64,000 nucleotides of DNA, taken from NCBI RefSeq assembly GCF_000196175.1, contig NC_005363.1, positions 310,001 through 374,000 on the forward strand, written 5' to 3'. The notes beneath the pieces were generated by a model that was not told the origin of the DNA, did no database searches, and worked only from the letters and a program-made list of their open reading frames with translations. This DNA is from Bdellovibrio bacteriovorus HD100 (GTDB lineage Bacteria > Bdellovibrionota > Bdellovibrionia > Bdellovibrionales > Bdellovibrionaceae). Position numbers and translations under genes: made by a program. The stretch's first letter is position 1. Each line of letters starts with the position of its first letter. Below are positions 1-64,000 of the stretch, one piece after another.

Positions 1-543
1 GAGCCAGCTCAGCTTCAATCGCTTTTACGATTGTGGGATCTTCCGGAGTCATGTCAGGAGCAAAACGTGCCACCACGTTGCCGGATTTGCCGATCAGGAA
101 CTTTTCAAAGTTCCACATGATGTCGGAAGGACCGCCAGACAGAAGGCCGTGCTCTTCCAGAACAGATTTCAGTTTGCCGCCCGGAACCTGTTGTGCTGCC
201 GGCTGCAGAGTCGTCAGTTGTTGATACAGTGGATGTTGGCCTTCACCTTTAACAACCATTTTTGCAAACACCGGGAACTTCACACCGAATTGAGTGCGGC
301 AGAATTCCTGGATCTGTTCGTTGGAGCCGGGCTCTTGAGCGCCGAACTCGTTGGCCGGGAAGGCCAGAACGCGCAGTCCCTGGGATTCGTATTTTTGATG
401 AATTTTTTCAAGACCCTCATACTGTGGGGTCAGTCCGCATTCAGAAGCCACGTTCACAACCAAAAGAACTTTGCCGCTATAGTCAGCCAAAGTCGCCTTT
501 TTACCATCTGCCGTGTTGAATTCGATGTGATTAAGAGTGCTCA
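1..543 (-). CDS. Glutathione peroxidase family protein, 3' end outside the window
   Basis: Thiol-dependent peroxidase that reduces hydrogen peroxide or organic hydroperoxides. The 181 visible codons start at an ATG at 543 and run off the left edge with no stop. The motif ASECGLTPQY places the peroxidatic cysteine at residue 36, where selenium enzymes carry selenocysteine. PANEFGAQEPG holds the conserved Gln and WNFEKFL the conserved Trp and Asn of the active site. The family is usually 160-185 residues, so only a few C-terminal codons should be missing. No signal peptide is seen, so it is probably cytoplasmic. It stands alone, divergent from the operon that begins at 754. Confidence 0.93.
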
Positions 544-718
544 TTAGAATCCTTTCAATGGGTGCTTATCCCTGGATAGGCAGATCTTTATCCAATACCG
601 GGCGGCAGGTAAAGGGACTTTTTGTGTGTACTCCTAATAGAGGTCCACCCATAGTCCAGCCAGTCTGGAGTCTGTTTCATTTTGTGTTCCCAATTCTGGA
701 CCTGATCTTCCATGTTTC

Positions 719-747
719 TTGCTGAATGTCAGGCCGAAATCCATAAT
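719..747 (+). promoter_or_regulatory. Sigma70-like promoter predicting a leaderless transcript
   Basis: TTGCTG (719-724), a 17-base spacer and CATAAT (742-747; five of six match TATAAT). A start site seven bases after the -10 box would fall on the A of the ATG at 754. No Shine-Dalgarno sequence precedes that ATG. The -35 box matches the consensus at only three of six positions. Confidence 0.45.
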
Positions 748-753
748 TGAATC

Positions 754-1509
754 ATGGATTTATTTATTGTTACCGGCGGTTCCAAGGGACTGGGGGAGCA
801 GGTGTGTCTGCAAGCTCTTGAAAGAGGGCATCAGGTCATCAACCTGTCGCGCACTCGGCCAAACATTAAGTCAGAGCGCTTTAAACATGTCACAGCCGAT
901 TTCAGTCGGGGATTGAAAACAGTTCAGAAAGTGGACTCTGTTCTGCAAGACATCTCGATGACGGCATTCAAAAAGATTCATCTGATCAACAATGCGGCGC
1001 TGATCAATCCGGTGGGCTCATTGGTGGATCTGGATCCGGCCGAGATGAACACCCACCTGGTCACGAATTTGATTTCTCCGCTATTGCTGTCACAAGTGTG
1101 TGCGCGGATTGCGACAGAAGAAAAGAAGCCGCTGACGGTCTTCAATATTGGGTCCGGAGCTTCGTTCCGTCCTATTGCCGGGTGGTCGATGTATTGCTCC
1201 TCGAAAGCCGGTCTTAAGATGTTTACCGAGAACACGGATTTGGATCTTCAGATGGCCAGGAACAAGAGGATCAAAATTTATCACTTCAGTCCCGGGGTTC
1301 TGGATACGCAGATGCAACAGACCATTCGTGGTTTAAAGAAAAAAGATTTTCCTGATGTCGCGAACTTCAAAAAGTTGAAGTCCGAAGACCAGCTGCGCGA
1401 TCCAGCGGATGTGGCGTCTTTGGTTGTCAGATTCTGCCTGTTCCCACAAACGTCTCAAGGTCAGTCATGTCTGATTACTGTTCAGGATTTAGAGGGGTCT
1501 TTGAAATGA
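754..1509 (+). CDS. Short-chain dehydrogenase/reductase (SDR)
   Basis: NAD(P)-dependent oxidoreductase of the classical SDR family, 251 residues, a typical length. The cofactor loop TGGSKGLG is at residues 7-14 and the structural motif NNAA at 79-82. The catalytic triad is Ser134 (in NIGSGAS), Tyr147 and Lys151 (YCSSK), and SPGVLDT follows at 179-185. The general look resembles the sepiapterin/benzil reductase branch, but the substrate cannot be read from the sequence. It is the first gene of a three-gene operon: its TGA overlaps the ATG of the next gene by four bases. No ribosome site is visible, and a promoter close to the ATG suggests leaderless translation. Confidence 0.92.
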   Translation: MDLFIVTGGSKGLGEQVCLQALERGHQVINLSRTRPNIKSERFKHVTADFSRGLKTVQKVDSVLQDISMTAFKKIHLINNAALINPVGSLVDLDPAEMNTHLVTNLISPLLLSQVCARIATEEKKPLTVFNIGSGASFRPIAGWSMYCSSKAGLKMFTENTDLDLQMARNKRIKIYHFSPGVLDTQMQQTIRGLKKKDFPDVANFKKLKSEDQLRDPADVASLVVRFCLFPQTSQGQSCLITVQDLEGSLK

Positions 1510-3143
1510 ATCGTACTTTCTTCTGTGCGGCAGTGATAGCGGTGTGTTTTTTGTTGGGCTTTAAGGTTGCTAATCCGGAAGGTGCGCCTCGGGCGGGAAA
1601 AGAAGATCTCAGTTCCACGGCCTCGCAGTTTCAGGATGTGACGGGGGCGACCGGAATTCCCAAAGTTCATTCCGGAACAATCGTCTTTGGAGACTATGAC
1701 GGTGATGGCTGGGTGGATATGCTGGCTGCGGGTCGCTTGTTCCGTAACGTCAGCAACTCCAGCAATATTCGCTTCACTGATGTGACTGATTCCGTGGGTA
1801 TTGTAGATCTGAAGGGGGCGCCGTTGTTTGTTGATATCGACAACAACGGCTTGCTGGATATACTGACCACCAAGGGACAAGCCTTCGTGCAAGTGTCTGC
1901 AGGTCGCTTTGTAGAATCTTCGAAGGCGTTGCGGTTTGCACTGCCTGATCATGCTCATGACATGGCGATCGTCGATGTCAACAAAGACGGCCTGATGGAT
2001 GTCCTGGTTGGTTTTGCTGAACCTAAATTCGGTGATCCTTTGCTGCCAGCCAAGATGTACTTAAACATCAAGGGGAAGCACTTCCTGGAAGCGAATCCTT
2101 CCATGTTTGCCCAGAATCCGAATTATCTGCGCGGGATTGCTGTCGCGGACTATGATAACAACGGGCAGACCGATGCCTATTTTTCTAACTATCGTCTGCG
2201 ACCGAACAACTTTTATACTCTGAATCCCACCATCATGGTGGATAAGGCTCCGCTGTTGAATGTTCAGGGCGCTTATGATCCGAAGAAATTCTATGACAGC
2301 TCCCGCAAAGAATACTACGGCCCTCGCTATGGGCATACCATTGCTTCGATCTGGGCGGACCTGGATAACGATGGCAATCTGGATTTGTGGGTTTCCAACC
2401 TGGTACACAAGTTTGTCGGCATGACCCCGAAAGGAACTTTCGATCAGCGTGGTTATCTGTGTGATGATTCCAAAATCTATCGCAACACCGGGCATCCTTC
2501 GTATCGCTTGATCGACGTTCGGGCGGAATCCGGCATTCCTTATCGTCCCATCGGGGACTTCTCGAAGTACAAAGGGGATGAGTTGTGGGCACAGACCACA
2601 GCTGCTGACTTTGATAACGACGGCCTGCTCGATGTCTACATCAGTCAGGTTTATGATTTGGCTTACTCGTATTCAGTACTTTACAAAAACACTGGCAAGT
2701 TCAAGTTCCAGGACGTCAGCGCCGTTCATGGGACTCGCGTCTTTGACAGCTATGCCGCTGCCTGGGCGGATCTGAATAACGACGGTAAGATGGATCTGGT
2801 TCAGTCCGGCAGAGCAAAGAACAAAGAAGCTCCGGCCATTCGTGTTTTGCAAAACGTGATGGGGGATGGAAACAACTATCTGCGCGTGCAGATCAAGGGC
2901 ACTCGTTCGGGGACTCAGGCGGTGGCGGCCCAGGTACGAGTCTATCATTCTGGCGGGGTCTTCTTGCGTCAGGTGGATGGTGTGACGGGTACGATGAATC
3001 AGCAGAATGATCCGACTTTGCATTTCGGTTTGGGGTCGGTGAAGAATATTTCCAAGGTGGAGGTCCGCTGGCCTTCGGGGAAAGTTCAGGTCCTTGATAA
3101 TGTTTCTGTGAACAGCACTTTGAAAATTGAGGAGCCTCGCTAA
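1506..3143 (+). CDS. Secreted CRTAC1-like protein with FG-GAP/VCBS repeats and a C-terminal UnbV/ASPIC domain
   Basis: 545-residue exported protein. The start at 1506 gives an N-terminal signal or anchor (MNRTFFCAAVIAVCFLLGF) and an ATGA overlap with the upstream gene. At least six repeats carry calcium-binding Asp/Asn loops of the type DYDGDGWVDM, DIDNNGLLDI, DVNKDGLMDV, DLDNDGNLDL, DFDNDGLLDV and DLNNDGKMDL, as in integrin-like beta propellers. The last ~70 residues (LRQVDGVTG, LHFGLG, VEVRWPSGKVQVL) match the UnbV/ASPIC domain. Such proteins are extracytoplasmic and likely bind calcium and protein or glycan partners; the actual ligand is unknown. The gene couples to the next one through TAATG. 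Confidence 0.9.
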   Translation: MNRTFFCAAVIAVCFLLGFKVANPEGAPRAGKEDLSSTASQFQDVTGATGIPKVHSGTIVFGDYDGDGWVDMLAAGRLFRNVSNSSNIRFTDVTDSVGIVDLKGAPLFVDIDNNGLLDILTTKGQAFVQVSAGRFVESSKALRFALPDHAHDMAIVDVNKDGLMDVLVGFAEPKFGDPLLPAKMYLNIKGKHFLEANPSMFAQNPNYLRGIAVADYDNNGQTDAYFSNYRLRPNNFYTLNPTIMVDKAPLLNVQGAYDPKKFYDSSRKEYYGPRYGHTIASIWADLDNDGNLDLWVSNLVHKFVGMTPKGTFDQRGYLCDDSKIYRNTGHPSYRLIDVRAESGIPYRPIGDFSKYKGDELWAQTTAADFDNDGLLDVYISQVYDLAYSYSVLYKNTGKFKFQDVSAVHGTRVFDSYAAAWADLNNDGKMDLVQSGRAKNKEAPAIRVLQNVMGDGNNYLRVQIKGTRSGTQAVAAQVRVYHSGGVFLRQVDGVTGTMNQQNDPTLHFGLGSVKNISKVEVRWPSGKVQVLDNVSVNSTLKIEEPR

Positions 3144-3475
3144 TGACCACCGAACAACGAGTCGCTTTGGTTCAGGGACAGCTAGAGGCTTACAACGCCC
3201 GGGACATTGAGAAGTTTTGTTCGTTCTATCATGCCGACGTCACGGCTTACCGCTTGGGGCAGGATGTGCCGTTCATGGTGGGTATGGAAGCATTTCGCAA
3301 GAGTTATGGCGAGAAGTTTAAGAACACGCCGGATCTGCATTGTACTTTGAAAAGTCGGATTGTTTTGAATGGGAAGGTGCTGGATGAGGAGTCCGTGGTT
3401 CCCAGTGGGTCGCATGTGGTTGCCATCTACGACTTTAAGGATGGGTTGATTAAGGATATTTGGTTTGTTTATTGA
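3143..3475 (+). CDS. NTF2-like/SnoaL-like protein
   Basis: 110-residue protein of the NTF2-like alpha+beta barrel fold. The start (QGQLEAYNARDIEKFCSFY) and the spacing of aromatic and Asp residues are typical of steroid-isomerase or SnoaL-like polyketide cyclase relatives. No signal peptide. The ATG overlaps the preceding TAA by one base, so it is the third gene of the SDR operon. The fold covers enzymes and binding proteins, so whether it is catalytic is open. Confidence 0.8.
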   Translation: MTTEQRVALVQGQLEAYNARDIEKFCSFYHADVTAYRLGQDVPFMVGMEAFRKSYGEKFKNTPDLHCTLKSRIVLNGKVLDEESVVPSGSHVVAIYDFKDGLIKDIWFVY

Positions 3476-3523
3476 GCCGAGAGAGATTGGCTGCGCCCAT
3501 CCTGGGCTTGGTCGCTGCGCGAC

Positions 3524-3578
3524 TGTTGGGCAAAGCCCAACACCTAAAAAGCGGCTTCGCCGTCGCGCTAACGCGCGA
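3524..3578. other. Intergenic run of short hairpins
   Basis: The ~200-base gap between the operon end and the tRNA holds several small perfect hairpins: TGTTGGGC/GCCCAACA (3524-3542), GGC-TTC-GCC (about 3553), and TCGCGC/GCGCGA (3563-3578). Only short T runs follow, so none is a textbook terminator. I see no open reading frame with support here. Confidence 0.4.
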
Positions 3579-3675
3579 TCGCATCGTGCGACTTTTTACG
3601 AACTCTTTCGTTCGAATCGGGCCGACGTATGTTGTCTCTAGTTTAAATTTTTGGGCTTAGTTTTTTGGGAATAAA

Positions 3676-3766
3676 TGGCGGAGAGAGAGAGATTCGAACT
3701 CTCGGTAGGCTTGTGACCTACACACGCGTTCCAGGCGTGCGCCTTCAACCACTCGGCCACCTCTCC
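3676..3766 (-). tRNA. tRNA-Ser (anticodon GGA)
   Basis: Read on the minus strand, a seven-pair acceptor stem (GGAGAGG with TCTCTCC), a D arm with GAGTGGTTGAAGG, and the anticodon loop CTGGAAC give anticodon GGA for serine codons UCC/UCU. A long variable arm and a T arm with GTTCGAATC follow, and the CCA tail is encoded. Length is 91 bases, as expected for a class II tRNA. Confidence 0.97.
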
Positions 3767-3844
3767 GCAAACAGGAACGTAAAGAGAAGCCAAAGTATCA
3801 TAGCGCAACGCGGCAATGCAAGGACTTGTACCAAAAAATTGGGC

Positions 3845-4348
3845 CTATTCTCCGAAGTATTCGTACAGTTCTTCCTGCCGAACCCGGGCGTAGTGGGCCT
3901 TTTGTTTCGCTTTCTGTGCTTGGGCCTCCACAAAGTTCCAGTAGACCACCTGATAGATCAGAAAGACGAAGATTCCTCCGGCCACGGCCAGGAACAGCGG
4001 ACGATTGTCTTCCCATTCGGCCATTCCGGTGAACAGCACCAGGGGATGCATCAGGAACAGGATCGCGTGCAGCCACATCTCTTCGGCCGAGCACAGTTTG
4101 CGGTGGATCCACTCATCCTTGGTCACCAGCAGGCAGGAAAAGCCTGCCAGGATATAATAAACCACTTCGGTCGTTGGCGTCCGGTCCACCAATGCTAGAA
4201 ACAGCAAGCAGGCAATCACCGAGATTGTGTCCAATGGATGCCCGATGCGTTCCCACCGCGGAAGTCCGCGGCGGCGATGAAATACGAATTCGTCAAATAA
4301 GATGGCCGCTCCTTGAATTCCCGACGCAACCAAAAATGCGCTGATCAT
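3845..4348 (-). CDS. Small multi-pass membrane protein paired with the type III PKS
   Basis: 167-residue protein with about four hydrophobic segments and a charged, Gln/Ala-rich C-terminal tail ending YEYFGE. The ATG at 4348 overlaps the TGA of the polyketide synthase gene by four bases, which fixes the start and suggests co-translation. I do not recognise the family. In many bacteria a membrane methyltransferase of the isoprenylcysteine type sits next to a type III PKS, but I cannot find that family's C-terminal signature here. A role in modifying or moving the polyketide product is an inference from position only. Confidence 0.75.
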   Translation of the reverse strand: MISAFLVASGIQGAAILFDEFVFHRRRGLPRWERIGHPLDTISVIACLLFLALVDRTPTTEVVYYILAGFSCLLVTKDEWIHRKLCSAEEMWLHAILFLMHPLVLFTGMAEWEDNRPLFLAVAGGIFVFLIYQVVYWNFVEAQAQKAKQKAHYARVRQEELYEYFGE

Positions 4349-5454
4349 AGTTTCTCCATCAAACTTCCGCAGACTGTCAGGCCGGGGCCGAAAGCATAGC
4401 TGATGATCGGTGTCCCCGACGGAACGCTGTCGTCTCGAAGAATCTGCTCCCACAGGTGCGGCAAGGTTGCTGAAGACATGTTCCCGCGCTGACGAAGCAG
4501 GGCGCGGCTGTGGGCGACTTGTTCTTCCTTCAGCTCCAGATGTTTCACAACCTGATCGATGATCTTGGGTCCGCCGGGGTGAACGGCGAAAAGACCGTTT
4601 TTGACGACGTGGGAAAGATCGTACCCACGTTCTGCCAGCCAGCGTGTGGTAAAGTCGCGGATCTTATCGCCCACCATCATTGGCACGTCTTTGGACAGAC
4701 TCATTTTCATGCCCCAGTCCGACACCATCCACTCCATGGCGCCGGTGGTGTTGGGGATCAGCTCTTCATACAGGGATTGAACTCTGAATCCCTGCTTGGG
4801 CTGCTGAGTGGACATTGAATAAGCAATGCAGCCGTCGGCAAACAGGCTTTGAATCACCATTTGTTCCAGAGTGGGATCTTCCGGATTCAAATGCAGACTG
4901 CAAAGTTCCGTGTGCACCAGATCCACGGTCAGCTTCTTCCCTAGAATGTTTTCATTCGCCAGAAAGCCCGAAGCCATGCGCAGGGCGGGGAAAGCACCAT
5001 AACATCCCATGTGATAGGAATGCGTGACGGTGACGGGCTTGGGCGCTTTCACGGCGGTCATCTGAGCCGCACTGGGTGAGATGTACCCGGTGCAGCTGAC
5101 GTGAATCAGATCATCGGGGAAAGTGCGCTCGGCATAGATGCGTTCGAAAAGCTCTTTCACAGTCTTGTGATAGTACTCGTGGCGCATGTGCATACTCACG
5201 CCATGAGAACTGGCTTTGACCGGATAGATCGGTTTGTCATCCCAGTTAGAGCGTTCCACGTCGGGGATGAAGAAGTACCTTTTTTCGATCTGCGTTTCCG
5301 GGCATCCCACTCGTTGCAGCATCTTCAGGTAATCCTCTTGCGAGTACTCCTGATTCTTCTGCGCCAGCTTGTGGGCCTCGGAAAGCCATTCAAGGCATTC
5401 CTTCTGGTTTTTTTGATAAGGCGGCTGTATGGAGTGAAAGTTTTGTAAGTACAT
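4345..5454 (-). CDS. Type III polyketide synthase (chalcone/stilbene synthase-like)
   Basis: 369-residue ketosynthase that condenses an acyl-CoA starter with malonyl-CoA units. The Cys-His-Asn triad is complete: Cys151 in HMGCYGAFPALR, His292 in AVHPGGPKIID and Asn325 in RGNMSSATLP. The C-terminal GPGLTVCGSL loop is also typical. It is followed by a membrane protein gene with a four-base overlap. Bacterial relatives make alkylresorcinols, alkylpyrones or similar phenolic lipids. Which product is made here cannot be read from the sequence. Confidence 0.92.
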   Translation of the reverse strand: MYLQNFHSIQPPYQKNQKECLEWLSEAHKLAQKNQEYSQEDYLKMLQRVGCPETQIEKRYFFIPDVERSNWDDKPIYPVKASSHGVSMHMRHEYYHKTVKELFERIYAERTFPDDLIHVSCTGYISPSAAQMTAVKAPKPVTVTHSYHMGCYGAFPALRMASGFLANENILGKKLTVDLVHTELCSLHLNPEDPTLEQMVIQSLFADGCIAYSMSTQQPKQGFRVQSLYEELIPNTTGAMEWMVSDWGMKMSLSKDVPMMVGDKIRDFTTRWLAERGYDLSHVVKNGLFAVHPGGPKIIDQVVKHLELKEEQVAHSRALLRQRGNMSSATLPHLWEQILRDDSVPSGTPIISYAFGPGLTVCGSLMEKL

Positions 5455-5498
5455 GCCTTGAGGCTAAGGACAGCCTCAAGACTTGAATAGATCCAGTG

Positions 5499-6770
5499 TT
5501 ACGAAACAGGCGGCTTAGGTTTGGAACGCCACTCTTTATCGACAATCAAACGGGCACCTCGTTTGAAGGTGAAGTAAGCGTACGCCCACTGCCAGATAAC
5601 GAAAACTTTGTTCTTAAAACCAATCAGATAATAGACGTGAATGAATAACCACAAAATCCACGCGAAGAATCCGCTGAATTTCAGATTGCTGATTTGTGCG
5701 ATGGCCTTGCGGCGGCCAATCGTGGCCATCTGTCCCTTGTCGAGATACTTAAACTCAAGTCGGGGTTTACCTTCGATTTCTCTTAAAATCTGATTCGCAG
5801 CATGGGTCCCTTGCTGCATAGCCACCGAAGCAAGTCCCGGCAGGGCTTGGCCTTTGTCAGTCAGATAACAAGCTTGATCGCCCAAAACAAACACTTCCGG
5901 GTGTTCTTTCAAGCTTAAATCTTTTTCGATGATCACTCGTCCCGCACGATCCAGCGGCACACCCAGAGTTTTGTTAATGCTGGAGGGTTGCACGCCGGCG
6001 GCCCACAAGATGGTGGCGGCTTTGATGACTTCATCACCTAATACCACAGAATCAGATTTCACATCTGTGACCCGGGTGTTGGTCCAAATCTGCACGCCCA
6101 GGTCCTCCAGGTCAGCTGCGGCTTTGCGGGAAAGATCCGGATGGAAGGCGGCAAGAATTCGAGGGCCCGCTTCGATCAGAATCACACGCGTGCGTGAGGG
6201 ATCAATGTGGCGGAAGTCCTTGGTCAATGTGTGGCGGCTGATTTCGCCAATGGTGCCGGCAAGCTCGACGCCGGTCGGGCCCGCGCCCACGATCACAAAA
6301 GTCAGTTGTTGCTTTTGTTTTTCTGGATCGGTTTCTTTCTCGGCTCTTTCAAAGGCCATCAGCAGGCGGCGGCGGATTTCAGTGGCTTGTTCCAAAGTCT
6401 TTAAACCCGGGGCATTTTCTTCCCATTCTGGATGGGCGAAGTAGCTGTGTTTGGCTCCGCAGGCCAGAATCAGATAGTCATATTCAAGAGAGCGATCCTG
6501 CACCTGAATTTTTTTATTCGTCAGATCGACATTTTCCAGATTGTCCAGAAAGACAGAGACGTTTTTATATTTGGAAAGTATTCCCCGGATGGGGCCGGAG
6601 ATTTCCGCTGGAGAAAGTCCCGCTGTGGCTACCTGATAAAGCAAGGGCTGAAAAAGATGATAATTGCGGCGATCAATAAGAGTGACGGAAACATCTTCAT
6701 TGTTTCCCAAAGCGCGCGCGGCTTTCAGCCCCGCAAAACCACCACCGACGATGACGACTTTTTTTGGCAT
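5499..6770 (-). CDS. ndh: Type II NADH dehydrogenase (FAD-dependent pyridine nucleotide-disulfide oxidoreductase family)
   Basis: 423-residue flavoprotein that passes electrons from NADH to quinone without proton pumping. The FAD site VVIVGGGFAGLKAA is at the N terminus. A second Rossmann motif, FVIVGAGPTGVELAG, near residue 160 binds NADH, and VFVLGDQA contacts the flavin. The last ~70 residues include a hydrophobic, aromatic stretch (FFAWILWLFIHVYYLIGF) of the kind that anchors NDH-2 to the membrane. I chose the ATG at 6770 because AGAGG lies just upstream; an in-frame ATG at 6788 is less well placed. Confidence 0.9.
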   Translation of the reverse strand: MPKKVVIVGGGFAGLKAARALGNNEDVSVTLIDRRNYHLFQPLLYQVATAGLSPAEISGPIRGILSKYKNVSVFLDNLENVDLTNKKIQVQDRSLEYDYLILACGAKHSYFAHPEWEENAPGLKTLEQATEIRRRLLMAFERAEKETDPEKQKQQLTFVIVGAGPTGVELAGTIGEISRHTLTKDFRHIDPSRTRVILIEAGPRILAAFHPDLSRKAAADLEDLGVQIWTNTRVTDVKSDSVVLGDEVIKAATILWAAGVQPSSINKTLGVPLDRAGRVIIEKDLSLKEHPEVFVLGDQACYLTDKGQALPGLASVAMQQGTHAANQILREIEGKPRLEFKYLDKGQMATIGRRKAIAQISNLKFSGFFAWILWLFIHVYYLIGFKNKVFVIWQWAYAYFTFKRGARLIVDKEWRSKPKPPVS

Positions 6771-6926
6771 ATGAACCTCTGAAGGCACTGTAACATTTCA
6801 AGGAGTGAGAATGAATCAGAATCAATGTTATGGATACCGCAGAATAGATCGGCCCCTGAAGCACTATCAGTGGAGGTGCTGGAAAACAACACTGTGGTCT
6901 TTCGTCGTCAAAGAGCCGGAAAAACA

Positions 6927-6950
6927 AAAGGCCCCAGCGGGGCCTTTTTC
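6927..6950. terminator. Bidirectional rho-independent terminator
   Basis: GGCCCC-AGC-GGGGCC flanked by AAA and TTTTT. On the minus strand it ends the AmpG-like gene, whose stop is only two bases away. The A run on the other side gives a T-rich tail (TTTTGTTTTT) in that direction. Confidence 0.85.
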
Positions 6951-6951
6951 T

Positions 6952-8295
6952 TTAAGTGCTTGCAGGCATCTTCATTTTTGTATTGCTCCGAACAAGCAGG
7001 ATGCATAAAAGCAGCGCCGGGATTCCGATCATCGCCGTTCCCAGGAAGAACAGCGCATAGGATTCCATCAGAGCGTGGGTTTCGTTCAGTTTTTGCACCA
7101 CCAGCCCCGAGAAGCCTTTCAGAACTTTTCCTAACAAAGCATAGAACGAGCTAAGCAAGGCGTACTGGGTGGCCGTGTATCCGAGCGTCGTGAGGCTCGA
7201 CATGTATCCAACCAGTGCCGTCCCGGCAAAGCCGGTGGCAAAGTTATCCACGATCATGGCACCCGTAAACACTTCAGTGCTGGGTCCCATCATCGCCAAA
7301 ACAGAAAAGCCAAGGTTGGAAGCCGGACCAATCACCGCCCCAATCAACAACGTCGAGATAAAGCCAAAGCGAACGGCGGTCAGGCCGGCCGCCGCAACAC
7401 CCACGACCGAAGCAATCAGTCCGACGGACCCGCGCACGGCGCCCACAGTTTCTTTGGTCAGGCCAAGATCCGCATAGAAAGGATTGGCCATCGGACCCAT
7501 GACAAAGTCAGAAAGGCGGTACAAGCACACTGCCGCCAGAATCAATAAAGCGCGCTGACCGTGTTGTTTGAAGAAAGAGATAAACGGACCCGCGACGGCA
7601 TCAAACAGACCGCGTGCGGACCACAAAGGCACGGCCCCCGGAACATTCGCTGGTCCGTGCTTGGGTTCAGCAGCAAATAGTGTCGCAATCACACCCACGG
7701 CCATCAAAGCGCCCATGGCAGAATAAGAAACCGACCAGCCAATCGCGCCAGCCAGGATCAGAATCAATGCATCTGTCACCAGCAAAGAGGCGCGGTAACC
7801 CAGCTGATATGAAGACGACAGCAAGGCCATGTCTTCGCTGGCATCAGATACCTCAATCCTCCACGCATCGACCACGATGTCCTGGGTGGCGGAAGCAAAG
7901 GCCGCAATCGCCGCCAGCAAAGTGAACAGCGCCAAGCCGCCTTCAGGTTTGATGTAAGCCATTGCAAACAGACAGATCCCCACCAGAATTTGGGAAATGA
8001 TCATCCAGCCGCGACGGCGTCCCAGCCAGGCTCCGAAAATCGGGGCATTCATTTTATCAATCAATGGAGCCCAGACAAACTTCAGCGAGTAGGCAAGCCC
8101 CACCCAGGAAAGAAAGCCGATGGTCGCCAGCGCGATACCGCTTTCACGCAGCCAGTACCCCAGGGTGTTTCCGACCAACATGAACGGCAGGCCTGAGGAA
8201 AAGCCCAGGGCCAGCATAATTGAAACTTTGGGACGAGCCAGGGACTTGATAGTGTCCATCCAGCTCAGGCGGCGAGATTTTTTTTCAGTTGTCAT
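6952..8295 (-). CDS. MFS permease, AmpG-like (muropeptide import)
   Basis: 447-residue inner-membrane transporter with about 12 to 14 hydrophobic segments. The N-terminal half shows AmpG hallmarks: GFSSGLPFMLVGNTLGYWL, then SLKFVWAPLIDKM, LGRRRGWM and ASATQDIVVDAWR. AmpG carries anhydro-muropeptides and GlcNAc-anhydroMurNAc into the cytoplasm for recycling. The start at 8295 is fixed by the ATGA overlap with the deaminase gene and gives a short cytoplasmic leader (MTTEKKSRRLSW). It is the last gene of the HNH-GNAT-deaminase-AmpG operon. For a predator, muropeptides from digested prey wall are a plausible substrate, which is an inference. Confidence 0.85.
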   Translation of the reverse strand: MTTEKKSRRLSWMDTIKSLARPKVSIMLALGFSSGLPFMLVGNTLGYWLRESGIALATIGFLSWVGLAYSLKFVWAPLIDKMNAPIFGAWLGRRRGWMIISQILVGICLFAMAYIKPEGGLALFTLLAAIAAFASATQDIVVDAWRIEVSDASEDMALLSSSYQLGYRASLLVTDALILILAGAIGWSVSYSAMGALMAVGVIATLFAAEPKHGPANVPGAVPLWSARGLFDAVAGPFISFFKQHGQRALLILAAVCLYRLSDFVMGPMANPFYADLGLTKETVGAVRGSVGLIASVVGVAAAGLTAVRFGFISTLLIGAVIGPASNLGFSVLAMMGPSTEVFTGAMIVDNFATGFAGTALVGYMSSLTTLGYTATQYALLSSFYALLGKVLKGFSGLVVQKLNETHALMESYALFFLGTAMIGIPALLLCILLVRSNTKMKMPAST

Positions 8296-9935
8296 CGGTG
8301 CGCGGTCTTTCCAAGTTGCTTTCGCATCTTCCACAGAAGATGGCTGATGTACGGTCGGCGTATTTCGCCAGTGGTTACCATCAAGAGTTTTGTGATCTTC
8401 AAATTCACCGCATCGGTGTACAGAAGGATCAGCATTTCATAAATGAAGTTCGTGTTCAATGTCACGTGGTTGTCGGTGCCAACGCCCAGTTGCACGCCTT
8501 TTTTCTCCCACCACGAAAACGGATGGTCCTTGTAGTCTTCAAACTTGCCAGTCAGCTTGTTGTTTGAGGATGGCAGGGACACCAGGGTCACACCTTTTTG
8601 AATCATACGATTCAGAACATCGTGCTGATAGTGTTCGACTTCGCGGGCGGTGTGGAACTTGGCTTTGACGAACAGAATGTCTTCTTCCGCAGTGATCTTG
8701 GTCCCTTTCAGGATTTTTTCCAGAACGTGGCGGTTGAAACCCCAGTCCAGTTCGGTCAGCTCGCGGTACAACGGATCTTTCTCAGAAATCGGCTGACCCT
8801 GTTGGTTCTTGGCCAGAATGTCCTGATAAATCCGGTGGAAGTATTTGTTCGGATTGATGCCCAGACTGATTCCGTGTTCCAGAGTGTCGATGTGCCAGAT
8901 GTTCATGGCATTGTCGACGGCCTGGATGCCCTTTTTCAGAGTGTGCCAGGTTTCGCCGTGATGCGAACGGATTTTGAAGCCACGGTACTGCAGCTTGCGG
9001 AAGCCCGCCTGCATTTCGTTGAAATGTTCTTTACGGTAAAGTTCGCGTTCATCGCCGACAGTATCGACATCGCGCAGGTGGCGCTCCAGGAACGGATACT
9101 TGTCGATCATGTCGACCAGCTCGTTGATTTGTTCCATGAAGTGTTCCTGGCGGGTTTTGAACTTTTCAGAATCAAAGTGGTTGGCTTCTTTTCTGAAAGA
9201 CGGCGACAGGATGAAGTCAAAGTTCGGGTGTTTTTCCTGGAAGGCACGGAAACCGTCATACAGGCCCAGCACCACGTCTTCGGATGTCACATTGTCGATA
9301 CCCGGAATTTGCTCTGACGAGCTGGCGGTGGAACGGGACAGCGAGAACTTCAAACGCACACGGCCGACGTTGAATTTGTAATACAATTCTTCAGCCATGG
9401 AATAGGCCGCTTCCTTGTGAACTTCGCGATTGATGAAGATCAATTTTGGAAGATAAAGAATTTTCAGATAGCGCGAGAAGCCTTCATTTTCCTGCAGGCG
9501 GATCAGACGGTCGACGTCTTCAACCGAACGAATGGGCAGGGCTTTGTCGCCATAGACCTCTTTGATTTTTTGTTCATAGATGTCTTTGTCCGGGCCTTCC
9601 AATAGTTTTTTCAGGCGTGGAAAAATGAACTCGGCGGTGATGGCGCCGGTCAGGTGAATGTGCTCTTCGTTGTATTTCAATGGAAAATTTTTGAAAAACT
9701 CAAACAGCGCCGCAGACATGGGGTGCTTCAGCAGGGACGAGATCGTCACCTGATTGATCTGAAAACGATTCAGCAGATCGCGGAACTCGACCACAAGGCC
9801 GTAGGCATCCAGATTCTCTGTTTTCATTTTCGAAGACAAAAGCAGATCAATGGTGTCAGAAAGCGAAATCCCGTTGGTTTCGCTGATGATGGTGGTCAGT
9901 GCTGAGGTCAGCTGATTGTGAACATCCTTATTCAC
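8292..9935 (-). CDS. Large adenosine/AMP deaminase family protein
   Basis: Metal-dependent purine deaminase family, 547 residues against 330-350 for typical adenosine deaminase. Family motifs are present: EEHIHLTGA (zinc His pair, about residues 92-94), SHHGETWH (catalytic HxGE region), IDTLEHG (zinc His), SLPSSNNKLTG, and VGTDNHVTLN at the final metal site, where usual enzymes have TDDP. The extra length is mainly an N-terminal ~90 residues and insertions before the HGE motif. GTG at 9935 is chosen because AGGAGG lies five bases upstream. It is translationally coupled to the AmpG-like gene. Deamination of adenosine or AMP is expected from the family; the exact substrate is uncertain. Confidence 0.85.
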   Translation of the reverse strand: MNKDVHNQLTSALTTIISETNGISLSDTIDLLLSSKMKTENLDAYGLVVEFRDLLNRFQINQVTISSLLKHPMSAALFEFFKNFPLKYNEEHIHLTGAITAEFIFPRLKKLLEGPDKDIYEQKIKEVYGDKALPIRSVEDVDRLIRLQENEGFSRYLKILYLPKLIFINREVHKEAAYSMAEELYYKFNVGRVRLKFSLSRSTASSSEQIPGIDNVTSEDVVLGLYDGFRAFQEKHPNFDFILSPSFRKEANHFDSEKFKTRQEHFMEQINELVDMIDKYPFLERHLRDVDTVGDERELYRKEHFNEMQAGFRKLQYRGFKIRSHHGETWHTLKKGIQAVDNAMNIWHIDTLEHGISLGINPNKYFHRIYQDILAKNQQGQPISEKDPLYRELTELDWGFNRHVLEKILKGTKITAEEDILFVKAKFHTAREVEHYQHDVLNRMIQKGVTLVSLPSSNNKLTGKFEDYKDHPFSWWEKKGVQLGVGTDNHVTLNTNFIYEMLILLYTDAVNLKITKLLMVTTGEIRRPYISHLLWKMRKQLGKTAHR

Positions 9936-9955
9936 CGATTCCTCCTGCAAAGAGG

Positions 9956-10411
9956 TTAACGGGGAATAAGATGCTTGTACATGGTTTTATGGGGACCGAT
10001 ATCCTTGATATCAAACAGCGGTCCATAGAATGAAAATCCAAGTCTTTCATAGAACGGAAAAGCTTTGATGCGCGCATTGAACCACACCAGGTCACAGCGA
10101 CGGCTTTTTAATTCTTCCACACCAAAGCGCACCAGTTTTTGTCCCAGGCCCTGACCGCGATAGCTGTCATCCGTGGCCATGCCACGCAGGCGATAAGGAT
10201 AGCCGGCTGAAAAAGCGGGATGTGATTCCTGGATGAAGGTCGCGACCGAAACAAGATTTCCGGAAATAAAAAGGCCGAAGTGGAACGTGGTCGGAAGATC
10301 GTCTCCCGGATTCACGCATTCTTCGGCGCGCAGGTGAGGCTTAAGAACTCTTTGGCGGATCGGCAGAGTGTCGGTGGTGGTGATGGTTTTAAATTCGTAC
10401 TCTGTCGTCAT
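9956..10411 (-). CDS. GNAT family N-acetyltransferase
   Basis: 151-residue acyltransferase with one GNAT fold. RGMATDDSYRGQGLGQKLV holds the acetyl-CoA motif (R-G-Q-G-L-G), and WFNARIKAFPFYERLGF is the usual C-terminal GNAT segment. The start MTTEYEF at 10411 overlaps the TGA of the HNH gene by four bases, which favours it over the longer in-frame reading. The substrate is unknown. The short gap to the next gene (20 bases) keeps it in the same operon. Confidence 0.87.
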   Translation of the reverse strand: MTTEYEFKTITTTDTLPIRQRVLKPHLRAEECVNPGDDLPTTFHFGLFISGNLVSVATFIQESHPAFSAGYPYRLRGMATDDSYRGQGLGQKLVRFGVEELKSRRCDLVWFNARIKAFPFYERLGFSFYGPLFDIKDIGPHKTMYKHLIPR

Positions 10412-10941
10412 CCGGTATTCAGTCTTAAATAGGGCGTCCAGTCGGGAGGCACGTGATCCTCGCCGATTTCCAGTTGCAGTGTTGGCAACCATGATGGAGC
10501 ACGGGGCTCACTCAGTAAAGGCATATTGGCGGTGCGGGGTGTTCGGTTTGCTTTTCTTTGATTGCAGTCCCGACAGGCGGAAACAACGTTGGTCCAGTTT
10601 TTAGGGCCGTTATGAGAGGCGGGGACGACGTGATCAAGAGTGAGGAGCTTGGCGGCGAGTTTGGTGCCACAGTACTGGCAGGTGTAATTATCGCGGATAT
10701 AAACGTTTTCCCGGCAGAATCGGACGGCTCCGGCGGTCCGGGGTCGTACATACGTCTTCAGCCGCAAGACACTGGGCAGCTGAAACCTTCGTTGTACCGA
10801 CCGGGCAAACGCAGAGTGATATTCCAATATCTCTACTTTTCCCTGAAACCACAATACCAAGGCCTTTTGCCAACCTACGATCTGCATCGGCTCGTAGCTA
10901 GAGTTGAGCAACAAAGACCTCAGCGAGGACATGTGCATCAT
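10408..10941 (-). CDS. HNH endonuclease family protein
   Basis: 177-residue protein with an HNH nuclease domain at residues ~80-135. A CxxC pair in YTCQYCGTKL, LDHVVPASHNGPKNWTNVV (the H and N of the motif) and a second pair in ACRDCNQRKANRTP form a zinc-stabilised beta-beta-alpha metal finger. The N-terminal part (LLNSSYEPMQIVGWQKALVL) is characteristic of free-standing chromosomal HNH proteins of unknown role. A GGGGGGAA ribosome site precedes the tandem ATGs. It leads a four-gene minus-strand operon; no restriction or phage genes are near. Confidence 0.88.
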   Translation of the reverse strand: MMHMSSLRSLLLNSSYEPMQIVGWQKALVLWFQGKVEILEYHSAFARSVQRRFQLPSVLRLKTYVRPRTAGAVRFCRENVYIRDNYTCQYCGTKLAAKLLTLDHVVPASHNGPKNWTNVVSACRDCNQRKANRTPRTANMPLLSEPRAPSWLPTLQLEIGEDHVPPDWTPYLRLNTG

Positions 10942-11101
10942 GCGTTCCCCCCTCAGGCGCGATCCTAAATATGATTATATCTAGCTCTGCGTCTCAATTT
11001 CAAGTGTCTCGTTAAATATTCAAAAGAACTGGGTCTTTTCGGTTGCCTGAATAGGTCCAAAATGGGATACCGTCGGCATTAAGCGCACAGGAGGCATATA
11101 A

Positions 11102-11575
11102 ATGAAAAGAGTCTTGGCATTTAACTACGTTTTAAAAGGACCTGACGGCAACGTATTGGACGCTTCTGAGCGCAACCAGCCGCTTCCATTCCTGGAAGGT
11201 GCGGGCCAGATCATTCCTAAACTTGAAGAAGAAATCAAAGACCTGCAAGAGGGCGATAAAAAAACTGTGAAGCTGGCAGCGAAAGACGCTTACGGCGAAG
11301 TGAAAGACAATATGTTCATGGACGTTCCTAAAGCGGAGCTTGCGCACCTTCCACAATTGGAAGTCGGTGCTCACCTGCGTTTGGAATTGGGTCAGGGTGC
11401 ACACATCGTGCGCGTGACTAAAATCACTGACGAAGCAGTTACTTTGGATGGCAACCACCCATTGGCAGGTCAGGATCTTGAATTTGCAATTGAGATGGTT
11501 TTGATTCGTGAGGCGACGGCGGAAGAAGTTCTGCATGGACACCCGCACGGCCTCCACGGCAACAGTGGCCACTAG
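11102..11575 (+). CDS. slyD: SlyD-type FKBP peptidyl-prolyl isomerase
   Basis: 157-residue folding helper. It isomerises Xaa-Pro bonds through the FKBP domain, which is interrupted by the SlyD 'insert-in-flap' chaperone domain (about residues 65-120). LEGAGQIIPKLEEEI and KKTVKLAAKDAYGE are FKBP/SlyD signatures. The C terminus has a short His-rich tail (HGHPHGLHG) that may bind nickel or other metals; it is much shorter than in Escherichia coli SlyD. AGGAGG stands ideally upstream of the ATG, and a possible promoter (TTGCCT-N17-GATACC) lies near 11042-11070. A 119-bp repeat follows the stop. Confidence 0.93.
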   Translation: MKRVLAFNYVLKGPDGNVLDASERNQPLPFLEGAGQIIPKLEEEIKDLQEGDKKTVKLAAKDAYGEVKDNMFMDVPKAELAHLPQLEVGAHLRLELGQGAHIVRVTKITDEAVTLDGNHPLAGQDLEFAIEMVLIREATAEEVLHGHPHGLHGNSGH

Positions 11576-11579
11576 TCGG

Positions 11580-11698
11580 CCGATGAAAAGGGCCCATCCG
11601 ACTGCGTTGTCGGGGGACCCTTTTCGCTTCGACGTGCTTGGAGCACGCCTCCGCTTCAAGGGGACCCCTCCGCCTTGCGGCTGAACCCTTTTGATCAG
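11580..11698. repeat. 119-bp dispersed structured element, copy A
   Basis: Aligns without gaps to 31662-31780 on the same strand with about 102 of 119 identities by hand count. It begins CCGATGAAAAGGG and ends CCCTTTTGATCAG, an imperfect 13-base inverted pair. An internal hairpin, GTGCT-TGG-AGCAC, is identical in both copies. It fills most of the gap between slyD and yajQ and contains no supported reading frame. Confidence 0.85.
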
Positions 11699-11774
11699 CC
11701 TCATTGTAGTTTGATGGATTGGCTGATCGGATTTTAACTTTGAATTTCTTTTGAATTTATTTGGGAGTTTTTCG

Positions 11775-12260
11775 ATGCCTTCGTTTGATATTGTTTCTGA
11801 GATTGATGTTCAGGAAGTGGACAACGCCGTAAATCAGGCGCGTAAAGAGATTGAAGCTCGTTACGATTTCAAAGGCAGTAAGGCTGAGCTTCAATGGGAT
11901 AAGAAAGAAATGGTCCTTCTGGCGGAGGATGATTACAAAATTGGGGCGATGGCCGGGATTCTGCAAACCAAATTGCATCGTCGTGGGATTGATATCAAAG
12001 CGATTAAATTCGAAAAAATTGAAGAAGCTGGTGGCAGAATGCTTCGCCAGAAGGTCACTTTGGTACAGGGAATTGACCGCGAGATCGCCAAGGATATCAT
12101 TAAATTGATTAAGGATTCCAAGCTGAAGGTGCAGCCGCAGGTTGCGGATGACAAACTGAAAGTGACGTCAAAAAGTATTGATGAGCTTCAGGAATGCATC
12201 AGTCTGGTGCGTGGTGGGAACTTCCCTCTTCCCTTACAATTTAATAATATGCGCGCTTAA
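11775..12260 (+). CDS. yajQ: YajQ family nucleotide-binding protein (UPF0234)
   Basis: 161-residue cytoplasmic protein with two ferredoxin-like (RRM-resembling) domains. MPSFDIVSEIDVQEVDNA at the start, ARYDFKGSKAELQW, the central IKAIKFEKIEEAGG and the C-terminal DELQECISLVR are strongly diagnostic. YajQ family members bind cyclic di-GMP in Xanthomonas and act as transcription co-regulators; that role is known for the family and only inferred here. The start at 11775 is supported by GGGAG eight bases upstream. The 119-bp repeat lies directly upstream. Confidence 0.95.
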   Translation: MPSFDIVSEIDVQEVDNAVNQARKEIEARYDFKGSKAELQWDKKEMVLLAEDDYKIGAMAGILQTKLHRRGIDIKAIKFEKIEEAGGRMLRQKVTLVQGIDREIAKDIIKLIKDSKLKVQPQVADDKLKVTSKSIDELQECISLVRGGNFPLPLQFNNMRA

Positions 12261-12262
12261 AA

Positions 12263-12291
12263 TTGGGCTTGCACGTTTTTTGGGCTATGCT
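12263..12291 (+). promoter_or_regulatory. Putative promoter of the RNA-binding protein gene
   Basis: TTGGGC (12263-12268), 17-base spacer, TATGCT (12286-12291). Transcription starting near 12298 would give an untranslated leader of about 90 bases, long enough for regulation of the kind common in cold-shock genes. Confidence 0.4.
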
Positions 12292-12389
12292 AGCGTTATT
12301 GGTAGTTAAAAGTCCCCGTGTGAGTGTACTCGATTTCATCTTGTTCGAAGGCTTCCTCGGGTATTATGGCCCAACCATAGGAGGTCTTT

Positions 12390-12752
12390 GTGGCTAAGAA
12401 ACTTTACGTAGGCAACTTGCCTTACTCTGTAGACGATGAGGCACTTCATCAACACTTCGCACAGTTCGGTGCGGTAGATTCAGCAAAAGTGATCATGGAT
12501 AGAGAAACCGGTCGCTCTAAAGGCTTCGGCTTTGTAGAGATGTCCGATGACTCTGCTGCTGATCAAGCTATCGAAAGAGGCAACGGTATTGAGTTGGGCG
12601 GTCGTCCTATCAATATCTCTGAGGCTCGTCCTCAGGCTCCTCGTGAAGGCGGCCCACGTCGTGGTGGTGGCGGCTTCGGTGGTGGTCGCGGCGGTGGCGG
12701 CGGCGAAAGACGTGGTGGCTTCGGCGGCGGTGGTCGCGGTGGTCCTCGCTAA
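12390..12752 (+). CDS. Glycine-rich RNA-binding protein with one RRM
   Basis: 120 residues. One RNA recognition motif fills residues 1-80, with RNP2 as LYVGNL and RNP1 as KGFGFVEM, the two strands that contact single-stranded RNA. The tail from residue 85 is a low-complexity Gly/Arg (RGG-like) segment. Bacterial proteins of this type resemble cold-induced Rbp proteins and probably act as RNA chaperones. GTG at 12390 is the start: AGGAGG lies five bases upstream. The leader is long and a strong terminator follows the gene. Confidence 0.94.
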   Translation: MAKKLYVGNLPYSVDDEALHQHFAQFGAVDSAKVIMDRETGRSKGFGFVEMSDDSAADQAIERGNGIELGGRPINISEARPQAPREGGPRRGGGGFGGGRGGGGGERRGGFGGGGRGGPR

Positions 12753-12800
12753 GCAGCCCATACTTTGACGAAGCTGGACTTGTCATTGTCTTAAAAACTA

Positions 12801-12834
12801 AGGTCTCATAGGAACCCTATGAGACCTTTTTTAT
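12801..12834 (+). terminator. Terminator that contains the start codon of the next gene
   Basis: A perfect 12-pair stem, AGGTCTCATAGG/CCTATGAGACCT (12801-12812 and 12816-12827), with a three-base loop is followed by TTTTTATTTT. The ATG of the tesA-like gene (12819-12821) lies within the right arm, and its AGGA ribosome site spans the left arm and the loop. Confidence 0.88.
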
Positions 12835-13418
12835 TTTCACTCATTCTTCTTTTTAGTTCTTTTTCGTTTGCCCAAAAAAAACTGATCGTTCTGGGTGATT
12901 CGCTCACCGAAGGATATGGCGTTGCCAAAGAGGCCGCGTTCCCCGCGGTCCTGGAAAAGAAACTTCACGAGGCCGGCAAGAAGGAATGGACCATCATCAA
13001 TGCCGGGGTCAGTGGTTCCACCACAGCGTCGGGGCTTAGCCGCATGAAGTGGGTGTTTAAATCAAAGCCTGATGTTGTGCTTTTGGCCTTGGGGGCCAAC
13101 GATGGTTTGCGCGGTTTGAAAGTCGAAGACAGCGAAAAACATCTGGCTCAGTCCATCGAATACGCACAATCCCAAAAAGTAAAAGTCATTCTGGGTGGTT
13201 TGTACATGCCACCGAACTACGGCAAGGACTACACCGACAAATTCAAAAAAATGTACGAGTCGCTGGCCAAGAAATACAAGCTGACCTTCATTCCATTCAT
13301 CCTGGACAAGGTGGCGGGAAATCCAAAATACAATCTGGCCGACGGGATTCATCCCAACGAAGAAGGTCATAAAATTATCGCAGACAATGTGTTTTCAGTT
13401 CTAAAGGGGGCGTTGTGA
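12819..13418 (+). CDS. tesA: TesA-like GDSL lysophospholipase/arylesterase
   Basis: 199-residue exported SGNH hydrolase. A short signal peptide (MRPFLFSLILLFSSFSFAQ) points to the periplasm. GDSLTEGYG holds the nucleophile Ser28, NAGVSGST the oxyanion Gly, LGANDGLRG the Asn, and DGIHPNEEGH the Asp-His pair. The family cleaves acyl esters such as lysophospholipids and acyl-CoA thioesters. It is coupled by a GTGA overlap to an ABC ATPase and then a large permease, the same tesA-ybbA-ybbP order as in enterobacteria. The start codon sits inside a terminator stem, so expression may depend on read-through. Confidence 0.92.
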   Translation: MRPFLFSLILLFSSFSFAQKKLIVLGDSLTEGYGVAKEAAFPAVLEKKLHEAGKKEWTIINAGVSGSTTASGLSRMKWVFKSKPDVVLLALGANDGLRGLKVEDSEKHLAQSIEYAQSQKVKVILGGLYMPPNYGKDYTDKFKKMYESLAKKYKLTFIPFILDKVAGNPKYNLADGIHPNEEGHKIIADNVFSVLKGAL

Positions 13419-14080
13419 GTTTGATCCTGAAAGATGTCAAAAAAGGTTTCCTGCAAGGGGAGTCCGAGATTCAGGTGCTGAAAGGCCTTAACGTCACCAT
13501 CCAGCCAGGACAGGTCGTTTCTGTCGTGGGCCAGTCCGGCAGTGGCAAGTCCACGTTGCTTTCAATTCTGGCCGGCCTTGAGCGCGCGGACAGCGGCGAG
13601 ATTCTGGTTGATAACATCAACCTGACCCCGATGAGCGAACAGCAAATGACTTTGTTCCGCGCCCAGAACATTGCGGTCGTCTTTCAGCAGTATCATCTGA
13701 TCGCGCATCTGACGGCGGTGGAAAACGTGATGCTGGCGCTGGAGATTCTGAAAATGGAAAATCCCAAAGCCCGCGCTGAAGAAGCCCTGACCGAGCTGGG
13801 GCTGGGGCATCGCCTGAATCACTTCCCCAGTCAGCTGAGCGGTGGGGAATGTCAGCGTGTCGCGATTGCACGTGCGCTGGTGGTAAAACCTAAAATTCTG
13901 CTGGCCGATGAACCAAGCGGGAACCTGGACATCCACACGGGCGACAAGGTCATGGATGTGTTCTTTGATGTGGTTCGCAAACACAAGATCACCACGTTGC
14001 TGGTGACTCACAGTGAAGCTCTGGCGAAAAAATGTGAACGTACTTTGCGCCTTGATGAAGGCCAGTTGAAGGAAGCGTAA
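13415..14080 (+). CDS. ABC transporter ATPase, YbbA/LolD-like
   Basis: 221-residue ATP-binding subunit. Walker A is GQSGSGKST, the Q loop is VFQQYHLIAHLTAVENV, the signature is LSGGECQRVAIARAL and Walker B is ILLADEPSGNLD, with the switch His in LVTHSEAL. It belongs to the MacB/LolD/YbbA branch, which powers mechanotransmission or lipid and lipoprotein handling rather than solute transport. It starts with GTG overlapping the tesA TGA and ends TAATG into its permease partner. Confidence 0.94.
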   Translation: MSLILKDVKKGFLQGESEIQVLKGLNVTIQPGQVVSVVGQSGSGKSTLLSILAGLERADSGEILVDNINLTPMSEQQMTLFRAQNIAVVFQQYHLIAHLTAVENVMLALEILKMENPKARAEEALTELGLGHRLNHFPSQLSGGECQRVAIARALVVKPKILLADEPSGNLDIHTGDKVMDVFFDVVRKHKITTLLVTHSEALAKKCERTLRLDEGQLKEA

Positions 14081-16629
14081 TGATTTTCCGACTTGCCTGC
14101 CGGGAGCTTCTGCGCAGCTGGCGCTTTGGGCTCTTTTTCATATTCAATTTAAGTCTTGGTCTGACGGGCTTTGTCTCGCTTCAGGCCTTCAATGTGGCCC
14201 TGGAAACAGAAATCAAAGCCAACGCCAAATCCATTCTTTCTGCGGATCTGGCCGTGGCTGCACGCCGCGAACTGACTGACGATGAAGCCAAGAAAATGCG
14301 GGAAGTGGTGCCGGCAGCTGCCACTGAAGGCAAGATCTATGAATTCTTTGCGATGTTAAGTTCGTCCAAGGGTTCAAGACTGGTTTTGGTCAAAGCCGTG
14401 GATCAGGCCTATCCGTTTTATGGGGAGCTGGATCTTGAATCCGGCCGCCAGATCACCGCGGGCAGTGATAATAAAGATATTCTCTCCGCACCCAAGGCGT
14501 GGATCTATCCTGAGCTGAAATCCCAGCTGGGACTTGATGTCGGCGATGAGATTCAGCTGGGCCAGTTGAATTTGCAAATTTCGGATGTGGTGAAAAAAGA
14601 CGCCACTCAGACCTTCCGCATGGCAAGCCTGGCGCCGAGAATCTTTGTGAACCGCGAGCTTTTGCCGCAGTCGGGTCTTTTGCAGTACGGAAGCACGTTC
14701 TCGCTGGCGCACTTGTTTAAGCTGCCAGAAACCACGGATCACAAGCTGGTGCGCGATCAGCTTTATAATGTTTTGACCGATCCACAGATCAATGTCGAAA
14801 CCCCTGAAACGGCGGGTGAAGATTCCGGGCGTCAGCTGGGTTATTTGTCAGACTATCTGGGCCTGGTTGCGATCGTGGCCCTGTTTATGTCAGCGCTGGG
14901 GGCGGCCTACATTTACCGTCTGTTCCTCTCCACGCGGATGAAAGAAATCGCTATCTTGCGCACCCTGGGTCTGCAAAGTGGCGAGGCGGTCAGCGTTTAC
15001 ATCCTGCAAGCCTCCATGCTGGGATTGCTAGCCACCATTCCGACCATGCTGTTTAGTTTGTTGGTGTTGCCTTTGCTCAGCAAACTGCTTGCGAACTTCA
15101 CTCCGTTTGATTTAAGTCCGACGGTGACGCCGGAAGCGTTCCTGATTTGTCTGTTGATGGCGGTGTTTGGCAGCTTTGTGGTCAGCATCCCGTTCCTGAT
15201 GAAGATCTTTGATCTGCGTGCGGCGAAGCTGTTCAGTGAAGAAAAGTTTGCGGTGGGTGAAGGGCAGCGTCGTTATTGGACGTTCCTGCCTTGTGTGGCT
15301 TTGTTCTATTTCCTTTCGGTGTATCAGGCACATTCCTGGAAGATCGGCAGTTTGTTTGTCGGTTCGATGGTGGCTGTGGTGCTGGCGCTGCTTTTGATCG
15401 GCTATGGCACTGTCAAAATGGCCGGCTGGATTCGGGGCTTGAACCGCTGGTTCCTGAAGTTCAGCTTCTTAAGCCTTTCCCGCCGGGCGGGGGCGAGTCT
15501 TGCGATCTTTGTGGCATTGGGCTTGGGGGCTTTGCTGATCAATATCCTGCCACAGCTGAAGAACTCGCTGCAGGCGGAATTCCAGCTGGATGCCAACAGC
15601 AAGATCCCGTCACTGTTTATGTTCGATATTCAGGATGAACAATGGACGGGTCTTGAAAAGATTCTGGCGGATCGTGAAGTGAAACCATTGGGCAGATCTC
15701 CGCTGGTGCGCGCGCGTATCCTGAAAGTGAACGATCAGGATTATGAAAGAAAGCTCGACACCCAGGGATTTAAAACCCGTGAAGAAGAACGTGAAGCCCG
15801 CTTCCGCAACCGCGGGATGAATCTGTCCTTCCGTGAAGGTCTTTCTGATTCCGAAATCATGATTGATGGCCGGCCGTTCTCAGGTCCTTTTGATCCGGAA
15901 AAACAAAAGCGAGCCGAGCTGTCGGTGGAAACCCGCTTTGCCGACCGCATGGGCTTTAAGATCGGTGATGTGCTGGTCTTTGACGTTCAGGGTGTGGAAG
16001 TGGAAGGCGAAATCATCAACCTGCGCAAGGTGAAGTGGACAAGCTTCCAGCCGAATTTCTTTATTATGGTGCAAAACGGTGTTTTGAACGAAGCCCCGAA
16101 AAGCTGGATCGCGGCGATTCCGTTCCTGCCAGAACAGCAAAGATCTGAACTGCAAAATGCCATCGCCAAAGAATTTTCCAACGTGTCCGTTATTGATGTT
16201 GTGCGCACGGTGGATGATGTCCTGAAGACCGCCGAAAAAATGAGCTGGTCCCTGGAACTCATGGCGGGTCTGGCGCTATTGACCGGATACATCGTATTGT
16301 TCTCGATTGTGCGCAGTCAGATCAAGCTGCGCCGTTGGGAGCTGAACATGCTAAAAATCCTCGGCGCCAGCTGGGGAGAGGTCGCAAGCTTCATTCTGAC
16401 CGAATTTGCATTTCTTGCATTTATTGCCTCGTTCTTTGGGGCGGCTTTGAGTGTGGTGGTGAGTTTTGCTCTGAATACATTCATCTTTGAAAGCGACTTT
16501 AAGTTGTCATTGATTCAGCCGCTTTTGTCGGTGGTGATTATCACGACTTTAAGTCTGGTGATTTCATTCCTGGCCAGTCTGGATATCGTGCGTGAAAGCG
16601 CCCTGAGCATCCTGCGGGAAGAAAAATAG
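14080..16629 (+). CDS. YbbP-like FtsX-family ABC permease
   Basis: 849-residue inner-membrane protein that partners the upstream ATPase. One N-terminal membrane helix is followed by a large periplasmic domain, then FtsX-type helices (LGLVAIVALFMSALGAAYIYRLF, with the coupling segment LSTRMKEIAILRTLGLQS). A middle block of helices and a second periplasmic domain follow, then the C-terminal FtsX set near residues 720-849 (IKLRRWELNMLKILGASWGEV). The size and duplicated layout match YbbP. The complex probably extracts or moves an envelope lipid or lipoprotein with the TesA-like esterase; the substrate is not known. Confidence 0.92.
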   Translation: MIFRLACRELLRSWRFGLFFIFNLSLGLTGFVSLQAFNVALETEIKANAKSILSADLAVAARRELTDDEAKKMREVVPAAATEGKIYEFFAMLSSSKGSRLVLVKAVDQAYPFYGELDLESGRQITAGSDNKDILSAPKAWIYPELKSQLGLDVGDEIQLGQLNLQISDVVKKDATQTFRMASLAPRIFVNRELLPQSGLLQYGSTFSLAHLFKLPETTDHKLVRDQLYNVLTDPQINVETPETAGEDSGRQLGYLSDYLGLVAIVALFMSALGAAYIYRLFLSTRMKEIAILRTLGLQSGEAVSVYILQASMLGLLATIPTMLFSLLVLPLLSKLLANFTPFDLSPTVTPEAFLICLLMAVFGSFVVSIPFLMKIFDLRAAKLFSEEKFAVGEGQRRYWTFLPCVALFYFLSVYQAHSWKIGSLFVGSMVAVVLALLLIGYGTVKMAGWIRGLNRWFLKFSFLSLSRRAGASLAIFVALGLGALLINILPQLKNSLQAEFQLDANSKIPSLFMFDIQDEQWTGLEKILADREVKPLGRSPLVRARILKVNDQDYERKLDTQGFKTREEEREARFRNRGMNLSFREGLSDSEIMIDGRPFSGPFDPEKQKRAELSVETRFADRMGFKIGDVLVFDVQGVEVEGEIINLRKVKWTSFQPNFFIMVQNGVLNEAPKSWIAAIPFLPEQQRSELQNAIAKEFSNVSVIDVVRTVDDVLKTAEKMSWSLELMAGLALLTGYIVLFSIVRSQIKLRRWELNMLKILGASWGEVASFILTEFAFLAFIASFFGAALSVVVSFALNTFIFESDFKLSLIQPLLSVVIITTLSLVISFLASLDIVRESALSILREEK

Positions 16630-16652
16630 ACGGGAAACCTTTCAATCCCGTC
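16629..16652 (+). terminator. Weak terminator-like hairpin after the permease gene
   Basis: GACGGGA/TCCCGTC begins on the last base of the TAG stop. The following TGCTTTG is only weakly T-rich, so this may instead be an mRNA 3' end stabiliser. Confidence 0.35.
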
Positions 16653-16675
16653 TGCTTTGATGTACAAAAGTATCC

Positions 16676-17692
16676 ATGATGTCGCCAAACGAGGCCTTGG
16701 CCAAAGCCAAAATCATACTTGAAGAAGGGGGAGTCATCGGCTTCCCCACCGAGACCGTTTACGGTCTGGCGGCCCGTATTGATATCCCTTCGGCCATCGA
16801 AAAGATTTTTACCACCAAAGAGCGTCCGTTCTTTGATCCCTTGATTGTGCATGTGGCGTCCATTGAACAGGCCAAGAAGGTCACGGCCTTCTGGGGACCG
16901 GCTTCTCAGGCGCTGGCGGAAGCTTTCTGGCCGGGTCCGCTGACCATGGTGCTGCCACGGGATCCTTCCGTAAATGCGATGATCACGTCGGGTCTTGAAT
17001 CCGTGGGCATTCGCATGCCAAATCACCCGCTGGCTTTGGAACTGTTGCAGCAGGTGGGTGTGCCTTTGGCGGCGCCAAGTGCCAACAAGTTCGGTCGCAC
17101 CTCCCCGACGTCCGCGTCCCATGTGCGGGTGGAATTTAAAAATGAAAACGTTTTCGTGGTTGATGGTGGCGATTGTGAAATCGGCATCGAATCCACGGTC
17201 TTGCTGGTTCGTCACCGTCCTGAAGGTGTGATGCTGTCGATTCTTCGCCGCGGGCATATTCTGAAATCAGATCTTGCGCGTGTGCTGGAAGAAAAGGGCC
17301 TGGCTTATGAATTCATCGAGCAGGTGGATAAGCGCGAATCCCCAGGCCATATGAAACATCACTATATGCCGCCAGTTCCGCTGGTGGTGTGTCTGGATCC
17401 GTCCCGCAGCCCGGAAAGTGTGCTGAAAGAAGTGAATGAAAAGATCGGCGAACTGCCGGATGAAATTGAAAGCATCAAGATCATCAAACCTAAAGCGGGC
17501 ATTCATTCCTACGAGGTTTTAAAACTTTCCGAAGACCCGTTGCTGGCAACACGTGAATTCTATGGTCACTTGCGTGACGTGGCTGCGCGCGGGAAAGATT
17601 GCATTCTGTTTTACCGTGAAGCCCACCAAACCGGTGAGCGCTGGGAATCCCTGTTTGACCGCCTGAATAAAGCGGCCTCTCTTATTGTCTGA
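16676..17692 (+). CDS. L-threonylcarbamoyladenylate synthase, long Sua5 type
   Basis: 338 residues. It makes threonylcarbamoyl-AMP from threonine, bicarbonate and ATP for the t6A37 modification of ANN-decoding tRNAs. The YrdC domain covers the first ~200 residues: GGVIGFPTETVYGLAAR, KERPFFDPLIVHV, FWPGPLTMVLPR, GIRMPNHPLA and APSANKFGRTSPT. The C-terminal ~120 residues form the Sua5 domain, which sets it apart from short TsaC; the linker SPGMKHHYMPP-like segment (SPGHMKHHYMPPVPL) is conserved. Tandem ATGs at 16676 and 16679 leave the exact start open by one codon. Its 3' end overlaps a convergent gene by 11 bases. Confidence 0.93.
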   Translation: MMSPNEALAKAKIILEEGGVIGFPTETVYGLAARIDIPSAIEKIFTTKERPFFDPLIVHVASIEQAKKVTAFWGPASQALAEAFWPGPLTMVLPRDPSVNAMITSGLESVGIRMPNHPLALELLQQVGVPLAAPSANKFGRTSPTSASHVRVEFKNENVFVVDGGDCEIGIESTVLLVRHRPEGVMLSILRRGHILKSDLARVLEEKGLAYEFIEQVDKRESPGHMKHHYMPPVPLVVCLDPSRSPESVLKEVNEKIGELPDEIESIKIIKPKAGIHSYEVLKLSEDPLLATREFYGHLRDVAARGKDCILFYREAHQTGERWESLFDRLNKAASLIV

Positions 17693-18566
17693 GTTTTCTT
17701 TGCAAACGGAAAGTCAAAGCCGGAACCATGGAGGTGATTATCGCCATGGCAACAAGGCTTGTGAACAAAGTCATGTCAATCAGTCCGGCCTTCAGGCCGA
17801 AGGTGGCCATCAGAATCTCCATGGCGCCGCGGGCGTTCAGTGACAGACCAATAGTCATGCTGTCGGTGTGATTGAACTTGCGCCAGCGGGAAACCGCGTA
17901 AGACCCGACGATCTTTCCAGCGAAGGCAATCAAAGTCACAATCGCCACCTGACGGGCATCAAAGTGCTGGGCCAGATTCAGACCCCAGCCGATGGTGACA
18001 AAGAAAATGGGTGCAAACACCCAGCGGGTGAAGCTTTCAAGTTGTTCAATGCGTTTTTCTGAAATCAAGTTCCAGTCTGAAATGAAAAGTCCCGCCATAA
18101 ACACAAACACCGGCAGATGCGAGGCAATCCACGGCCCCATGCTTTGGGGTGGCAGCAGGAATGAAAACATGATCCACGCCAGAATATCACATAAGGTGGC
18201 AGCACTGACGATCAGGCGGCCCAGATTGGTTGTGTAAAGATTGGCTTCTTTTAAAAGCTGAATGATCACCGGCAGGGCTGATACGGCCATGGCGGTGGCC
18301 ACGAACAAGGTGTTGCTGCCTTCCGGAAGCAGGTACAAGGCACCAGCATATCCCGTAATCAATGGGAATATGAAAGCGCCCACGCTGATCCACGAGGCTT
18401 CTTTCAGATGAGCCAGTGTCTTTTTAAGACTCAGCTCCAGGCCGGCGGCAAACAGAAAGACATAGGCTGCGATCGTGCCCAGCAGGGACACGGTTTCAGT
18501 TTTGGGAATATTTAGCAGGGTGGGGCTGAGGATCAGACCCGCAGCGATAAATAGAAACAATTTCAT
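17682..18566 (-). CDS. Cation:proton antiporter (CPA2-like), short form
   Basis: 294-residue membrane protein with about nine or ten helices. FLFAAGLELSLKKTL and LSLNARGAMEILMATFGLKAGLI match the monovalent cation/proton antiporter-2 family, which exchanges Na+ or K+ for H+. Typical members have 380 or more residues; here there is no KTN/TrkA regulatory domain and the helix bundle is also short. The ATG at 18566 overlaps the upstream TGA by four bases, so the longer in-frame reading to 18740 is rejected. It may form a unit with the small membrane protein encoded upstream. Confidence 0.82.
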   Translation of the reverse strand: MKLFLFIAAGLILSPTLLNIPKTETVSLLGTIAAYVFLFAAGLELSLKKTLAHLKEASWISVGAFIFPLITGYAGALYLLPEGSNTLFVATAMAVSALPVIIQLLKEANLYTTNLGRLIVSAATLCDILAWIMFSFLLPPQSMGPWIASHLPVFVFMAGLFISDWNLISEKRIEQLESFTRWVFAPIFFVTIGWGLNLAQHFDARQVAIVTLIAFAGKIVGSYAVSRWRKFNHTDSMTIGLSLNARGAMEILMATFGLKAGLIDMTLFTSLVAMAIITSMVPALTFRLQRKLRQ

Positions 18567-19081
18567 TTGCGGGATTTTCTCCACGCGAAAAAGCCCAGTG
18601 TTCCAAACGAGGTCAGGATAGCAAGGACCAGCATTACTGTGTTGCTGGTGGAGGGATCTGCAGAACCGGTGATTCCGAAATAATAGACGGCAGTTTTCAG
18701 GATGATCATCGATTGGATCATCACCCAGATATACGGCCACAGCTCACGCGCGGTTTTTTGATCTTCAGTCAGCTCTTTTACGGGCTTTTGTGCCTGAACC
18801 GGATAGTTCCAGTTGTTGTGACGGTGATAGTCCACCAGGATGGCATTCCAGCCCGAACGCAGATCTTCAAAGCTGACAGGTTTATCGCAAGTCTTCAGAT
18901 GTTGCGCCAAACGTTCCGCCGCATCCTTGGTCAGAAGCTCTTCAGTTTCAAGGGAGTAGTAACCCGCGCGATCTGGAGAAAGGTCCTGTGGCAGGTTTTG
19001 AATGATTTCCTTCAGGTAGCTTTCAGCTTCCTGATTCAGCGGGATATCGGAAAGTGGTTTGCGAAAAACGGCTGTTTCCAT
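18563..19081 (-). CDS. Unknown protein with two C-terminal membrane helices
   Basis: 172 residues. The first ~110 are soluble, acidic and helical; the C terminus has two predicted membrane helices (ELWPYIWVMIQSMIILKTAVY and VMLVLAILTSFGTLGFFAW) and a basic end, RKSRK. AGAAGGG upstream of the ATG at 19081 decides the start. I do not recognise the family. The ATGA coupling to the antiporter suggests an accessory or regulatory subunit of that transporter, which is an inference from position. Confidence 0.78.
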   Translation of the reverse strand: METAVFRKPLSDIPLNQEAESYLKEIIQNLPQDLSPDRAGYYSLETEELLTKDAAERLAQHLKTCDKPVSFEDLRSGWNAILVDYHRHNNWNYPVQAQKPVKELTEDQKTARELWPYIWVMIQSMIILKTAVYYFGITGSADPSTSNTVMLVLAILTSFGTLGFFAWRKSRK

Positions 19082-19201
19082 AGATGTACCCTTCTCATAG
19101 CATAGCCCTTTAAGGGAATGCCAACAATATCCTGTCGGAGTTCTGACAATCTTCACATTTAAAGCCCGCTACACTGAGGTTGATCTTAAGGGGGGCCTTC
19201 G

Positions 19202-20077
19202 ATGATCAACTCTCTGGCTTATGCAAGTCTTGAGCGTGTTTCCACGAATCTGCAGTCGTTCTATCAGCTGCGTCTGAATCGCATCCACAAATTCAAAGCC
19301 AAGATCCATATTCAGTCAGATGTGGGTCCTTTTGAAATTAAAACGGTGACCGATGTCGAAGAACTAAAAGAGGCGCTGGCTTTGCGTTACGAGGTCTTCC
19401 ACCGTGAAATGCAGGGCAAGAAAGCCCCGACAGGGGTGGACGTCGATGAATTTGACTTTGACTGTGACCACCTGATCATCAAAGAAAAGCGCAGCAATCG
19501 AATTGTGGGAACCTACAGATTGAACTGCTCTTTGTTCACGGATGAATTTTATTCCGGCAAAGAATTCATGATGAATGGAATTCTGGCTCAGCCGGGTGTG
19601 AAGCTGGAGCTGGGGCGCGCCTGCATTCACAAGGATTTCCGTCGCGGGGTTTTGATCTCGCTTTTGTGGCGTGGAATTGCCGAATACATGGCGGCCTCAG
19701 ATTCCAAGATGCTTTTTGGTTGCGCGACGGTGAAGACGGATGATCCCCGCGATGCAGCCCTGTTGACTCGGTACTTTGAAGAGGAAGGGCGTATTGTGCC
19801 GGGGCTTCGCACCCGTCCGACGCTGGCCTTTACAATGCCTATGCTGAATCATTTTTTAGAAGAAGTCCGAAGCCCTCTCACGGAGACTCAGAGAGCCCAG
19901 GCTGAGGAACTTCTTCCTCCTTTGTGCCGCGCCTATTTGAAAGCCGGAGCCTATATCGGTGGGGAGCCGGCATGGGATCGTGAATTCCAGTGCATTGACT
20001 TCTTGACCATTCTCCATCGGGAAGATTTAAATAGGACCCTGTGGAAGCGATTCAAGCTGGACTCCGCGGAGTCCTAA
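19202..20077 (+). CDS. OlsB-like acyl-ACP-dependent N-acyltransferase
   Basis: 291 residues with a GNAT-like fold of the OlsB/hemolysin-associated acyltransferase family. LRYEVFHREM, DEFDFDCDHLI, RIVGTYRLN, LELGRACIHKDFRRG and LFGCATVKTDDPRDA are typical of enzymes that add a 3-hydroxyacyl chain to the alpha-amino group of ornithine. AAGGGGG precedes the ATG. The next gene is a PlsC-type O-acyltransferase overlapping by 37 bases, so the pair parallels olsB-olsA of ornithine lipid synthesis. The amino acid acceptor is inferred, not seen. Confidence 0.82.
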   Translation: MINSLAYASLERVSTNLQSFYQLRLNRIHKFKAKIHIQSDVGPFEIKTVTDVEELKEALALRYEVFHREMQGKKAPTGVDVDEFDFDCDHLIIKEKRSNRIVGTYRLNCSLFTDEFYSGKEFMMNGILAQPGVKLELGRACIHKDFRRGVLISLLWRGIAEYMAASDSKMLFGCATVKTDDPRDAALLTRYFEEEGRIVPGLRTRPTLAFTMPMLNHFLEEVRSPLTETQRAQAEELLPPLCRAYLKAGAYIGGEPAWDREFQCIDFLTILHREDLNRTLWKRFKLDSAES

Positions 20078-20877
20078 AACTTACTGTCTTTGTTCTGATT
20101 ATCCTGACATTCATGTTGTGGTCGTATATCTGCCATCTGGTGGTGCGCGACCCGCAGAAAAGGCTTCAGCGCTTTTCAAATAACTCGCGCTTTTTCTCGG
20201 GCCTGATTCTGAAGGTTTTCAATCTGGATCTGACGGTCATCAACAAGCCGGCAAGTGATCAGAAATGTCTGATTGTTTCCAATCACATGGGTTTCGTCGA
20301 TATTCTGATGCTGGCGTCCTGTCACCCGATGCTGTTTGTGACTTCCAATGAAATGCGTGAAACCCCGTTCCTGGGTCTTTTGACCGAGATGGGTGGTTGC
20401 ATTTACGTCGAGCGCCGCAGCCGCACAAAAATTCTGGATGAAATGAAGTCCATCGTGAATGCCCTGCGCGCCGGCTTCCGTGTGGTGCTTTATCCGGAAG
20501 CGACGTCCACCAATGGCGAGCGTGTGTTGCCGTTCAAAAAGACCCTGATGATGGCGGCGGCTCAGGCTGGCGTGCCGATTCAGCCGGTGGTGATCAACTT
20601 CCGTGAGGTGAATGGTGAAGAGTTCAGCCTTAAATGGCGTGATCATCTTTGTTGGTATGGTGATATTCCCTTCGCGACGTCGATGTGGAAGTCTGCGATC
20701 CTGAAGTCTGTGAAAGGTGAGATCGAATTCCTGGAGCCGATTTACGCGACCCCGGATGATGATCGGGGCCTGATTGCCGACAAAGCCCACGCGGCCATTT
20801 CGGCTAAGTTCGTTCCGGTCAAAGGTCTTCCGGCAGAGCCCCAGCCTCCGGCCGAGATGCAGGCAGATCCCACTTGA
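20041..20877 (+). CDS. PlsC/OlsA-like 1-acylglycerol-3-phosphate O-acyltransferase
   Basis: 278-residue membrane-anchored acyltransferase. A single N-terminal helix (LTVFVLIILTFMLWSYIC) is followed by the PlsC domain: SNHMGFVDIL (the catalytic HX4D), GGCIYVERRS and YPEATSTNGERV. Known roles are acylation of lysophosphatidic acid or, in OlsA, of lyso-ornithine lipid. The GTG start at 20041 lies inside the OlsB-like gene with AGGA upstream, so the two are co-translated. This context favours OlsA, but plain PlsC cannot be excluded. Confidence 0.85.
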   Translation: MEAIQAGLRGVLKLTVFVLIILTFMLWSYICHLVVRDPQKRLQRFSNNSRFFSGLILKVFNLDLTVINKPASDQKCLIVSNHMGFVDILMLASCHPMLFVTSNEMRETPFLGLLTEMGGCIYVERRSRTKILDEMKSIVNALRAGFRVVLYPEATSTNGERVLPFKKTLMMAAAQAGVPIQPVVINFREVNGEEFSLKWRDHLCWYGDIPFATSMWKSAILKSVKGEIEFLEPIYATPDDDRGLIADKAHAAISAKFVPVKGLPAEPQPPAEMQADPT

Positions 20878-20891
20878 TTTAGTCCGTCCGA

Positions 20892-20909
20892 TATGTAAAT
20901 AATGTGTAA
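20892..20909 (+). promoter_or_regulatory. 18-mer shared with the imuA LexA operator, next to dinB
   Basis: TATGTAAATAATGTGTAA directly abuts the dinB ATG. It differs at one base from the 18-mer at 53926-53943, which is half of the nested palindrome around the imuA LexA box. The TTAC half of the box is missing here, so this may be a degenerate or one-sided operator. Confidence 0.35.
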
Positions 20910-21980
20910 ATGAGGAAGATCATTCACATCGACATGGACTGCTTTTACGCGGCTGTGGAAGTGAAGTACCGTCCCGAACTCAAAGGCAAACCTTTGGGGA
21001 TCGGCGGTCCACCGAACACCCGCAGCGTGCTGTGCACCGCGAGCTATGAAGCCCGCAAGTTCGGCGTGCGTTCGGCAATGCCCTCTTCGCAAGCGGTACG
21101 TCTGTGCCCGCAGCTGGTTTTGATTCCTCCACATTTTGACTTATATAAAGCTGAAAGCCGCAAAGTCCGTGAAATCATGGAAAGATTCACAAACAAGATT
21201 GAGCCTTTGTCCCTGGATGAAGCCTATCTGGATGTGACCGATTGTGAGCAGTTCGGTGGCAGTGCCACCCTGATTGCGCAGGAAATCCGTCGTTTGATCT
21301 TTACCGAACTGAACCTGACGGCGTCCGCCGGGGTGGCGCCGAACAAGTTTCTGGCCAAGATCGCCAGTGACTGGAAAAAGCCCAACGGGCAGTTCGTGGT
21401 CAGACCTCAGGATGTGGAAACTTTTGTGAAAGACCTGCCGGTTGAAAAGATCTTCGGAGTGGGCAAAGTCACCGCCCAGAAGATGCATGATCTGGGGCTT
21501 CGCACGTGTGGTGATATTCAGAAATACACCGTTCTTGAATTGTCGCATTGGTTTGGATCGCGCGCGGCGGAGCTTTATGATTTTTCCCGCGGCATAGATC
21601 ATCGCGAAGTGATCACCGAGTGGGAGCGCAAATCGCTGACGGTGGAGGAAACTTACAACAAGGATCTTCCCACGTTGCAGGATTGTTTAAAGACGTTGCC
21701 GTCACTTTACGAGGACTTTGTGCGCCGGATGGATCGTGGGCAGTATCACGATCGCATCAAGGGTCTGGTGATCAAGCTGAAGTTCTTCGATTTCAAACAA
21801 ACCACGCATGAAGAAGTCATCAGCGAGCTTCCCACGTTGCAGGATTTTGAACGCCTGCTGGAAAAGGCCTGGAATCGCCGGGGTGTGCCGGTGCGCCTGG
21901 TGGGCTTGGGGGTTCGCTTGGGCACACAAAAGAAATTTTCCTCGGAATCCGATTCTTCTCAGTTGAAGTTTGCCATTTAG
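20910..21980 (+). CDS. dinB: DNA polymerase IV (Y-family)
   Basis: 356-residue translesion polymerase. IDMDCFYAAVEV near the N terminus carries the first catalytic acid and the steric-gate region. SLDEAYLDVTD has the second acidic pair, followed by SAGVAPNKFLAKIASDWKKPNG. The thumb has the helix-hairpin-helix IFGVGKVTAQKMHDLG, and the little-finger domain ends VRLVGLGVRLG. Length is normal. The C terminus is short (SSQLKFAI) and may hold a sliding-clamp binding motif (QLKF). Probably damage-inducible; see the 18-mer just upstream. Confidence 0.96.
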   Translation: MRKIIHIDMDCFYAAVEVKYRPELKGKPLGIGGPPNTRSVLCTASYEARKFGVRSAMPSSQAVRLCPQLVLIPPHFDLYKAESRKVREIMERFTNKIEPLSLDEAYLDVTDCEQFGGSATLIAQEIRRLIFTELNLTASAGVAPNKFLAKIASDWKKPNGQFVVRPQDVETFVKDLPVEKIFGVGKVTAQKMHDLGLRTCGDIQKYTVLELSHWFGSRAAELYDFSRGIDHREVITEWERKSLTVEETYNKDLPTLQDCLKTLPSLYEDFVRRMDRGQYHDRIKGLVIKLKFFDFKQTTHEEVISELPTLQDFERLLEKAWNRRGVPVRLVGLGVRLGTQKKFSSESDSSQLKFAI

Positions 21981-22100
21981 TTGTAAATCACGGTTGGAAA
22001 CAGGTGGTGCATTTTTTTCTGGCATCACTGTTGCTTTAACAGTCCTTTGCCCACCAGCGGGGCCACAACGGCTTCGTTTGTTTTAAGAAAGGACACCACT

Positions 22101-22365
22101 ATGAGAAAAATCGTATTTTCCGGCCTGCTCATAGCCACCTTGTTTCGTTGTTCAGGCGTTTACTGTTAGGGCTTTACAGCAAGAACTGTCGGGGTTGTCT
22201 CCGGCTCTGGCATTGATTCCTGGCTCTATGGCGGTCATCACGGTGATGATTGTGGTTTTGCACGTTCTGGTAAATGCAGAGGATCTGACCGAAGGGCGGT
22301 CCCTGCGCAAGTCTGTAGAAAAATGGCTGGTCAAGCTCGCTGATATGTTGAGAAACAAACGCTGA
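22101..22365 (+). pseudogene. Frameshifted small membrane or secreted protein gene
   Basis: An ATG at 22101 behind AAAGGA begins MRKIVFSGLLIATL, a good signal sequence, but the frame stops 23 codons in. Removing one T from the TTT at 22143-22145 joins it to a frame that stays open to the TGA at 22365. That gives about 87 residues with a second hydrophobic stretch (ALIPGSMAVITVMIVVLHVL) and a basic end, LRNKR. This looks like one gene with a +1 base in a T run: a recent pseudogene, a sequencing error or, less likely, programmed frameshifting. The function is unknown. Confidence 0.6.
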
Positions 22366-22432
22366 ATAAGGAATCCTCTCTATTTGCTCACTTTTCTTTG
22401 TGAAAAGATGAAGTCAGCGAAGGGAGGTAATT

Positions 22433-22582
22433 ATGATAAGCCTGACAGTCGTGATCTTGGCGCTGGCTTTGAGTTTTGGAGGATTCTATTTCATTCTTCG
22501 CAGTCGTAAAAACGGCTTCTTTGAAGAAGAGATCGGTAAGAAGAACCCTCCGGGATTTCATCCTCACCATCGAACAAAATAA
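22433..22582 (+). CDS. Small single-pass membrane protein, unknown
   Basis: 49 residues behind a strong GGGAGG site. The first ~22 residues form one membrane helix (MISLTVVILALALSFGGFYF). After it come basic residues and a hydrophilic tail, FFEEEIGKKNPPGFHPHH, probably cytoplasmic. No known family. A terminator begins at the stop codon, which supports it as a real transcription unit. Confidence 0.65.
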   Translation: MISLTVVILALALSFGGFYFILRSRKNGFFEEEIGKKNPPGFHPHHRTK

Positions 22583-22606
22583 AAAGGTCCCGCAAGGGAC
22601 CTTTTT
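22581..22606. terminator. Bidirectional terminator
   Basis: AAGGTCCC-GCAA-GGGACCTT flanked by A and T runs. It separates the small membrane gene from the convergent ArsC-like gene and can serve both strands. Confidence 0.87.
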
Positions 22607-22609
22607 GCT

Positions 22610-22969
22610 TTAGAAAACTTTTTTCCATTCATCTTCTTTAAATCCGACCAGATGAGTGTCGTCGCCAATGACGAACGGACGCTTCACCAGTTTGCCGTTT
22701 TCAGAAAGAAGTTTGATGGCTTCTGATTCTGTCATGGACGGAAGCTTTTCGCTTAATTTCATTTCCTTGTACATCACGCCTGAAGTGTTAAACAGGTTGC
22801 GGATGCTGCCTCCACGCTCTTTCAGTGCGGAAAGCATGTCTTTCAGCTCTTTCTGAGAAGGGGCTTTGTCGACGATGGGAAGTTTGTCGTATTTGACTTT
22901 TTTCCCATCCAGAAACTTCAGCGCCTTCACGCAGGTAGAGCACTTTGCGTACTCGTAAACCTTAAGCAT
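22610..22969 (-). CDS. ArsC/Spx-like thioredoxin-fold protein
   Basis: 119 residues of the ArsC superfamily. The N terminus YAKCSTCVKALKFL has a CxxC pair as in Spx/MgsR/YffB proteins rather than the single Cys of classical arsenate reductase. LVKRPFVIGDD is the usual C-terminal signature. The role could be disulfide reduction or RNA-polymerase regulation of the Spx kind; the sequence does not decide. The start overlaps the agmatinase 3' end by eight bases, so both lie in one transcript. Confidence 0.88.
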   Translation of the reverse strand: MLKVYEYAKCSTCVKALKFLDGKKVKYDKLPIVDKAPSQKELKDMLSALKERGGSIRNLFNTSGVMYKEMKLSEKLPSMTESEAIKLLSENGKLVKRPFVIGDDTHLVGFKEDEWKKVF

Positions 22970-24017
22970 TGCTCTTCACCAGCCAGCCGCACATTTTATA
23001 CAAAATACGCGCGCCCACGTTGCCGTCCCATTCGACTTCGCCCTCTGGCAAGCCGCCAGTGGAAACTTCGTTCAGGTCAAAAGCCACGATCTTACGACCG
23101 GAAGCATGCACTTCGCGGAACAGGAAGAAGACCTGATCCACGCTCAAGCCGCCCGGAACAGGTGTGCCGGTGTGAGGGCAGAAGGCTGGATCCAGACCAT
23201 CGATATCAAAAGAGATGTAAACGTTCTGCGGAAGCTCTTTGATGATGTCTTTGCAGACTTGTTCCCAGGTTTCGCCTTTCAGCATACGGCGTTTCAGTTC
23301 CAGGTCGTAGAAGGTCTTGATGTCTTCACGGGAGTTGCTGAAGTCGTATTCTTCCTCGCAGAAGTCACGGATGCCGACTTGAACCAGCTTTTGAGGCTTT
23401 TTAGCATCAGTCATCACGTTGTACATGATGGAAGCGTGGGATTGTTTGAAGCCCTGGTAAGCCGTGCGCAGATCCGCGTGAGCATCAATGTGCAAAACGC
23501 CGAACTCGCCTTTGAATTTATCGCTGACTGCGCGGATGGCTCCAAGCGGGGTGGAGTGATCGCCACCAACCAGACCCAGCAGCTTGCCCTTTTTCAGGAC
23601 GTCAGAGCACTGGTCGTAAACCCATTGGGTCATCTCTTCGCAGGCTTCATTCACCTGGGAAGCCAGCTTGTTCATTTTGGCTTCGTCTTCGCTCATATTG
23701 GTGCGCATTCCGATCAGCTCTTGAGCCACGGCTTTGAACTTGTCGTTCATGTTGCACAGGTCTTGCGGGAAGTCGCGCATGTGATAGCCGACTTCGTAGG
23801 CTTTGCCCACTTCGATGTCAAAAAGGTCAATCTGTTCACTGGCTTGGCGGATGATCTGAGGCCCGCGCGAGGCGCCCTCGCCATAAGAGGTGGTTACTTC
23901 CCAGGGAACTGGAACAAGAACGACCTTGGACTCTTCCTCGGTCATGGGAATTCCGAAGATTCCGAACTCTGCAGAAATGGTGGTCGTCGGGTCGAATTTC
24001 ACAGTCTTTTCAGACAT
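22962..24017 (-). CDS. Agmatinase/arginase family ureohydrolase
   Basis: 351 residues. It hydrolyses agmatine to putrescine and urea, or a related guanidino compound. The binuclear manganese site is visible: GGDHSTPLGA, HIDAHADLR and SFDIDGLDPAFCP. GTPVPGGLS and FDLNEVSTGG complete the family pattern. TTTAAGGAG lies upstream of the ATG. About 40 residues in the middle (near the segment DEAKMNKLASQVNEACEEMT) look like a family-specific insertion. A biosynthetic arginine decarboxylase is encoded at 29740-31641, so arginine to agmatine to putrescine is the likely route. Confidence 0.9.
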   Translation of the reverse strand: MSEKTVKFDPTTTISAEFGIFGIPMTEEESKVVLVPVPWEVTTSYGEGASRGPQIIRQASEQIDLFDIEVGKAYEVGYHMRDFPQDLCNMNDKFKAVAQELIGMRTNMSEDEAKMNKLASQVNEACEEMTQWVYDQCSDVLKKGKLLGLVGGDHSTPLGAIRAVSDKFKGEFGVLHIDAHADLRTAYQGFKQSHASIMYNVMTDAKKPQKLVQVGIRDFCEEEYDFSNSREDIKTFYDLELKRRMLKGETWEQVCKDIIKELPQNVYISFDIDGLDPAFCPHTGTPVPGGLSVDQVFFLFREVHASGRKIVAFDLNEVSTGGLPEGEVEWDGNVGARILYKMCGWLVKSNA

Positions 24018-24165
24018 TTTTTACTCCTTAAATTAGCCCCCATGGTATAGCATTTAAGCGCGGCGTCAATCGAGCAATAACTTGATTATTTTTGTCGCAT
24101 AACCCATTTTAACCCAACTTTGGGAACCACTTAAATTCCCAGCGAAATTCTTTGGAGGAAACACA

Positions 24166-25788
24166 ATGAATATGAAGGGACTCCTGGCTCTTGCACTGAG
24201 CTCAGCTTTGACAGCTCCCGCTTTCGCAGCAGCACCAAATGCTAATGCACCAAAAGGCGGAAATTTCGTAAACAACCTTGGCGGTGAACCACCAACAGTT
24301 CATCCGATCACAAGCACAGACGTGTACGGTTCCAACGTGCAAGCGATGGTGTGTGAAGGTCTTTTGTCTCGTGATTCTGAGACTTATGACTGGAAACCTC
24401 GTTTGGCTGAAAAGTGGGAAGTCTCCAAAGACAACAAAACTTTCACTTTCTTCCTTCGTAAAAATGCAGTCTTCCATGACGGCAAGCCGGTAACAGCTGA
24501 AGACGTTAAGTTCTCCTTCGACGCGATCTTCGAGCCAAAATATGAAGCGGCTCACCTTCGTCCCTACTACGAAGGTCTTTCCAAAGTTGAAGTGGTTGAT
24601 TCTCACACTGTGAAATTCACCGCTAAAGACATGTACTTCAAAAACTTCGAATCCGCTGCGGGTCTGACCATCATCCCTAAGCACATCTATGGCGATGTTG
24701 AGAAATCCAAAAAAATGAACCGTCAGTTGATCTGCACCGGTGCATACTCCATGTCCAAATTCGACCGTGGTCAAATGATCCAGTTGAAGAAATTCGACAA
24801 ATGGTGGGGTTTGAACGAGCCATTGTACAAAGGCGCGTACAACTTCGACACTGTGACTCTTCGTTTCTACAAAGACGAGAACGTTCAACTTGAGCGCGCT
24901 AAAAAAGGTGAGCTTGATTACCTTGACCTGCGTATTGAATCCTTCATGAAAAAAACTGAAGGGGCTCCTTGGGGCAAAACTGTTCTTAAGCACAAAGTTG
25001 CCAACAGCGCTCCTAAGTCTTACGGCTTCGTGGGTTGGAACTTCCGCAAAGAATTGTTCCAGGACAAAAACGTACGTGTGGCTTTGGCTCACCTGTTGAA
25101 CCGCGAAGAGATGAACAAAAAGTTCCGTTACGGCATGTCTGATCTTGCTAACGGCGCTGTTTACATCAAATCCGAATACAACCCAGGCAACAAAGCTTTG
25201 GAATTCAATCCGAAGAAAGCTCAGGAATTGCTGGCTAAAGCCGGTTGGAATGACGCTGACAAAAACGGTGTTCTTGAGAAAACCGTGAACGGCAAGAAAT
25301 CTGAGTTCAAGTTCACTTTGATCTACCCTAATAAAGACGTAGAGAAATACTGGACTATGTACCGCGAGGACCTGAAAAAAGCCGGTATCGACATGGAACT
25401 TAAGTATCTTGAGTGGAACTCCTTCCTGAAGCTGGTTGACGAAGGTAACTTCGACGCTGTGACCATGGCTTGGGGTGGTGGTTCTGTTGATCCAGATCCA
25501 AAACAAATCTGGCACTCTTCCGGTGCGATCCCAGGTGGTTCTAACTTCATCGGTTACAAAAACCCTGAAGTGGACAAACTTATCGACGAAGCCCGCGTTG
25601 AGCCGAATAAAGCAAAACGTGTTGCTAAGTTGAAAGAAGTTTACAGAAGAATCGCTGAAGACGCTCCATACGCGTTCTTGTTCAACGACAAGTACGTATT
25701 CTATGCAAATTCTTCACGCATGGGCACTCCTGCAGAGACATTTAAGTACGAAATTGGTACAGACTACTGGTGGATGAAGCCTCAATAG
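24166..25788 (+). CDS. Extracellular solute-binding protein, peptide type (SBP family 5)
   Basis: 540-residue periplasmic binding protein. The signal peptide (MKGLLALALSSALTAPAFAA) is cut near AFAA. GGEPPTVHPITSTDVYGSN and PRLAEKWEVSKDNKTFTFFLRK are family 5 landmarks, and the C-terminal part has NFIGYKNPEVDKLIDEA. Such proteins deliver oligopeptides, dipeptides or nickel to an ABC importer. Codon use is unusually uniform (for example GCT and AAA rich), hinting at high expression. Two permease genes follow in the same operon. Confidence 0.93.
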   Translation: MNMKGLLALALSSALTAPAFAAAPNANAPKGGNFVNNLGGEPPTVHPITSTDVYGSNVQAMVCEGLLSRDSETYDWKPRLAEKWEVSKDNKTFTFFLRKNAVFHDGKPVTAEDVKFSFDAIFEPKYEAAHLRPYYEGLSKVEVVDSHTVKFTAKDMYFKNFESAAGLTIIPKHIYGDVEKSKKMNRQLICTGAYSMSKFDRGQMIQLKKFDKWWGLNEPLYKGAYNFDTVTLRFYKDENVQLERAKKGELDYLDLRIESFMKKTEGAPWGKTVLKHKVANSAPKSYGFVGWNFRKELFQDKNVRVALAHLLNREEMNKKFRYGMSDLANGAVYIKSEYNPGNKALEFNPKKAQELLAKAGWNDADKNGVLEKTVNGKKSEFKFTLIYPNKDVEKYWTMYREDLKKAGIDMELKYLEWNSFLKLVDEGNFDAVTMAWGGGSVDPDPKQIWHSSGAIPGGSNFIGYKNPEVDKLIDEARVEPNKAKRVAKLKEVYRRIAEDAPYAFLFNDKYVFYANSSRMGTPAETFKYEIGTDYWWMKPQ

Positions 25789-25841
25789 GCTTCTTCCTCT
25801 GGAATTGTTCATCTGTCTCTTATTAGTTTGGGAGTAGGGCT

Positions 25842-26873
25842 TTGATCGTCTACCTGATTCGCCGATTACTACTGATGATCCCGACATTCTTCGGGATCAC
25901 CATCATGACTTTCGTTCTTATCAATCTGGCTCCGGGCAGCCCCATTGAGCAGAAACTGCAGGCAATTCGCTTCGGTTCTGCTGGTGGCGGTGGCGGCGGA
26001 GCTGCCGGCGTTAACAGTCGCGGGGACTCCGCGGTTAACGAAGAAGTGATTGAGGCTTTGAAGAAACAATACGGTTTCGACAAGCCTTTGCACGAACGTT
26101 ACATCATCTGGCTAAAAAATCTGTCCCGTTTGGATTTCGGTGAAAGCTTCACCTACCAGGAGCCGGTCATTGACGTGATCAAAAGTAAGTTCCCGGTTTC
26201 CTTGCAGTTCGGTATCGCCTCTTTGATCCTGACTTATCTGGTGTGTATCCCTCTGGGTGTTCGCAAAGCCATCAAGGCCGGCGGCGCTTTTGACCGTATC
26301 ACCACTATTATTCTGAATCTGACGTACTCCATCCCACCATTGGTTTTGGGTATCTTCCTGATCGTTGTGTTCGCCGGGAAACTGAACATGTTCCCATTGG
26401 GTGGATTGCACTCGGACGATTATGAAGTGCTGACCACCTGGGGTAAGATCGTGGATCGCGCTCACCACTTTGTGCTGCCGCTGATCTGTTACATGATCGG
26501 TGGTTTCACGGAGCTTTCCACTCTGATGCGAAACTCCATGCTGGATGTTGTGAAGTCCGACTTTGTTCGTACGGCACGCGCCAAGGGTCTTTCTGACAAC
26601 GTGGTTATCTTCAAACATGCTCTTCGCAACGCTTTGATCCCGATCGCAACCGGTTTGGGTGGCTTCTTCGGAGCCTTCCTGGCGGGTTCTTTGATCATCG
26701 AACAGATGTTCAATTTGGACGGTATCGGTTTGCTGGGTTATCAGTCCATCATGGCGCGTGACTATAACGTGATCATGGGTCTGACATTTATTTCGTCTTT
26801 GCTTTTGATGTTCGGACGTATTTTCTCTGACATCATTTATGTTCTTATTGATCCAAGGATTGACTTCAAATGA
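25842..26873 (+). CDS. ABC transporter permease, OppB/DppB-like
   Basis: 343-residue inner-membrane subunit with about six helices. RLLLMIPTFFGITIMTFVLINLAPGSP is the usual first helix and the EAA-type loop reads FVRTARAKGLSDNVVIFKHALRNALIP. A Gly-rich insert (SAGGGGGGAAG) sits in the first periplasmic region and is unusual. The start is TTG at 25842 with GGGAG upstream. The gene ends in an ATGA overlap with the second permease. Confidence 0.92.
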   Translation: MIVYLIRRLLLMIPTFFGITIMTFVLINLAPGSPIEQKLQAIRFGSAGGGGGGAAGVNSRGDSAVNEEVIEALKKQYGFDKPLHERYIIWLKNLSRLDFGESFTYQEPVIDVIKSKFPVSLQFGIASLILTYLVCIPLGVRKAIKAGGAFDRITTIILNLTYSIPPLVLGIFLIVVFAGKLNMFPLGGLHSDDYEVLTTWGKIVDRAHHFVLPLICYMIGGFTELSTLMRNSMLDVVKSDFVRTARAKGLSDNVVIFKHALRNALIPIATGLGGFFGAFLAGSLIIEQMFNLDGIGLLGYQSIMARDYNVIMGLTFISSLLLMFGRIFSDIIYVLIDPRIDFK

Positions 26874-27889
26874 TCGAAAAATATCTTATTCGCAATGAAT
26901 TGACGCTGAAGAGATATAAGCGATTTAAGCGCGATCGTGTCGCTGTTGTCTCTGTTTGGATTCTTTTGGCTATGTTCTTCGTGAGCTTCACGGCAGAACT
27001 TTGGGCCAACAATCACCCGCACGTGATGAGCTACAACGGGAAGTTGTTCTTCCCATTGTTCAAGGACTATCACCCAACTGCCTTCGGCCGTGATGACATC
27101 TATGTGATGGATTATCGTGAGCTTGAAATGAAAGAGGGCGACTGGGCGGTATGGCCGGTTATTCAGTGGGACCCGTATGAAAGCAACAAACTTGTAGACA
27201 CGTATCCATCCCCTCCAACCCAGGTAAATTGGTTGGGTACGGATGAGAGCGGTCGTGACGTGATGACTCGTCTGTTGTACGGCTTCCGTTACACGATGTT
27301 GTTCGCGATCGGTTCTTGGCTGGCGACCTATGCGATTGGTATCACCATGGGTGCTATCATGGGTTACATGGGTGGCAAGACCGACTTGGTAGGTCAGCGT
27401 CTGGTTGAGATCGTGGAAAGCACCCCGATCCTGATCGTTCTTTTGACCATCATTTCTATCTTTACTCCAAGCTTGCCGTTGTTGATCGGGTTCTTCGCGA
27501 TCTTCAGCTGGACCGGGATCTCTGCTTATATGCGTGCCCAGTTCCTGTCTTTGAGAAAGCGTGAGTACGTTGAGGCAGCTAAAGCGATTGGTGCGGATCA
27601 CACCCGTATCATTGGTAAACACATCCTGCCGAACGGTTTGACTCCGATTGTGACTTTTGCGCCGTTCTTTATCGCAGGTGGCGTGAATACATTGTCTTTC
27701 CTGGATTACCTGGGCTTGGGTCTTCGTCCGCCGACTCCTTCTTGGGGTGAGTTGCTGGCTCAGGCTCAAAAATGGTTCACGATTGCAGAGTGGATTGTTT
27801 GGGGCCCGATGGTGGCTCTGGTTCTGACTCTGACCCTGTTGATCAACATCGGTCTTGCAGTCCGCGACGCCTTCGACTCCAAAATGTAG
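26870..27889 (+). CDS. ABC transporter permease, OppC/DppC-like
   Basis: 339 residues, the second permease of the importer. It has an N-terminal helix, an extended periplasmic segment (residues ~45-120) and a helix bundle with the loop YVEAAKAIGADHTRIIGKHILPNG. The motif WLGTDESGRDVMTRLLYGFR is the standard OppC signature. A strong terminator follows the stop within ten bases, so the OppD/OppF ATPases must be encoded elsewhere or shared with another system. Confidence 0.93.
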   Translation: MIEKYLIRNELTLKRYKRFKRDRVAVVSVWILLAMFFVSFTAELWANNHPHVMSYNGKLFFPLFKDYHPTAFGRDDIYVMDYRELEMKEGDWAVWPVIQWDPYESNKLVDTYPSPPTQVNWLGTDESGRDVMTRLLYGFRYTMLFAIGSWLATYAIGITMGAIMGYMGGKTDLVGQRLVEIVESTPILIVLLTIISIFTPSLPLLIGFFAIFSWTGISAYMRAQFLSLRKREYVEAAKAIGADHTRIIGKHILPNGLTPIVTFAPFFIAGGVNTLSFLDYLGLGLRPPTPSWGELLAQAQKWFTIAEWIVWGPMVALVLTLTLLINIGLAVRDAFDSKM

Positions 27890-27898
27890 ATAAAAAAC

Positions 27899-27923
27899 AG
27901 GTGGCTTAAGGCCACCTTTTTTT
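27899..27923 (+). terminator. Rho-independent terminator of the peptide transporter operon
   Basis: AGGTGGC-TTAAG-GCCACCT followed by TTTTTTT. Confidence 0.9.
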
Positions 27924-27930
27924 ATCCCCA

Positions 27931-27965
27931 AAAAGGTGCCTGGTGACTTTTTACACCTACACCGC
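27931..27965 (+). repeat. 35-bp gene-end repeat, copy 1
   Basis: Begins AAAAGGTGCCTGGTGACTTT and ends ACACCTACACCGC. It matches 46639-46673 at 34 of 35 positions. AGGTG and CACCT inside could form a short stem. It lies just beyond the transporter terminator. Confidence 0.75.
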
Positions 27966-28049
27966 ATCATTCTTTCTGTCTTTAAAGTTGATCCCCCGGT
28001 GGCCTCTCGATAAGGTCCAAACAATTACCACTCTATTCCTGGGGGATTC

Positions 28050-28643
28050 ATGAAGTTTGTCGTTGGCCTTCTAGTGTCTGTATTTGCTGTTTCAGCTCAC
28101 ACTCAAGTTCTTGGCAAAATCAAAGGTGCCGGTGAAATGACGGCGAAGTACTTCCGTTTGGATGGTTCTGCGGATGTTCGCAATGTGAAGTGCACGGTCG
28201 CTTTGAATCTGGATCAAACGGCTGACGTGGTTGAGCTTGGTTTTTCTTTCTATGAGTGTGAACAGCTGGGTGGTTGGAATGATCTGCCAGTGTCCTTGAA
28301 AATTGATGGCAACAAGCTGGTAAACTCTAAAGGCATCGAGCAGGGGCGTATCTATGCGGACGGCACGTTGGAGTTCACAAGTCTTTCCCGTTCCAAGGTG
28401 ACTTATCACGATGAAAAGTACGATGGCTTCTGCCGCTTGTATTCCATGGATAAAAAGACCCTGAATCTGGACACCGTGATCAAGTACACGTTTGTGAAAA
28501 CAGCGACAGGTTACCAGATGAACCGCGAGGTTTCTGAAGACCGTCTGGCTTATAAATCCCGTCGTGATTATCCACGATGTCCTGCGGTTGTGATCCCAAC
28601 GGCGGTTAAAATGACCTCCAGTCTCAATGCGGGTCTAAAGTAA
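28050..28643 (+). CDS. Exported protein of unknown function
   Basis: 197 residues. A signal peptide (MKFVVGLLVSVFAVSAHTQ) precedes a beta-rich, Lys/Tyr-rich domain with four cysteines (VKCTV, YECEQ, GFCRL, YPRCP) that could form two disulfides in the periplasm. A GGGGG site is upstream. I do not recognise the family. It stands alone between a transporter operon and a lipoprotein gene. Confidence 0.75.
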   Translation: MKFVVGLLVSVFAVSAHTQVLGKIKGAGEMTAKYFRLDGSADVRNVKCTVALNLDQTADVVELGFSFYECEQLGGWNDLPVSLKIDGNKLVNSKGIEQGRIYADGTLEFTSLSRSKVTYHDEKYDGFCRLYSMDKKTLNLDTVIKYTFVKTATGYQMNREVSEDRLAYKSRRDYPRCPAVVIPTAVKMTSSLNAGLK

Positions 28644-28750
28644 TATATCAGTTCGGGATTCTTTTCGTTTTTGAGGGGCTTGCATAGTCCCTCAATACTT
28701 TCCCCCTAACCTGATCCCATCAAACGCACTTGTTCGTGCGGGGGGATCTT

Positions 28751-29635
28751 ATGATGTCCAAACGGATGTACGCGGGAATCTGGGGATTGTTTCTGGCTCT
28801 GATGCTGAGCTCTTGTAAGACACCGGTGTCTTTCGCCGAAGAATTCAGTTCCAAAACCTCTGAAGAAACCACCACAACAGACGATTCCACCAGCGATGGC
28901 AGTTCTGATGATTCCACCGACGATTCGGAAACGGTACCGGACTCTGAGGTCGTGGGTGAAGTCTGTGAACAACTGGATTCCGACTCTCACAACGCCTCTC
29001 AGGGCGATATCATGCAGGATCCATTCTTAAATATGTCTTTTGCTTCCGGCAAGGGGCTTGTTTTGCCCCAGGGCCCTTGTGTAAAGCGCACGGTGAAAGA
29101 GGACTCGGATGTCCGCCGCGAGATTCTGTATGAATATTCCTGCCGTGAAGTCAAAGGTACGGTGAATTTGATCAGCACGCGGGAAGAAGAAAACGGGGCG
29201 GTGGTTTCTGTTGTTGATACGGATGTCGATGTCTATGGGAAGACGGGTTCGATTCGAAACATTCAGTCCACTCACACGCACATGCGTCTTACCAGCGGAG
29301 CGATTCAGATTGATCGCGAGTTTGAGGAAACTTCGACCGTGGAAGGTGTTCAGCATCAGGTCACAGGGGTTTCTTTCTATGACTTTATTCCGGATGAAGA
29401 TTCTGCCAAAGGGGCGGGCTTTGTTCAGATCAGCGGAAACGTCAGTCACCTCAGGGGTGGCGTGACCCAGAACGTGTACAGCGTGTCTTCCGATGGTTTG
29501 CATCGCGCGGTCTGCGGGTTTGATGACGGGGTGGTGACGATGAGATCCTCGGAAAAGATCACCACCGTGACTTACTCTGGCTGTGGCAAGCCTGCGATCA
29601 CTCAGGCCAATGCAGAAGTGGTTGAAGGACTTTAG
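28751..29635 (+). CDS. Lipoprotein of unknown function with an acidic Ser/Thr linker
   Basis: 294 residues. The signal peptide ends in the lipobox LMLSSC (Cys about residue 21). A low-complexity linker of Ser, Thr and Asp (ETTTTDDSTSDGSSDDST) follows, typical of surface-exposed tethers, and then a beta-rich domain of ~220 residues. I chose the ATG at 28751 because of the GGGGG site just upstream; a longer in-frame start at 28730 has none. The family is not recognised. Confidence 0.75.
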   Translation: MMSKRMYAGIWGLFLALMLSSCKTPVSFAEEFSSKTSEETTTTDDSTSDGSSDDSTDDSETVPDSEVVGEVCEQLDSDSHNASQGDIMQDPFLNMSFASGKGLVLPQGPCVKRTVKEDSDVRREILYEYSCREVKGTVNLISTREEENGAVVSVVDTDVDVYGKTGSIRNIQSTHTHMRLTSGAIQIDREFEETSTVEGVQHQVTGVSFYDFIPDEDSAKGAGFVQISGNVSHLRGGVTQNVYSVSSDGLHRAVCGFDDGVVTMRSSEKITTVTYSGCGKPAITQANAEVVEGL

Positions 29636-29673
29636 ACTCTGATGATTGCTTGTGATGAGCCCCAGAGTTCAGG

Positions 29674-29707
29674 CAAAAAAAAGCGGCGAACTTTAATTCG
29701 CCGCTTT
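29674..29707 (-). terminator. Rho-independent terminator of speA
   Basis: On the minus strand, an 11-pair stem (AAAGCGGCGAA/TTCGCCGCTTT) with a six-base loop runs into a T tract of about eight bases. Confidence 0.9.
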
Positions 29708-29739
29708 GAGTTGCAAAAAAGAACCAGGAACCTTTTGGG

Positions 29740-31641
29740 TTACTCGGCTTCTTCCAGATATGTGTAACCGGAAAGACCTTCTTCGTAGTGCTTGATCAGA
29801 AGCTTGGCTTCTTGTTTGGTGATCGAGCCCTTCTGGATGGATTCCTCTGTCGCCTGACGAACGCTGTCGACCATTTCAGAACGGCCGTACTGAACGTAAG
29901 ACAGAACCTCAGTCACCGTGTCGCCCGGAACGTAGTGGTCAATGGTGTAACCCACGCCATTCAAAGAGATGTGAACTGCATCAGTATCCCCGAACAAGTT
30001 ATGCAAATCGCCCAGGATCTCTTGGTAGGCACCGGTCAGGAACACACCCAGATAGTACTGCTGGCCCTCAGTGAACTGATGCAAGCGGATGGTTTCTTTC
30101 GGTTCACCAGAAGCGGTGTCGATGAACTTTTCGATCACACCGTCAGAGTCACAAGTCAGATCCGCCAAAGTCGCTTCACGTTTAGGCTCTTCGCCCAGAC
30201 GGTGAATTGGGATCACTGGGAACAACTGACCCACCGCCCATGAATCCGGCACAGACTGGAACACAGAGAAGTTGGAGAAGTAAGTGTCGCACAGTTCTTT
30301 GCCCAAAGCCGCCACGATGTCTTCACAATCCGGAGTCGCGCGCGCCAGTTTGATCATCTTGGTCGCGATCGCAAAGTACATGGATTCACACCATGCACGC
30401 TGTTCAAGGCTCAAGACGCCGTAAGTGAACAATTGCAGAGTTTCTTGTTTGGCCTGTTCCAGGTCATTGAAGCACTCGTTGATATTGTCTTTGTTCACCT
30501 TTTCAAAGATGTACTGCATGTCCTGCATGATGGAATGATCCGTTTTCGTCGCTGGACGAGGCGGCTCGTGGCGGTGAAGATCGTTCACGCCCATCACGTT
30601 GAACACCAAAACCGAGTGGTGAGCCACCAGGAAGCGGCCGGACTCCGTCACGATGTTTGGATGTGGAATGCCTTTTTCATCACACAGAGTCTGAAGCACA
30701 GACACGATGTCGTTGGCGTATTCCTGCTCAGAATAGTTCACAGAGCTGTCAGAGTGGCCGGAACCGTCATAGTCAACGCCCAAGCCGCCGCCCACGTCGA
30801 TGTACTTCAGGCCTGCGCCCATTTTGTACAGCTCAGTGTAGAAGCGCGCGCCCTCTTTCAAAGAGGACTTGATGGACTGGATCTGCGGAACCTGAGAGCC
30901 AATGTGGTAGTGCAGAAGTTCCAGGCAATCCAACATGCCTTCGTTTTTCAGGAACTCAACGCCTTCCACGATTTCAGTGGAAGTCAGACCGAACTTGGAG
31001 CGGGCACCAGAGGAATCAACCCACTTGCCGGCACCTTGAGTGTTCAGCTTCGCGCGGAAGCCGATTTTTGGACGGGCGTTAAACTTTTTCGCCACATCCA
31101 CGATCATTTTCAATTCTTCTTTACGATCCACCACGATGATGGTGTTGCGGCCCAGTTTCTGGGACAGGATCGCAGTTTCGATGTATTCCCAGTCTTTGAA
31201 ACCGTTGCAGATGATAAGTGCATCTGGAGTGTTCATCAAAGCCAGAACGACCAGAAGCTCAGGCTTGGAACCCGCTTCAAGACCCATGGAGTAGTCTTTG
31301 CCGTATTTCACCAGTTCCTGAACCAGGTGACGCTGTTGGTTCACCTTGATCGGGTAAACGCCCCGGTACTGGCCTTTGTAGCCATGATCAGCAAATGCTT
31401 TTTGGAAGCAGCCGTTCAAAAGCTCCACGCGGGATTTAATAATTTCCGGAAAACGAATCATGATGGGAACGCGGATACCGCGGTCCAAAAGATCTTGGGT
31501 CAGCTCATGCAGATCCACTGTCGGACCTGTAGCGCCCATCGGAGTGACAGCAACATTGCCTGCGCTGTTAATTCTGAAATAACCGTTGCCCCAGTTATTA
31601 ATCCCATAAAGCTCAGCACTTTTTTCAGGACTCCAAGTCAT
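29740..31641 (-). CDS. speA: Biosynthetic arginine decarboxylase
   Basis: 633-residue PLP enzyme converting arginine to agmatine. GVYPIKVNQQRHLV has the PLP lysine (Lys99), and YIDVGGGLGVDYDGS is the glycine-rich phosphate loop. NIVTESGR and the C-terminal DHYVPGDTVTEVLSYVQY complete the SpeA pattern. MTWSPEKSAELYGI at 31641 is the start: GAGGAG lies upstream, and the in-frame extension to 31728 would be translated repeat DNA. The agmatinase at 22962-24017 provides the next step to putrescine. Confidence 0.96.
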   Translation of the reverse strand: MTWSPEKSAELYGINNWGNGYFRINSAGNVAVTPMGATGPTVDLHELTQDLLDRGIRVPIMIRFPEIIKSRVELLNGCFQKAFADHGYKGQYRGVYPIKVNQQRHLVQELVKYGKDYSMGLEAGSKPELLVVLALMNTPDALIICNGFKDWEYIETAILSQKLGRNTIIVVDRKEELKMIVDVAKKFNARPKIGFRAKLNTQGAGKWVDSSGARSKFGLTSTEIVEGVEFLKNEGMLDCLELLHYHIGSQVPQIQSIKSSLKEGARFYTELYKMGAGLKYIDVGGGLGVDYDGSGHSDSSVNYSEQEYANDIVSVLQTLCDEKGIPHPNIVTESGRFLVAHHSVLVFNVMGVNDLHRHEPPRPATKTDHSIMQDMQYIFEKVNKDNINECFNDLEQAKQETLQLFTYGVLSLEQRAWCESMYFAIATKMIKLARATPDCEDIVAALGKELCDTYFSNFSVFQSVPDSWAVGQLFPVIPIHRLGEEPKREATLADLTCDSDGVIEKFIDTASGEPKETIRLHQFTEGQQYYLGVFLTGAYQEILGDLHNLFGDTDAVHISLNGVGYTIDHYVPGDTVTEVLSYVQYGRSEMVDSVRQATEESIQKGSITKQEAKLLIKHYEEGLSGYTYLEEAE

Positions 31642-31661
31642 CTCTCGCTCTCCTCGGGGGA

Positions 31662-31780
31662 CCGATGAAAAGGGCCCAATTGACTGCGTTGTCAGGGGAC
31701 CTCTTTCGCTCCGACGTGCTTGGAGCACGCCTGCGCTTCAGAGGGACCCTTCCGCCTTGCACTTGGACCTTTTTGATCGG
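31662..31780. repeat. 119-bp dispersed structured element, copy B
   Basis: Gap-free counterpart of 11580-11698 (about 86% identical). Terminal inverted repeats are CCGATGAAAAGGG and GACCTTTTTGATCGG. The central GTGCT-TGG-AGCAC hairpin and the stretch GACGTGCTTGGAGCACGCCT are unchanged. It lies between the end of leuS and the start of speA, both read leftward. Confidence 0.85.
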
Positions 31781-31826
31781 TCTTGTTTTGCGTGAATCCC
31801 GCTTCGTATATTTGGGATTCGGTTGT

Positions 31827-34217
<2,391 letters not shown>

Positions 34218-34256
34218 AAAAACATCCTTCAAAATTCAAAGAAAACACCATCACCA

Positions 34257-34285
34257 TAATTAGCGAAAATCCCCTGACAATTCAA
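34257..34285 (-). promoter_or_regulatory. Putative leuS promoter
   Basis: On the minus strand, TTGAAT, a 17-base spacer and TAATTA lie about 40 to 70 bases before the leuS ATG. Confidence 0.4.
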
Positions 34286-34451
34286 CGAATAAGACCCCCT
34301 TAGCGCTCACAGCAGGCCCCTCATCAAAACACAGAAAATGTAAGAAAACTCTCCCCGCCCAAAGTCCAAACACCAATCGAACTAACGCGTGCATCATGTT
34401 GTCGCAAGATGCCCCAAAACCTCGCGCTCGGGCGGACCAACAAGATCTGTC

Positions 34452-34618
34452 TGAGGGGGAAGGGGTGGGGGCTGATCTCCGCCGCAAGTTCCGCAGGTCC
34501 GGGGGAATTGCGGAACGCAAGGAGCCCGGACGAGCCAAAGGGCCTGTAAATGGGGAAAAACCCCACCGAGCGAGGACTGTCCGAAGCGCCGGAGATCAGC
34601 CTCCAGTCCTTCTCCCGG
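34452..34618 (-). ncRNA. ssrS: Probable 6S RNA
   Basis: This lies in the 470-base gene-free stretch between leuS and the GGDEF gene. On the minus strand the ends form a long closing stem (about 25 pairs), including GGCTGATCTCCG with CGGAGATCAGCC. The 5' side then reads CGGCGCTTCGGACAGTCC and the 3' side CTTGCGGCGGAGATCAG. These resemble the 5' GTTCGCAAGCGGGCCAGTCC and 3' GCGGCGGCATCTC parts of Escherichia coli 6S RNA. Inside are a bubble and further stems (TTCCGC/GCGGAA). Length (~167) and the single long hairpin fit 6S RNA, which binds housekeeping RNA polymerase. The strand is inferred from this match only. The flanks (34286-34451 and 34619-34691) show nothing else clear. Confidence 0.5.
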
Positions 34619-34691
34619 CGGGGCAGGATTAAAGTTTGGTAGTCTGGTCTTATGATTAGAAAATTGTCTAAATAATTCCCGGAATTAACCG

Positions 34692-35723
34692 ATGAGTAGG
34701 GCAGAAGTTACACTGGTATGTAAGATGAGTTTTGAAGTAAGCCCTAAACAACCCAAAAGTCGCCGTATTCTAGTAATCGACGACGATAAAGACAGCCTGG
34801 AGATTCTCCTGGAGCCGTTGCGCTGGGAGGGCTACGACGCGCGTGGTGTGACCACGGAAGCCGAAGCCCACAAGCTCATCGAATCCTGGATTCCTCACAT
34901 TGTCATTTTAGACTGGATGGCGCCTTCCATGGCGGGCTTGCGCGTATTGAAGTCGGTGCGTGAGCGTCTGTCTCATGTTTCCTGTGTGTTTGTTTCTGAA
35001 AATTCCAGCACTGAAGCGATCATTGAAGCTCTGGATTCCGGGGCGGATGACTATATCGTAAAGCCTTTTGTGCCGTTGGAGCTTCTGGCACGCATTCGTT
35101 CGCAACTGCGTATCCGTGACCTGCACGAGCAGCTGCTTTTCGCCAATGAAAAACTCAAAGAGCTTGTAGACACCGATGACCTGACGGGTCTGTATAACAT
35201 GCGTTCGCTGTATCAACGCCTGGACTTCGAGATGGAGCGCGGTCGTCGTTTCCATCGTGATGTCTGTGTCGTGATGATGGATATGGACTATTTCAAAACC
35301 GTGAATGACGGTCATGACCACTTGTTCGGAAGCTATGTGCTGTCGGAGGTGGGGAAAATCATTCGCGCCAATACCCGTAATATCGACATCCCGGCCCGTT
35401 ACGGCGGGGATGAATTCCTGATGGTGTTGACAGAGACCAACCACGCCGGGGCGATGTATTTCTGTGAACGCTTGCGTGAAAATATTGAAAAGACCACGTT
35501 CCGCAATGGTGAGGACTCCATGAAGCTGACGGCTTCATTGGGCTTTGCTATCACCATTCCGGGGGAAAATATCAGCGCCCGTGAACTGGTTCGCCGCGCC
35601 GACCATGCCCTGTATCAGGCCAAGAGGGCGGGACGCAATCAAGTGGCTCATTACAAGCCCGAAAGTGCGCCTGTGGTGGAAATCAAATCCGCTGTTCATA
35701 AGCGTCGTAAAGCGGCCGGCTAA
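34692..35723 (+). CDS. Response regulator with a GGDEF diguanylate cyclase domain
   Basis: 343 residues. The receiver domain (about residues 24-140) has the acidic pocket VIDDDKD, phosphoacceptor Asp in VILDWMAP and Lys in DDYIVKPF. The GGDEF domain (about 170-325) has the intact active site RYGGDEFLM, and RNID five residues before it forms a proper RxxD inhibitory site. It should therefore make c-di-GMP under phosphorylation control and product inhibition. No output DNA-binding domain. The start is uncertain: ATG at 34692 has a distant GGA, and ATG at 34725 (MSFEVSPKQ) is also possible. Confidence 0.93.
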   Translation: MSRAEVTLVCKMSFEVSPKQPKSRRILVIDDDKDSLEILLEPLRWEGYDARGVTTEAEAHKLIESWIPHIVILDWMAPSMAGLRVLKSVRERLSHVSCVFVSENSSTEAIIEALDSGADDYIVKPFVPLELLARIRSQLRIRDLHEQLLFANEKLKELVDTDDLTGLYNMRSLYQRLDFEMERGRRFHRDVCVVMMDMDYFKTVNDGHDHLFGSYVLSEVGKIIRANTRNIDIPARYGGDEFLMVLTETNHAGAMYFCERLRENIEKTTFRNGEDSMKLTASLGFAITIPGENISARELVRRADHALYQAKRAGRNQVAHYKPESAPVVEIKSAVHKRRKAAG

Positions 35724-35767
35724 TTATTCGTTGACCTGCCTCGCTCTATCTAAGAAAACGCTCCTAT

Positions 35768-36805
35768 ATGCAAAATGCTGTGTCTTCTTCTGACAAGATC
35801 CGTAATCGTGCCGCCTGGGTTTCCGCCATCGCCAGTGTTCTGATATTTGCGATGAAGGTTTTTGCCTATCGTCTGACGGGCTCGACGGCGGTTTTATCAG
35901 ACGCCCTCGAGAGTATTGTGAATGTGATAGCAGCTATCGTGGCGCTGTTTGTGATTCGTTTTGCCTCGCAGCCTGCGGACGAAAATCACCCTTATGGCCA
36001 TGGCAAGGCCGAATATTTTTCTTCTGCTTTTGAAGGTGGGATGATCTTCTTTGCTGCGATCATGATTATCGGCGAAGCGGTCAAGGCGTTGATCTATCAC
36101 GAGCCGACCCAGCAGCTTGAGACGGGTTTGCTGATTGTCGGGGGAGCTGCGCTGGTGAACCTGGCTTTGGGTTTGTACCTCAAGCGCGTGGGCAGGACTC
36201 ATCAGTCGGATGCACTCAAAGCCAGCGGGGCTCATGTCCTTTCTGACGTGCTGACCACAGTCGGCGTGATGGTGGGACTGGGGCTGGTGCTTTTGACGGG
36301 AATTCAGTGGCTGGATCCGGTCATCGCTGTGCTGGTGGGTTTGCAACTGGCTTATGCCGGATTCAAGATTGTTCGCGGGTCTTTGGGGGGGCTTATGGAT
36401 CAGCAGGATCCAGCCTCGCTGGAACAGCTGGCGGAGGCGATGGAGAAAAACCGCGTTCCTGGAGTGATTAACATTCACCATTTACGGGTGATCCGTTCTG
36501 GGCGCTTCCACCACGTGGATGCGCACATGGTGGTGCCGGAATATTGGGATGTTTCTCAGGTTCATGCCATGACCGGTGATTTTGAGGCGGCGGTGGTAAA
36601 GGATTATGAGTTTGACGGGGAGCTGGTGTTTCACCTGGATCCTTGTAAAAAATCCTACTGTGACAGCTGCCAGGTTCCCCAGTGCCCGATTCGTTTGCAG
36701 CCGTTCCGGCAGAAGCCTGACTTCTCTGTGAAAAGCTTGACCGATGACCCGGCTCCGACTAATCAAGGGACCCATGACAGATCAGGCTCTTCGCAGACAA
36801 ATTAA
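35768..36805 (+). CDS. Cation diffusion facilitator metal exporter with a Cys-rich tail
   Basis: 345-residue CDF transporter exporting Zn2+ or similar metals in exchange for protons. Six helices include TAVLSDALESIVNV (metal site Asp), HPYGHGKAEYFS and SGAHVLSDVLTT (the HxxxD site). The cytoplasmic C-terminal domain ends with DPCKKSYCDSCQVPQCPI, four cysteines plus histidines that look like an extra metal-binding element. The 3' end overlaps trmB by 32 bases. The ribosome site is weak. Confidence 0.92.
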   Translation: MQNAVSSSDKIRNRAAWVSAIASVLIFAMKVFAYRLTGSTAVLSDALESIVNVIAAIVALFVIRFASQPADENHPYGHGKAEYFSSAFEGGMIFFAAIMIIGEAVKALIYHEPTQQLETGLLIVGGAALVNLALGLYLKRVGRTHQSDALKASGAHVLSDVLTTVGVMVGLGLVLLTGIQWLDPVIAVLVGLQLAYAGFKIVRGSLGGLMDQQDPASLEQLAEAMEKNRVPGVINIHHLRVIRSGRFHHVDAHMVVPEYWDVSQVHAMTGDFEAAVVKDYEFDGELVFHLDPCKKSYCDSCQVPQCPIRLQPFRQKPDFSVKSLTDDPAPTNQGTHDRSGSSQTN

Positions 36806-37472
36806 CATCACCAAAGACCTTCCCAACCAGAACGCCTACACCCTGGCGTTGAATGGCGAATATGCACACGTGGCTTTCGATGAACTGCGTGCGCCGCTGA
36901 ACAAGGGCAAGTGGCGTTCGGACGTCTTCAAAGCCGATGCGGCCATGCCGCTGGATGTGGAAGTGGGCACTGGCAATGGGACTTATTTTGCTCATCACGC
37001 AAAGACCCATTCCGACCGTCTGTTGGTGGGTCTGGAGCTGAAATACAAACCTCTGATTCAATCCATCCGTCGCGCCGTGAACGCGGGCTGCAAAAATGCG
37101 GCGATCACGCGTTTCCATGCCTTCAATATTGATCATCTTTTCGCTGAGGGTGAAATCGACAACGTCTACATCCATTTCCCGGATCCATGGACGTCTCCGA
37201 AAAAGCCTAAAAACCGCTTCGTGTGCAAAGAGAATCTGGAGTTGTTGTTCCGTCTGCAAAAGCCAGGTTCTTTCATCAATTTCAAAACTGATTCTTTGGT
37301 GTACTTCCTGTGGGCGATGGATGAAATCCGTCAGTCCCCGTACAAGATCATTTTTGAAACTCAGGATCTGCACAATTCGGACATGAAAGATCAGAACTTC
37401 GAAACGGCTTTTGAGAAAATCTTCCTGCGTGAAGGAATCAAAATCAATTTCGTCAGACTTCAGAAGATCTAA
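36774..37472 (+). CDS. trmB: tRNA (guanine-N7-)-methyltransferase
   Basis: 232-residue SAM-dependent enzyme forming m7G46 in tRNA. DVEVGTGNGTYFAHHAK is the SAM loop, GLELKYK binds the ribose, and NVYIHFPDPWTSPKKPKNR is the TrmB signature. The ATG at 36774 lies inside the CDF gene and is preceded by AAGGG; the longer in-frame reading starts further inside that gene and is not needed. Confidence 0.94.
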   Translation: MTDQALRRQINITKDLPNQNAYTLALNGEYAHVAFDELRAPLNKGKWRSDVFKADAAMPLDVEVGTGNGTYFAHHAKTHSDRLLVGLELKYKPLIQSIRRAVNAGCKNAAITRFHAFNIDHLFAEGEIDNVYIHFPDPWTSPKKPKNRFVCKENLELLFRLQKPGSFINFKTDSLVYFLWAMDEIRQSPYKIIFETQDLHNSDMKDQNFETAFEKIFLREGIKINFVRLQKI

Positions 37473-37554
37473 GGTTCTAGGTCCAGCGTTAAAAGGCAAA
37501 ATTCAAAATTAGTCCCGCACTCGGGATACAATGGGCCCATAGAAGGAGAATTCT

Positions 37555-37863
37555 ATGGGTTTTTTATTAAAGGCTACTATGACACTCCTTACTTTGACTC
37601 TGTCGCTGGGTTTTGAGCAGGCGGAGGCCGCTATCACGCGTGAAACTGATTTTGTGACTCCGGCAGAGCCGATGACTGTTTTACGCAGTTCAGTGGTGCC
37701 TTGTTATGGCCGAAATCAGGCCGGGGTGGGGCGAAGAACGAATATGTCCTATGTGGAAGGGGAGCGCTGTTCAGTTCCGCAGCCAGCAGAGGCCCGTCGA
37801 CTGGATCGCCCCGACCACGAGGTGGATGATCCGGGCCGGGACTTCAGACCTCGTGCGCTTTAA
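37555..37863 (+). CDS. Small secreted protein, unknown
   Basis: 102 residues with a signal peptide cut near EQAEAA. The mature part has two cysteines (VVPCYGR, ERCSVP) and a charged Arg/Asp/Pro-rich end. AGAAGGAG is ideally placed upstream, and a TACAAT -10 box lies at 37527-37532. The family is not recognised. It ends just before a convergent ferredoxin gene. Confidence 0.7.
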   Translation: MGFLLKATMTLLTLTLSLGFEQAEAAITRETDFVTPAEPMTVLRSSVVPCYGRNQAGVGRRTNMSYVEGERCSVPQPAEARRLDRPDHEVDDPGRDFRPRAL

Positions 37864-37865
37864 TA

Positions 37866-38153
37866 TCACCAGTATGTCGCGTCGATTGTGATGTCGCCCT
37901 GAACCCGGGTTTGGCAACTGATGCGAACCTCCGAAGAAAGCCCGTTTTTTTCGCGCAGGAAATTTTCCGTGTCGTTTTCAGCAGATAGATTCTGTTTTCC
38001 ATCCACAATGATAATTTTGCACTTTGCGCAAACGCCATCTCCGTCGCAGCTGGAGGCCACAGGAAGGCCTGCTTCCAGCAACGCCGTCATCAGTACGGTG
38101 CCGGCAGGAACTTCAATGGCAGGCATGTTCTTTTTAAAGGAAATCAACGGCAT
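37866..38153 (-). CDS. Plant-type [2Fe-2S] ferredoxin
   Basis: 95-residue electron carrier. The cluster ligands read SSCDGDGVCAKC and, near the C terminus, SCQT, giving the C-x5-C-x2-C...C spacing of plant/adrenodoxin-like ferredoxins. There are no extra domains. It may serve a nearby oxidoreductase, but no partner is adjacent in the operon sense. Confidence 0.9.
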   Translation of the reverse strand: MPLISFKKNMPAIEVPAGTVLMTALLEAGLPVASSCDGDGVCAKCKIIIVDGKQNLSAENDTENFLREKNGLSSEVRISCQTRVQGDITIDATYW

Positions 38154-38260
38154 AGCCCATTGTAGCTGACGCAGTCCAAAACGTGCAAAGAAGTAATGAA
38201 AACGGGGCTATTTGTGGTAGCCTTGATCCGTTATTGTCCCGACCAATTGTGAGGTAATCT

Positions 38261-39205
38261 ATGACTCAGGATCAAAAAGTTGAAAACGTCATCATCATCG
38301 GTTCCGGCCCTGCAGGCCTGACTTCCGCTATCTATTCTTCCCGCGCCAATCTGGAGCCTTTGATGATCGAAGGTGAAGAGGCCGGCGGTCAGCTGATGAC
38401 CACGACCGAAGTTGAAAACTTCCCGGGCTTTGACCACGGGATCACGGGTCCTGACCTGATCACGGTCATGAGAAAACAGGCTGAAAGATTCGGCACGCGT
38501 TTTATCACTCGTAACGTGACGAAAGTGGATTTTTCCCAGCGTCCGTTCAAAGTGTGGATCGGTGACAAACTTCACCTGGCAAAATCCATCATCATCTCTA
38601 CCGGCGCCAGCGCGAAGTATCTGGGCCTGCCTTCTGAAAAAGTTTACGCCAACCGCGGTGTTTCCGCGTGTGCAACGTGTGATGGTGCCTTCTTCCGCAA
38701 TCAGGAAATCGGCGTTGTTGGCGGTGGTGACACGGCGATGGAAGAAGCTCAGTTCCTGACTCGTTTTGCGACCAAAGTGTATCTGATCCACAGACGTGAC
38801 CATTTCCGTGCTTCCAAGATCATGGTGGACCGTGCTTTGAAGAACCCAAAAATCGAAGTGCTTTACAACACTGAGGTGATCGAGGTTCTGGGGGACGGCA
38901 AGGGTATGACCGGCGCAAAAATCAAAGGCACTCTTGATGGCGCTGTCAAAGAACTTCCGATCACAGGTCTATTCCTGGCCATTGGCCATAAGCCGAACAC
39001 CGACCTTTTTAAAGGTGTTTTGGATATGAATGAGACAGGCTATTTGATCACCCAGCCCAACACCACGTATACTAACATTCCAGGTGTCTTTGCGGCGGGA
39101 GACGTGCAAGATCACGTATATCGTCAGGCGATCACGGCAGCCGGTACAGGTTGTATGGCGGCGATCGATGCTGAAAGATGGCTGGAAGCCCAGGAAGCTC
39201 ACTAA
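38261..39205 (+). CDS. trxB: Thioredoxin reductase
   Basis: 314-residue FAD/NADPH enzyme that reduces thioredoxin. The N-terminal FAD loop is IIIGSGPAGLTSA, the redox disulfide is CATC (Cys137/Cys140), the NADPH loop is GVVGGGDTAMEEA and the C-terminal flavin motif is GVFAAGDVQDHVYRQA. Full length. Followed after a few bases by a response regulator gene. Confidence 0.96.
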   Translation: MTQDQKVENVIIIGSGPAGLTSAIYSSRANLEPLMIEGEEAGGQLMTTTEVENFPGFDHGITGPDLITVMRKQAERFGTRFITRNVTKVDFSQRPFKVWIGDKLHLAKSIIISTGASAKYLGLPSEKVYANRGVSACATCDGAFFRNQEIGVVGGGDTAMEEAQFLTRFATKVYLIHRRDHFRASKIMVDRALKNPKIEVLYNTEVIEVLGDGKGMTGAKIKGTLDGAVKELPITGLFLAIGHKPNTDLFKGVLDMNETGYLITQPNTTYTNIPGVFAAGDVQDHVYRQAITAAGTGCMAAIDAERWLEAQEAH

Positions 39206-39212
39206 GGAAGAT

Positions 39213-39710
39213 ATGAAGGACAAAAGAATCAACACCAAGGATTTGATCGAAAAGATCGAGAAAATGACCAAGGCCCGCATTGCTTCTCAGGAAGTGGTGC
39301 CTTTGGATCAGTTCCGTGAAGCCAAGAAAAAGCTGGATCCAAAGATCATTCTGGTGATCGAGGATGACGAAACCATGCGCCTGGCGATGAAAAGAATCCT
39401 TGAGAGTGAAGGTTACGTGACGAAGCTTGCGGCCGATGGCACCGAGCTTTCCACAGTGCTGGATGATCACTCGGTGGATCTGATTCTGATGGACGTTGGA
39501 TTGCCTTGGATCAACGGTTTTGAATTGGCGCAGTTGCTGAAAGAACACCGCGATCTGAAGAAAATCCCATTGGTGTTCGTGTCCGGCAAAGCTTCTGAAG
39601 AAGACATGAAAAAGGCCTTCGAGATCGGCGCGGATGACTACATCAAAAAGCCATTCGACGTTGAAAAGCTGAAAAAAACCGTGGAAACGCTTTTGAAGCT
39701 GAATCCGTAA
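39213..39710 (+). CDS. Single-domain response regulator
   Basis: 165 residues. A ~40-residue charged helical N-terminal extension precedes one receiver domain with VIEDDETMR, phosphoacceptor Asp in ILMDVGLP, Thr/Ser in FVSGKAS and Lys in DDYIKKPFD. There is no output domain, so it probably signals by protein contact. AAGGAAG stands before the ATG at 39213. It follows trxB by seven bases and may share its transcript. Confidence 0.9.
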   Translation: MKDKRINTKDLIEKIEKMTKARIASQEVVPLDQFREAKKKLDPKIILVIEDDETMRLAMKRILESEGYVTKLAADGTELSTVLDDHSVDLILMDVGLPWINGFELAQLLKEHRDLKKIPLVFVSGKASEEDMKKAFEIGADDYIKKPFDVEKLKKTVETLLKLNP

Positions 39711-39741
39711 CCGGAACGAAAATAGCTTAAAAAATTGGGAC

Positions 39742-39772
39742 CCCTCAGTGAGTGATTGCTGAGGGTTTTTTT
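39742..39772 (+). terminator. Rho-independent terminator
   Basis: CCCTCAG and CTGAGGG with a ten-base loop, then TTTTTTT; ends the trxB/response regulator unit. Confidence 0.85.
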
Positions 39773-39890
39773 ATTACAGACCAAAGTTCTGTCTCAATTC
39801 GGGAACACAGGCCGTTTCCATACTTTCCCAATACTTCTTGCAGAAAATAGTGAACGTGGCCCCCTTTTTAACGATAGAATTAAAGGACTC

Positions 39891-40628
39891 ATGGCACGTA
39901 AACACGTCATCATCTTACTTGTTGTAATCACAGCGGTTGTGGCGCTTTCCTGGTTCCTAAAAAAGGATCAGGAGCCGACTCTGGCTGAATCCCTGAAAGA
40001 GGCCGCCGATGTTGTTGCCTCTTCTGAAGACCGTCTAAGCGAAGAGGACATTGTTTTGCAATCCCCGAGCGCACAGATGCAGGTGACCGAGATACCTTCG
40101 CATGGCCAGAACCAGGCGGAAGAATCCCGCCGTTTGCTGGAGCCGAAAAGAAAGCAGACTGTTTTACCCAAACCGGATGATCGTCGTCTGGCGCAGTCCT
40201 CAGTTCTGTCCGGCAGTTCCTGGAAAGTGTGGGAGGGTGTGACCGCTTATCCGCAGTCCGCCGGCAAACGCAGTGCTTATCTGGCTGAAATTAACGGCTA
40301 CTATCTGGTCGAAGAAGAAGGCTTCCGTGGCGATGACCGTCACTTTTCGGCGTCGCAGCCCTTGGCAGTTTATAACGAACGCAAAGGGATTGCCGGAGTT
40401 GTGACGGGCACGATTCAGATCACGTTGAATGAAGGTGTGAATATCGATTCCCTGATTCAGGAATATGACCTGAAAGTGGTGGGTGCGATGCCGGAGGCGA
40501 ATTTGTACTTTGTGACCTCCGCACAGGACACTTTTAATTTGTCCTCTTTGAAAGAACGTTTAAGCAGCGAACCTGGCGTCAGTCAGACCCAGCTGGAGAT
40601 TTTGAGCAGGAAGTATGAAAAGTTTTAG
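39891..40628 (+). CDS. Membrane-anchored protein upstream of a subtilisin, chaperone- or propeptide-like
   Basis: 245 residues. An N-terminal helix (VIILLVVITAVVALSWFL) anchors or exports it. A charged Ser/Glu linker (~residues 25-100) leads to a C-terminal domain. The last ~80 residues (GTIQITLNEGVNIDSLIQEY, VVGAMPEANLYFV, LSSEPGV) resemble subtilisin prodomains. The next gene, overlapping by 14 bases, encodes a subtilisin that itself lacks such a prodomain. I infer an in-trans folding chaperone or inhibitor, like ORF2 of the Aeromonas serine protease ASP. AAAGGA precedes the ATG at 39891. Confidence 0.72.
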   Translation: MARKHVIILLVVITAVVALSWFLKKDQEPTLAESLKEAADVVASSEDRLSEEDIVLQSPSAQMQVTEIPSHGQNQAEESRRLLEPKRKQTVLPKPDDRRLAQSSVLSGSSWKVWEGVTAYPQSAGKRSAYLAEINGYYLVEEEGFRGDDRHFSASQPLAVYNERKGIAGVVTGTIQITLNEGVNIDSLIQEYDLKVVGAMPEANLYFVTSAQDTFNLSSLKERLSSEPGVSQTQLEILSRKYEKF

Positions 40629-42339
40629 TCCCAAAGCCAAAATGCTGGCGGGCCTTGCAGTGATAGCCACTATCACGGGGACTTTATTTACCAACTGTGC
40701 GAAGAACAGTTTCACCGCCGTTGGTGAAGAGCTGGTGGGCACCGGGGCGGATCCGCTGTTGGGTTATGCCTGGCATATCAATAACACCGGACAAAAGGTT
40801 TTCGCCACCGATGCCGGAACCGCGGGTGTTGATCTGAATCTGTTGCAGTCGTGGACCGGGGGACTGACCGGAAGTGGAATCAAGATTGTGATTTCCGATG
40901 ACGGGGTTCAGGATGCCCATCCGGATTTGAAGGACAACTTCCTTTATGGGGTGTCCAAGAACTATCATACTTCAGGTACGAACAATGCTCCTCCGAACTC
41001 TGCGGATGACAATCACGGGACTGCGGTTGCGGGTCTGGCGGCGGCTGTCGGGGATAACGGTGTGGGCAGCAAGGGTGTTGCTTACAAAGCCAAACTGCTG
41101 GCCTATAACTTCCTGTCTACAGGAGTTTCGCAAACCTTCAGCCGAATGGCCGAGCAGCTGAGCGGTGGGTATGATGTTTACAACATGAGCTGGGGGAACT
41201 CGCAGAACTATCTGCCGGATCCTGTGGCCGCCTGGGAAACAGCTTTGCTGAACGGGGTGCTCAATGGTCGCAGTGGCAAAGGCTCCATTTATGTAAAGTC
41301 TGCCGGTAATGACTTCCTGGTGGAATGCAAAGGCTCCACCGACACCTACTGCATCGGCAACTCCAATTTGGACCCGGACAACAGCACGCCTTACACAATT
41401 CTGGTGACGGCATTAAATTCCACCGGTGACGCGGCTTCGTATTCGTCTGTGGGTTCGAATGTCTGGATTTCGTCCTTTGGGGGAGAGTCCGGCGATGATT
41501 CTCCGGCGATGGTGACCACCGATCGCACCGGTTGTACGGCGGGCTATGCTCAGACCAGCATTTCCGGCAAAGTGGAGTTCGAACGAGGCAACAACGGAAA
41601 CAGCAATTGCAATTACACGACGACATTTAACGGGACTTCTTCGGCGGCTCCGGTTCTGACCGGGGCGATTGCGCTTCTGCTGGAAGCCAATCCGAATCTC
41701 AACTGGCGTGATGTGAAATACATTCTGGCGAAGACGGCGGTGCAGGTTCGTCCTAACTCGGGGGCCATCAGTAACCATCCACTTAGAAATTATCCAGGGA
41801 ATTCGTCCAAGAACGTGATTCTGCCGACAGGGGCGGTCTGGGAAAATGCCTGGGTGACCAACAGTGCCGGATTCAAATTCCACAACTGGTATGGCTTTGG
41901 TCGTGTGGATGTGGATGCGGCGGTGGCGATGGCAAAAAACTACACTTCGACGTTTACGGCCGGTCTTTCTGGTACAAGTTGGATTGAGAACACAACAAGG
42001 GTGGCCATTCCTGATTACAGTGCGACGGGTGTCAGCAACACCGTGACAGTGACAGACAATCTGCGCATCGAAGGGGTTCGTATCCGGTTGAAAGTGGATC
42101 ATGACCGCGTGGGGGATCTGGGTGTGGAACTGACGTCTCCGTCAGGCACCAAGAGCATGATTTTGAATATGCGAAATTCGTTGTTGGGTCAGGTGGACTA
42201 TGACAACGAAGTCTTCCTGAGCAATGCTTTCTTCCAGGAGCGCTCCAATGGCACCTGGACAATCAAAGTCATTGATGGTGGTTCAACCTTCAATGGGGAT
42301 CTGGTCAGCTGGGGGCTGCAGATCATCGGAACACCTTAG
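40615..42339 (+). CDS. Subtilisin/kexin-like serine protease with a P domain, probable lipoprotein
   Basis: 574 residues. The N-terminal hydrophobic segment ends TLFTNC, a non-standard lipobox (Cys28). The S8 catalytic domain has Asp95 (ISDDGVQDAHPDL), His134 (DDNHGTAVAG), oxyanion Asn232 (KSAGNDF) and Ser342 (NGTSSAAP). The C-terminal ~130 residues are a proprotein-convertase P domain (RIRLKVDHDRVGDLGVELTS, GTWTIKVID). The protease should be exported and tethered to a membrane. No long prodomain lies before the catalytic domain, which fits the chaperone-like gene upstream. The TAG stop is shared with a convergent gene. Confidence 0.93.
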   Translation: MKSFSPKAKMLAGLAVIATITGTLFTNCAKNSFTAVGEELVGTGADPLLGYAWHINNTGQKVFATDAGTAGVDLNLLQSWTGGLTGSGIKIVISDDGVQDAHPDLKDNFLYGVSKNYHTSGTNNAPPNSADDNHGTAVAGLAAAVGDNGVGSKGVAYKAKLLAYNFLSTGVSQTFSRMAEQLSGGYDVYNMSWGNSQNYLPDPVAAWETALLNGVLNGRSGKGSIYVKSAGNDFLVECKGSTDTYCIGNSNLDPDNSTPYTILVTALNSTGDAASYSSVGSNVWISSFGGESGDDSPAMVTTDRTGCTAGYAQTSISGKVEFERGNNGNSNCNYTTTFNGTSSAAPVLTGAIALLLEANPNLNWRDVKYILAKTAVQVRPNSGAISNHPLRNYPGNSSKNVILPTGAVWENAWVTNSAGFKFHNWYGFGRVDVDAAVAMAKNYTSTFTAGLSGTSWIENTTRVAIPDYSATGVSNTVTVTDNLRIEGVRIRLKVDHDRVGDLGVELTSPSGTKSMILNMRNSLLGQVDYDNEVFLSNAFFQERSNGTWTIKVIDGGSTFNGDLVSWGLQIIGTP

Positions 42340-43466
42340 TCCGCAATAAACATCGATGATATACAGCGGGTTTCAAGGTTTCCGCTGTAATAGGACGTTG
42401 AACCCACACGGGAGAATGTCTTTGTGGTGCTGTCATAGCTGAATTTCTCGATATTGTAGGGAACATTCCCCGTCGTGAAATTCGTGGTCACGGCACCGCC
42501 CGTGGCGACATACAGATGGCCCTCCACTTCGTCATAGACCATCGCCGAAGCTCCATAGATCACACCGGGAACCTCATAGGCATTCACCGGATCAGAGATC
42601 GTGTTGGCGGTTTCATCCACATCGTAAGTGTAAATTGAATTCAGCATGGAACCTGTGATTCCCGCATAGGCCACAGCAATGCGTCCGGCATCAGGCATAT
42701 ACACTGAAGCTGTCGGATAAGCTGTCAGGGCCGGGCCGGATTGCGCCGCCAGGCACCCGCTGGTTCCATTCCATCCTGTCAGTCCATTCATGATGCCGAT
42801 GCGGTTGTTCGCACTGGAAGCATTCTGCGAGTGAGTATAGATGATGTTGTAACCGGCGGCATTGGAAGATGTCGGATAGGTCGCAAGGGAAGTGATGTTG
42901 GTGATCGAGGCACTGCAGGCACCACCAGGAGCCTGCACCCAGGCATTGGTGCCTGAGCCGGATTCTCGGGATTTTCCGGTGTCGAGTTTTTCAATCGCTG
43001 TCGTGCGGCTGATCAAAAGGCCATCCACCACAGAAATCAAGTAGCGAGCGGCGGATTGCAACGCGCCAATAGGGGCCGTCGCGGAAGTGTTGTTATAGAA
43101 AGTCTGTCGTTCACCGGACAGCTCTTTTTTGATCAGCTCGATACGGCGCTGGCCGGTGTGCTCCAGCAACGCCAGCAGATGTTCTTCGTCGTGATTGACG
43201 ATACTGACAGGAGTTGTGCCCGGGGCATCAAGACCCGTCGTAAAGTCGGCTATGCGGCCTTCATATTGGGCGGTCTCAAGCCCGATGCGGAAAATCACGT
43301 TGGAAGAAGTGGTGGCACTGTAGGTGGTGTTGCCGGTGCCCGAGTAACAGGCGCCGCTGGCGATGTACAGGTAGCGGGGCTTGGAAGCCTCCTCGAGTTC
43401 TTTCTGGCAACCTGATAGCAGGACTAGTGCAGAACCCATTGCAACAACGTACTTCAATGTACTCAT
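42336..43466 (-). CDS. Lipoprotein of unknown function, probable beta propeller
   Basis: 376 residues. The signal sequence ends in a canonical lipobox, LLSGC (Cys20). The mature protein is rich in Ser, Thr, Gly and Tyr with repeated strand patterns (RYLISVVDGLL, RIAVAYAGITG, AMVYDEVEGHLYVAT) that suggest a propeller. Cysteines are spread through it. AGGAG precedes the ATG. Its stop codon overlaps that of the convergent protease gene. The family is not recognised. Confidence 0.78.
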   Translation of the reverse strand: MSTLKYVVAMGSALVLLSGCQKELEEASKPRYLYIASGACYSGTGNTTYSATTSSNVIFRIGLETAQYEGRIADFTTGLDAPGTTPVSIVNHDEEHLLALLEHTGQRRIELIKKELSGERQTFYNNTSATAPIGALQSAARYLISVVDGLLISRTTAIEKLDTGKSRESGSGTNAWVQAPGGACSASITNITSLATYPTSSNAAGYNIIYTHSQNASSANNRIGIMNGLTGWNGTSGCLAAQSGPALTAYPTASVYMPDAGRIAVAYAGITGSMLNSIYTYDVDETANTISDPVNAYEVPGVIYGASAMVYDEVEGHLYVATGGAVTTNFTTGNVPYNIEKFSYDSTTKTFSRVGSTSYYSGNLETRCISSMFIAD

Positions 43467-43680
43467 AAAGACTCCTAAGTGGATTTCTCAATATTAGATA
43501 TCGGGTGTGTGTTAAGGAGTCTTGACTTAAATGTGAGAAAACTGGCCTCGATAAGCATTAAGAGGCGTTAACACAAGCATTCTTTTGCAACACTTGTAAG
43601 ATGATCAAGGAACAAACAATCGTCTTTGTAATCTATGAGGTGAAAGTCGGGGAACTGCCGGCGTCGATAGAGGAAAAGAA

Positions 43681-44538
43681 CTAACCAGCGCTTCGGCGAA
43701 CCTGATCCTGATAAGCTACGTAAGCCTTCAGCAAAGCATCCAGACGCAAAGTCATGGAGACGTCCTGTTCGATGAACATCAGACGACGTGGGTCCGTCAG
43801 ATCCCCCACGATTTTCGCGCGGAAGAGCAGGCGGGCTTTGGATGGATCCGGTTCAAAGGGATTCACAATGATCAGATCAAAGGGTTTGTTCAGGAAGTCC
43901 TTCGGGATTTCATCTTCAAGCATGGTTCCGCTTAAAGAGATGTCCTTGGAATAAGTGCGGAACGAACGCACCTTGGAAACCAGCACCACTTCGATTTTAA
44001 AGTTGTGACGGGGATCGCGACGACGATCCGAACCTTTGGGCTCGGGTTTGGCCTGGGCCAGCGGCGTTTCCGCGGGTTCGTCGCCCTTCTTTTTCGGTTT
44101 TGGCATGTCGGATTTGTCTTTGCGGATCTTGGCCAGATCCAGATCGTCTCCGTTGAAGTCTTTCTGATGATAACCGCCCACTTCACGCTGCTTCAGTGGG
44201 ATGTCTCCGACAACCACCTGCGTGTACGGACTGTCCGCGCCGCCATTGGTGGCCGGAGCATTCTTGGTCGCAGTCAAAGTGTTTTCAGTTACATCCGGAA
44301 GAGTCGGCATGCCGCCGGGTTTTGGGGGCTGAACGATGACGAAATAGTTTTGGTCGGACTCCAGGAAGTCCTTGATGGACAGCCAGCTTTCCCAGCCTGG
44401 TGTCCATAGGAAAAACTTGGAGTGAGCATCCTCGGGAATGGAGAGGATAGACACTTGAGCTTGAACCACAGACATTGGCTTCGTCTGCGTCTTGGCCTCA
44501 GCATCATAGATGATCCAAATTTTCCCTTGGGTCTTCAT
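43681..44538 (-). CDS. PilZ domain protein with a GYF-like N-terminal region
   Basis: 285 residues. The C-terminal PilZ domain (about residues 175-285) has RRRDPRHNF (the RxxxR c-di-GMP motif) and KDISLSGTML (the D/N-x-S-x-x-G motif), so c-di-GMP binding is expected. The first ~75 residues (IWIIYDAEAKTQ to FLWTPGWESWLSIKDFL) look like the GYF_2-type domain often fused to signalling modules. A variable Pro/Lys-rich linker joins them. GAGGAG precedes the ATG at 44538. A GGDEF protein is encoded at 34692. Confidence 0.88.
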   Translation of the reverse strand: MKTQGKIWIIYDAEAKTQTKPMSVVQAQVSILSIPEDAHSKFFLWTPGWESWLSIKDFLESDQNYFVIVQPPKPGGMPTLPDVTENTLTATKNAPATNGGADSPYTQVVVGDIPLKQREVGGYHQKDFNGDDLDLAKIRKDKSDMPKPKKKGDEPAETPLAQAKPEPKGSDRRRDPRHNFKIEVVLVSKVRSFRTYSKDISLSGTMLEDEIPKDFLNKPFDLIIVNPFEPDPSKARLLFRAKIVGDLTDPRRLMFIEQDVSMTLRLDALLKAYVAYQDQVRRSAG

Positions 44539-44632
44539 TCCACTCCTCAAACTAATTCCTATGGAAGTTATCGGAGTTTTTTGGTTAATCCTTTACACCG
44601 CTCCCACGAAAGAGACCAAAGTCCAGCGTCTC

Positions 44633-44646
44633 AAAAGGTGCCTGGT
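44633..44646 (+). repeat. Partial copy of the 35-bp gene-end repeat
   Basis: AAAAGGTGCCTGGT matches the first 14 bases of the repeats at 27931 and 46639; it then diverges to TGTTTTTTCTGG. Confidence 0.5.
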
Positions 44647-44668
44647 TGTTTTTTCTGGCGAAGGCGCG

Positions 44669-45331
44669 TTAGGCACTCACCGTGATTCTTTTCACCAGTC
44701 CGTGCAGGTCCTGATAATGCTCTAATACGGCCAACGGCTCATACTTTTCCAGGATTGGGGTGGCCGTGTATCCAAAGCCAATCGCGATAGAGCCGACTCC
44801 GGCTCTTTGCGCAGAAACCATGTCGGGGATGCCATCGCCGATCATCAGGGTGTTTCCAGGCAGACGGCCCGCCAGTTTCATCATGGTTCTTAAAGGAAGG
44901 GGGCTGGGTTTTCTTTCTTCCAGAGTGTCGGCTCCGAAAACGTTCACCCATGGGTACTTGTCCAGCCCCAAGTGTTTCAAAATGACTTTGGCTGGCAGCT
45001 CGTTTTTGTTGGTGATAATCCCCATCGGCCCCTGATAGCGAGACAGGAAGTCCTCAACTCCGGGATAGATCCGGGTCTTTTGCAGCATCTCTTCTTCGTA
45101 GGTGTTCAGGAACTCCATTTCCAAAGCGATGATGTCGGCGGGTTCCAGTTTGTCGACTTTAAATAAATCGGCGATAAGCTTTTTAATGCCCTCGCCGATA
45201 TGAGCGATGATCAGTTCATCGCTCAGAGTGGGTTTTGAATGATTCGCCAAAGTGCGATTGACGGCCACGATAATATCCGGGGCTGAGTCAATCAAAGTGC
45301 CATCAAGGTCAAAGACAAGAAGTGGATTCAT
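44669..45331 (-). CDS. gph: HAD hydrolase, phosphoglycolate phosphatase-like
   Basis: 220 residues. Motif I is FDLDGTLIDSAPD with the nucleophile Asp, the cap domain is helical (residues ~15-85), motif II is GIITNKNE, the Lys is in ERKPSPLP and motif IV is MIGDGIPDM. This arrangement is that of Gph, which removes phosphate from 2-phosphoglycolate arising from DNA repair, though related HAD enzymes differ in substrate. Possible operon with the OmpA-like gene upstream (26-base gap). Confidence 0.87.
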   Translation of the reverse strand: MNPLLVFDLDGTLIDSAPDIIVAVNRTLANHSKPTLSDELIIAHIGEGIKKLIADLFKVDKLEPADIIALEMEFLNTYEEEMLQKTRIYPGVEDFLSRYQGPMGIITNKNELPAKVILKHLGLDKYPWVNVFGADTLEERKPSPLPLRTMMKLAGRLPGNTLMIGDGIPDMVSAQRAGVGSIAIGFGYTATPILEKYEPLAVLEHYQDLHGLVKRITVSA

Positions 45332-45357
45332 AGGCCACTATCTTGCCGTTTCTGACG

Positions 45358-45873
45358 TTATTCGACAATCTCAAAGTCCACGCGGCGATCCCGCGCCATT
45401 TGGGACGAAGTGCCCAGGGTGTCGCGGGCGACGGCCCCTTTGCCGACGGTTTCCAGTTTGTCTTCAGGCACTCCGCGAGAAACCAGATAGTCGCGCACGC
45501 GTGTCGCTCGGGCTTCTGACAGGCGCAAGTTGCGATCAGCGTCCCCTTGCGGGTCGGTCAGGCCAGAGATGCGGATTTTCTCATAAGAATTGGCGGTGTT
45601 TTTCAGCTCGCTGGCGATTTCATTCAAAGCGCGGCGGCTGGAGGCATTGAGTTCTGAGCTTCCGACATTGAAACGAATATTCTGGGACAGGGTCGAGAAT
45701 TTGCTGGATTTGCGCAGATCTCCTGCGGCTCCAGACAGGGCGGAGTCAGGTGCGCGACCACCACGTTGGCCGATGACGTTTTCATCTTCTTTTTTGGTTT
45801 TGCTGGAGCAGGCGCCCAGCGCAAGTACCAGAGTCAAGGATGCGGCAATTTTTAATGCTGAAGACACATTCAT
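45358..45873 (-). CDS. OmpA-family lipoprotein (Pal-like)
   Basis: 171 residues. Signal sequence with lipobox LALGAC (Cys22), a ~40-residue Gly/Ser linker, and an OmpA C-terminal domain that binds peptidoglycan: FNVGSSELNASSRRALNEIA, ISGLTDPQGDADRNLRLSEARA and ARDRRVDFEIVE. It should anchor the outer membrane to the wall. It lacks the TolB-binding context of true Pal (no tol genes nearby). A GGAGG site precedes the ATG. Confidence 0.92.
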   Translation of the reverse strand: MNVSSALKIAASLTLVLALGACSSKTKKEDENVIGQRGGRAPDSALSGAAGDLRKSSKFSTLSQNIRFNVGSSELNASSRRALNEIASELKNTANSYEKIRISGLTDPQGDADRNLRLSEARATRVRDYLVSRGVPEDKLETVGKGAVARDTLGTSSQMARDRRVDFEIVE

Positions 45874-45983
45874 GGAAATACCTCCGTGTTAGAGAAACAG
45901 GTCTTTTAAGGCTAAGCGTGAGGTGAATGGGGGGCAAATTAACTTCCTGTTAACTTCGCAGGCGGGATGTGCGAAGATGGGGC

Positions 45984-46640
45984 ATGCGTGAATCCGTGTT
46001 AAGCCACAAAGACAATTATATGCTTTCACTTCTTTCCGAAGAAAGTGATCTGAAAAAACGTTCCCGCCAGTTTGCTGATGAACTGAATTTGGGAAGAATC
46101 AGCATCAATGCAGCTGAAGCGAAGTTGATTCAGACTTTGGTGCGCACGCATGGCTGTCGCAAATTTGTCGAGATCGGAACACTGACGGGATTGTCGGCGC
46201 AGTACATCTTTGAAGCCCTGCCAGAGGGCGGGGAGCTGTGGACGCTGGAAAAAGACCCGAAGCATGGCGAATACTCAGCGCAGATTTTTGCACAATTGGA
46301 TCAGTCCCAAAAGAAGATCCATCTGGTGATGGGTGATGCCCGCGAAGAGCTTGAAAAGATCGCGGCTCAAGGGCCTTTCGACGGCGTGTTCATCGACGGC
46401 AACAAAGCCGCCTATTTTGACTATCTGACCTGGGCTGAAAAGAACGTGCGTAAAGGCGGCCTGATTCTGGCCGACAATATCTTCCTGTCGGGTTCCGTGT
46501 GGGGTGAACCCGCCCAGAAGTTCTCGGACAAACAAATCCGCATCATGCAGGATTTCAACAAACGCCTGGCCGATCCAAGTCTATTTGAATCCGCCATCAT
46601 CCCCACCTTCGAAGGCCTCTACATAGCCCTCAAAAAATAA
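45984..46640 (+). CDS. SAM-dependent O-methyltransferase (caffeoyl-CoA type)
   Basis: 218-residue class I methyltransferase of family 3/24. VEIGTLTGLSAQYIFEAL is the SAM loop, LEKDPKHGEYSAQIF the acidic ribose contact, GPFDGVFIDGNKAAYFDYL the metal-binding Asp region and GGLILADNIFLSGSV the second metal contact. Enzymes of this family methylate catechols or other hydroxyls with Mg2+; the substrate is unknown. The start at 45984 (GGGG just upstream) is preferred to a GTG five codons earlier. Confidence 0.9.
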   Translation: MRESVLSHKDNYMLSLLSEESDLKKRSRQFADELNLGRISINAAEAKLIQTLVRTHGCRKFVEIGTLTGLSAQYIFEALPEGGELWTLEKDPKHGEYSAQIFAQLDQSQKKIHLVMGDAREELEKIAAQGPFDGVFIDGNKAAYFDYLTWAEKNVRKGGLILADNIFLSGSVWGEPAQKFSDKQIRIMQDFNKRLADPSLFESAIIPTFEGLYIALKK

Positions 46641-46673
46641 AAGGTGCCTGGTGACTTTTTACACCTACGCCGC
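46639..46673 (+). repeat. 35-bp gene-end repeat, copy 2
   Basis: 34 of 35 bases match 27931-27965. It begins inside the TAA stop of the O-methyltransferase gene. Confidence 0.75.
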
Positions 46674-46809
46674 GTTATCTCATTCTGAGACAGCGGCTTG
46701 GCCCTGCCTTTGCTTTACTCCTTAGTTATCAGGTCCGCCTCGAATCACGAGGCTCCGGCCCGCGGAAGTGCCGTTTTTCAGTACTCACGCGTAAAGAAAA
46801 GGAGCAGTT

Positions 46810-47901
46810 ATGAAAAAGCTTAGCGTTATTCTGGCGATCAGTTTGGGTTTGGCCGCTTGTGCGGAAAAAGATTCTGATTACGCAAGAAAGCACCGCAATA
46901 AGACCGCTGAGAAAGCTCAGGCGGAACAGACTGTCCCTGCCGCAAGATCCGCTCCGATCTGTGAAACTCCTGAAATCAACATTTGTGAAAAATCGGTCCT
47001 GCCAATCGTAGCGGACATCAAGAAAAACGGACTGCAGGCGGCACTCAAGGTGCTGAAGGCAGAGCTTTCTTTGCCTGAAGATTTTGACGGTTCAGAAGAA
47101 GCCTTCAAAAAAACCATCACCGACGATACGAAAAGAATCCAGGCTCAGCGTCGTTTGCTGGTTCTGGCCGACAAAGAGTACCGCACAATATACAACTATG
47201 ATGAGGATGTGAAAGAGGCGACTGAAGTCGTCCACAAGCTGATGATGGATTTTGTAAAAAACGAAAAGCTTGATGAAGACGGCCGCATGGGTCTGGTGGG
47301 AGCCTTAAATACAACCGTGGTTCAGTCGGTGTCGCAAACTTTTGAGTTGTCCTATCAGGGGAAAGACATTGTGACCACCGATATGGCCGTGGCGTGCGGA
47401 AGCGACGGTCAGGGCGTCATGGCGCGCTCGCTGCGACCGGGCGGTGGCCCGCAAGGTGTGATCTTCATCTGTCCGGGTCAGCTGCTGCTGAATGCTGGAA
47501 AAACCAAAGTGGAAAGAATTGCAGGACTGGTGATGGCATTGGCGCATGAGATGACTCACCAGCTGGAGTTCCGCGGTTTTGAAATGGATAACCGCGTTCT
47601 GTCTTGCGTGAACGCTGATCTGGCGGACAAGTCTGCGAAATTCATTGAAAGCAAAAACAAAGAGACGCAGGCGGATATCATCGCCTTCCGTATTCTGAAT
47701 AAATTCCTGGCGCAGGATAAAGAGTTGTCCGTGCAGACTGAGAAAGCCAAAGCGGCTTTGTCCTGGATGTGTCATCTGGATGATAAAGAGAGCGAAAGCG
47801 ACAGTTCAACTCACCTGGACAGCAAGTCCCGTTTGAAAAATTTCTTCAAGCTGAAAGAGACCGAAGACCTTCTGGGTTGCAGCAAGGGTCCCCGCTGCTA
47901 A
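46810..47901 (+). CDS. Lipoprotein with a zinc metalloprotease signature (M48-like)
   Basis: 363 residues. The signal sequence ends LGLAAC (Cys17), so it is a lipoprotein. The HExxH motif is HEMTH at 246-250 within VMALAHEMTHQLEF, and a third zinc ligand, Glu285, lies in NKETQADIIAF, the spacing used by M48 (BepA/LoiP-like) peptidases. The N-terminal ~150 residues are helical and unrecognised, with a Cys pair. The likely role is periplasmic protein quality control or prey-protein digestion (inference). AAAGGAG precedes the ATG, and a terminator follows at once. Confidence 0.85.
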   Translation: MKKLSVILAISLGLAACAEKDSDYARKHRNKTAEKAQAEQTVPAARSAPICETPEINICEKSVLPIVADIKKNGLQAALKVLKAELSLPEDFDGSEEAFKKTITDDTKRIQAQRRLLVLADKEYRTIYNYDEDVKEATEVVHKLMMDFVKNEKLDEDGRMGLVGALNTTVVQSVSQTFELSYQGKDIVTTDMAVACGSDGQGVMARSLRPGGGPQGVIFICPGQLLLNAGKTKVERIAGLVMALAHEMTHQLEFRGFEMDNRVLSCVNADLADKSAKFIESKNKETQADIIAFRILNKFLAQDKELSVQTEKAKAALSWMCHLDDKESESDSSTHLDSKSRLKNFFKLKETEDLLGCSKGPRC

Positions 47902-47905
47902 AAAG

Positions 47906-47941
47906 AAAGCCGCATGATCTGTGATGCAGAAATGCGGCTTT
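47906..47941. terminator. Bidirectional terminator
   Basis: AAAGCCGCAT and ATGCGGCTTT form a ten-pair stem around a 16-base loop, with T runs on the plus side and AAAAAG on the other; it sits between two convergent genes. Confidence 0.82.
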
Positions 47942-47943
47942 TT

Positions 47944-48741
47944 CTATTTGGAAGAGTAAGCTTCCACTTTCATTTCGATGGAGTAGTCCTTCGACGCTTC
48001 TTTCAGCGGAGCCAGGATCCAGTCCCATTCCCGGAGTTTGGTGAAGCCGTCAAAACTGACCGGATAAGATCCTTGATAGATCTTTTCACCTTGCGGATTG
48101 CGATAGGTGACCTCACGGTCTGTATAAATCAGCTTTTGTCCCGAGCACTGGCGCAGATTCTTCAGATGAATTTCCCCGAAGGCTGTGCAGATCTGGTCTT
48201 TCTCCGCCAAAGTCAGGTCTTTTTTCATGTACTTTTCCAAAGCTTCCATCGGCAGCAGGGCCAGCTGAGACAAAAGATTTCCGGAAACAATCAGATCGGC
48301 TTCAAAATGGAAAAGCTGTTTTGCCGAAAGATTCTGAATCAGCTGGTTCAGATCTTCCAGTGATTTTAGATTTTCCAGCTCATGCAAAGATCCACCCAGA
48401 TCCTGCGTGACCAGTTTCAGGCGTGAATTGCGTTTGGCCGCCCAGTGATGCTTCAATGGATGGATGACATCCACCAGGGTGATGCTTTCAAAATTGTCCA
48501 CCAGCAGGTGCAGCGGGATTTCATGCAAGTGGGCACTGCCCAGAACCACCACGGATTTCTTCTGAGGCAGGTCTTTTACAACTTGCAGGAACGTGTCCTG
48601 ACAGTTTTTCAGATGCGGCAGCCAGATTTTTTTACAGCGCTCAAAGCGGTGTTTCAGTGAAATCGAATGATAGACGAATCCGTATTTTTTGGCGACGGAG
48701 GTGGCAGGAGTGAAAATCATTTCAATGGCTTCGCGGATCAT
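47944..48741 (-). CDS. Rossmann-fold protein of unknown function, methyltransferase-like
   Basis: 265 residues. KSVVVLGSAHLHEIPLHLLV followed by ITLVDVIHP resembles the SAM-binding start and acidic loop of class I methyltransferases, and ADLIVSGNLLSQL resembles their motif IV region. The Gly-rich loop is weak, so activity is uncertain. No signal peptide. The segment YTDREVTYRNPQG near the C terminus is beta-rich. I cannot name the family. Confidence 0.7.
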   Translation of the reverse strand: MIREAIEMIFTPATSVAKKYGFVYHSISLKHRFERCKKIWLPHLKNCQDTFLQVVKDLPQKKSVVVLGSAHLHEIPLHLLVDNFESITLVDVIHPLKHHWAAKRNSRLKLVTQDLGGSLHELENLKSLEDLNQLIQNLSAKQLFHFEADLIVSGNLLSQLALLPMEALEKYMKKDLTLAEKDQICTAFGEIHLKNLRQCSGQKLIYTDREVTYRNPQGEKIYQGSYPVSFDGFTKLREWDWILAPLKEASKDYSIEMKVEAYSSK

Positions 48742-48791
48742 GGCGGCACCATAACACCCCGGGATCGGCCTTGAAAAGCACTTTCAAGGCC

Positions 48792-51700
48792 TTATCCCAG
48801 AGGCAGAATGCGTTCGGCGCGGATATTGGTGATGGCCCCCACTTTTTCAACCTGGCCGTGGATTTCCAGCAGCGAACGGGTGTAAATCGTGGTGCGGTCC
48901 TTCTGATAGATTTCCGGGTGAATGACGATGTTCACAAAACCGAACTCGTCTTCCAGAGTGATAAAACACATTCCCTTGGCGGTGGGCGGACGCTGGGTGA
49001 TAGCCACCAAGCCGGCAACCCGAACTTTGGTTTTTGTTTTCATGCGTTTCAGATCTTCCGAAGAAAAATAAGGCACGAAACGTTTTTCACGCAGAGCTTC
49101 GCTTTTGCTGTGCAGATAGGTTCTAAGCACCGACATCGGGTGGGATTCCACGGAGTATCCCTTGCTGTCGTACTCCCGGCGCAGGCGGTCCCAGTTGGAT
49201 TCAAACGGCAGGTGTTCGGGTTCATCATCGTCCTCACCCAGCTCAAACTGTTCTTTCGGATGACCCCACAGGAAGCTTTGCTGATCAAGACTTAACGACT
49301 CCAGATTCCAGATCAGCTCCCGCACATTGCTGTTAAAGCTTTCGAAAGCCCCCGCGGCGGCAAGTTTTAAAAGCACACTGCGAGGAAGCTGCGTGCGACG
49401 GATAAAGTCCGCTAGGTCTATATACAGTCCTTCTTCTTTGCGGCTGTCTTCGATTCGACGGATCAATACTTCGGGAATACCATAGATTGATCTTAAGCCC
49501 ACACGCAGCAGATCCCCGGCGGCCGTTTTTTCGATGGTGTAGTCATAATCAGATTTCTGCACATCCAGAGGTGCCACCACCACGCCGTTTCTTTGAGCCT
49601 CGGCGATGATCGTGCGGGGAGCATAAAAGCCCATGGGCTGACTGTTCAAAAGCCCGCAGGCAAACACATCCGGATAGTGGCACTTCAGATAGCAGCTGGC
49701 ATAAGTCAACAGAGCAAAGCTGGCCGAGTGACTTTCGGGGAACCCGTAATTGGCAAAGCCTTCGATGGTTTTGAAGATTTGATCCGCGTATTCACTGGAA
49801 ATCCCGTGGCGGGCAAACCCCGTGCGCAGGCGCTGCTCGATACCACCCATGGTCGCTTTGCGCTTCCAGGCCGAGGACATCACCCGGCGCAGTTCATCAG
49901 CCTCTCCCGGAGTGAAGTCCGCGACGGCCACCACCATCTTCATCACTTGCTCCTGAAAGATCGGAATTCCCATGGTTTTTTTCAGAATCGGTTCCAGGGC
50001 CGGGTGCGCATACTTGATTTCTTTGGGGGGATTCTGGCGCAGCTTCAAGAACGGATGCACCATGCCCCCTTGCAAAGGACCCGGACGGATCAGGGCGATC
50101 TCGATGACCAGATCATAAAAGTTCCTGGGTTGCATGCGCGGCAAAGTGTTCATCTGCGCGCGGGATTCAATCTGAAAGACGCCGACTGTTTCCGCGCGGC
50201 AGATCATGTCGTAAGTGGGTTTGTCATCGGCGGGCAAGGTGGCAAGGCTGTAGTCCCTGCCTTTCACATCACGTAAAAGATCAAAGCACTTGCGCAGGCA
50301 AGTCAGCATGCCCAGGCTTAAAACATCAATCTTCATCAGGCGCAGAAAGTCCACATCGTCTTTGTTCCACTGAATGACATAGCGGCCATTCATGGTGGCT
50401 TTTTCCACGGGAACCATTTCGGTGATAGGATCCTGAGTGATCAGAAAGCCGCCGGTGTGAATGCCGAGGTGGCGGGGGAATCCGTGCAGCTGCTGGGCCA
50501 GAGCCATGAACATCTTCCAAGGACCCGGCTCCATGCCAAAGTCCGCTGCCACCGCGGGATCCAGCAGGCGTTTCATCCCGTCACGGCCCATGAACTTGAT
50601 CATGGCATTGATCTTGGCCAGGGGCATGCCAAACACCTTGGCGGTTTCGCGAATAGCCATGCGCGAGCGATACCGAATCACCGTGCACACCATGGCGGCA
50701 TGGCGTTCGTTGTACTTTTCGTAGATGTGCTGAATCACTTCCTCGCGGCGGCTGTGCTCAAAGTCGATATCAATGTCCGGTGGTTCCCGCCGTTCGCGCG
50801 ATAAAAAACGTTCAAACAGCAGATCCATTTTCACCGGATCAATGGCTGTCAATCCCAGGCAAAAACACACCACCGAATTGGCGGCGGAGCCACGGCCCTG
50901 ATAAAGAATCTTTCTTTCCGAGGCAAAGTCACAGATTTCTTTCAAAGTCAGAAAGTAGTCTTCGTATTGAAGGTCCTTGATCAGCTCCAGCTCATGTTCA
51001 ATCTGTTTTAAGGCTTTGTCAGGAATGCCCTCAGGGTAGCGGCTTTCGGCGCCCTTCAATGTGAGGTGGCGCATGTATTCGGTGGGAGTCATCCCGGAAG
51101 GCAAGCTGGATGCGGGATAGCGGTAACGGATCTCGTTTAATGAGAACGTCACACGTGCCGAGATCTCCACAGTTTTTTCCACAAGATCCAGCCGGTCCTG
51201 CCACAGCCAGGAGATATCTTCGAGGCTTTTTAGGCATCTTTCAGAATTCTGAATCAGTTTATTTTTGGCTTCGGCCAGTGTGGTGTGATGAAGGGTGCAA
51301 GTCAGGACATCAAACAGAGGCTTGCGTTCCGGGCTGTGCATGAACGGGCGCTGGGTGACAAAAAGTTGAGCCTTGTATTTTTCTTCCAGCGCAAAACCCT
51401 GCCGGCAGAATTCCTGGGATTCCCAGGTCAGATCCCGCCACAGAGGCAGATACAGACGGTTGTCAAAAATCTTTTCCAGCTTTTCATAGCGCTCGTCCGT
51501 CCAGGGCGGAAGGGCCAGACACAAAAGACCCTGATTGTATTTTTCAATCTGTTCCAGGCTGAGTTTGGAAAACCCCTTGGCGGCCTGGCGCTTTCCCAAA
51601 GTGAGGATTTCGCACAGATGCGAATAGCCCTGTTTGTTCATCGGAATCAGCACAACGGAACTTTCATCCGTCAAAGTCAGCTCCGATCCGATCAGATAAT

Positions 51701-51986
51701 GAAAGTTCTCCTTCACTTGCGGCGAGGCGGTGAACAAAGAAGGCGACTGGATGGTCTGAAAACCACGAACCACGCCATACAATCCATTCAGATCACACAG
51801 GGCCATGCCGTCGTAACCGAACTCCACGGCCTGCGACACCATTTCTTCGGGGCTGGAAGCCCCTTGCAGAAATGAAAAGTTACTGCGCCCCAGAAGTTCG
51901 ACGAATCCTTTGGCCCGCGGCCGGGGTTTGGCCGGCAGCCGCGAATTTTGGGAAGGAATTAAGGCTTTATTAGTCAAAGTACCCAT
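48792..51986 (-). CDS. dnaE2: Error-prone DNA polymerase III alpha subunit DnaE2/ImuC
   Basis: 1064-residue C-family polymerase. An N-terminal PHP domain (FLQGASSPEEMVSQA) is followed by the polymerase core with catalytic aspartates in PDIDIDFEHSRRE and LMKIDVLSLGMLT. FQIESRAQMNTLPRMQP and GIPIFQEQVMKM are diagnostic, and an OB domain lies at the C terminus (VRVAGLVAITQRPPTAKG). The PHP metal site looks degenerate (LLGRSNFSFL lacks the usual HxH), as is common in DnaE2. It performs lesion bypass with ImuA and ImuB. It overlaps imuB by 17 bases. Confidence 0.96.
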   Translation of the reverse strand: MGTLTNKALIPSQNSRLPAKPRPRAKGFVELLGRSNFSFLQGASSPEEMVSQAVEFGYDGMALCDLNGLYGVVRGFQTIQSPSLFTASPQVKENFHYLIGSELTLTDESSVVLIPMNKQGYSHLCEILTLGKRQAAKGFSKLSLEQIEKYNQGLLCLALPPWTDERYEKLEKIFDNRLYLPLWRDLTWESQEFCRQGFALEEKYKAQLFVTQRPFMHSPERKPLFDVLTCTLHHTTLAEAKNKLIQNSERCLKSLEDISWLWQDRLDLVEKTVEISARVTFSLNEIRYRYPASSLPSGMTPTEYMRHLTLKGAESRYPEGIPDKALKQIEHELELIKDLQYEDYFLTLKEICDFASERKILYQGRGSAANSVVCFCLGLTAIDPVKMDLLFERFLSRERREPPDIDIDFEHSRREEVIQHIYEKYNERHAAMVCTVIRYRSRMAIRETAKVFGMPLAKINAMIKFMGRDGMKRLLDPAVAADFGMEPGPWKMFMALAQQLHGFPRHLGIHTGGFLITQDPITEMVPVEKATMNGRYVIQWNKDDVDFLRLMKIDVLSLGMLTCLRKCFDLLRDVKGRDYSLATLPADDKPTYDMICRAETVGVFQIESRAQMNTLPRMQPRNFYDLVIEIALIRPGPLQGGMVHPFLKLRQNPPKEIKYAHPALEPILKKTMGIPIFQEQVMKMVVAVADFTPGEADELRRVMSSAWKRKATMGGIEQRLRTGFARHGISSEYADQIFKTIEGFANYGFPESHSASFALLTYASCYLKCHYPDVFACGLLNSQPMGFYAPRTIIAEAQRNGVVVAPLDVQKSDYDYTIEKTAAGDLLRVGLRSIYGIPEVLIRRIEDSRKEEGLYIDLADFIRRTQLPRSVLLKLAAAGAFESFNSNVRELIWNLESLSLDQQSFLWGHPKEQFELGEDDDEPEHLPFESNWDRLRREYDSKGYSVESHPMSVLRTYLHSKSEALREKRFVPYFSSEDLKRMKTKTKVRVAGLVAITQRPPTAKGMCFITLEDEFGFVNIVIHPEIYQKDRTTIYTRSLLEIHGQVEKVGAITNIRAERILPLG

Positions 51987-53292
51987 GTAAGTAAACCTGT
52001 GAATTTATGCGATCTTTGAAAACCCACAGCAGTTGACCTTGATGAGAGAGCGCAAAGTAATAATCTCTGTTTTTTAAATCCTGAACTGAAATCTGCCACC
52101 AGGCCGATTCAATGCGTTCGCTGGGAAGGGAAGACACAAACCGAAGCTTCTGCACTTCACCCGCGCTCAGTGCCTGGGGTTTTTCCAGCAGCAGGGACGG
52201 GCGCGGGCTGGAAGCCAGGGCTTTTGCATAGACCGATTTGATCTGCAAAGCCTCGTCCTGTCTTTCCACCAGATCCTGGGGTTTGAAGTCCTCGGGCCAG
52301 TCCGTCACCAGGCGGAAACTTTGTTCGGGGAAATGGCTGGCCTCCATTTGCAGAAAGCCCATTTCGCACTGGGATTGTTTTGCAAAACTGATCAGACGGC
52401 GCCAGCGGTCCTCGGTGTTGTCCCGGGGCTCAAAGAAATCCAGCTGCTGGATTTTTTCCGGCACATCAAACAAAGTGATTTCAAATTCCCGGATCGGATT
52501 TTCCAGAACCTGCTGTTCTAGCTTTTTAAACAGCAGATCCTCGAACAATTCCTGATCGCGCGTCGGGCTGACGGGTTCAATGGAAAGATTGTAGCGTTTG
52601 TCTGAGTATTCACAGTGCAAGACCACATCCAGTCGCTGCGCATGACGGGCCAGGCCCTGCAGGCGCGCAAACAGAATGTCCAGATGAACCTTGAGCCGGT
52701 TCATCAGCAGGGGCGCGGAACCTAAGGGATCGTCCAGGTAGCCATAGCCCACAAGAGGGTCGCGAGGCACAAGAGGTGAAATGACCTGAGAGTCCTGAGA
52801 ATGCAGACGATTCCAAAGTAAAACACCAAAATCCCCCCAGCGTTCACGCAGTGAATTCAGACGAAAATTCAAAACACCTTCCAGCCCATACACACCCAGG
52901 GTGTGGAAGAAGGCAATCATGTGCTCCACCGGCTTTTTCTGCGCCCACGGCGAAAGACCCTCAAGATCTTTCAGGGCATCCAGTCCCAGCCCTTTGAAGC
53001 TTTCCTGTTCCTTGCCGCGCAGACTGATATGCGACGGACGCCACTTTGCCAGCATCTGTGCGCCGGCGGGAGTGTCAGCAATGGCGGCGCTGGCATCCGG
53101 AGCAAACTTGGCAGCGATCTGCAGCGCTTTTTCCAGGCAGCCTATTTCGCCGCCCATCAAGTGCTGGGTCGAGCCAATGTCCACGAAGATATAGTGCGGG
53201 AAGCGGTACTGAACCCGCGGGCTTAGCACCAAAAAGGCCTCAGCTGAGGAGCTTTCTTGCGGTGTTTTTAAATTGATGCATAAAGTTCGCAT
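51970..53292 (-). CDS. imuB: ImuB, catalytically inactive Y-family polymerase homologue
   Basis: 440 residues. The N terminus (MRTLCINLKTPQ) aligns with the Y-family first strand but lacks the metal-binding acids seen in DinB (IDMD), as in known ImuB. FVDIGSTQHLMGGE, AAIADTPAGAQMLAKW and GLDALKDLEGLSPW follow the family layout. The C-terminal third is the ImuB-specific extension that in other species docks on the sliding clamp and DnaE2. It overlaps imuA by 53 bases, so the cassette is one transcript. Confidence 0.92.
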   Translation of the reverse strand: MRTLCINLKTPQESSSAEAFLVLSPRVQYRFPHYIFVDIGSTQHLMGGEIGCLEKALQIAAKFAPDASAAIADTPAGAQMLAKWRPSHISLRGKEQESFKGLGLDALKDLEGLSPWAQKKPVEHMIAFFHTLGVYGLEGVLNFRLNSLRERWGDFGVLLWNRLHSQDSQVISPLVPRDPLVGYGYLDDPLGSAPLLMNRLKVHLDILFARLQGLARHAQRLDVVLHCEYSDKRYNLSIEPVSPTRDQELFEDLLFKKLEQQVLENPIREFEITLFDVPEKIQQLDFFEPRDNTEDRWRRLISFAKQSQCEMGFLQMEASHFPEQSFRLVTDWPEDFKPQDLVERQDEALQIKSVYAKALASSPRPSLLLEKPQALSAGEVQKLRFVSSLPSERIESAWWQISVQDLKNRDYYFALSHQGQLLWVFKDRINSQVYLHGYFD

Positions 53293-53896
53293 GAATCATA
53301 CTCCCTGCCAGATTGAACGGCGTCGGACGGTGCAAGGCCCTTTGGATGGTGATAAAGTCGCGTTGAAAATGAATCATCAGACTGAACAGCGGATTTACAA
53401 ACTTGCTGGCCTTCTGATTCACAAAAACCAGAGCCACCTTGTGCAGACGGCACAGTCGTTTCAATTTTTGCAGCTGATGGTTTTTCAAAAACATTTCTTT
53501 CAGATTGCAGCCGATCACTTCAAACAACGAACTTGTGATCAGCTCCTGCAACAGCCAGAAAAGCTGTTCATTTTCCTTGGGCTCTTTGACCACCAGCAGT
53601 TTCTTCAGATTTATTTTGTAGCTGCTTAAATGAGCGGGGAAAAGCTGAGCATCCCCGTTGATCCACGCCGCCCACTTGTTCTGTGAATGCACGTTTTGAA
53701 CGATGCGAATCCACAAGGACGTGGCGCCGGTGCCGGGAGCCCCCTGCAGCAGACTGAGGTCGCCTTGCGGGACTCCTTTCCACAGCAGAAAGTCATCCAG
53801 GACATTCACGCCGGTGGGAAGGCCCGGCGGGGGTTGCAGCTGCTCGGCAGAGACAAAAGGGATGTTAGCCAGTTCGGGAAGGGCGAGGGTGCTCAT
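53240..53896 (-). CDS. imuA: ImuA, RecA-like mutasome subunit
   Basis: 218 residues. LPTGVNVLDDFLLWKGVPQGDLSLLQGAPGTGATS-type start (residues ~27-60) has the RecA/ImuA layout, but the P-loop reads GAPGTGATS, with Ala where ATPases have Lys. The rest keeps the ImuA pattern (LQKLKRLCRLHKVALVFVNQ). ImuA recruits the mutasome to RecA filaments in other bacteria. GGAGAG precedes the ATG at 53896; the longer in-frame reading would cross the LexA box. First gene of imuA-imuB-dnaE2. Confidence 0.88.
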   Translation of the reverse strand: MSTLALPELANIPFVSAEQLQPPPGLPTGVNVLDDFLLWKGVPQGDLSLLQGAPGTGATSLWIRIVQNVHSQNKWAAWINGDAQLFPAHLSSYKINLKKLLVVKEPKENEQLFWLLQELITSSLFEVIGCNLKEMFLKNHQLQKLKRLCRLHKVALVFVNQKASKFVNPLFSLMIHFQRDFITIQRALHRPTPFNLAGSMIHANFMHQFKNTARKLLS

Positions 53897-53910
53897 TTGA
53901 AGCTCTCCAT

Positions 53911-53943
53911 TTACACATAAATTACTATGTAAATTATGTGTAA
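53911..53943. promoter_or_regulatory. LexA box within a larger palindrome, upstream of imuA
   Basis: TTACTATGTAA at 53922-53932 is a perfect TTAC-N3-GTAA site, the box published for Bdellovibrio LexA. It is centred inside an outer inverted pair, TTACACATAA (53911-53920) and TTATGTGTAA (53934-53943), all sharing the centre at 53927. It lies 15-47 bases before the imuA start, so SOS control of the cassette is expected. Confidence 0.85.
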
Positions 53944-54035
53944 GTAAAGAGGCTATTTGCAAATATGGACTAAAGTTTGTGTTTCTAAAAAGATTAGTTA
54001 AATCAAATATTTAAGTTATCAAAATTGAGACTTGA

Positions 54036-54680
54036 TTACTCTCGCAGCTCTTTCGGGGAGGCCACCTTGCTTTGGATGAAGTAGCGAATCCCGATGCTGG
54101 CGCCGTATTGGTCGGCGTACTCGCTGGATTTTTTGGTCAGCGAATACGAGTAGCGCCCTTCCGCCATGATCGAGAAACGTTCGCGGTTGATCAGTTCATA
54201 CTGAAACGCCAGATCCAAGCCGGTTTCGGTGGTCGAGCGTGCGGTGGTGCCCATGTCCTCTTCCACCGTGAAGTCGTTGTGAAGTACGTCCACCGGCCCC
54301 ATGGGATAAGAAGTGTAAAGAGCCACAGAGGTTGAAAAAGGTTCGGTCCACCAGCGGCGGTATCCCATCGTGATATGCATCAGCTGCGTTTTTTCCGCGA
54401 CTGTTCTGTTACCATCTTCACGGAAGTAGATTTTGTTCATGTAGATTGCGGCGATTTCCAGACTGCCTTTGTTGTCGACATCCCCGGTGGCGACCAAAGA
54501 AATCCCGGTGCCGATCTTGTTTTGTCCCTGTTCGTGACCATCATAATTTGTTTTAAAGAAATAGGGGCTGAGTGTGGCCACGACGTTACCACGCTGAGGG
54601 ATATAGGCATGGACTGATTTTGCAGCCAGCATTGAGATACTCAGCGACAGGAAGCAAAGTATAAGTCTAAAATACTTCAT
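54036..54680 (-). CDS. Outer-membrane beta-barrel-like protein, unknown
   Basis: 214 residues. A signal peptide (FLSLSISMLAAKSVHA) is followed by alternating polar/apolar strands with many aromatic residues (NVVATLSPYFFKTNYDG, MHITMGYRRWWTEPF, FSIMAEGRYSYSLTKKS, ASIGIRYFIQSKV), consistent with a small porin-like barrel. The start lies 16 bases from the divergent neighbour and has no clear ribosome site. Family not recognised. Confidence 0.72.
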   Translation of the reverse strand: MKYFRLILCFLSLSISMLAAKSVHAYIPQRGNVVATLSPYFFKTNYDGHEQGQNKIGTGISLVATGDVDNKGSLEIAAIYMNKIYFREDGNRTVAEKTQLMHITMGYRRWWTEPFSTSVALYTSYPMGPVDVLHNDFTVEEDMGTTARSTTETGLDLAFQYELINRERFSIMAEGRYSYSLTKKSSEYADQYGASIGIRYFIQSKVASPKELRE

Positions 54681-54696
54681 GTCTGGAGACTAAAAC

Positions 54697-55671
54697 GTGA
54701 CGGGCAAAAAAGCACTAATATCTTTCGCGCGCAAAAGTGCTCTGGGGTCAGTGATGCTGATCCTGGCCCTGTATTGCTGTGAGTTGCGTGCAGAATACTC
54801 TGAAGCCGAGTCTGAATCCAAAGAGGGCAAGTGGGAAAAATCCTTCATTGCCGGCAACATCGCCATTTCTGAATGGTTTGACGGTGTGGCGGAAGGGGTG
54901 GACCTGTTTCTGGCCGGTCAGCAGTACACCACCAAACAGAATAAAACCGCTTTCCTGATTGAACCGTCTTTTTATTATAATGAAAAAGACGGTTACACAG
55001 ATGTCTTCAGTTTCAATTTTAATCTGCGTCTTCCCAACGTGGAAGAATACTGGCAGATCACTTTTACCAGCTATGATGAAACCAAAGAGCGGGGTATTTC
55101 CCAGACGTACCTGCGACAGACACCGCGTGAACGGGATTACGGCGCCACGCTGGGGTTCTTCCGAAAACTGGGTGATGTTAAAGCGTCTTTCCAGCCACGC
55201 ATCAGTTTTGCCGGATCTTTTTTGATCTCTCACACACTCACCCTTGAAAGTGTCGTTGAACGGGGGAAAAACTATCGGGTGAATCCCAAGCTGCAATTTT
55301 ATGCCGAGGCCGACAGGGGCACGGGAATCTTTCTGGCCTTCAACTTCGCCTTTCAGTTGTCTCAGCGTTTCAATCTGACTTTTGTGAACGAGGGAGACTA
55401 CGAGGACCGCGCGCATCTGTTCACGGTGACCAACGGTGTGGCGCTGGGGCACTGGTTTTCCAACCGGTCCAACATGTCCTACAATATTTTTGTGACATCA
55501 ACGAATCGGCCGAACTACCAGATGAAAAGCTACAACCTGGGCGTGGCCTGGAGCCGTGTTCTGTACAAGAACATGCTCGACGTGCAAGTGATCCCGAATG
55601 TCGACTTTGCCGCCCAGTACGACTATGAGCAAAACCCGGGTATCACATTGAACTTCAATTTGAAGTTTTAA
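54697..55671 (+). CDS. Outer-membrane beta-barrel-like protein, unknown
   Basis: 324 residues starting at GTG with GGAGA eight bases upstream. An N-terminal hydrophobic stretch (SVMLILALYCCELRA) acts as signal. The remainder is strand-rich (FSFNFNLRLPNVEEYWQI, IFLAFNFAFQLSQRFNLTF) and ends in Phe (GITLNFNLKF), the typical outer-membrane barrel C terminus. It is divergent from another barrel gene, and its stop is shared with convergent ogt. No family name. Confidence 0.75.
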   Translation: MTGKKALISFARKSALGSVMLILALYCCELRAEYSEAESESKEGKWEKSFIAGNIAISEWFDGVAEGVDLFLAGQQYTTKQNKTAFLIEPSFYYNEKDGYTDVFSFNFNLRLPNVEEYWQITFTSYDETKERGISQTYLRQTPRERDYGATLGFFRKLGDVKASFQPRISFAGSFLISHTLTLESVVERGKNYRVNPKLQFYAEADRGTGIFLAFNFAFQLSQRFNLTFVNEGDYEDRAHLFTVTNGVALGHWFSNRSNMSYNIFVTSTNRPNYQMKSYNLGVAWSRVLYKNMLDVQVIPNVDFAAQYDYEQNPGITLNFNLKF

Positions 55672-56159
55672 AGAGCGCCTTCTTTCATCAGCAGATATTC
55701 TTTTACTTCCGGGCCCCAGTGATATTTCAGAAGATTGCTGCCTTTGCCAATCACCCGATGGCACGGGATCCAATAGCTGATGGGATTTTTGCCCACAGCT
55801 GAGGCCACGGCGCGTACGGCAGATGCCTTGCGCAGTTTTTTAGCCAGCTCTGAATAAGTGACGGTTTTTCCGGCAGGGATTTTCAGAAGCTCCAGCCACA
55901 CCTTCATTTGGAACTCGGTGCCCTGAAGTTTGATCTGATGCTGGGTGGCCCAGAAATTTCCTTGGTTCCACTTGGCCGGCTGGAAAGAGCCGATGCGCAC
56001 GGCATAGAATTTTTCGATCAAAGCGGTGAGGTCCCCTTCCACCAGTTTTTTTCCGGCGTTGTAGCTGCCCAGAAAAATCAACTGGTCGTCTTCAAAGGCC
56101 GCCAGCCATTCGCCGAATTCGGAAGGAACTTTGTAAATTTTGAATTCAAGATTGGTCAT
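55668..56159 (-). CDS. ogt: Methylated-DNA-[protein]-cysteine S-methyltransferase
   Basis: 163 residues. It removes O6-alkyl groups from guanine by transferring them to its own cysteine. SYWIPCHRVIG holds the acceptor Cys, and MKVWLELLKIPAGKTVTYSELA and RAVASAVGKNP form the helix-turn-helix DNA-binding part. The N-terminal domain is short, as in Ogt. GAGGTGAC precedes the ATG. No LexA or Ada-type site is evident. Confidence 0.95.
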   Translation of the reverse strand: MTNLEFKIYKVPSEFGEWLAAFEDDQLIFLGSYNAGKKLVEGDLTALIEKFYAVRIGSFQPAKWNQGNFWATQHQIKLQGTEFQMKVWLELLKIPAGKTVTYSELAKKLRKASAVRAVASAVGKNPISYWIPCHRVIGKGSNLLKYHWGPEVKEYLLMKEGAL

Positions 56160-56205
56160 CTGTCACCTCGCAGGGGATGTGACAGATGTATCGCATAAAG
56201 AAGGC

Positions 56206-56625
56206 TTAAACAACCTCTTCAATGGCGATGCCCGTGCAGTAGCGCATATCGAAGGCCTTGTGTTTTCTAAGAATAGGAACGGCCGCGTCTTTTTCCTCGA
56301 CGTTCATGGTGACCAGACACATCAGAATATGCCCCCGGCGCAGTTCATCGTCGGCCTCTGTTAAAAAGTGCCATTCGGCCGAATCTGAAAATTTCACAAA
56401 CTTGCGATAGTACTTTTCCATCAGATCGGCATGGATGGAATCCAGATCCACGGCTTCAACGCCGTCATCGCCCTCAAAGACGTTGATGTCAGCCTCATGA
56501 AACCCGGCATTGACCAGCTCTGAGGCTGCTTTGCGAGCGTCCTCGGGGTTGGAGAAAAAGGCCAGTGTGTGATGGTTCAGAGAAGGCAAGCGGCTGGGGT
56601 GAGGCAGATGCTCAAGCTGACTCAT
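56206..56625 (-). CDS. Small acidic cytoplasmic protein, unknown
   Basis: 139 residues behind AAGGAGGAA. HTLAFFSNPEDARKAASELVNAGFHEADINVFEGDDG resembles, in layout, the repeat unit of general stress protein 17M-like domains (a strand, a helix with AxxALxxAGF, and a second strand); two such halves may be present. Cytoplasmic, no membrane helix. A stress role is only a guess from this likeness. Confidence 0.72.
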   Translation of the reverse strand: MSQLEHLPHPSRLPSLNHHTLAFFSNPEDARKAASELVNAGFHEADINVFEGDDGVEAVDLDSIHADLMEKYYRKFVKFSDSAEWHFLTEADDELRRGHILMCLVTMNVEEKDAAVPILRKHKAFDMRYCTGIAIEEVV

Positions 56626-56747
56626 GGATTCCTCCTTCGGCTCATGATGCTTTCATTATAGTTAAAGGAAGGAGCAAGGCCGACGCAAAAATCAATCTTT
56701 GCTGATTTGCAAATCAAGGCCGGACATAGTTCCGGCCTGATGTGAGT

Positions 56748-57767
56748 TTATTCAAACATTCCATCCATGGTGATGTACTTCTGATTGCCAGTGGTCATAC
56801 GAATGGATTGATAAAAGCTTTTCTGGCACTGACCGCGCAGCAATGCATCCACCGCTCCAATCATGGCGGTATATACATAGTCCACATTCAGCACATCCAT
56901 GGAACTGATGACTCCGGAATTCGGTGCCACGGCTCGCGTGCGGCGCAGGAAGTGATCGCGCGAAGCGCAGGCCATCAAACCAATCACCGGGGCCTGGCGG
57001 GAAGATCCCAGAGCGTTGAGCATCTTGTTAAAACCGGGGCGCTTGGCTTTGTAATAGCCGCTGTAGTTCAGCTTGTTCGTGCCGGGAACAAACACAGGAG
57101 GATAAAAATCGGGACCTCCGCCATTGCGGGCATGCCCGAAGTAAAACACGGCATCGGCCTCGCGCAAAGAGCGTGTGAAGAAGTCGTCCGCATAGCGGGA
57201 GCGCTGGCTTTGAGTGTCGCGATATTTCCCAAGGTTGTCAGAAAGAATTTCAGACGCCGACGAGAAGCGGATTTCAACCCGGGCCAAAATTCGTTTTCCG
57301 TGGATGGTGACTTCGCGGGTGAACAGAGAACTGTTCTGAGGGTCCTTGCGGAAGCCGCAAAAACGGGCCTTGCCACCACATGATGACGTCAAAAGATCCT
57401 TGAGAGCTTCATAAGCGCCAATATCCAAAGACGGGCTGACGCCATAACTGCGCCCGGAATAGTGCACGTTGCTTCCGGTGGTCCAGTCGAAATACCCAAT
57501 AGCGATGCGAATATCCAGGGTGTTGTCGTTGAGTATCGTGCCATAGCGCTTGTAGCAGGCATTGCGTTTGGATGATTCCAGGGCGTTGGGGTCATCCGTG
57601 CTTTTGCCCTCCAGCAGGGACAGATAGCGCCATCCCATTGAAGAAAAGCTGGTTTCGTAAATGTATCCCGCGCTTCTTTTTCCAATACCGAAGGCCGCCG
57701 AAGATTTTTCCGTAAAAGTGAACAGGGCAGCGGTCAGCATAAGTGCTGATGGCAAAAGCATTTTCAT
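56748..57767 (-). CDS. Secreted protein with a clan-CD cysteine-peptidase-like His/Cys pattern
   Basis: 339 residues with signal peptide (ALMLTAALFTFTEKSSAA). Two hydrophobic strands end in candidate catalytic residues: ADAVFYFGHARNGGG with His212 and APVIGLMACASRDHF with Cys267. A hydrophobic block followed by His-Gly/Ala and a second block followed by Ala-Cys is the pattern of caspase/gingipain-like (clan CD) peptidases. Further cysteines (Cys71, 130, 137) may form disulfides. The assignment is by motif only; it could be a non-enzymatic protein. GGAGGGG precedes the ATG. Confidence 0.65.
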   Translation of the reverse strand: MKMLLPSALMLTAALFTFTEKSSAAFGIGKRSAGYIYETSFSSMGWRYLSLLEGKSTDDPNALESSKRNACYKRYGTILNDNTLDIRIAIGYFDWTTGSNVHYSGRSYGVSPSLDIGAYEALKDLLTSSCGGKARFCGFRKDPQNSSLFTREVTIHGKRILARVEIRFSSASEILSDNLGKYRDTQSQRSRYADDFFTRSLREADAVFYFGHARNGGGPDFYPPVFVPGTNKLNYSGYYKAKRPGFNKMLNALGSSRQAPVIGLMACASRDHFLRRTRAVAPNSGVISSMDVLNVDYVYTAMIGAVDALLRGQCQKSFYQSIRMTTGNQKYITMDGMFE

Positions 57768-57847
57768 GGGTCCCCTCCAGGATTCCCAGAATAGAAAATG
57801 GGGCCGGATTCAGCCACAAAAACCAAAGCTTGTTGTGTAAGTGCAAA

Positions 57848-58507
57848 TCAGGATCTGTAGATCGAAAAATGCGCGAAGTGCTGCGGGTCTTGAATGGCCG
57901 TCAGCCAAGGATGGTCCTTGTGAATGCAGAATCGGGACAGCTTTCCCCGGGCCACGACCGTGAGGGGTTGGCGTCTGGCAAGGTCTTTCAGGTCGTTCAG
58001 GGTTTTTTCAACCGCCCTTTGATTGCCGAAATCAAAGATGAAGTACACATCGGCCGCGGGAGGAACAAAGTCGGCAGCCGAAAGATCCTGTGAAAATGCA
58101 TTCAGATTTTTTCCGGTGTGATGAAAGAAGACCCGCTGGGCTTCCTGCACACGCAAAGCTTCCAGTTCAAAGCCTGTAAAGCGGCAATCAGGATAATGGC
58201 GATGCAGAACAAAAGCCATGCGTGCATAGGCGCAGCCCAGATCCACGATGTGCTGGCCGGGTCGTGGCTGCAAAAGATCCAGAATGTTGTGAATTTCGCA
58301 GTACGGGGTTTGAAAAGCCTGCAGTGAAAGGTGTTCCCAGTTCTGATGATCGCCGGCGTTCTTAGGCAGGGCGCGAATTTGAGTTTCCACATCCAGACAC
58401 TGAAAGCCCAGCCAGTCGTCCACCAAGGCCGCATGGGCTTGGGCCTCGTGATAGGTGTAGTCTGTCAGGGGCAGCAGGGGAAAAGGATTTTGCGGATCAA
58501 AAATCAT
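57848..58507 (-). CDS. SAM-dependent methyltransferase, class I
   Basis: 219 residues. HIVDLGCAYARMAFVLHRHY is the SAM-binding loop, RFTGFELEALRVQEA the acidic ribose contact, and VYFIFDFGNQRAVEKT lies where the catalytic strand is expected. The N-terminal ~90 residues may bind substrate. The start overlaps the TGA of the hydrolase-like gene by four bases, so the two are co-translated and may act in one pathway; the substrate is unknown. Confidence 0.85.
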   Translation of the reverse strand: MIFDPQNPFPLLPLTDYTYHEAQAHAALVDDWLGFQCLDVETQIRALPKNAGDHQNWEHLSLQAFQTPYCEIHNILDLLQPRPGQHIVDLGCAYARMAFVLHRHYPDCRFTGFELEALRVQEAQRVFFHHTGKNLNAFSQDLSAADFVPPAADVYFIFDFGNQRAVEKTLNDLKDLARRQPLTVVARGKLSRFCIHKDHPWLTAIQDPQHFAHFSIYRS

Positions 58508-59265
58508 GTCAGAGGCGTGGCGACACTGTTTAAGAACTTTTCCAGGGTCGGGGCATATTCGGATTTAAAATCACGAAGCCCGGTCAGGTGACCGGCCTCT
58601 GGCAGTGAAAGTTTGGTCCAATCCAGATTCGGGTGCGGTTCAAACACCTGATCGATGTGATCCGGCGGAATCAACAAGTCCTTCCAGCCCCGAATGGATA
58701 GAATCTTAAAGCCCTGCGGGAAGGTTTTTAAGTCCTTGTCCAGATCCTTGTGCAGGAACGGGCTCCAGGCCAGGCTCAGCACCGGGGTCAAAGCCAGACG
58801 CAATGGCAACGGGCGGATCTTGTATTCGTGCGTGTAAAGGTTGTAAGCCGACGGAATAAATTTACCGGAAGGGCCGCTGTCACAAACCAGTGCCACTGTG
58901 TCGCTGCAATTGCGACGGGCCATGGCTTCAATGGCCGAAGCCGTGGGGTTTGAAAACGAGAAGATGATTTTTTTGCCCGGCACTTGATTCAGCAGGGTTT
59001 CGATCTGATCAGCATAGATATGTTTAAGTCCGAATCCGCCTTTGGAGCTGATCGGAAGTTTAAGTGATGTCAGATCTTTGTGGGTGCCGGACAGATTGAA
59101 GGCAAAGGCATCAAAGCCCATTTCATTGACGAGCTTGATGTGACGAAGCAGCTGTTTTTTGCTGCCTTCAAAGAAGTGGACGAAAAAGACGACTTCTTCA
59201 AATCTTTTGCTGCGGGAATAAAAGAACTCCCCATCGAAGGGGAGTTCTTGTTGTTTGTTCTTCAT
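58504..59265 (-). CDS. Alpha/beta-hydrolase-like protein with a degenerate nucleophile elbow
   Basis: 253 residues with hydrolase-fold order: VVFFVHFFEGSKKQLLRHI (oxyanion region), a possible elbow in IIFSFSNPTASAIEA where GxSxG is not conserved, VCDSGPSGKF, and EAGHLTGLRD with the C-terminal His. The missing elbow glycines make activity doubtful. The first 15 codons form a terminator-like hairpin in the mRNA. It is coupled to the methyltransferase gene downstream. Confidence 0.68.
   Translation of the reverse strand: MKNKQQELPFDGEFFYSRSKRFEEVVFFVHFFEGSKKQLLRHIKLVNEMGFDAFAFNLSGTHKDLTSLKLPISSKGGFGLKHIYADQIETLLNQVPGKKIIFSFSNPTASAIEAMARRNCSDTVALVCDSGPSGKFIPSAYNLYTHEYKIRPLPLRLALTPVLSLAWSPFLHKDLDKDLKTFPQGFKILSIRGWKDLLIPPDHIDQVFEPHPNLDWTKLSLPEAGHLTGLRDFKSEYAPTLEKFLNSVATPLT
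59217..59249 (-). terminator. Terminator-like hairpin inside the first codons of the hydrolase gene
   Basis: On the minus strand, an 11-pair perfect stem (AAGAACTCCCC/GGGGAGTTCTT) with a six-base loop runs into TTTATT. It lies 16-49 bases after the ATG at 59265 and about 100 bases downstream of the stop of the preceding dehydrogenase gene. Confidence 0.6.
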
Positions 59266-59269
59266 CTAA

Positions 59270-59348
59270 GTCCAGTTCCGCGGGCCTGCGCCCGCTGCAC
59301 TTCCTGCGCAGAAGCGCGCGTCCAGTTCCTCAGCTTGCGCAGAAGCGC
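59270..59348. repeat. Short direct repeats next to the dehydrogenase stop codon
   Basis: GTCCAGTTCC occurs at 59270-59279 and 59320-59329, and TGCGCAGAAGCGC at 59305-59317 and 59336-59348. They fill the 84-base gap before the gene that ends at 59350. Confidence 0.6.
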
Positions 59349-59349
59349 C

Positions 59350-62166
59350 CTAGTGCTTCTGGCTGTGAGTTGCGGATGGCCACAAATCAGTCCAGTGAGC
59401 GGCTTTGTGGGAAGCTTGGTTTGCGTCCCCCAAGGCCTGTTCAGAAACCATGACTTTTTCAAGTGCGGTTTCAGAAAGAACCTTGCCGCAGGCTTCAACG
59501 ATAGAAGCGTCGTCAAGGTGGTGGTACTTGAAGATCTCTGAAGGGCGACCGCACTTGGAGTGCTTGCGAACCGCAAGGCATTCCTGACGAACACCAATGA
59601 TAGAGCCCAAGTTGTCCAACAAACCGGCTTCACCGTCATGAACGCTGACGATCGGGATACGACGGCCCGCAACCGTGATCAGGTCGCCGGAAGAAATCTC
59701 TTCTGCTTTTTTCAGATAAAGATCCGCGTTGATGCCCAGTTCGTTGCGCAGATAGTGGTAATCGTTTTCGTGAGCCTGGATACCGGTCAACAGATCAGAT
59801 GAAGTCACCACGATCACGTTGGCATAAATGCCACGCGCCAGAAGAGCTTCAGAAGCTTTCATGGCTTCCGCCACCAGTGCACCCATTGCGAAGATGTTGA
59901 TCACGTTGTCACCCGGCTCGTAGCCAGCGTAACCACGGTAATCAATCAGGAAGTAAGCGCCTTTCAGCACTTCTTCACGAACAACGGCGAACATTTCTGC
60001 CTCGCTCATTGCTGCCACTTCTTCTTCGTTCACCGCACCCGCTACCGGGAATTCCGCGCGGGACAATTTGCCTTCCAGACCCACTTTGAAGCGAGCTTGT
60101 TTGGAAAGATATTTCGTGAAGTCTTTTTGTTCCGCACCACGAGTCACCAGACGAAGCAAGACGCCAGAGCGGCCGGCGTTGTCGTTCAGAACGTGTCTGC
60201 GGATTGCGTCCACCATGATCCAGTCAAGCTCTTGGCAGAAGTATGGCTCCCAAGTGATCTGATTTGGAATCTGAACGTCGGATTTCCAGCCGTGCTGAGC
60301 ACCTTCCGGAGAAAGTGTCACACCTGATGGTGTGCCCACGCAGATGAAAGAGGACTTCCAGTACAGGTTGTAGAAGTACTGATCCAATGCACGTTTCAGG
60401 AAGAAGTCATAAACGGTCATCAAAGGGATGATTGGCACGCCCACGATATCACGCATTTTTCCGAATGCGCCCACGCAGGACATAACGTTGCCTTCCGCGA
60501 TTTCAAAACGCAGGAAACGATCCGTAACGTCTTCACCAGGAACCAGATCCGGAAGCTTGCCGTCTTTTACGCCCAGCTCAGCCTCGATGTCCTGAACTTC
60601 CTGAGCACCGAAGATCTTACCATCCATCGCTGGATTCAAGTTCGTGGAAGTACCCACGTCCGGAGCCATGGAGATGAACAGCTCGCCTGGCAGTTTGAAT
60701 GGTTTTTCATTGTCCGTCAGGGCCTTTTGGCCCGCTTTCAATTCAGACTCATTCAAAGAAGTGTTGGAGATACGAGTCAGTTTTGCAGTCAATTGGCCCA
60801 GCATCCACTGTGTGTGCGGGTAGCTTGTCATCTTCGTGTTGATTTCCAAAGAGGATGGCATGTCGCCGAACTCAGCAAGTTTGGTCAGGAAGAATTCCTG
60901 GTTTTTTGCTTTCAAGGCGTTTTGAGCTTTGATGTCAGCATAGATCTTCTCGCCACGAGCAGCCAGGAACTTGCCTTCAACGGATTTTTCATCAAAACGC
61001 GCATAAAGTGTATTGCCAGTGATGCCTTGTTTCGCGCGCAGTTCTTCAACTTCATCTTCGTGCGGAAGAGAAGAGTGGTTGCCCTGCTGAGCCGCCGCCT
61101 TCAGACCCCAGCCTTTCAGGGTGTGAGCGATGATGATGGTTGGTTTGCGCTTGGACTCTTTGGATTTCATCATGGCTTTGGCCAGGGACATCATGTCGTG
61201 TCCACCGAAATCACGAAGTGCTTCATAAACGTCCTGGTCTGCAGTTGCAGTCAGGAATTTTTTAAGTGAAGGATAGTCCTTCATCAAAGTGTCTTTAAGC
61301 AGCTTCAGGTCATGAACCAAAAGCAATGCCTGAAGATCATAGTCAGTCAGTTCTTTTTCAAGGAAGTTTTTGAAGGCTTCGCCTTCTTTTTTCGCGAACA
61401 AGGCTTCACGCTTGCCGCCGTGACGAACCTGGATCACTTCCCAGCCGTTGGCAGCCATAGTTCTTTCAACACGGTCTGCATCCGTACCACCCAGAATCGC
61501 GTTGTTCACCAGACGGTGACCATCCAAAGACTGACGGTTGTAATCCAGAATCCAAGTCAGGTTGCCGATCTCACGTTCAGAGAAGTCCGGCACCGCTTCA
61601 TACATGGAACCTTCACGGAATTCAGAGTCGCCGCAAACAGCCCAGAAGTGAGCGTCTTTAGGCACATCATAACCGTGTTCAGCAGCATAACGGTAAGCCA
61701 AAGCCATGTAACCCGCTTCAACAGGCGGAATGCCCACGGAACCGGATGGGAAGAAGTTGTGTTGATCCGGATCGTACGCAGAGTGGTAGGACTGGAACAC
61801 ATATTCGTCACCGTTAGAGAACTTGCGCAGACCGTGCATCGCCTGGTTGGCTTCTTCCAAAGAAAGTTTGGAAAGGTCGGACTTCAGCAAATTGTCCAAA
61901 AGATAGTTGTAAGCGTGGTCTGTTGGGGAAGCATGCGGTTTGTTCGCGATGTGATCGAAACCGGATTTTACCAACAGGTGCAGCGCACCCATGATGTGAA
62001 GGGAGCTTGCGCAGCCGGCCGGGTGACCACCAATTTTTGGGTCGCCTTTTTCTTTGTCGGTGCGGTGATTGGCTTGCCAGATCATCTGGGTAGCCAGGTA
62101 ATGGGCGCGTCTCGCGATAGAGTCCAGAACCTCAGGTTTTGCGTTTTTGAGATTAGTGTTATCCAC
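59350..62166 (-). CDS. Pyruvate dehydrogenase E1-like / transketolase-like ThDP enzyme
   Basis: 938-residue ThDP enzyme of the homodimeric AceE type. Transketolase-like ThDP-binding segments are present: AGCASSLHIMGALH, AVCGDSEFREGSMYEA then LDYNRQSLDGHRLV (the GD...N motif), HTLKGWGLKAA, the pyrimidine-domain region FLRFEIAEGNVMSCVGAFGK, and a C-terminal domain. Expected chemistry is decarboxylation of a 2-oxo acid, most likely pyruvate, with transfer to a lipoyl E2. No E2 or E3 gene lies beside it. The start is GTG at 62166 with AGGAG upstream. Codon use is regular, suggesting high expression. Confidence 0.88.
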   Translation of the reverse strand: MDNTNLKNAKPEVLDSIARRAHYLATQMIWQANHRTDKEKGDPKIGGHPAGCASSLHIMGALHLLVKSGFDHIANKPHASPTDHAYNYLLDNLLKSDLSKLSLEEANQAMHGLRKFSNGDEYVFQSYHSAYDPDQHNFFPSGSVGIPPVEAGYMALAYRYAAEHGYDVPKDAHFWAVCGDSEFREGSMYEAVPDFSEREIGNLTWILDYNRQSLDGHRLVNNAILGGTDADRVERTMAANGWEVIQVRHGGKREALFAKKEGEAFKNFLEKELTDYDLQALLLVHDLKLLKDTLMKDYPSLKKFLTATADQDVYEALRDFGGHDMMSLAKAMMKSKESKRKPTIIIAHTLKGWGLKAAAQQGNHSSLPHEDEVEELRAKQGITGNTLYARFDEKSVEGKFLAARGEKIYADIKAQNALKAKNQEFFLTKLAEFGDMPSSLEINTKMTSYPHTQWMLGQLTAKLTRISNTSLNESELKAGQKALTDNEKPFKLPGELFISMAPDVGTSTNLNPAMDGKIFGAQEVQDIEAELGVKDGKLPDLVPGEDVTDRFLRFEIAEGNVMSCVGAFGKMRDIVGVPIIPLMTVYDFFLKRALDQYFYNLYWKSSFICVGTPSGVTLSPEGAQHGWKSDVQIPNQITWEPYFCQELDWIMVDAIRRHVLNDNAGRSGVLLRLVTRGAEQKDFTKYLSKQARFKVGLEGKLSRAEFPVAGAVNEEEVAAMSEAEMFAVVREEVLKGAYFLIDYRGYAGYEPGDNVINIFAMGALVAEAMKASEALLARGIYANVIVVTSSDLLTGIQAHENDYHYLRNELGINADLYLKKAEEISSGDLITVAGRRIPIVSVHDGEAGLLDNLGSIIGVRQECLAVRKHSKCGRPSEIFKYHHLDDASIVEACGKVLSETALEKVMVSEQALGDANQASHKAAHWTDLWPSATHSQKH

Positions 62167-62322
62167 GTGGTTCTCCTAAGTTTTTTCAGTCTTTTATAGC
62201 GACTGCAAACTAGCACTCTACAGAGGAGGAGTCCATGCCTTTAAGCCCCGCAGCAAGAGTTCTGGCTCTATTTAGGACGAAGGGGCTGCACCCTGCACAG
62301 CCCCGAATGAATATTTTTCAGT

Positions 62323-62496
62323 TTAGGGGGCCTGTTCTTCGTGGCTTTCCTCTATGGTGCCTTCGGGAGTGTGTTGTACGCGGCCCACCTCAGGTTTTGA
62401 TGGTTTTTGATGTCGCCCGGTTTCATGCAACGGGGGGCTGCGTTTTTGTGTGGGTTTGCCTGCGGAAGGGACGGGTTTGGTTGGATGATGCTTCAC
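62323..62496 (-). CDS. Small basic, proline-rich protein, unknown
   Basis: 57 residues from GTG at 62496, with GAGGAGG upstream. Composition is rich in Lys, His, Pro, Ser and Glu (MKHHPTKPVPSAGKPTQKR), with no hydrophobic segment, so it should be disordered and cytoplasmic or nucleic-acid binding. The gene is isolated in a 470-base gap, and a hairpin (GGGGCTG/CAGCCCC, near 62283-62305) lies downstream. Support is the strong ribosome site and biased composition only. Confidence 0.45.
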   Translation of the reverse strand: MKHHPTKPVPSAGKPTQKRSPPLHETGRHQKPSKPEVGRVQHTPEGTIEESHEEQAP

Positions 62497-62639
62497 GGAG
62501 GACCTCCTCTTCATCAATTTTGATGGATAAGAAGGCCAGGGATGCAAGTTCTGCGCTGCCTGTGTTCGGCTTAATTTGAGTTACACGAATCGTGGCAGGG
62601 AAAAGTGCCCTGCGATCGGGGCAATTTGCCCGCAGCCGA

Positions 62640-63830
62640 TCAGGCGGCTTTTTTGACCAACAGACGGTGCAAAGCCAAAGCCAGCACTCCACAGAACCCG
62701 ATCATCGCACACATAGGCAAGGTTGTGCCGTCATGCAAACGGCTGACAGCGGCGGAAGACAGTGCTGCGATACCGTACTGCAAAGTTCCCAAAAGAGCGG
62801 AAGCGCTGCCGGCTGCTTTCCGCTGCGTCGCCATGGCGCCGGCCGTGGCATTCGGGAAGGTCATGCCCAGGGCCGCGATGAACAGGAACAGCGGGATCGC
62901 CAGACCCCAGAAGCCCCAGTTGAAGATTCCGGCCATGGCCAAGATCACACCCAAGACCCCAAGAACGACAAAGATTTTTTCTAAGATAACATCATAGCTC
63001 AGGCGTTTCAGCAGGCGGGCATTGATTTGTGAACACGCAATCAGGCCGATGGCGTTGGAGCCAAACACCCAGCCGAAACTTTTTGCGGGAATCTCAAACA
63101 GATTGATGAACACGAACGAGGAACCAGTGATGTAGGCAAACAGTCCCGCTTGAGCCGCGCCTCCCGCCAGGGCATAACCCATGAAGTGGCGGTCTTTAAT
63201 AATCTGCACATAGTTTTTCAAAGAGTCTTTGATATGCACCCTTTGATCCGGCTGATGTGTCTCAGGAAGGAAGATGGCCAGCATCACGATGCAGGAGGTG
63301 CTGATAATCACCATCAAAGCAAAGATGGCGCGCCAGCCGAAGAACTCGGAAATATAACCGCCAAAGAACGGAGCCAGAATCGGAGCAACCCCCATCACCA
63401 GCATCAAAAGTGAAAACACACGTGCGGTTTCCTGATGAGTGAACAGGTCACGCACAATCGCCCGTGAAATCACCACGCCCGCACAGGAACCCAGAGCCTG
63501 CAGGAAGCGGAACAGGATCAGCATCTCCACATTTTTGGTGAAGGCGCAGACCAAAGACGCCAAAGCATAAATTCCCAAACCCACATACAAAGGTTTTTTG
63601 CGCCCGAAACGATCTGTGATCGGACCATAGAAAATCTGACCCGTGGCAAGACCGATGAAGAAAGATGCCAGAGACATCTGCACAGATGACAGGGGCACAT
63701 TCAGATTTTCCGCGATTGCCGGAAATGCCGGAAGATACATGTCGATGGAAAGTGGACCGAAGGCAGTCAGACTGGCCAGCAGAAGAATTAATAAAGCAAA
63801 GGGAGTGTTGGGCTTGGCGGAGGATTGCAT
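62640..63830 (-). CDS. MFS multidrug efflux transporter, Bcr/CflA type
   Basis: 396-residue inner-membrane proton-driven exporter with 12 helices. LASLTAFGPLSIDMYLPAFPAIA is the typical first helix. GQIFYGPITDRFGRKKPLY is motif A, and GSCAGVVISRAIVRDLF is the drug-exporter signature in helix 5. AGAMATQRKAAGSASALLGTLQY completes the Bcr/CflA pattern. Substrates are not predictable. The ribosome site is weak. Confidence 0.92.
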   Translation of the reverse strand: MQSSAKPNTPFALLILLLASLTAFGPLSIDMYLPAFPAIAENLNVPLSSVQMSLASFFIGLATGQIFYGPITDRFGRKKPLYVGLGIYALASLVCAFTKNVEMLILFRFLQALGSCAGVVISRAIVRDLFTHQETARVFSLLMLVMGVAPILAPFFGGYISEFFGWRAIFALMVIISTSCIVMLAIFLPETHQPDQRVHIKDSLKNYVQIIKDRHFMGYALAGGAAQAGLFAYITGSSFVFINLFEIPAKSFGWVFGSNAIGLIACSQINARLLKRLSYDVILEKIFVVLGVLGVILAMAGIFNWGFWGLAIPLFLFIAALGMTFPNATAGAMATQRKAAGSASALLGTLQYGIAALSSAAVSRLHDGTTLPMCAMIGFCGVLALALHRLLVKKAA

Positions 63831-63915
63831 GGGCCCGTCATAACAGGAAGCGAAGTGATTTGCACGAGGGAAGTCGGCAGAGGCTCTTTAATGAAAAAAG
63901 CCTCACGAAATAAGC

Positions 63916-64000
63916 TTAGGTTTCCAGAACAAAGTCCCAGCGGATTTTCACCGTGCCGTCACCTTCCACGATGCCTTTTGGAGGATTCGGGAATGGAGCT
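63916..64000 (-). CDS. C-terminal end of a gene cut by the window edge
   Basis: Only 27 codons before a TAA at 63918-63916 are visible: PFPNPPKGIVEGDGTVKIRW and then DFVLET. The pattern (FPNPPKG, then KIRWDF) resembles the very end of TonB C-terminal domains. Too short for a firm call. Confidence 0.5.
   Translation of the reverse strand, partial: APFPNPPKGIVEGDGTVKIRWDFVLET

Follow-up and report, generated by a model that had tools for sequence, protein, structure and literature searches.

Within the 64,000-nucleotide stretch of DNA analyzed here, referred to as the window (positions 310001 to 374000 of the single 3,782,950-bp chromosome of Bdellovibrio bacteriovorus HD100; genome G000, contig C1), a gene for an RRM-domain glycine-rich RNA-binding protein precedes a gene for a tesA-like secreted GDSL esterase. 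The first (12390..12752, plus strand; Pfam RRM_1, E = 1.9e-23) begins with GTG behind the Shine-Dalgarno (SD) sequence AGGAGG. It is followed by tesA (12819..13418, plus strand; Lipase_GDSL_2, E = 2.8e-29). Downstream in the same operon and on the same strand (13415..16629) lie genes for a ybbA-like ABC ATPase (13415-14080) and a ybbP-like permease (14080-16629), which match Pfam ABC_tran, FtsX and MacB_PCD. The name tesA-ybbA-ybbP, given to these genes in an earlier note made from the sequence alone, is apt, since Pfam identifies a GDSL esterase, an ABC ATPase and an FtsX/MacB-like permease. The ATG at 12819-12821 is very likely the true tesA start, as the encoded MRPFLFSLILLFSSFSFA looks like a signal peptide and no other in-frame ATG occurs until 225 nt downstream.

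The RRM gene ends in a hairpin, at 12800-12828, that contains this ATG. Its left arm, AAGGTCTCATAGG (12800-12812, plus strand), is joined by an AAC loop (12813-12815) to the right arm, CCTATGAGACCTT (12816-12828, plus strand), in which the tesA start codon and codons 2 and 3 lie. The T tract, TTTTATTTTC (12829-12837, plus strand), follows directly 3' of the right arm and together with the end of that arm encodes Phe-Leu-Phe of the TesA signal peptide. The perfect 12-pair stem and T run reported in the earlier note are both present, and one outer A-T pair extends the stem to 13 pairs. The stem begins 47 nt past the RRM stop codon. An SD-like AGGA is found at 12810-12813, with three of its bases paired in the stem.

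Folded alone, the stem reached -20 kcal/mol (z = -4.07), and none of 200 shuffled sequences was as stable. The junction thus has the stable stem and the directly following U tract that characterize intrinsic terminators. It was by far the best among 13 terminator-like sites found by a terminator scan of positions 9000-19000. The scan as a whole gave no surplus of sites over shuffled sequence (13 versus 13.1), so the length of the junction stem is the unusual feature. In a predicted fold of a 200-nt read-through RNA, the tesA ATG was unpaired with a probability of about 0.001. The stem would hide the start of tesA in such an mRNA, as previously proposed, and this fold makes it likely that read-through RNA is silenced.

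The overlap in related genomes

We compared the junction among relatives, 87 of 99 of which carry tesA. The loci of 85 of these 87 genomes were examined; G051 and G054, with partial matches, were left out. The start codon was taken as the most upstream ATG located 12 to 60 codons ahead of the GDS motif; in the promoter-spacing and SD counts, L028 was entered with its second ATG. In 45 of the 85 loci, tesA immediately follows the RRM gene, whose stop codon precedes the tesA start. In 29 of these 45, representing 9 of 12 genera, a stem with a T tract spans the tesA start, so that the overlap seen in the window is kept in relatives. Among the 36 loci with no RRM gene upstream, two have a hairpin over the start, both of them weak (L064 and L102). 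These counts exclude L060 (no start found), L108 (no tesA match), L010 (the RRM gene is cut by the contig end, and a hairpin over the ATG is present) and L065 (the called start is inside the RRM gene). L045, with a weak 9-bp script match over the ATG, was counted as separate because it has a strong terminator upstream. The script gave no call for L029, L031 and L058, which were entered as non-overlapping; the separate stems of L029 and L031 were seen by eye.

Strong hairpins over the start are therefore confined to loci in which tesA comes directly after the RRM gene, a pattern that identifies the hairpin as the RRM terminator, repeatedly set on the tesA start. We consider it highly probable that the junction stem is the terminator of the RRM gene. 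The same distribution speaks against the earlier suggestion that the stem is a control element belonging to tesA.

At least seven unrelated stem sequences were found among the overlapping loci: AGGTCTCATAG in Bdellovibrio, with related forms in genera g13 and g19, AAGATCCTAAG in g3, AATAGCAGCCT in g15, AAGAGACTGGTTTTC in g12, AACGGCCGGTGCT in g7, AATAGAGTTTCA in g10 and GCAGTTTTTAAAA in g6. The place of the ATG in the hairpin varies by genus and may be the right arm, the loop edge or the loop, which in one case is 28 nt long. On the TesA tree, where L010 was taken as overlapping, the overlap was gained or lost about eight times, and at least five of these changes are forced by starred branches. 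In g3, the stem persists through paired changes that alter the protein from MLRI to MFKI (L037 and L051). A clade of five species (L012, L014, L016, L019 and L023) has a separate RRM terminator upstream, with the gene order unchanged.

The codons within the hairpin are strikingly uniform. Of 19 Bdellovibrio loci with the overlap, 18 have AGA as codon 2, and all 19 have CCT and TTT as codons 3 and 4. In the same loci, the 113 tesA columns with conserved amino acids have a mean codon heterozygosity of 0.505, and only 5 of them have a value of zero. The remainder of the signal peptide differs between Bdellovibrio loci in both sequence and length. The near absence of synonymous change at codons 2 to 4 against this average points to a constraint at the nucleotide level, and these codons appear to be held as nucleic acid, as a terminator would require.

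The ribosome-binding site does not share this conservation. An SD-like motif 5 to 16 nt before tesA was present in only 6 of 25 loci of Bdellovibrio and g13, compared with all 24 RRM starts and 24 of 25 ybbA starts in the same group. Four of the six, namely the species of the window and three close relatives, have AGGA, and the other two are L020 and L022 with SD-like motifs; the remaining 19 loci have no SD before the tesA start, although the window's own species does. SD-based initiation was accordingly rejected as a conserved feature of tesA. Of the proposal that the stem contains both the ATG and part of the ribosome site, the first half is borne out in relatives and the second is peculiar to a few loci.

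A candidate promoter within the hairpin

We identified a candidate -10 hexamer, TCTCAT (12804..12809, plus strand), in the left arm of the stem, and a candidate -35 hexamer, TTGTCA (12780..12785, plus strand), upstream of it. Read on the opposite strand, TCTCAT is exactly ATGAGA, the start codon plus the Arg codon that follows. As a match to TATAAT it is weak and has C where -10 boxes almost always carry A; its assignment draws on sequence and spacing. The prediction of the -35 draws on the conserved CTTG (its C at 12779), which is separated from TCTNAT by 17 to 18 nt in 24 of the 25 loci of Bdellovibrio and g13, the exception being L018 with CTTTC. From TCTNAT to the tesA ATG there are 7 to 9 nt in these loci and 9 nt in the window's species. 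This arrangement predicts a transcription start at the ATG or a few nucleotides before it, and hence an RNA that lacks the left arm. RNAs beginning at 12811-12819 are predicted to have weak structure (-1.4 to -3.0 kcal/mol in the first 60 nt); if the RNA begins exactly with the ATG, the T and G of that codon remain weakly paired (unpaired with probabilities of about 0.3 and 0.1; -1.4 kcal/mol).

Both motifs persist in the five species with a separate terminator, where identity is 100% for CTTG, 93% for TCTNAT and 66% for the spacer. Between these five loci and five overlapping ones, the values are 100%, 83% and 39%, respectively. Outside the genus, 11 of 28 genera have a -10-like hexamer 7 to 9 nt 5' of the tesA ATG; in 68 control windows the mean was 3.2 and the maximum 7, and a count of 11 was reached in 2 of 2,000 base shuffles. 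No clear -35 boxes were seen near tesA outside the genus, no canonical -10 is conserved across the genus in the 65-nt intergenic region, and TTG-N17-TCTNAT was not enriched in a 464-kb genome sample. On balance, a tesA promoter inside the hairpin is an almost even prospect.

Some neighboring elements were also noted. A second small conserved hairpin, TTTGACgAAG...CTTGTCA (window positions 12766-12786), is located just 5' of the terminator in most Bdellovibrio loci and overlaps the candidate -35. In the clade of L012, CTGATA resembles by eye the -10 of the sigma-28 (FliA) promoter. That promoter is given as TTAAG-N16-CCGATA in the excerpts consulted of a study that mapped 140 promoters in attack phase only, excerpts in which the word leaderless does not appear (PMC3627812). 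No TTAAG is present at the right distance from CTGATA, and a sigma-28 promoter was rejected. In g6 (L055, L058 and L059), inspection by eye revealed TTGCTA-N17-TAGAAT in the 25-nt loop of the RRM terminator, and in L055 and L059 tesA starts shortly past the T tract. As a putative promoter within a terminator, it is clearer than that of Bdellovibrio itself.

Leaderless mRNAs look common in this genome, as predicted from a 464-kb sample made up of the window and L074-L093. Of 114 genes without an SD, 13 have a -10-like box 6 nt before the ATG and 5 have one 7 nt before it, over a background of 1.9 per position. The 9-nt gap at the window's tesA is wider than this peak, which counts against the candidate -10. 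The 217 genes with an SD showed no excess (1 and 0, versus 4.3). A G occurs two bases before the hexamer in 11 of the 18 aligned boxes. At L078:17117-17167, a terminator ends 8 nt before TATACT, which is itself 7 nt before the ATG of a GTPase gene that we take to be typA-like. This site is a candidate for another junction of a terminator and a leaderless promoter.

Terminators in the first codons of other genes

In 864 kb (23% of genome G000), 10 of 117 strong terminators fall at the called start of a gene, several of these 10 being doubtful open reading frames. Applied to 450 kb of Escherichia coli MG1655, the same script placed 2 of 42 terminators at gene starts, both of them weak; with numbers this small, we claim no excess over E. 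coli. Besides that of tesA, three such terminators in the 864 kb are conserved in the genus, and in all three genes the ATG precedes the stem.

The first encodes a 416-amino-acid lipoprotein (L075:17497-18747; compared in loci L109 to L131) and has the terminator AAAGACTCACG..CGTGGGTCTTTTTTT in its signal-peptide codons. The stem begins 16 nt after the ATG, and the stop codon of the upstream open reading frame is 3 nt before it. The stem is clear in 21 of 23 loci (one was not printed and one was unclear). L124, L125 and L128 show paired changes, and the stem of L130 has an entirely different sequence. The gene is a candidate for termination controlled by translational re-initiation. The second encodes a 322-amino-acid lipoprotein (L074:17312-18280, minus strand; loci L133 to L155), PPIase-like by our reading of its sequence, whose signal-peptide codons (MKFSKSPALTGLFIF) include, near their beginning, the terminator GAGCCCCG..CGGGGCTTTTT. 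This gene has a normal SD, and its stem is kept in 21 of 23 loci of the genus, the other two not being printed. The third, in the window itself (59222-59249, minus strand), encodes a 253-amino-acid protein with the terminator-like stem GAACTCCCC..GGGGAGTTC in its first codons (ELPFDGEFF). The whole stem was present in 13 of 24 printed stretches, with three cut off, and other species have the peptide but no stem.

In these three genes, a ribosome translating the first codons could keep the terminator open. The model for this is the pil1 attenuator of Streptococcus gallolyticus, at which, in the available sections of the report, a terminator near a translated leader is opened by the ribosome (PMC3894217). 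According to the same sections, the pil1 leader peptide is phase variable and the terminator is ahead of the operon, whereas in Bdellovibrio the stem is in the first codons of the gene itself.

A proposed boundary between two transcripts

We propose that the junction is a boundary element in which the RRM terminator is superimposed on the promoter and start region of tesA. RRM transcripts would stop in the T tract, and any RNA that reads through would carry a sealed tesA start codon. A tesA promoter with its -10 in the left arm would start transcription at or just before the ATG. The resulting leaderless or near-leaderless mRNA, being without the left arm, could not form the hairpin and would be elongated and translated. 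We assign this reading a probability of about one half. A promoter in the stem that gives a leaderless mRNA, an outcome the earlier note had named as contrary to its own proposal, is the best supported reading of the junction, though not a proven one. The overlap probably ensures that the protein is made only from RNA begun at tesA's own promoter. A more tentative extension, to which we lean less, is that a single palindrome serves as terminator, promoter and start codon: the left arm would supply the -10, the right arm the start, and the U tract the code for the hydrophobic core of the signal peptide. Polymerase arriving from upstream would transcribe the entire hairpin and be stopped, or its RNA silenced; polymerase starting inside would transcribe just half of it and pass. 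The same space would be used in other ways at other Bdellovibrio genes for secreted proteins.

The overlap might instead be passive. The hairpin would then be only the RRM terminator, its T tract tolerable as signal-peptide code (TTT, TTA and ATT for Phe, Leu and Ile), and tesA would be weakly translated from read-through RNA or from an unseen promoter farther upstream. That the terminator follows the RRM gene across loci, that the hairpin's position relative to the ATG differs among genera, that the overlap has come or gone so often on the tree, and that the -10 of the genus is poor all fit such an account. However, it leaves unexplained why the overlap recurs in 9 of the 12 RRM-adjacent genera with unrelated stems when so few terminators of the 864 kb lie at gene starts, and why CTTG and TCTNAT remain constant at loci where a terminator places no constraint on them. 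With the ATG so rarely unpaired, read-through RNA would also be left nearly silent. We regard a passive overlap as somewhat unlikely.

The earlier note had envisaged a switch, in which the stem jointly controls termination and translation of the envelope operon and is relieved by the RRM protein. Both functions do reside in one stem, and the RRM gene is adjacent in the strong overlapping cases. Yet relief through RRM found no support in the sequences: within the 400 nt upstream, nothing complementary to the left arm exceeds 5 nt, a length that shuffles also reach (average 5.5), which argues against relief by a competing structure, and the best Rfam match at the junction (E = 0.15) is below the gathering score. 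A known riboswitch or attenuator was rejected on these two grounds. Moreover, the SD is not conserved, the loops are variable, and the L012 clade parts the terminator from the start while keeping the gene order, all of which make a switch improbable. Finally, the palindrome could be a DNA operator at which a dimeric regulator controls tesA, as the separate-terminator clade keeps AGTTCTC-TAT-GAGAACT over the ATG (positions -7 to -1 identical in 5 of 5), but this sequence arises by one codon change from a stem of the L026 type in a shallow clade, and in other loci the stem has a T tract and its sequence is completely replaced, so that an operator is very improbable.

If the boundary reading is true, the junction is a compact way to tell two transcripts apart by their origin on the same strand of the same DNA, with only RNA begun inside the hairpin being elongated and translated. 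Selection on RNA shape would also set the first amino acids of a secreted protein. Terminators and leaderless starts of predatory bacteria can be mis-annotated when such overlap is assumed to be absent. Our search of the open-licence literature found no description of an overlap between a terminator and a start in Bdellovibrio.

The frd-ampC junction of E. coli, reportedly described by Grundstrom and Jaurin in 1982, has its hairpin in the ampC leader, so that ampC RNA passes through it. It is the closest known system: a terminator belonging to the upstream operon overlaps regulatory DNA of the next gene, and the promoter of that gene is located within the upstream operon (PMC13228080). The Bdellovibrio hairpin differs in that it holds the start codon and that the proposed transcription start is beyond the left arm. 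In dual-acting riboswitch and attenuator platforms, a single hairpin both terminates transcription and masks the ribosome site or gene start. At tesA, in contrast, no ligand, leader peptide or antiterminator was found, and the hairpin ends a separate upstream gene. Leaderless mRNAs are known from mycobacteria, among others. In Zymomonas, the sections consulted of one study describe transcripts that start at or a few nucleotides from the start codon and have no SD (PMC7566282), as proposed here for tesA. Unlike in these known leaderless mRNAs, the tesA -10 would be folded into the terminator of another gene.
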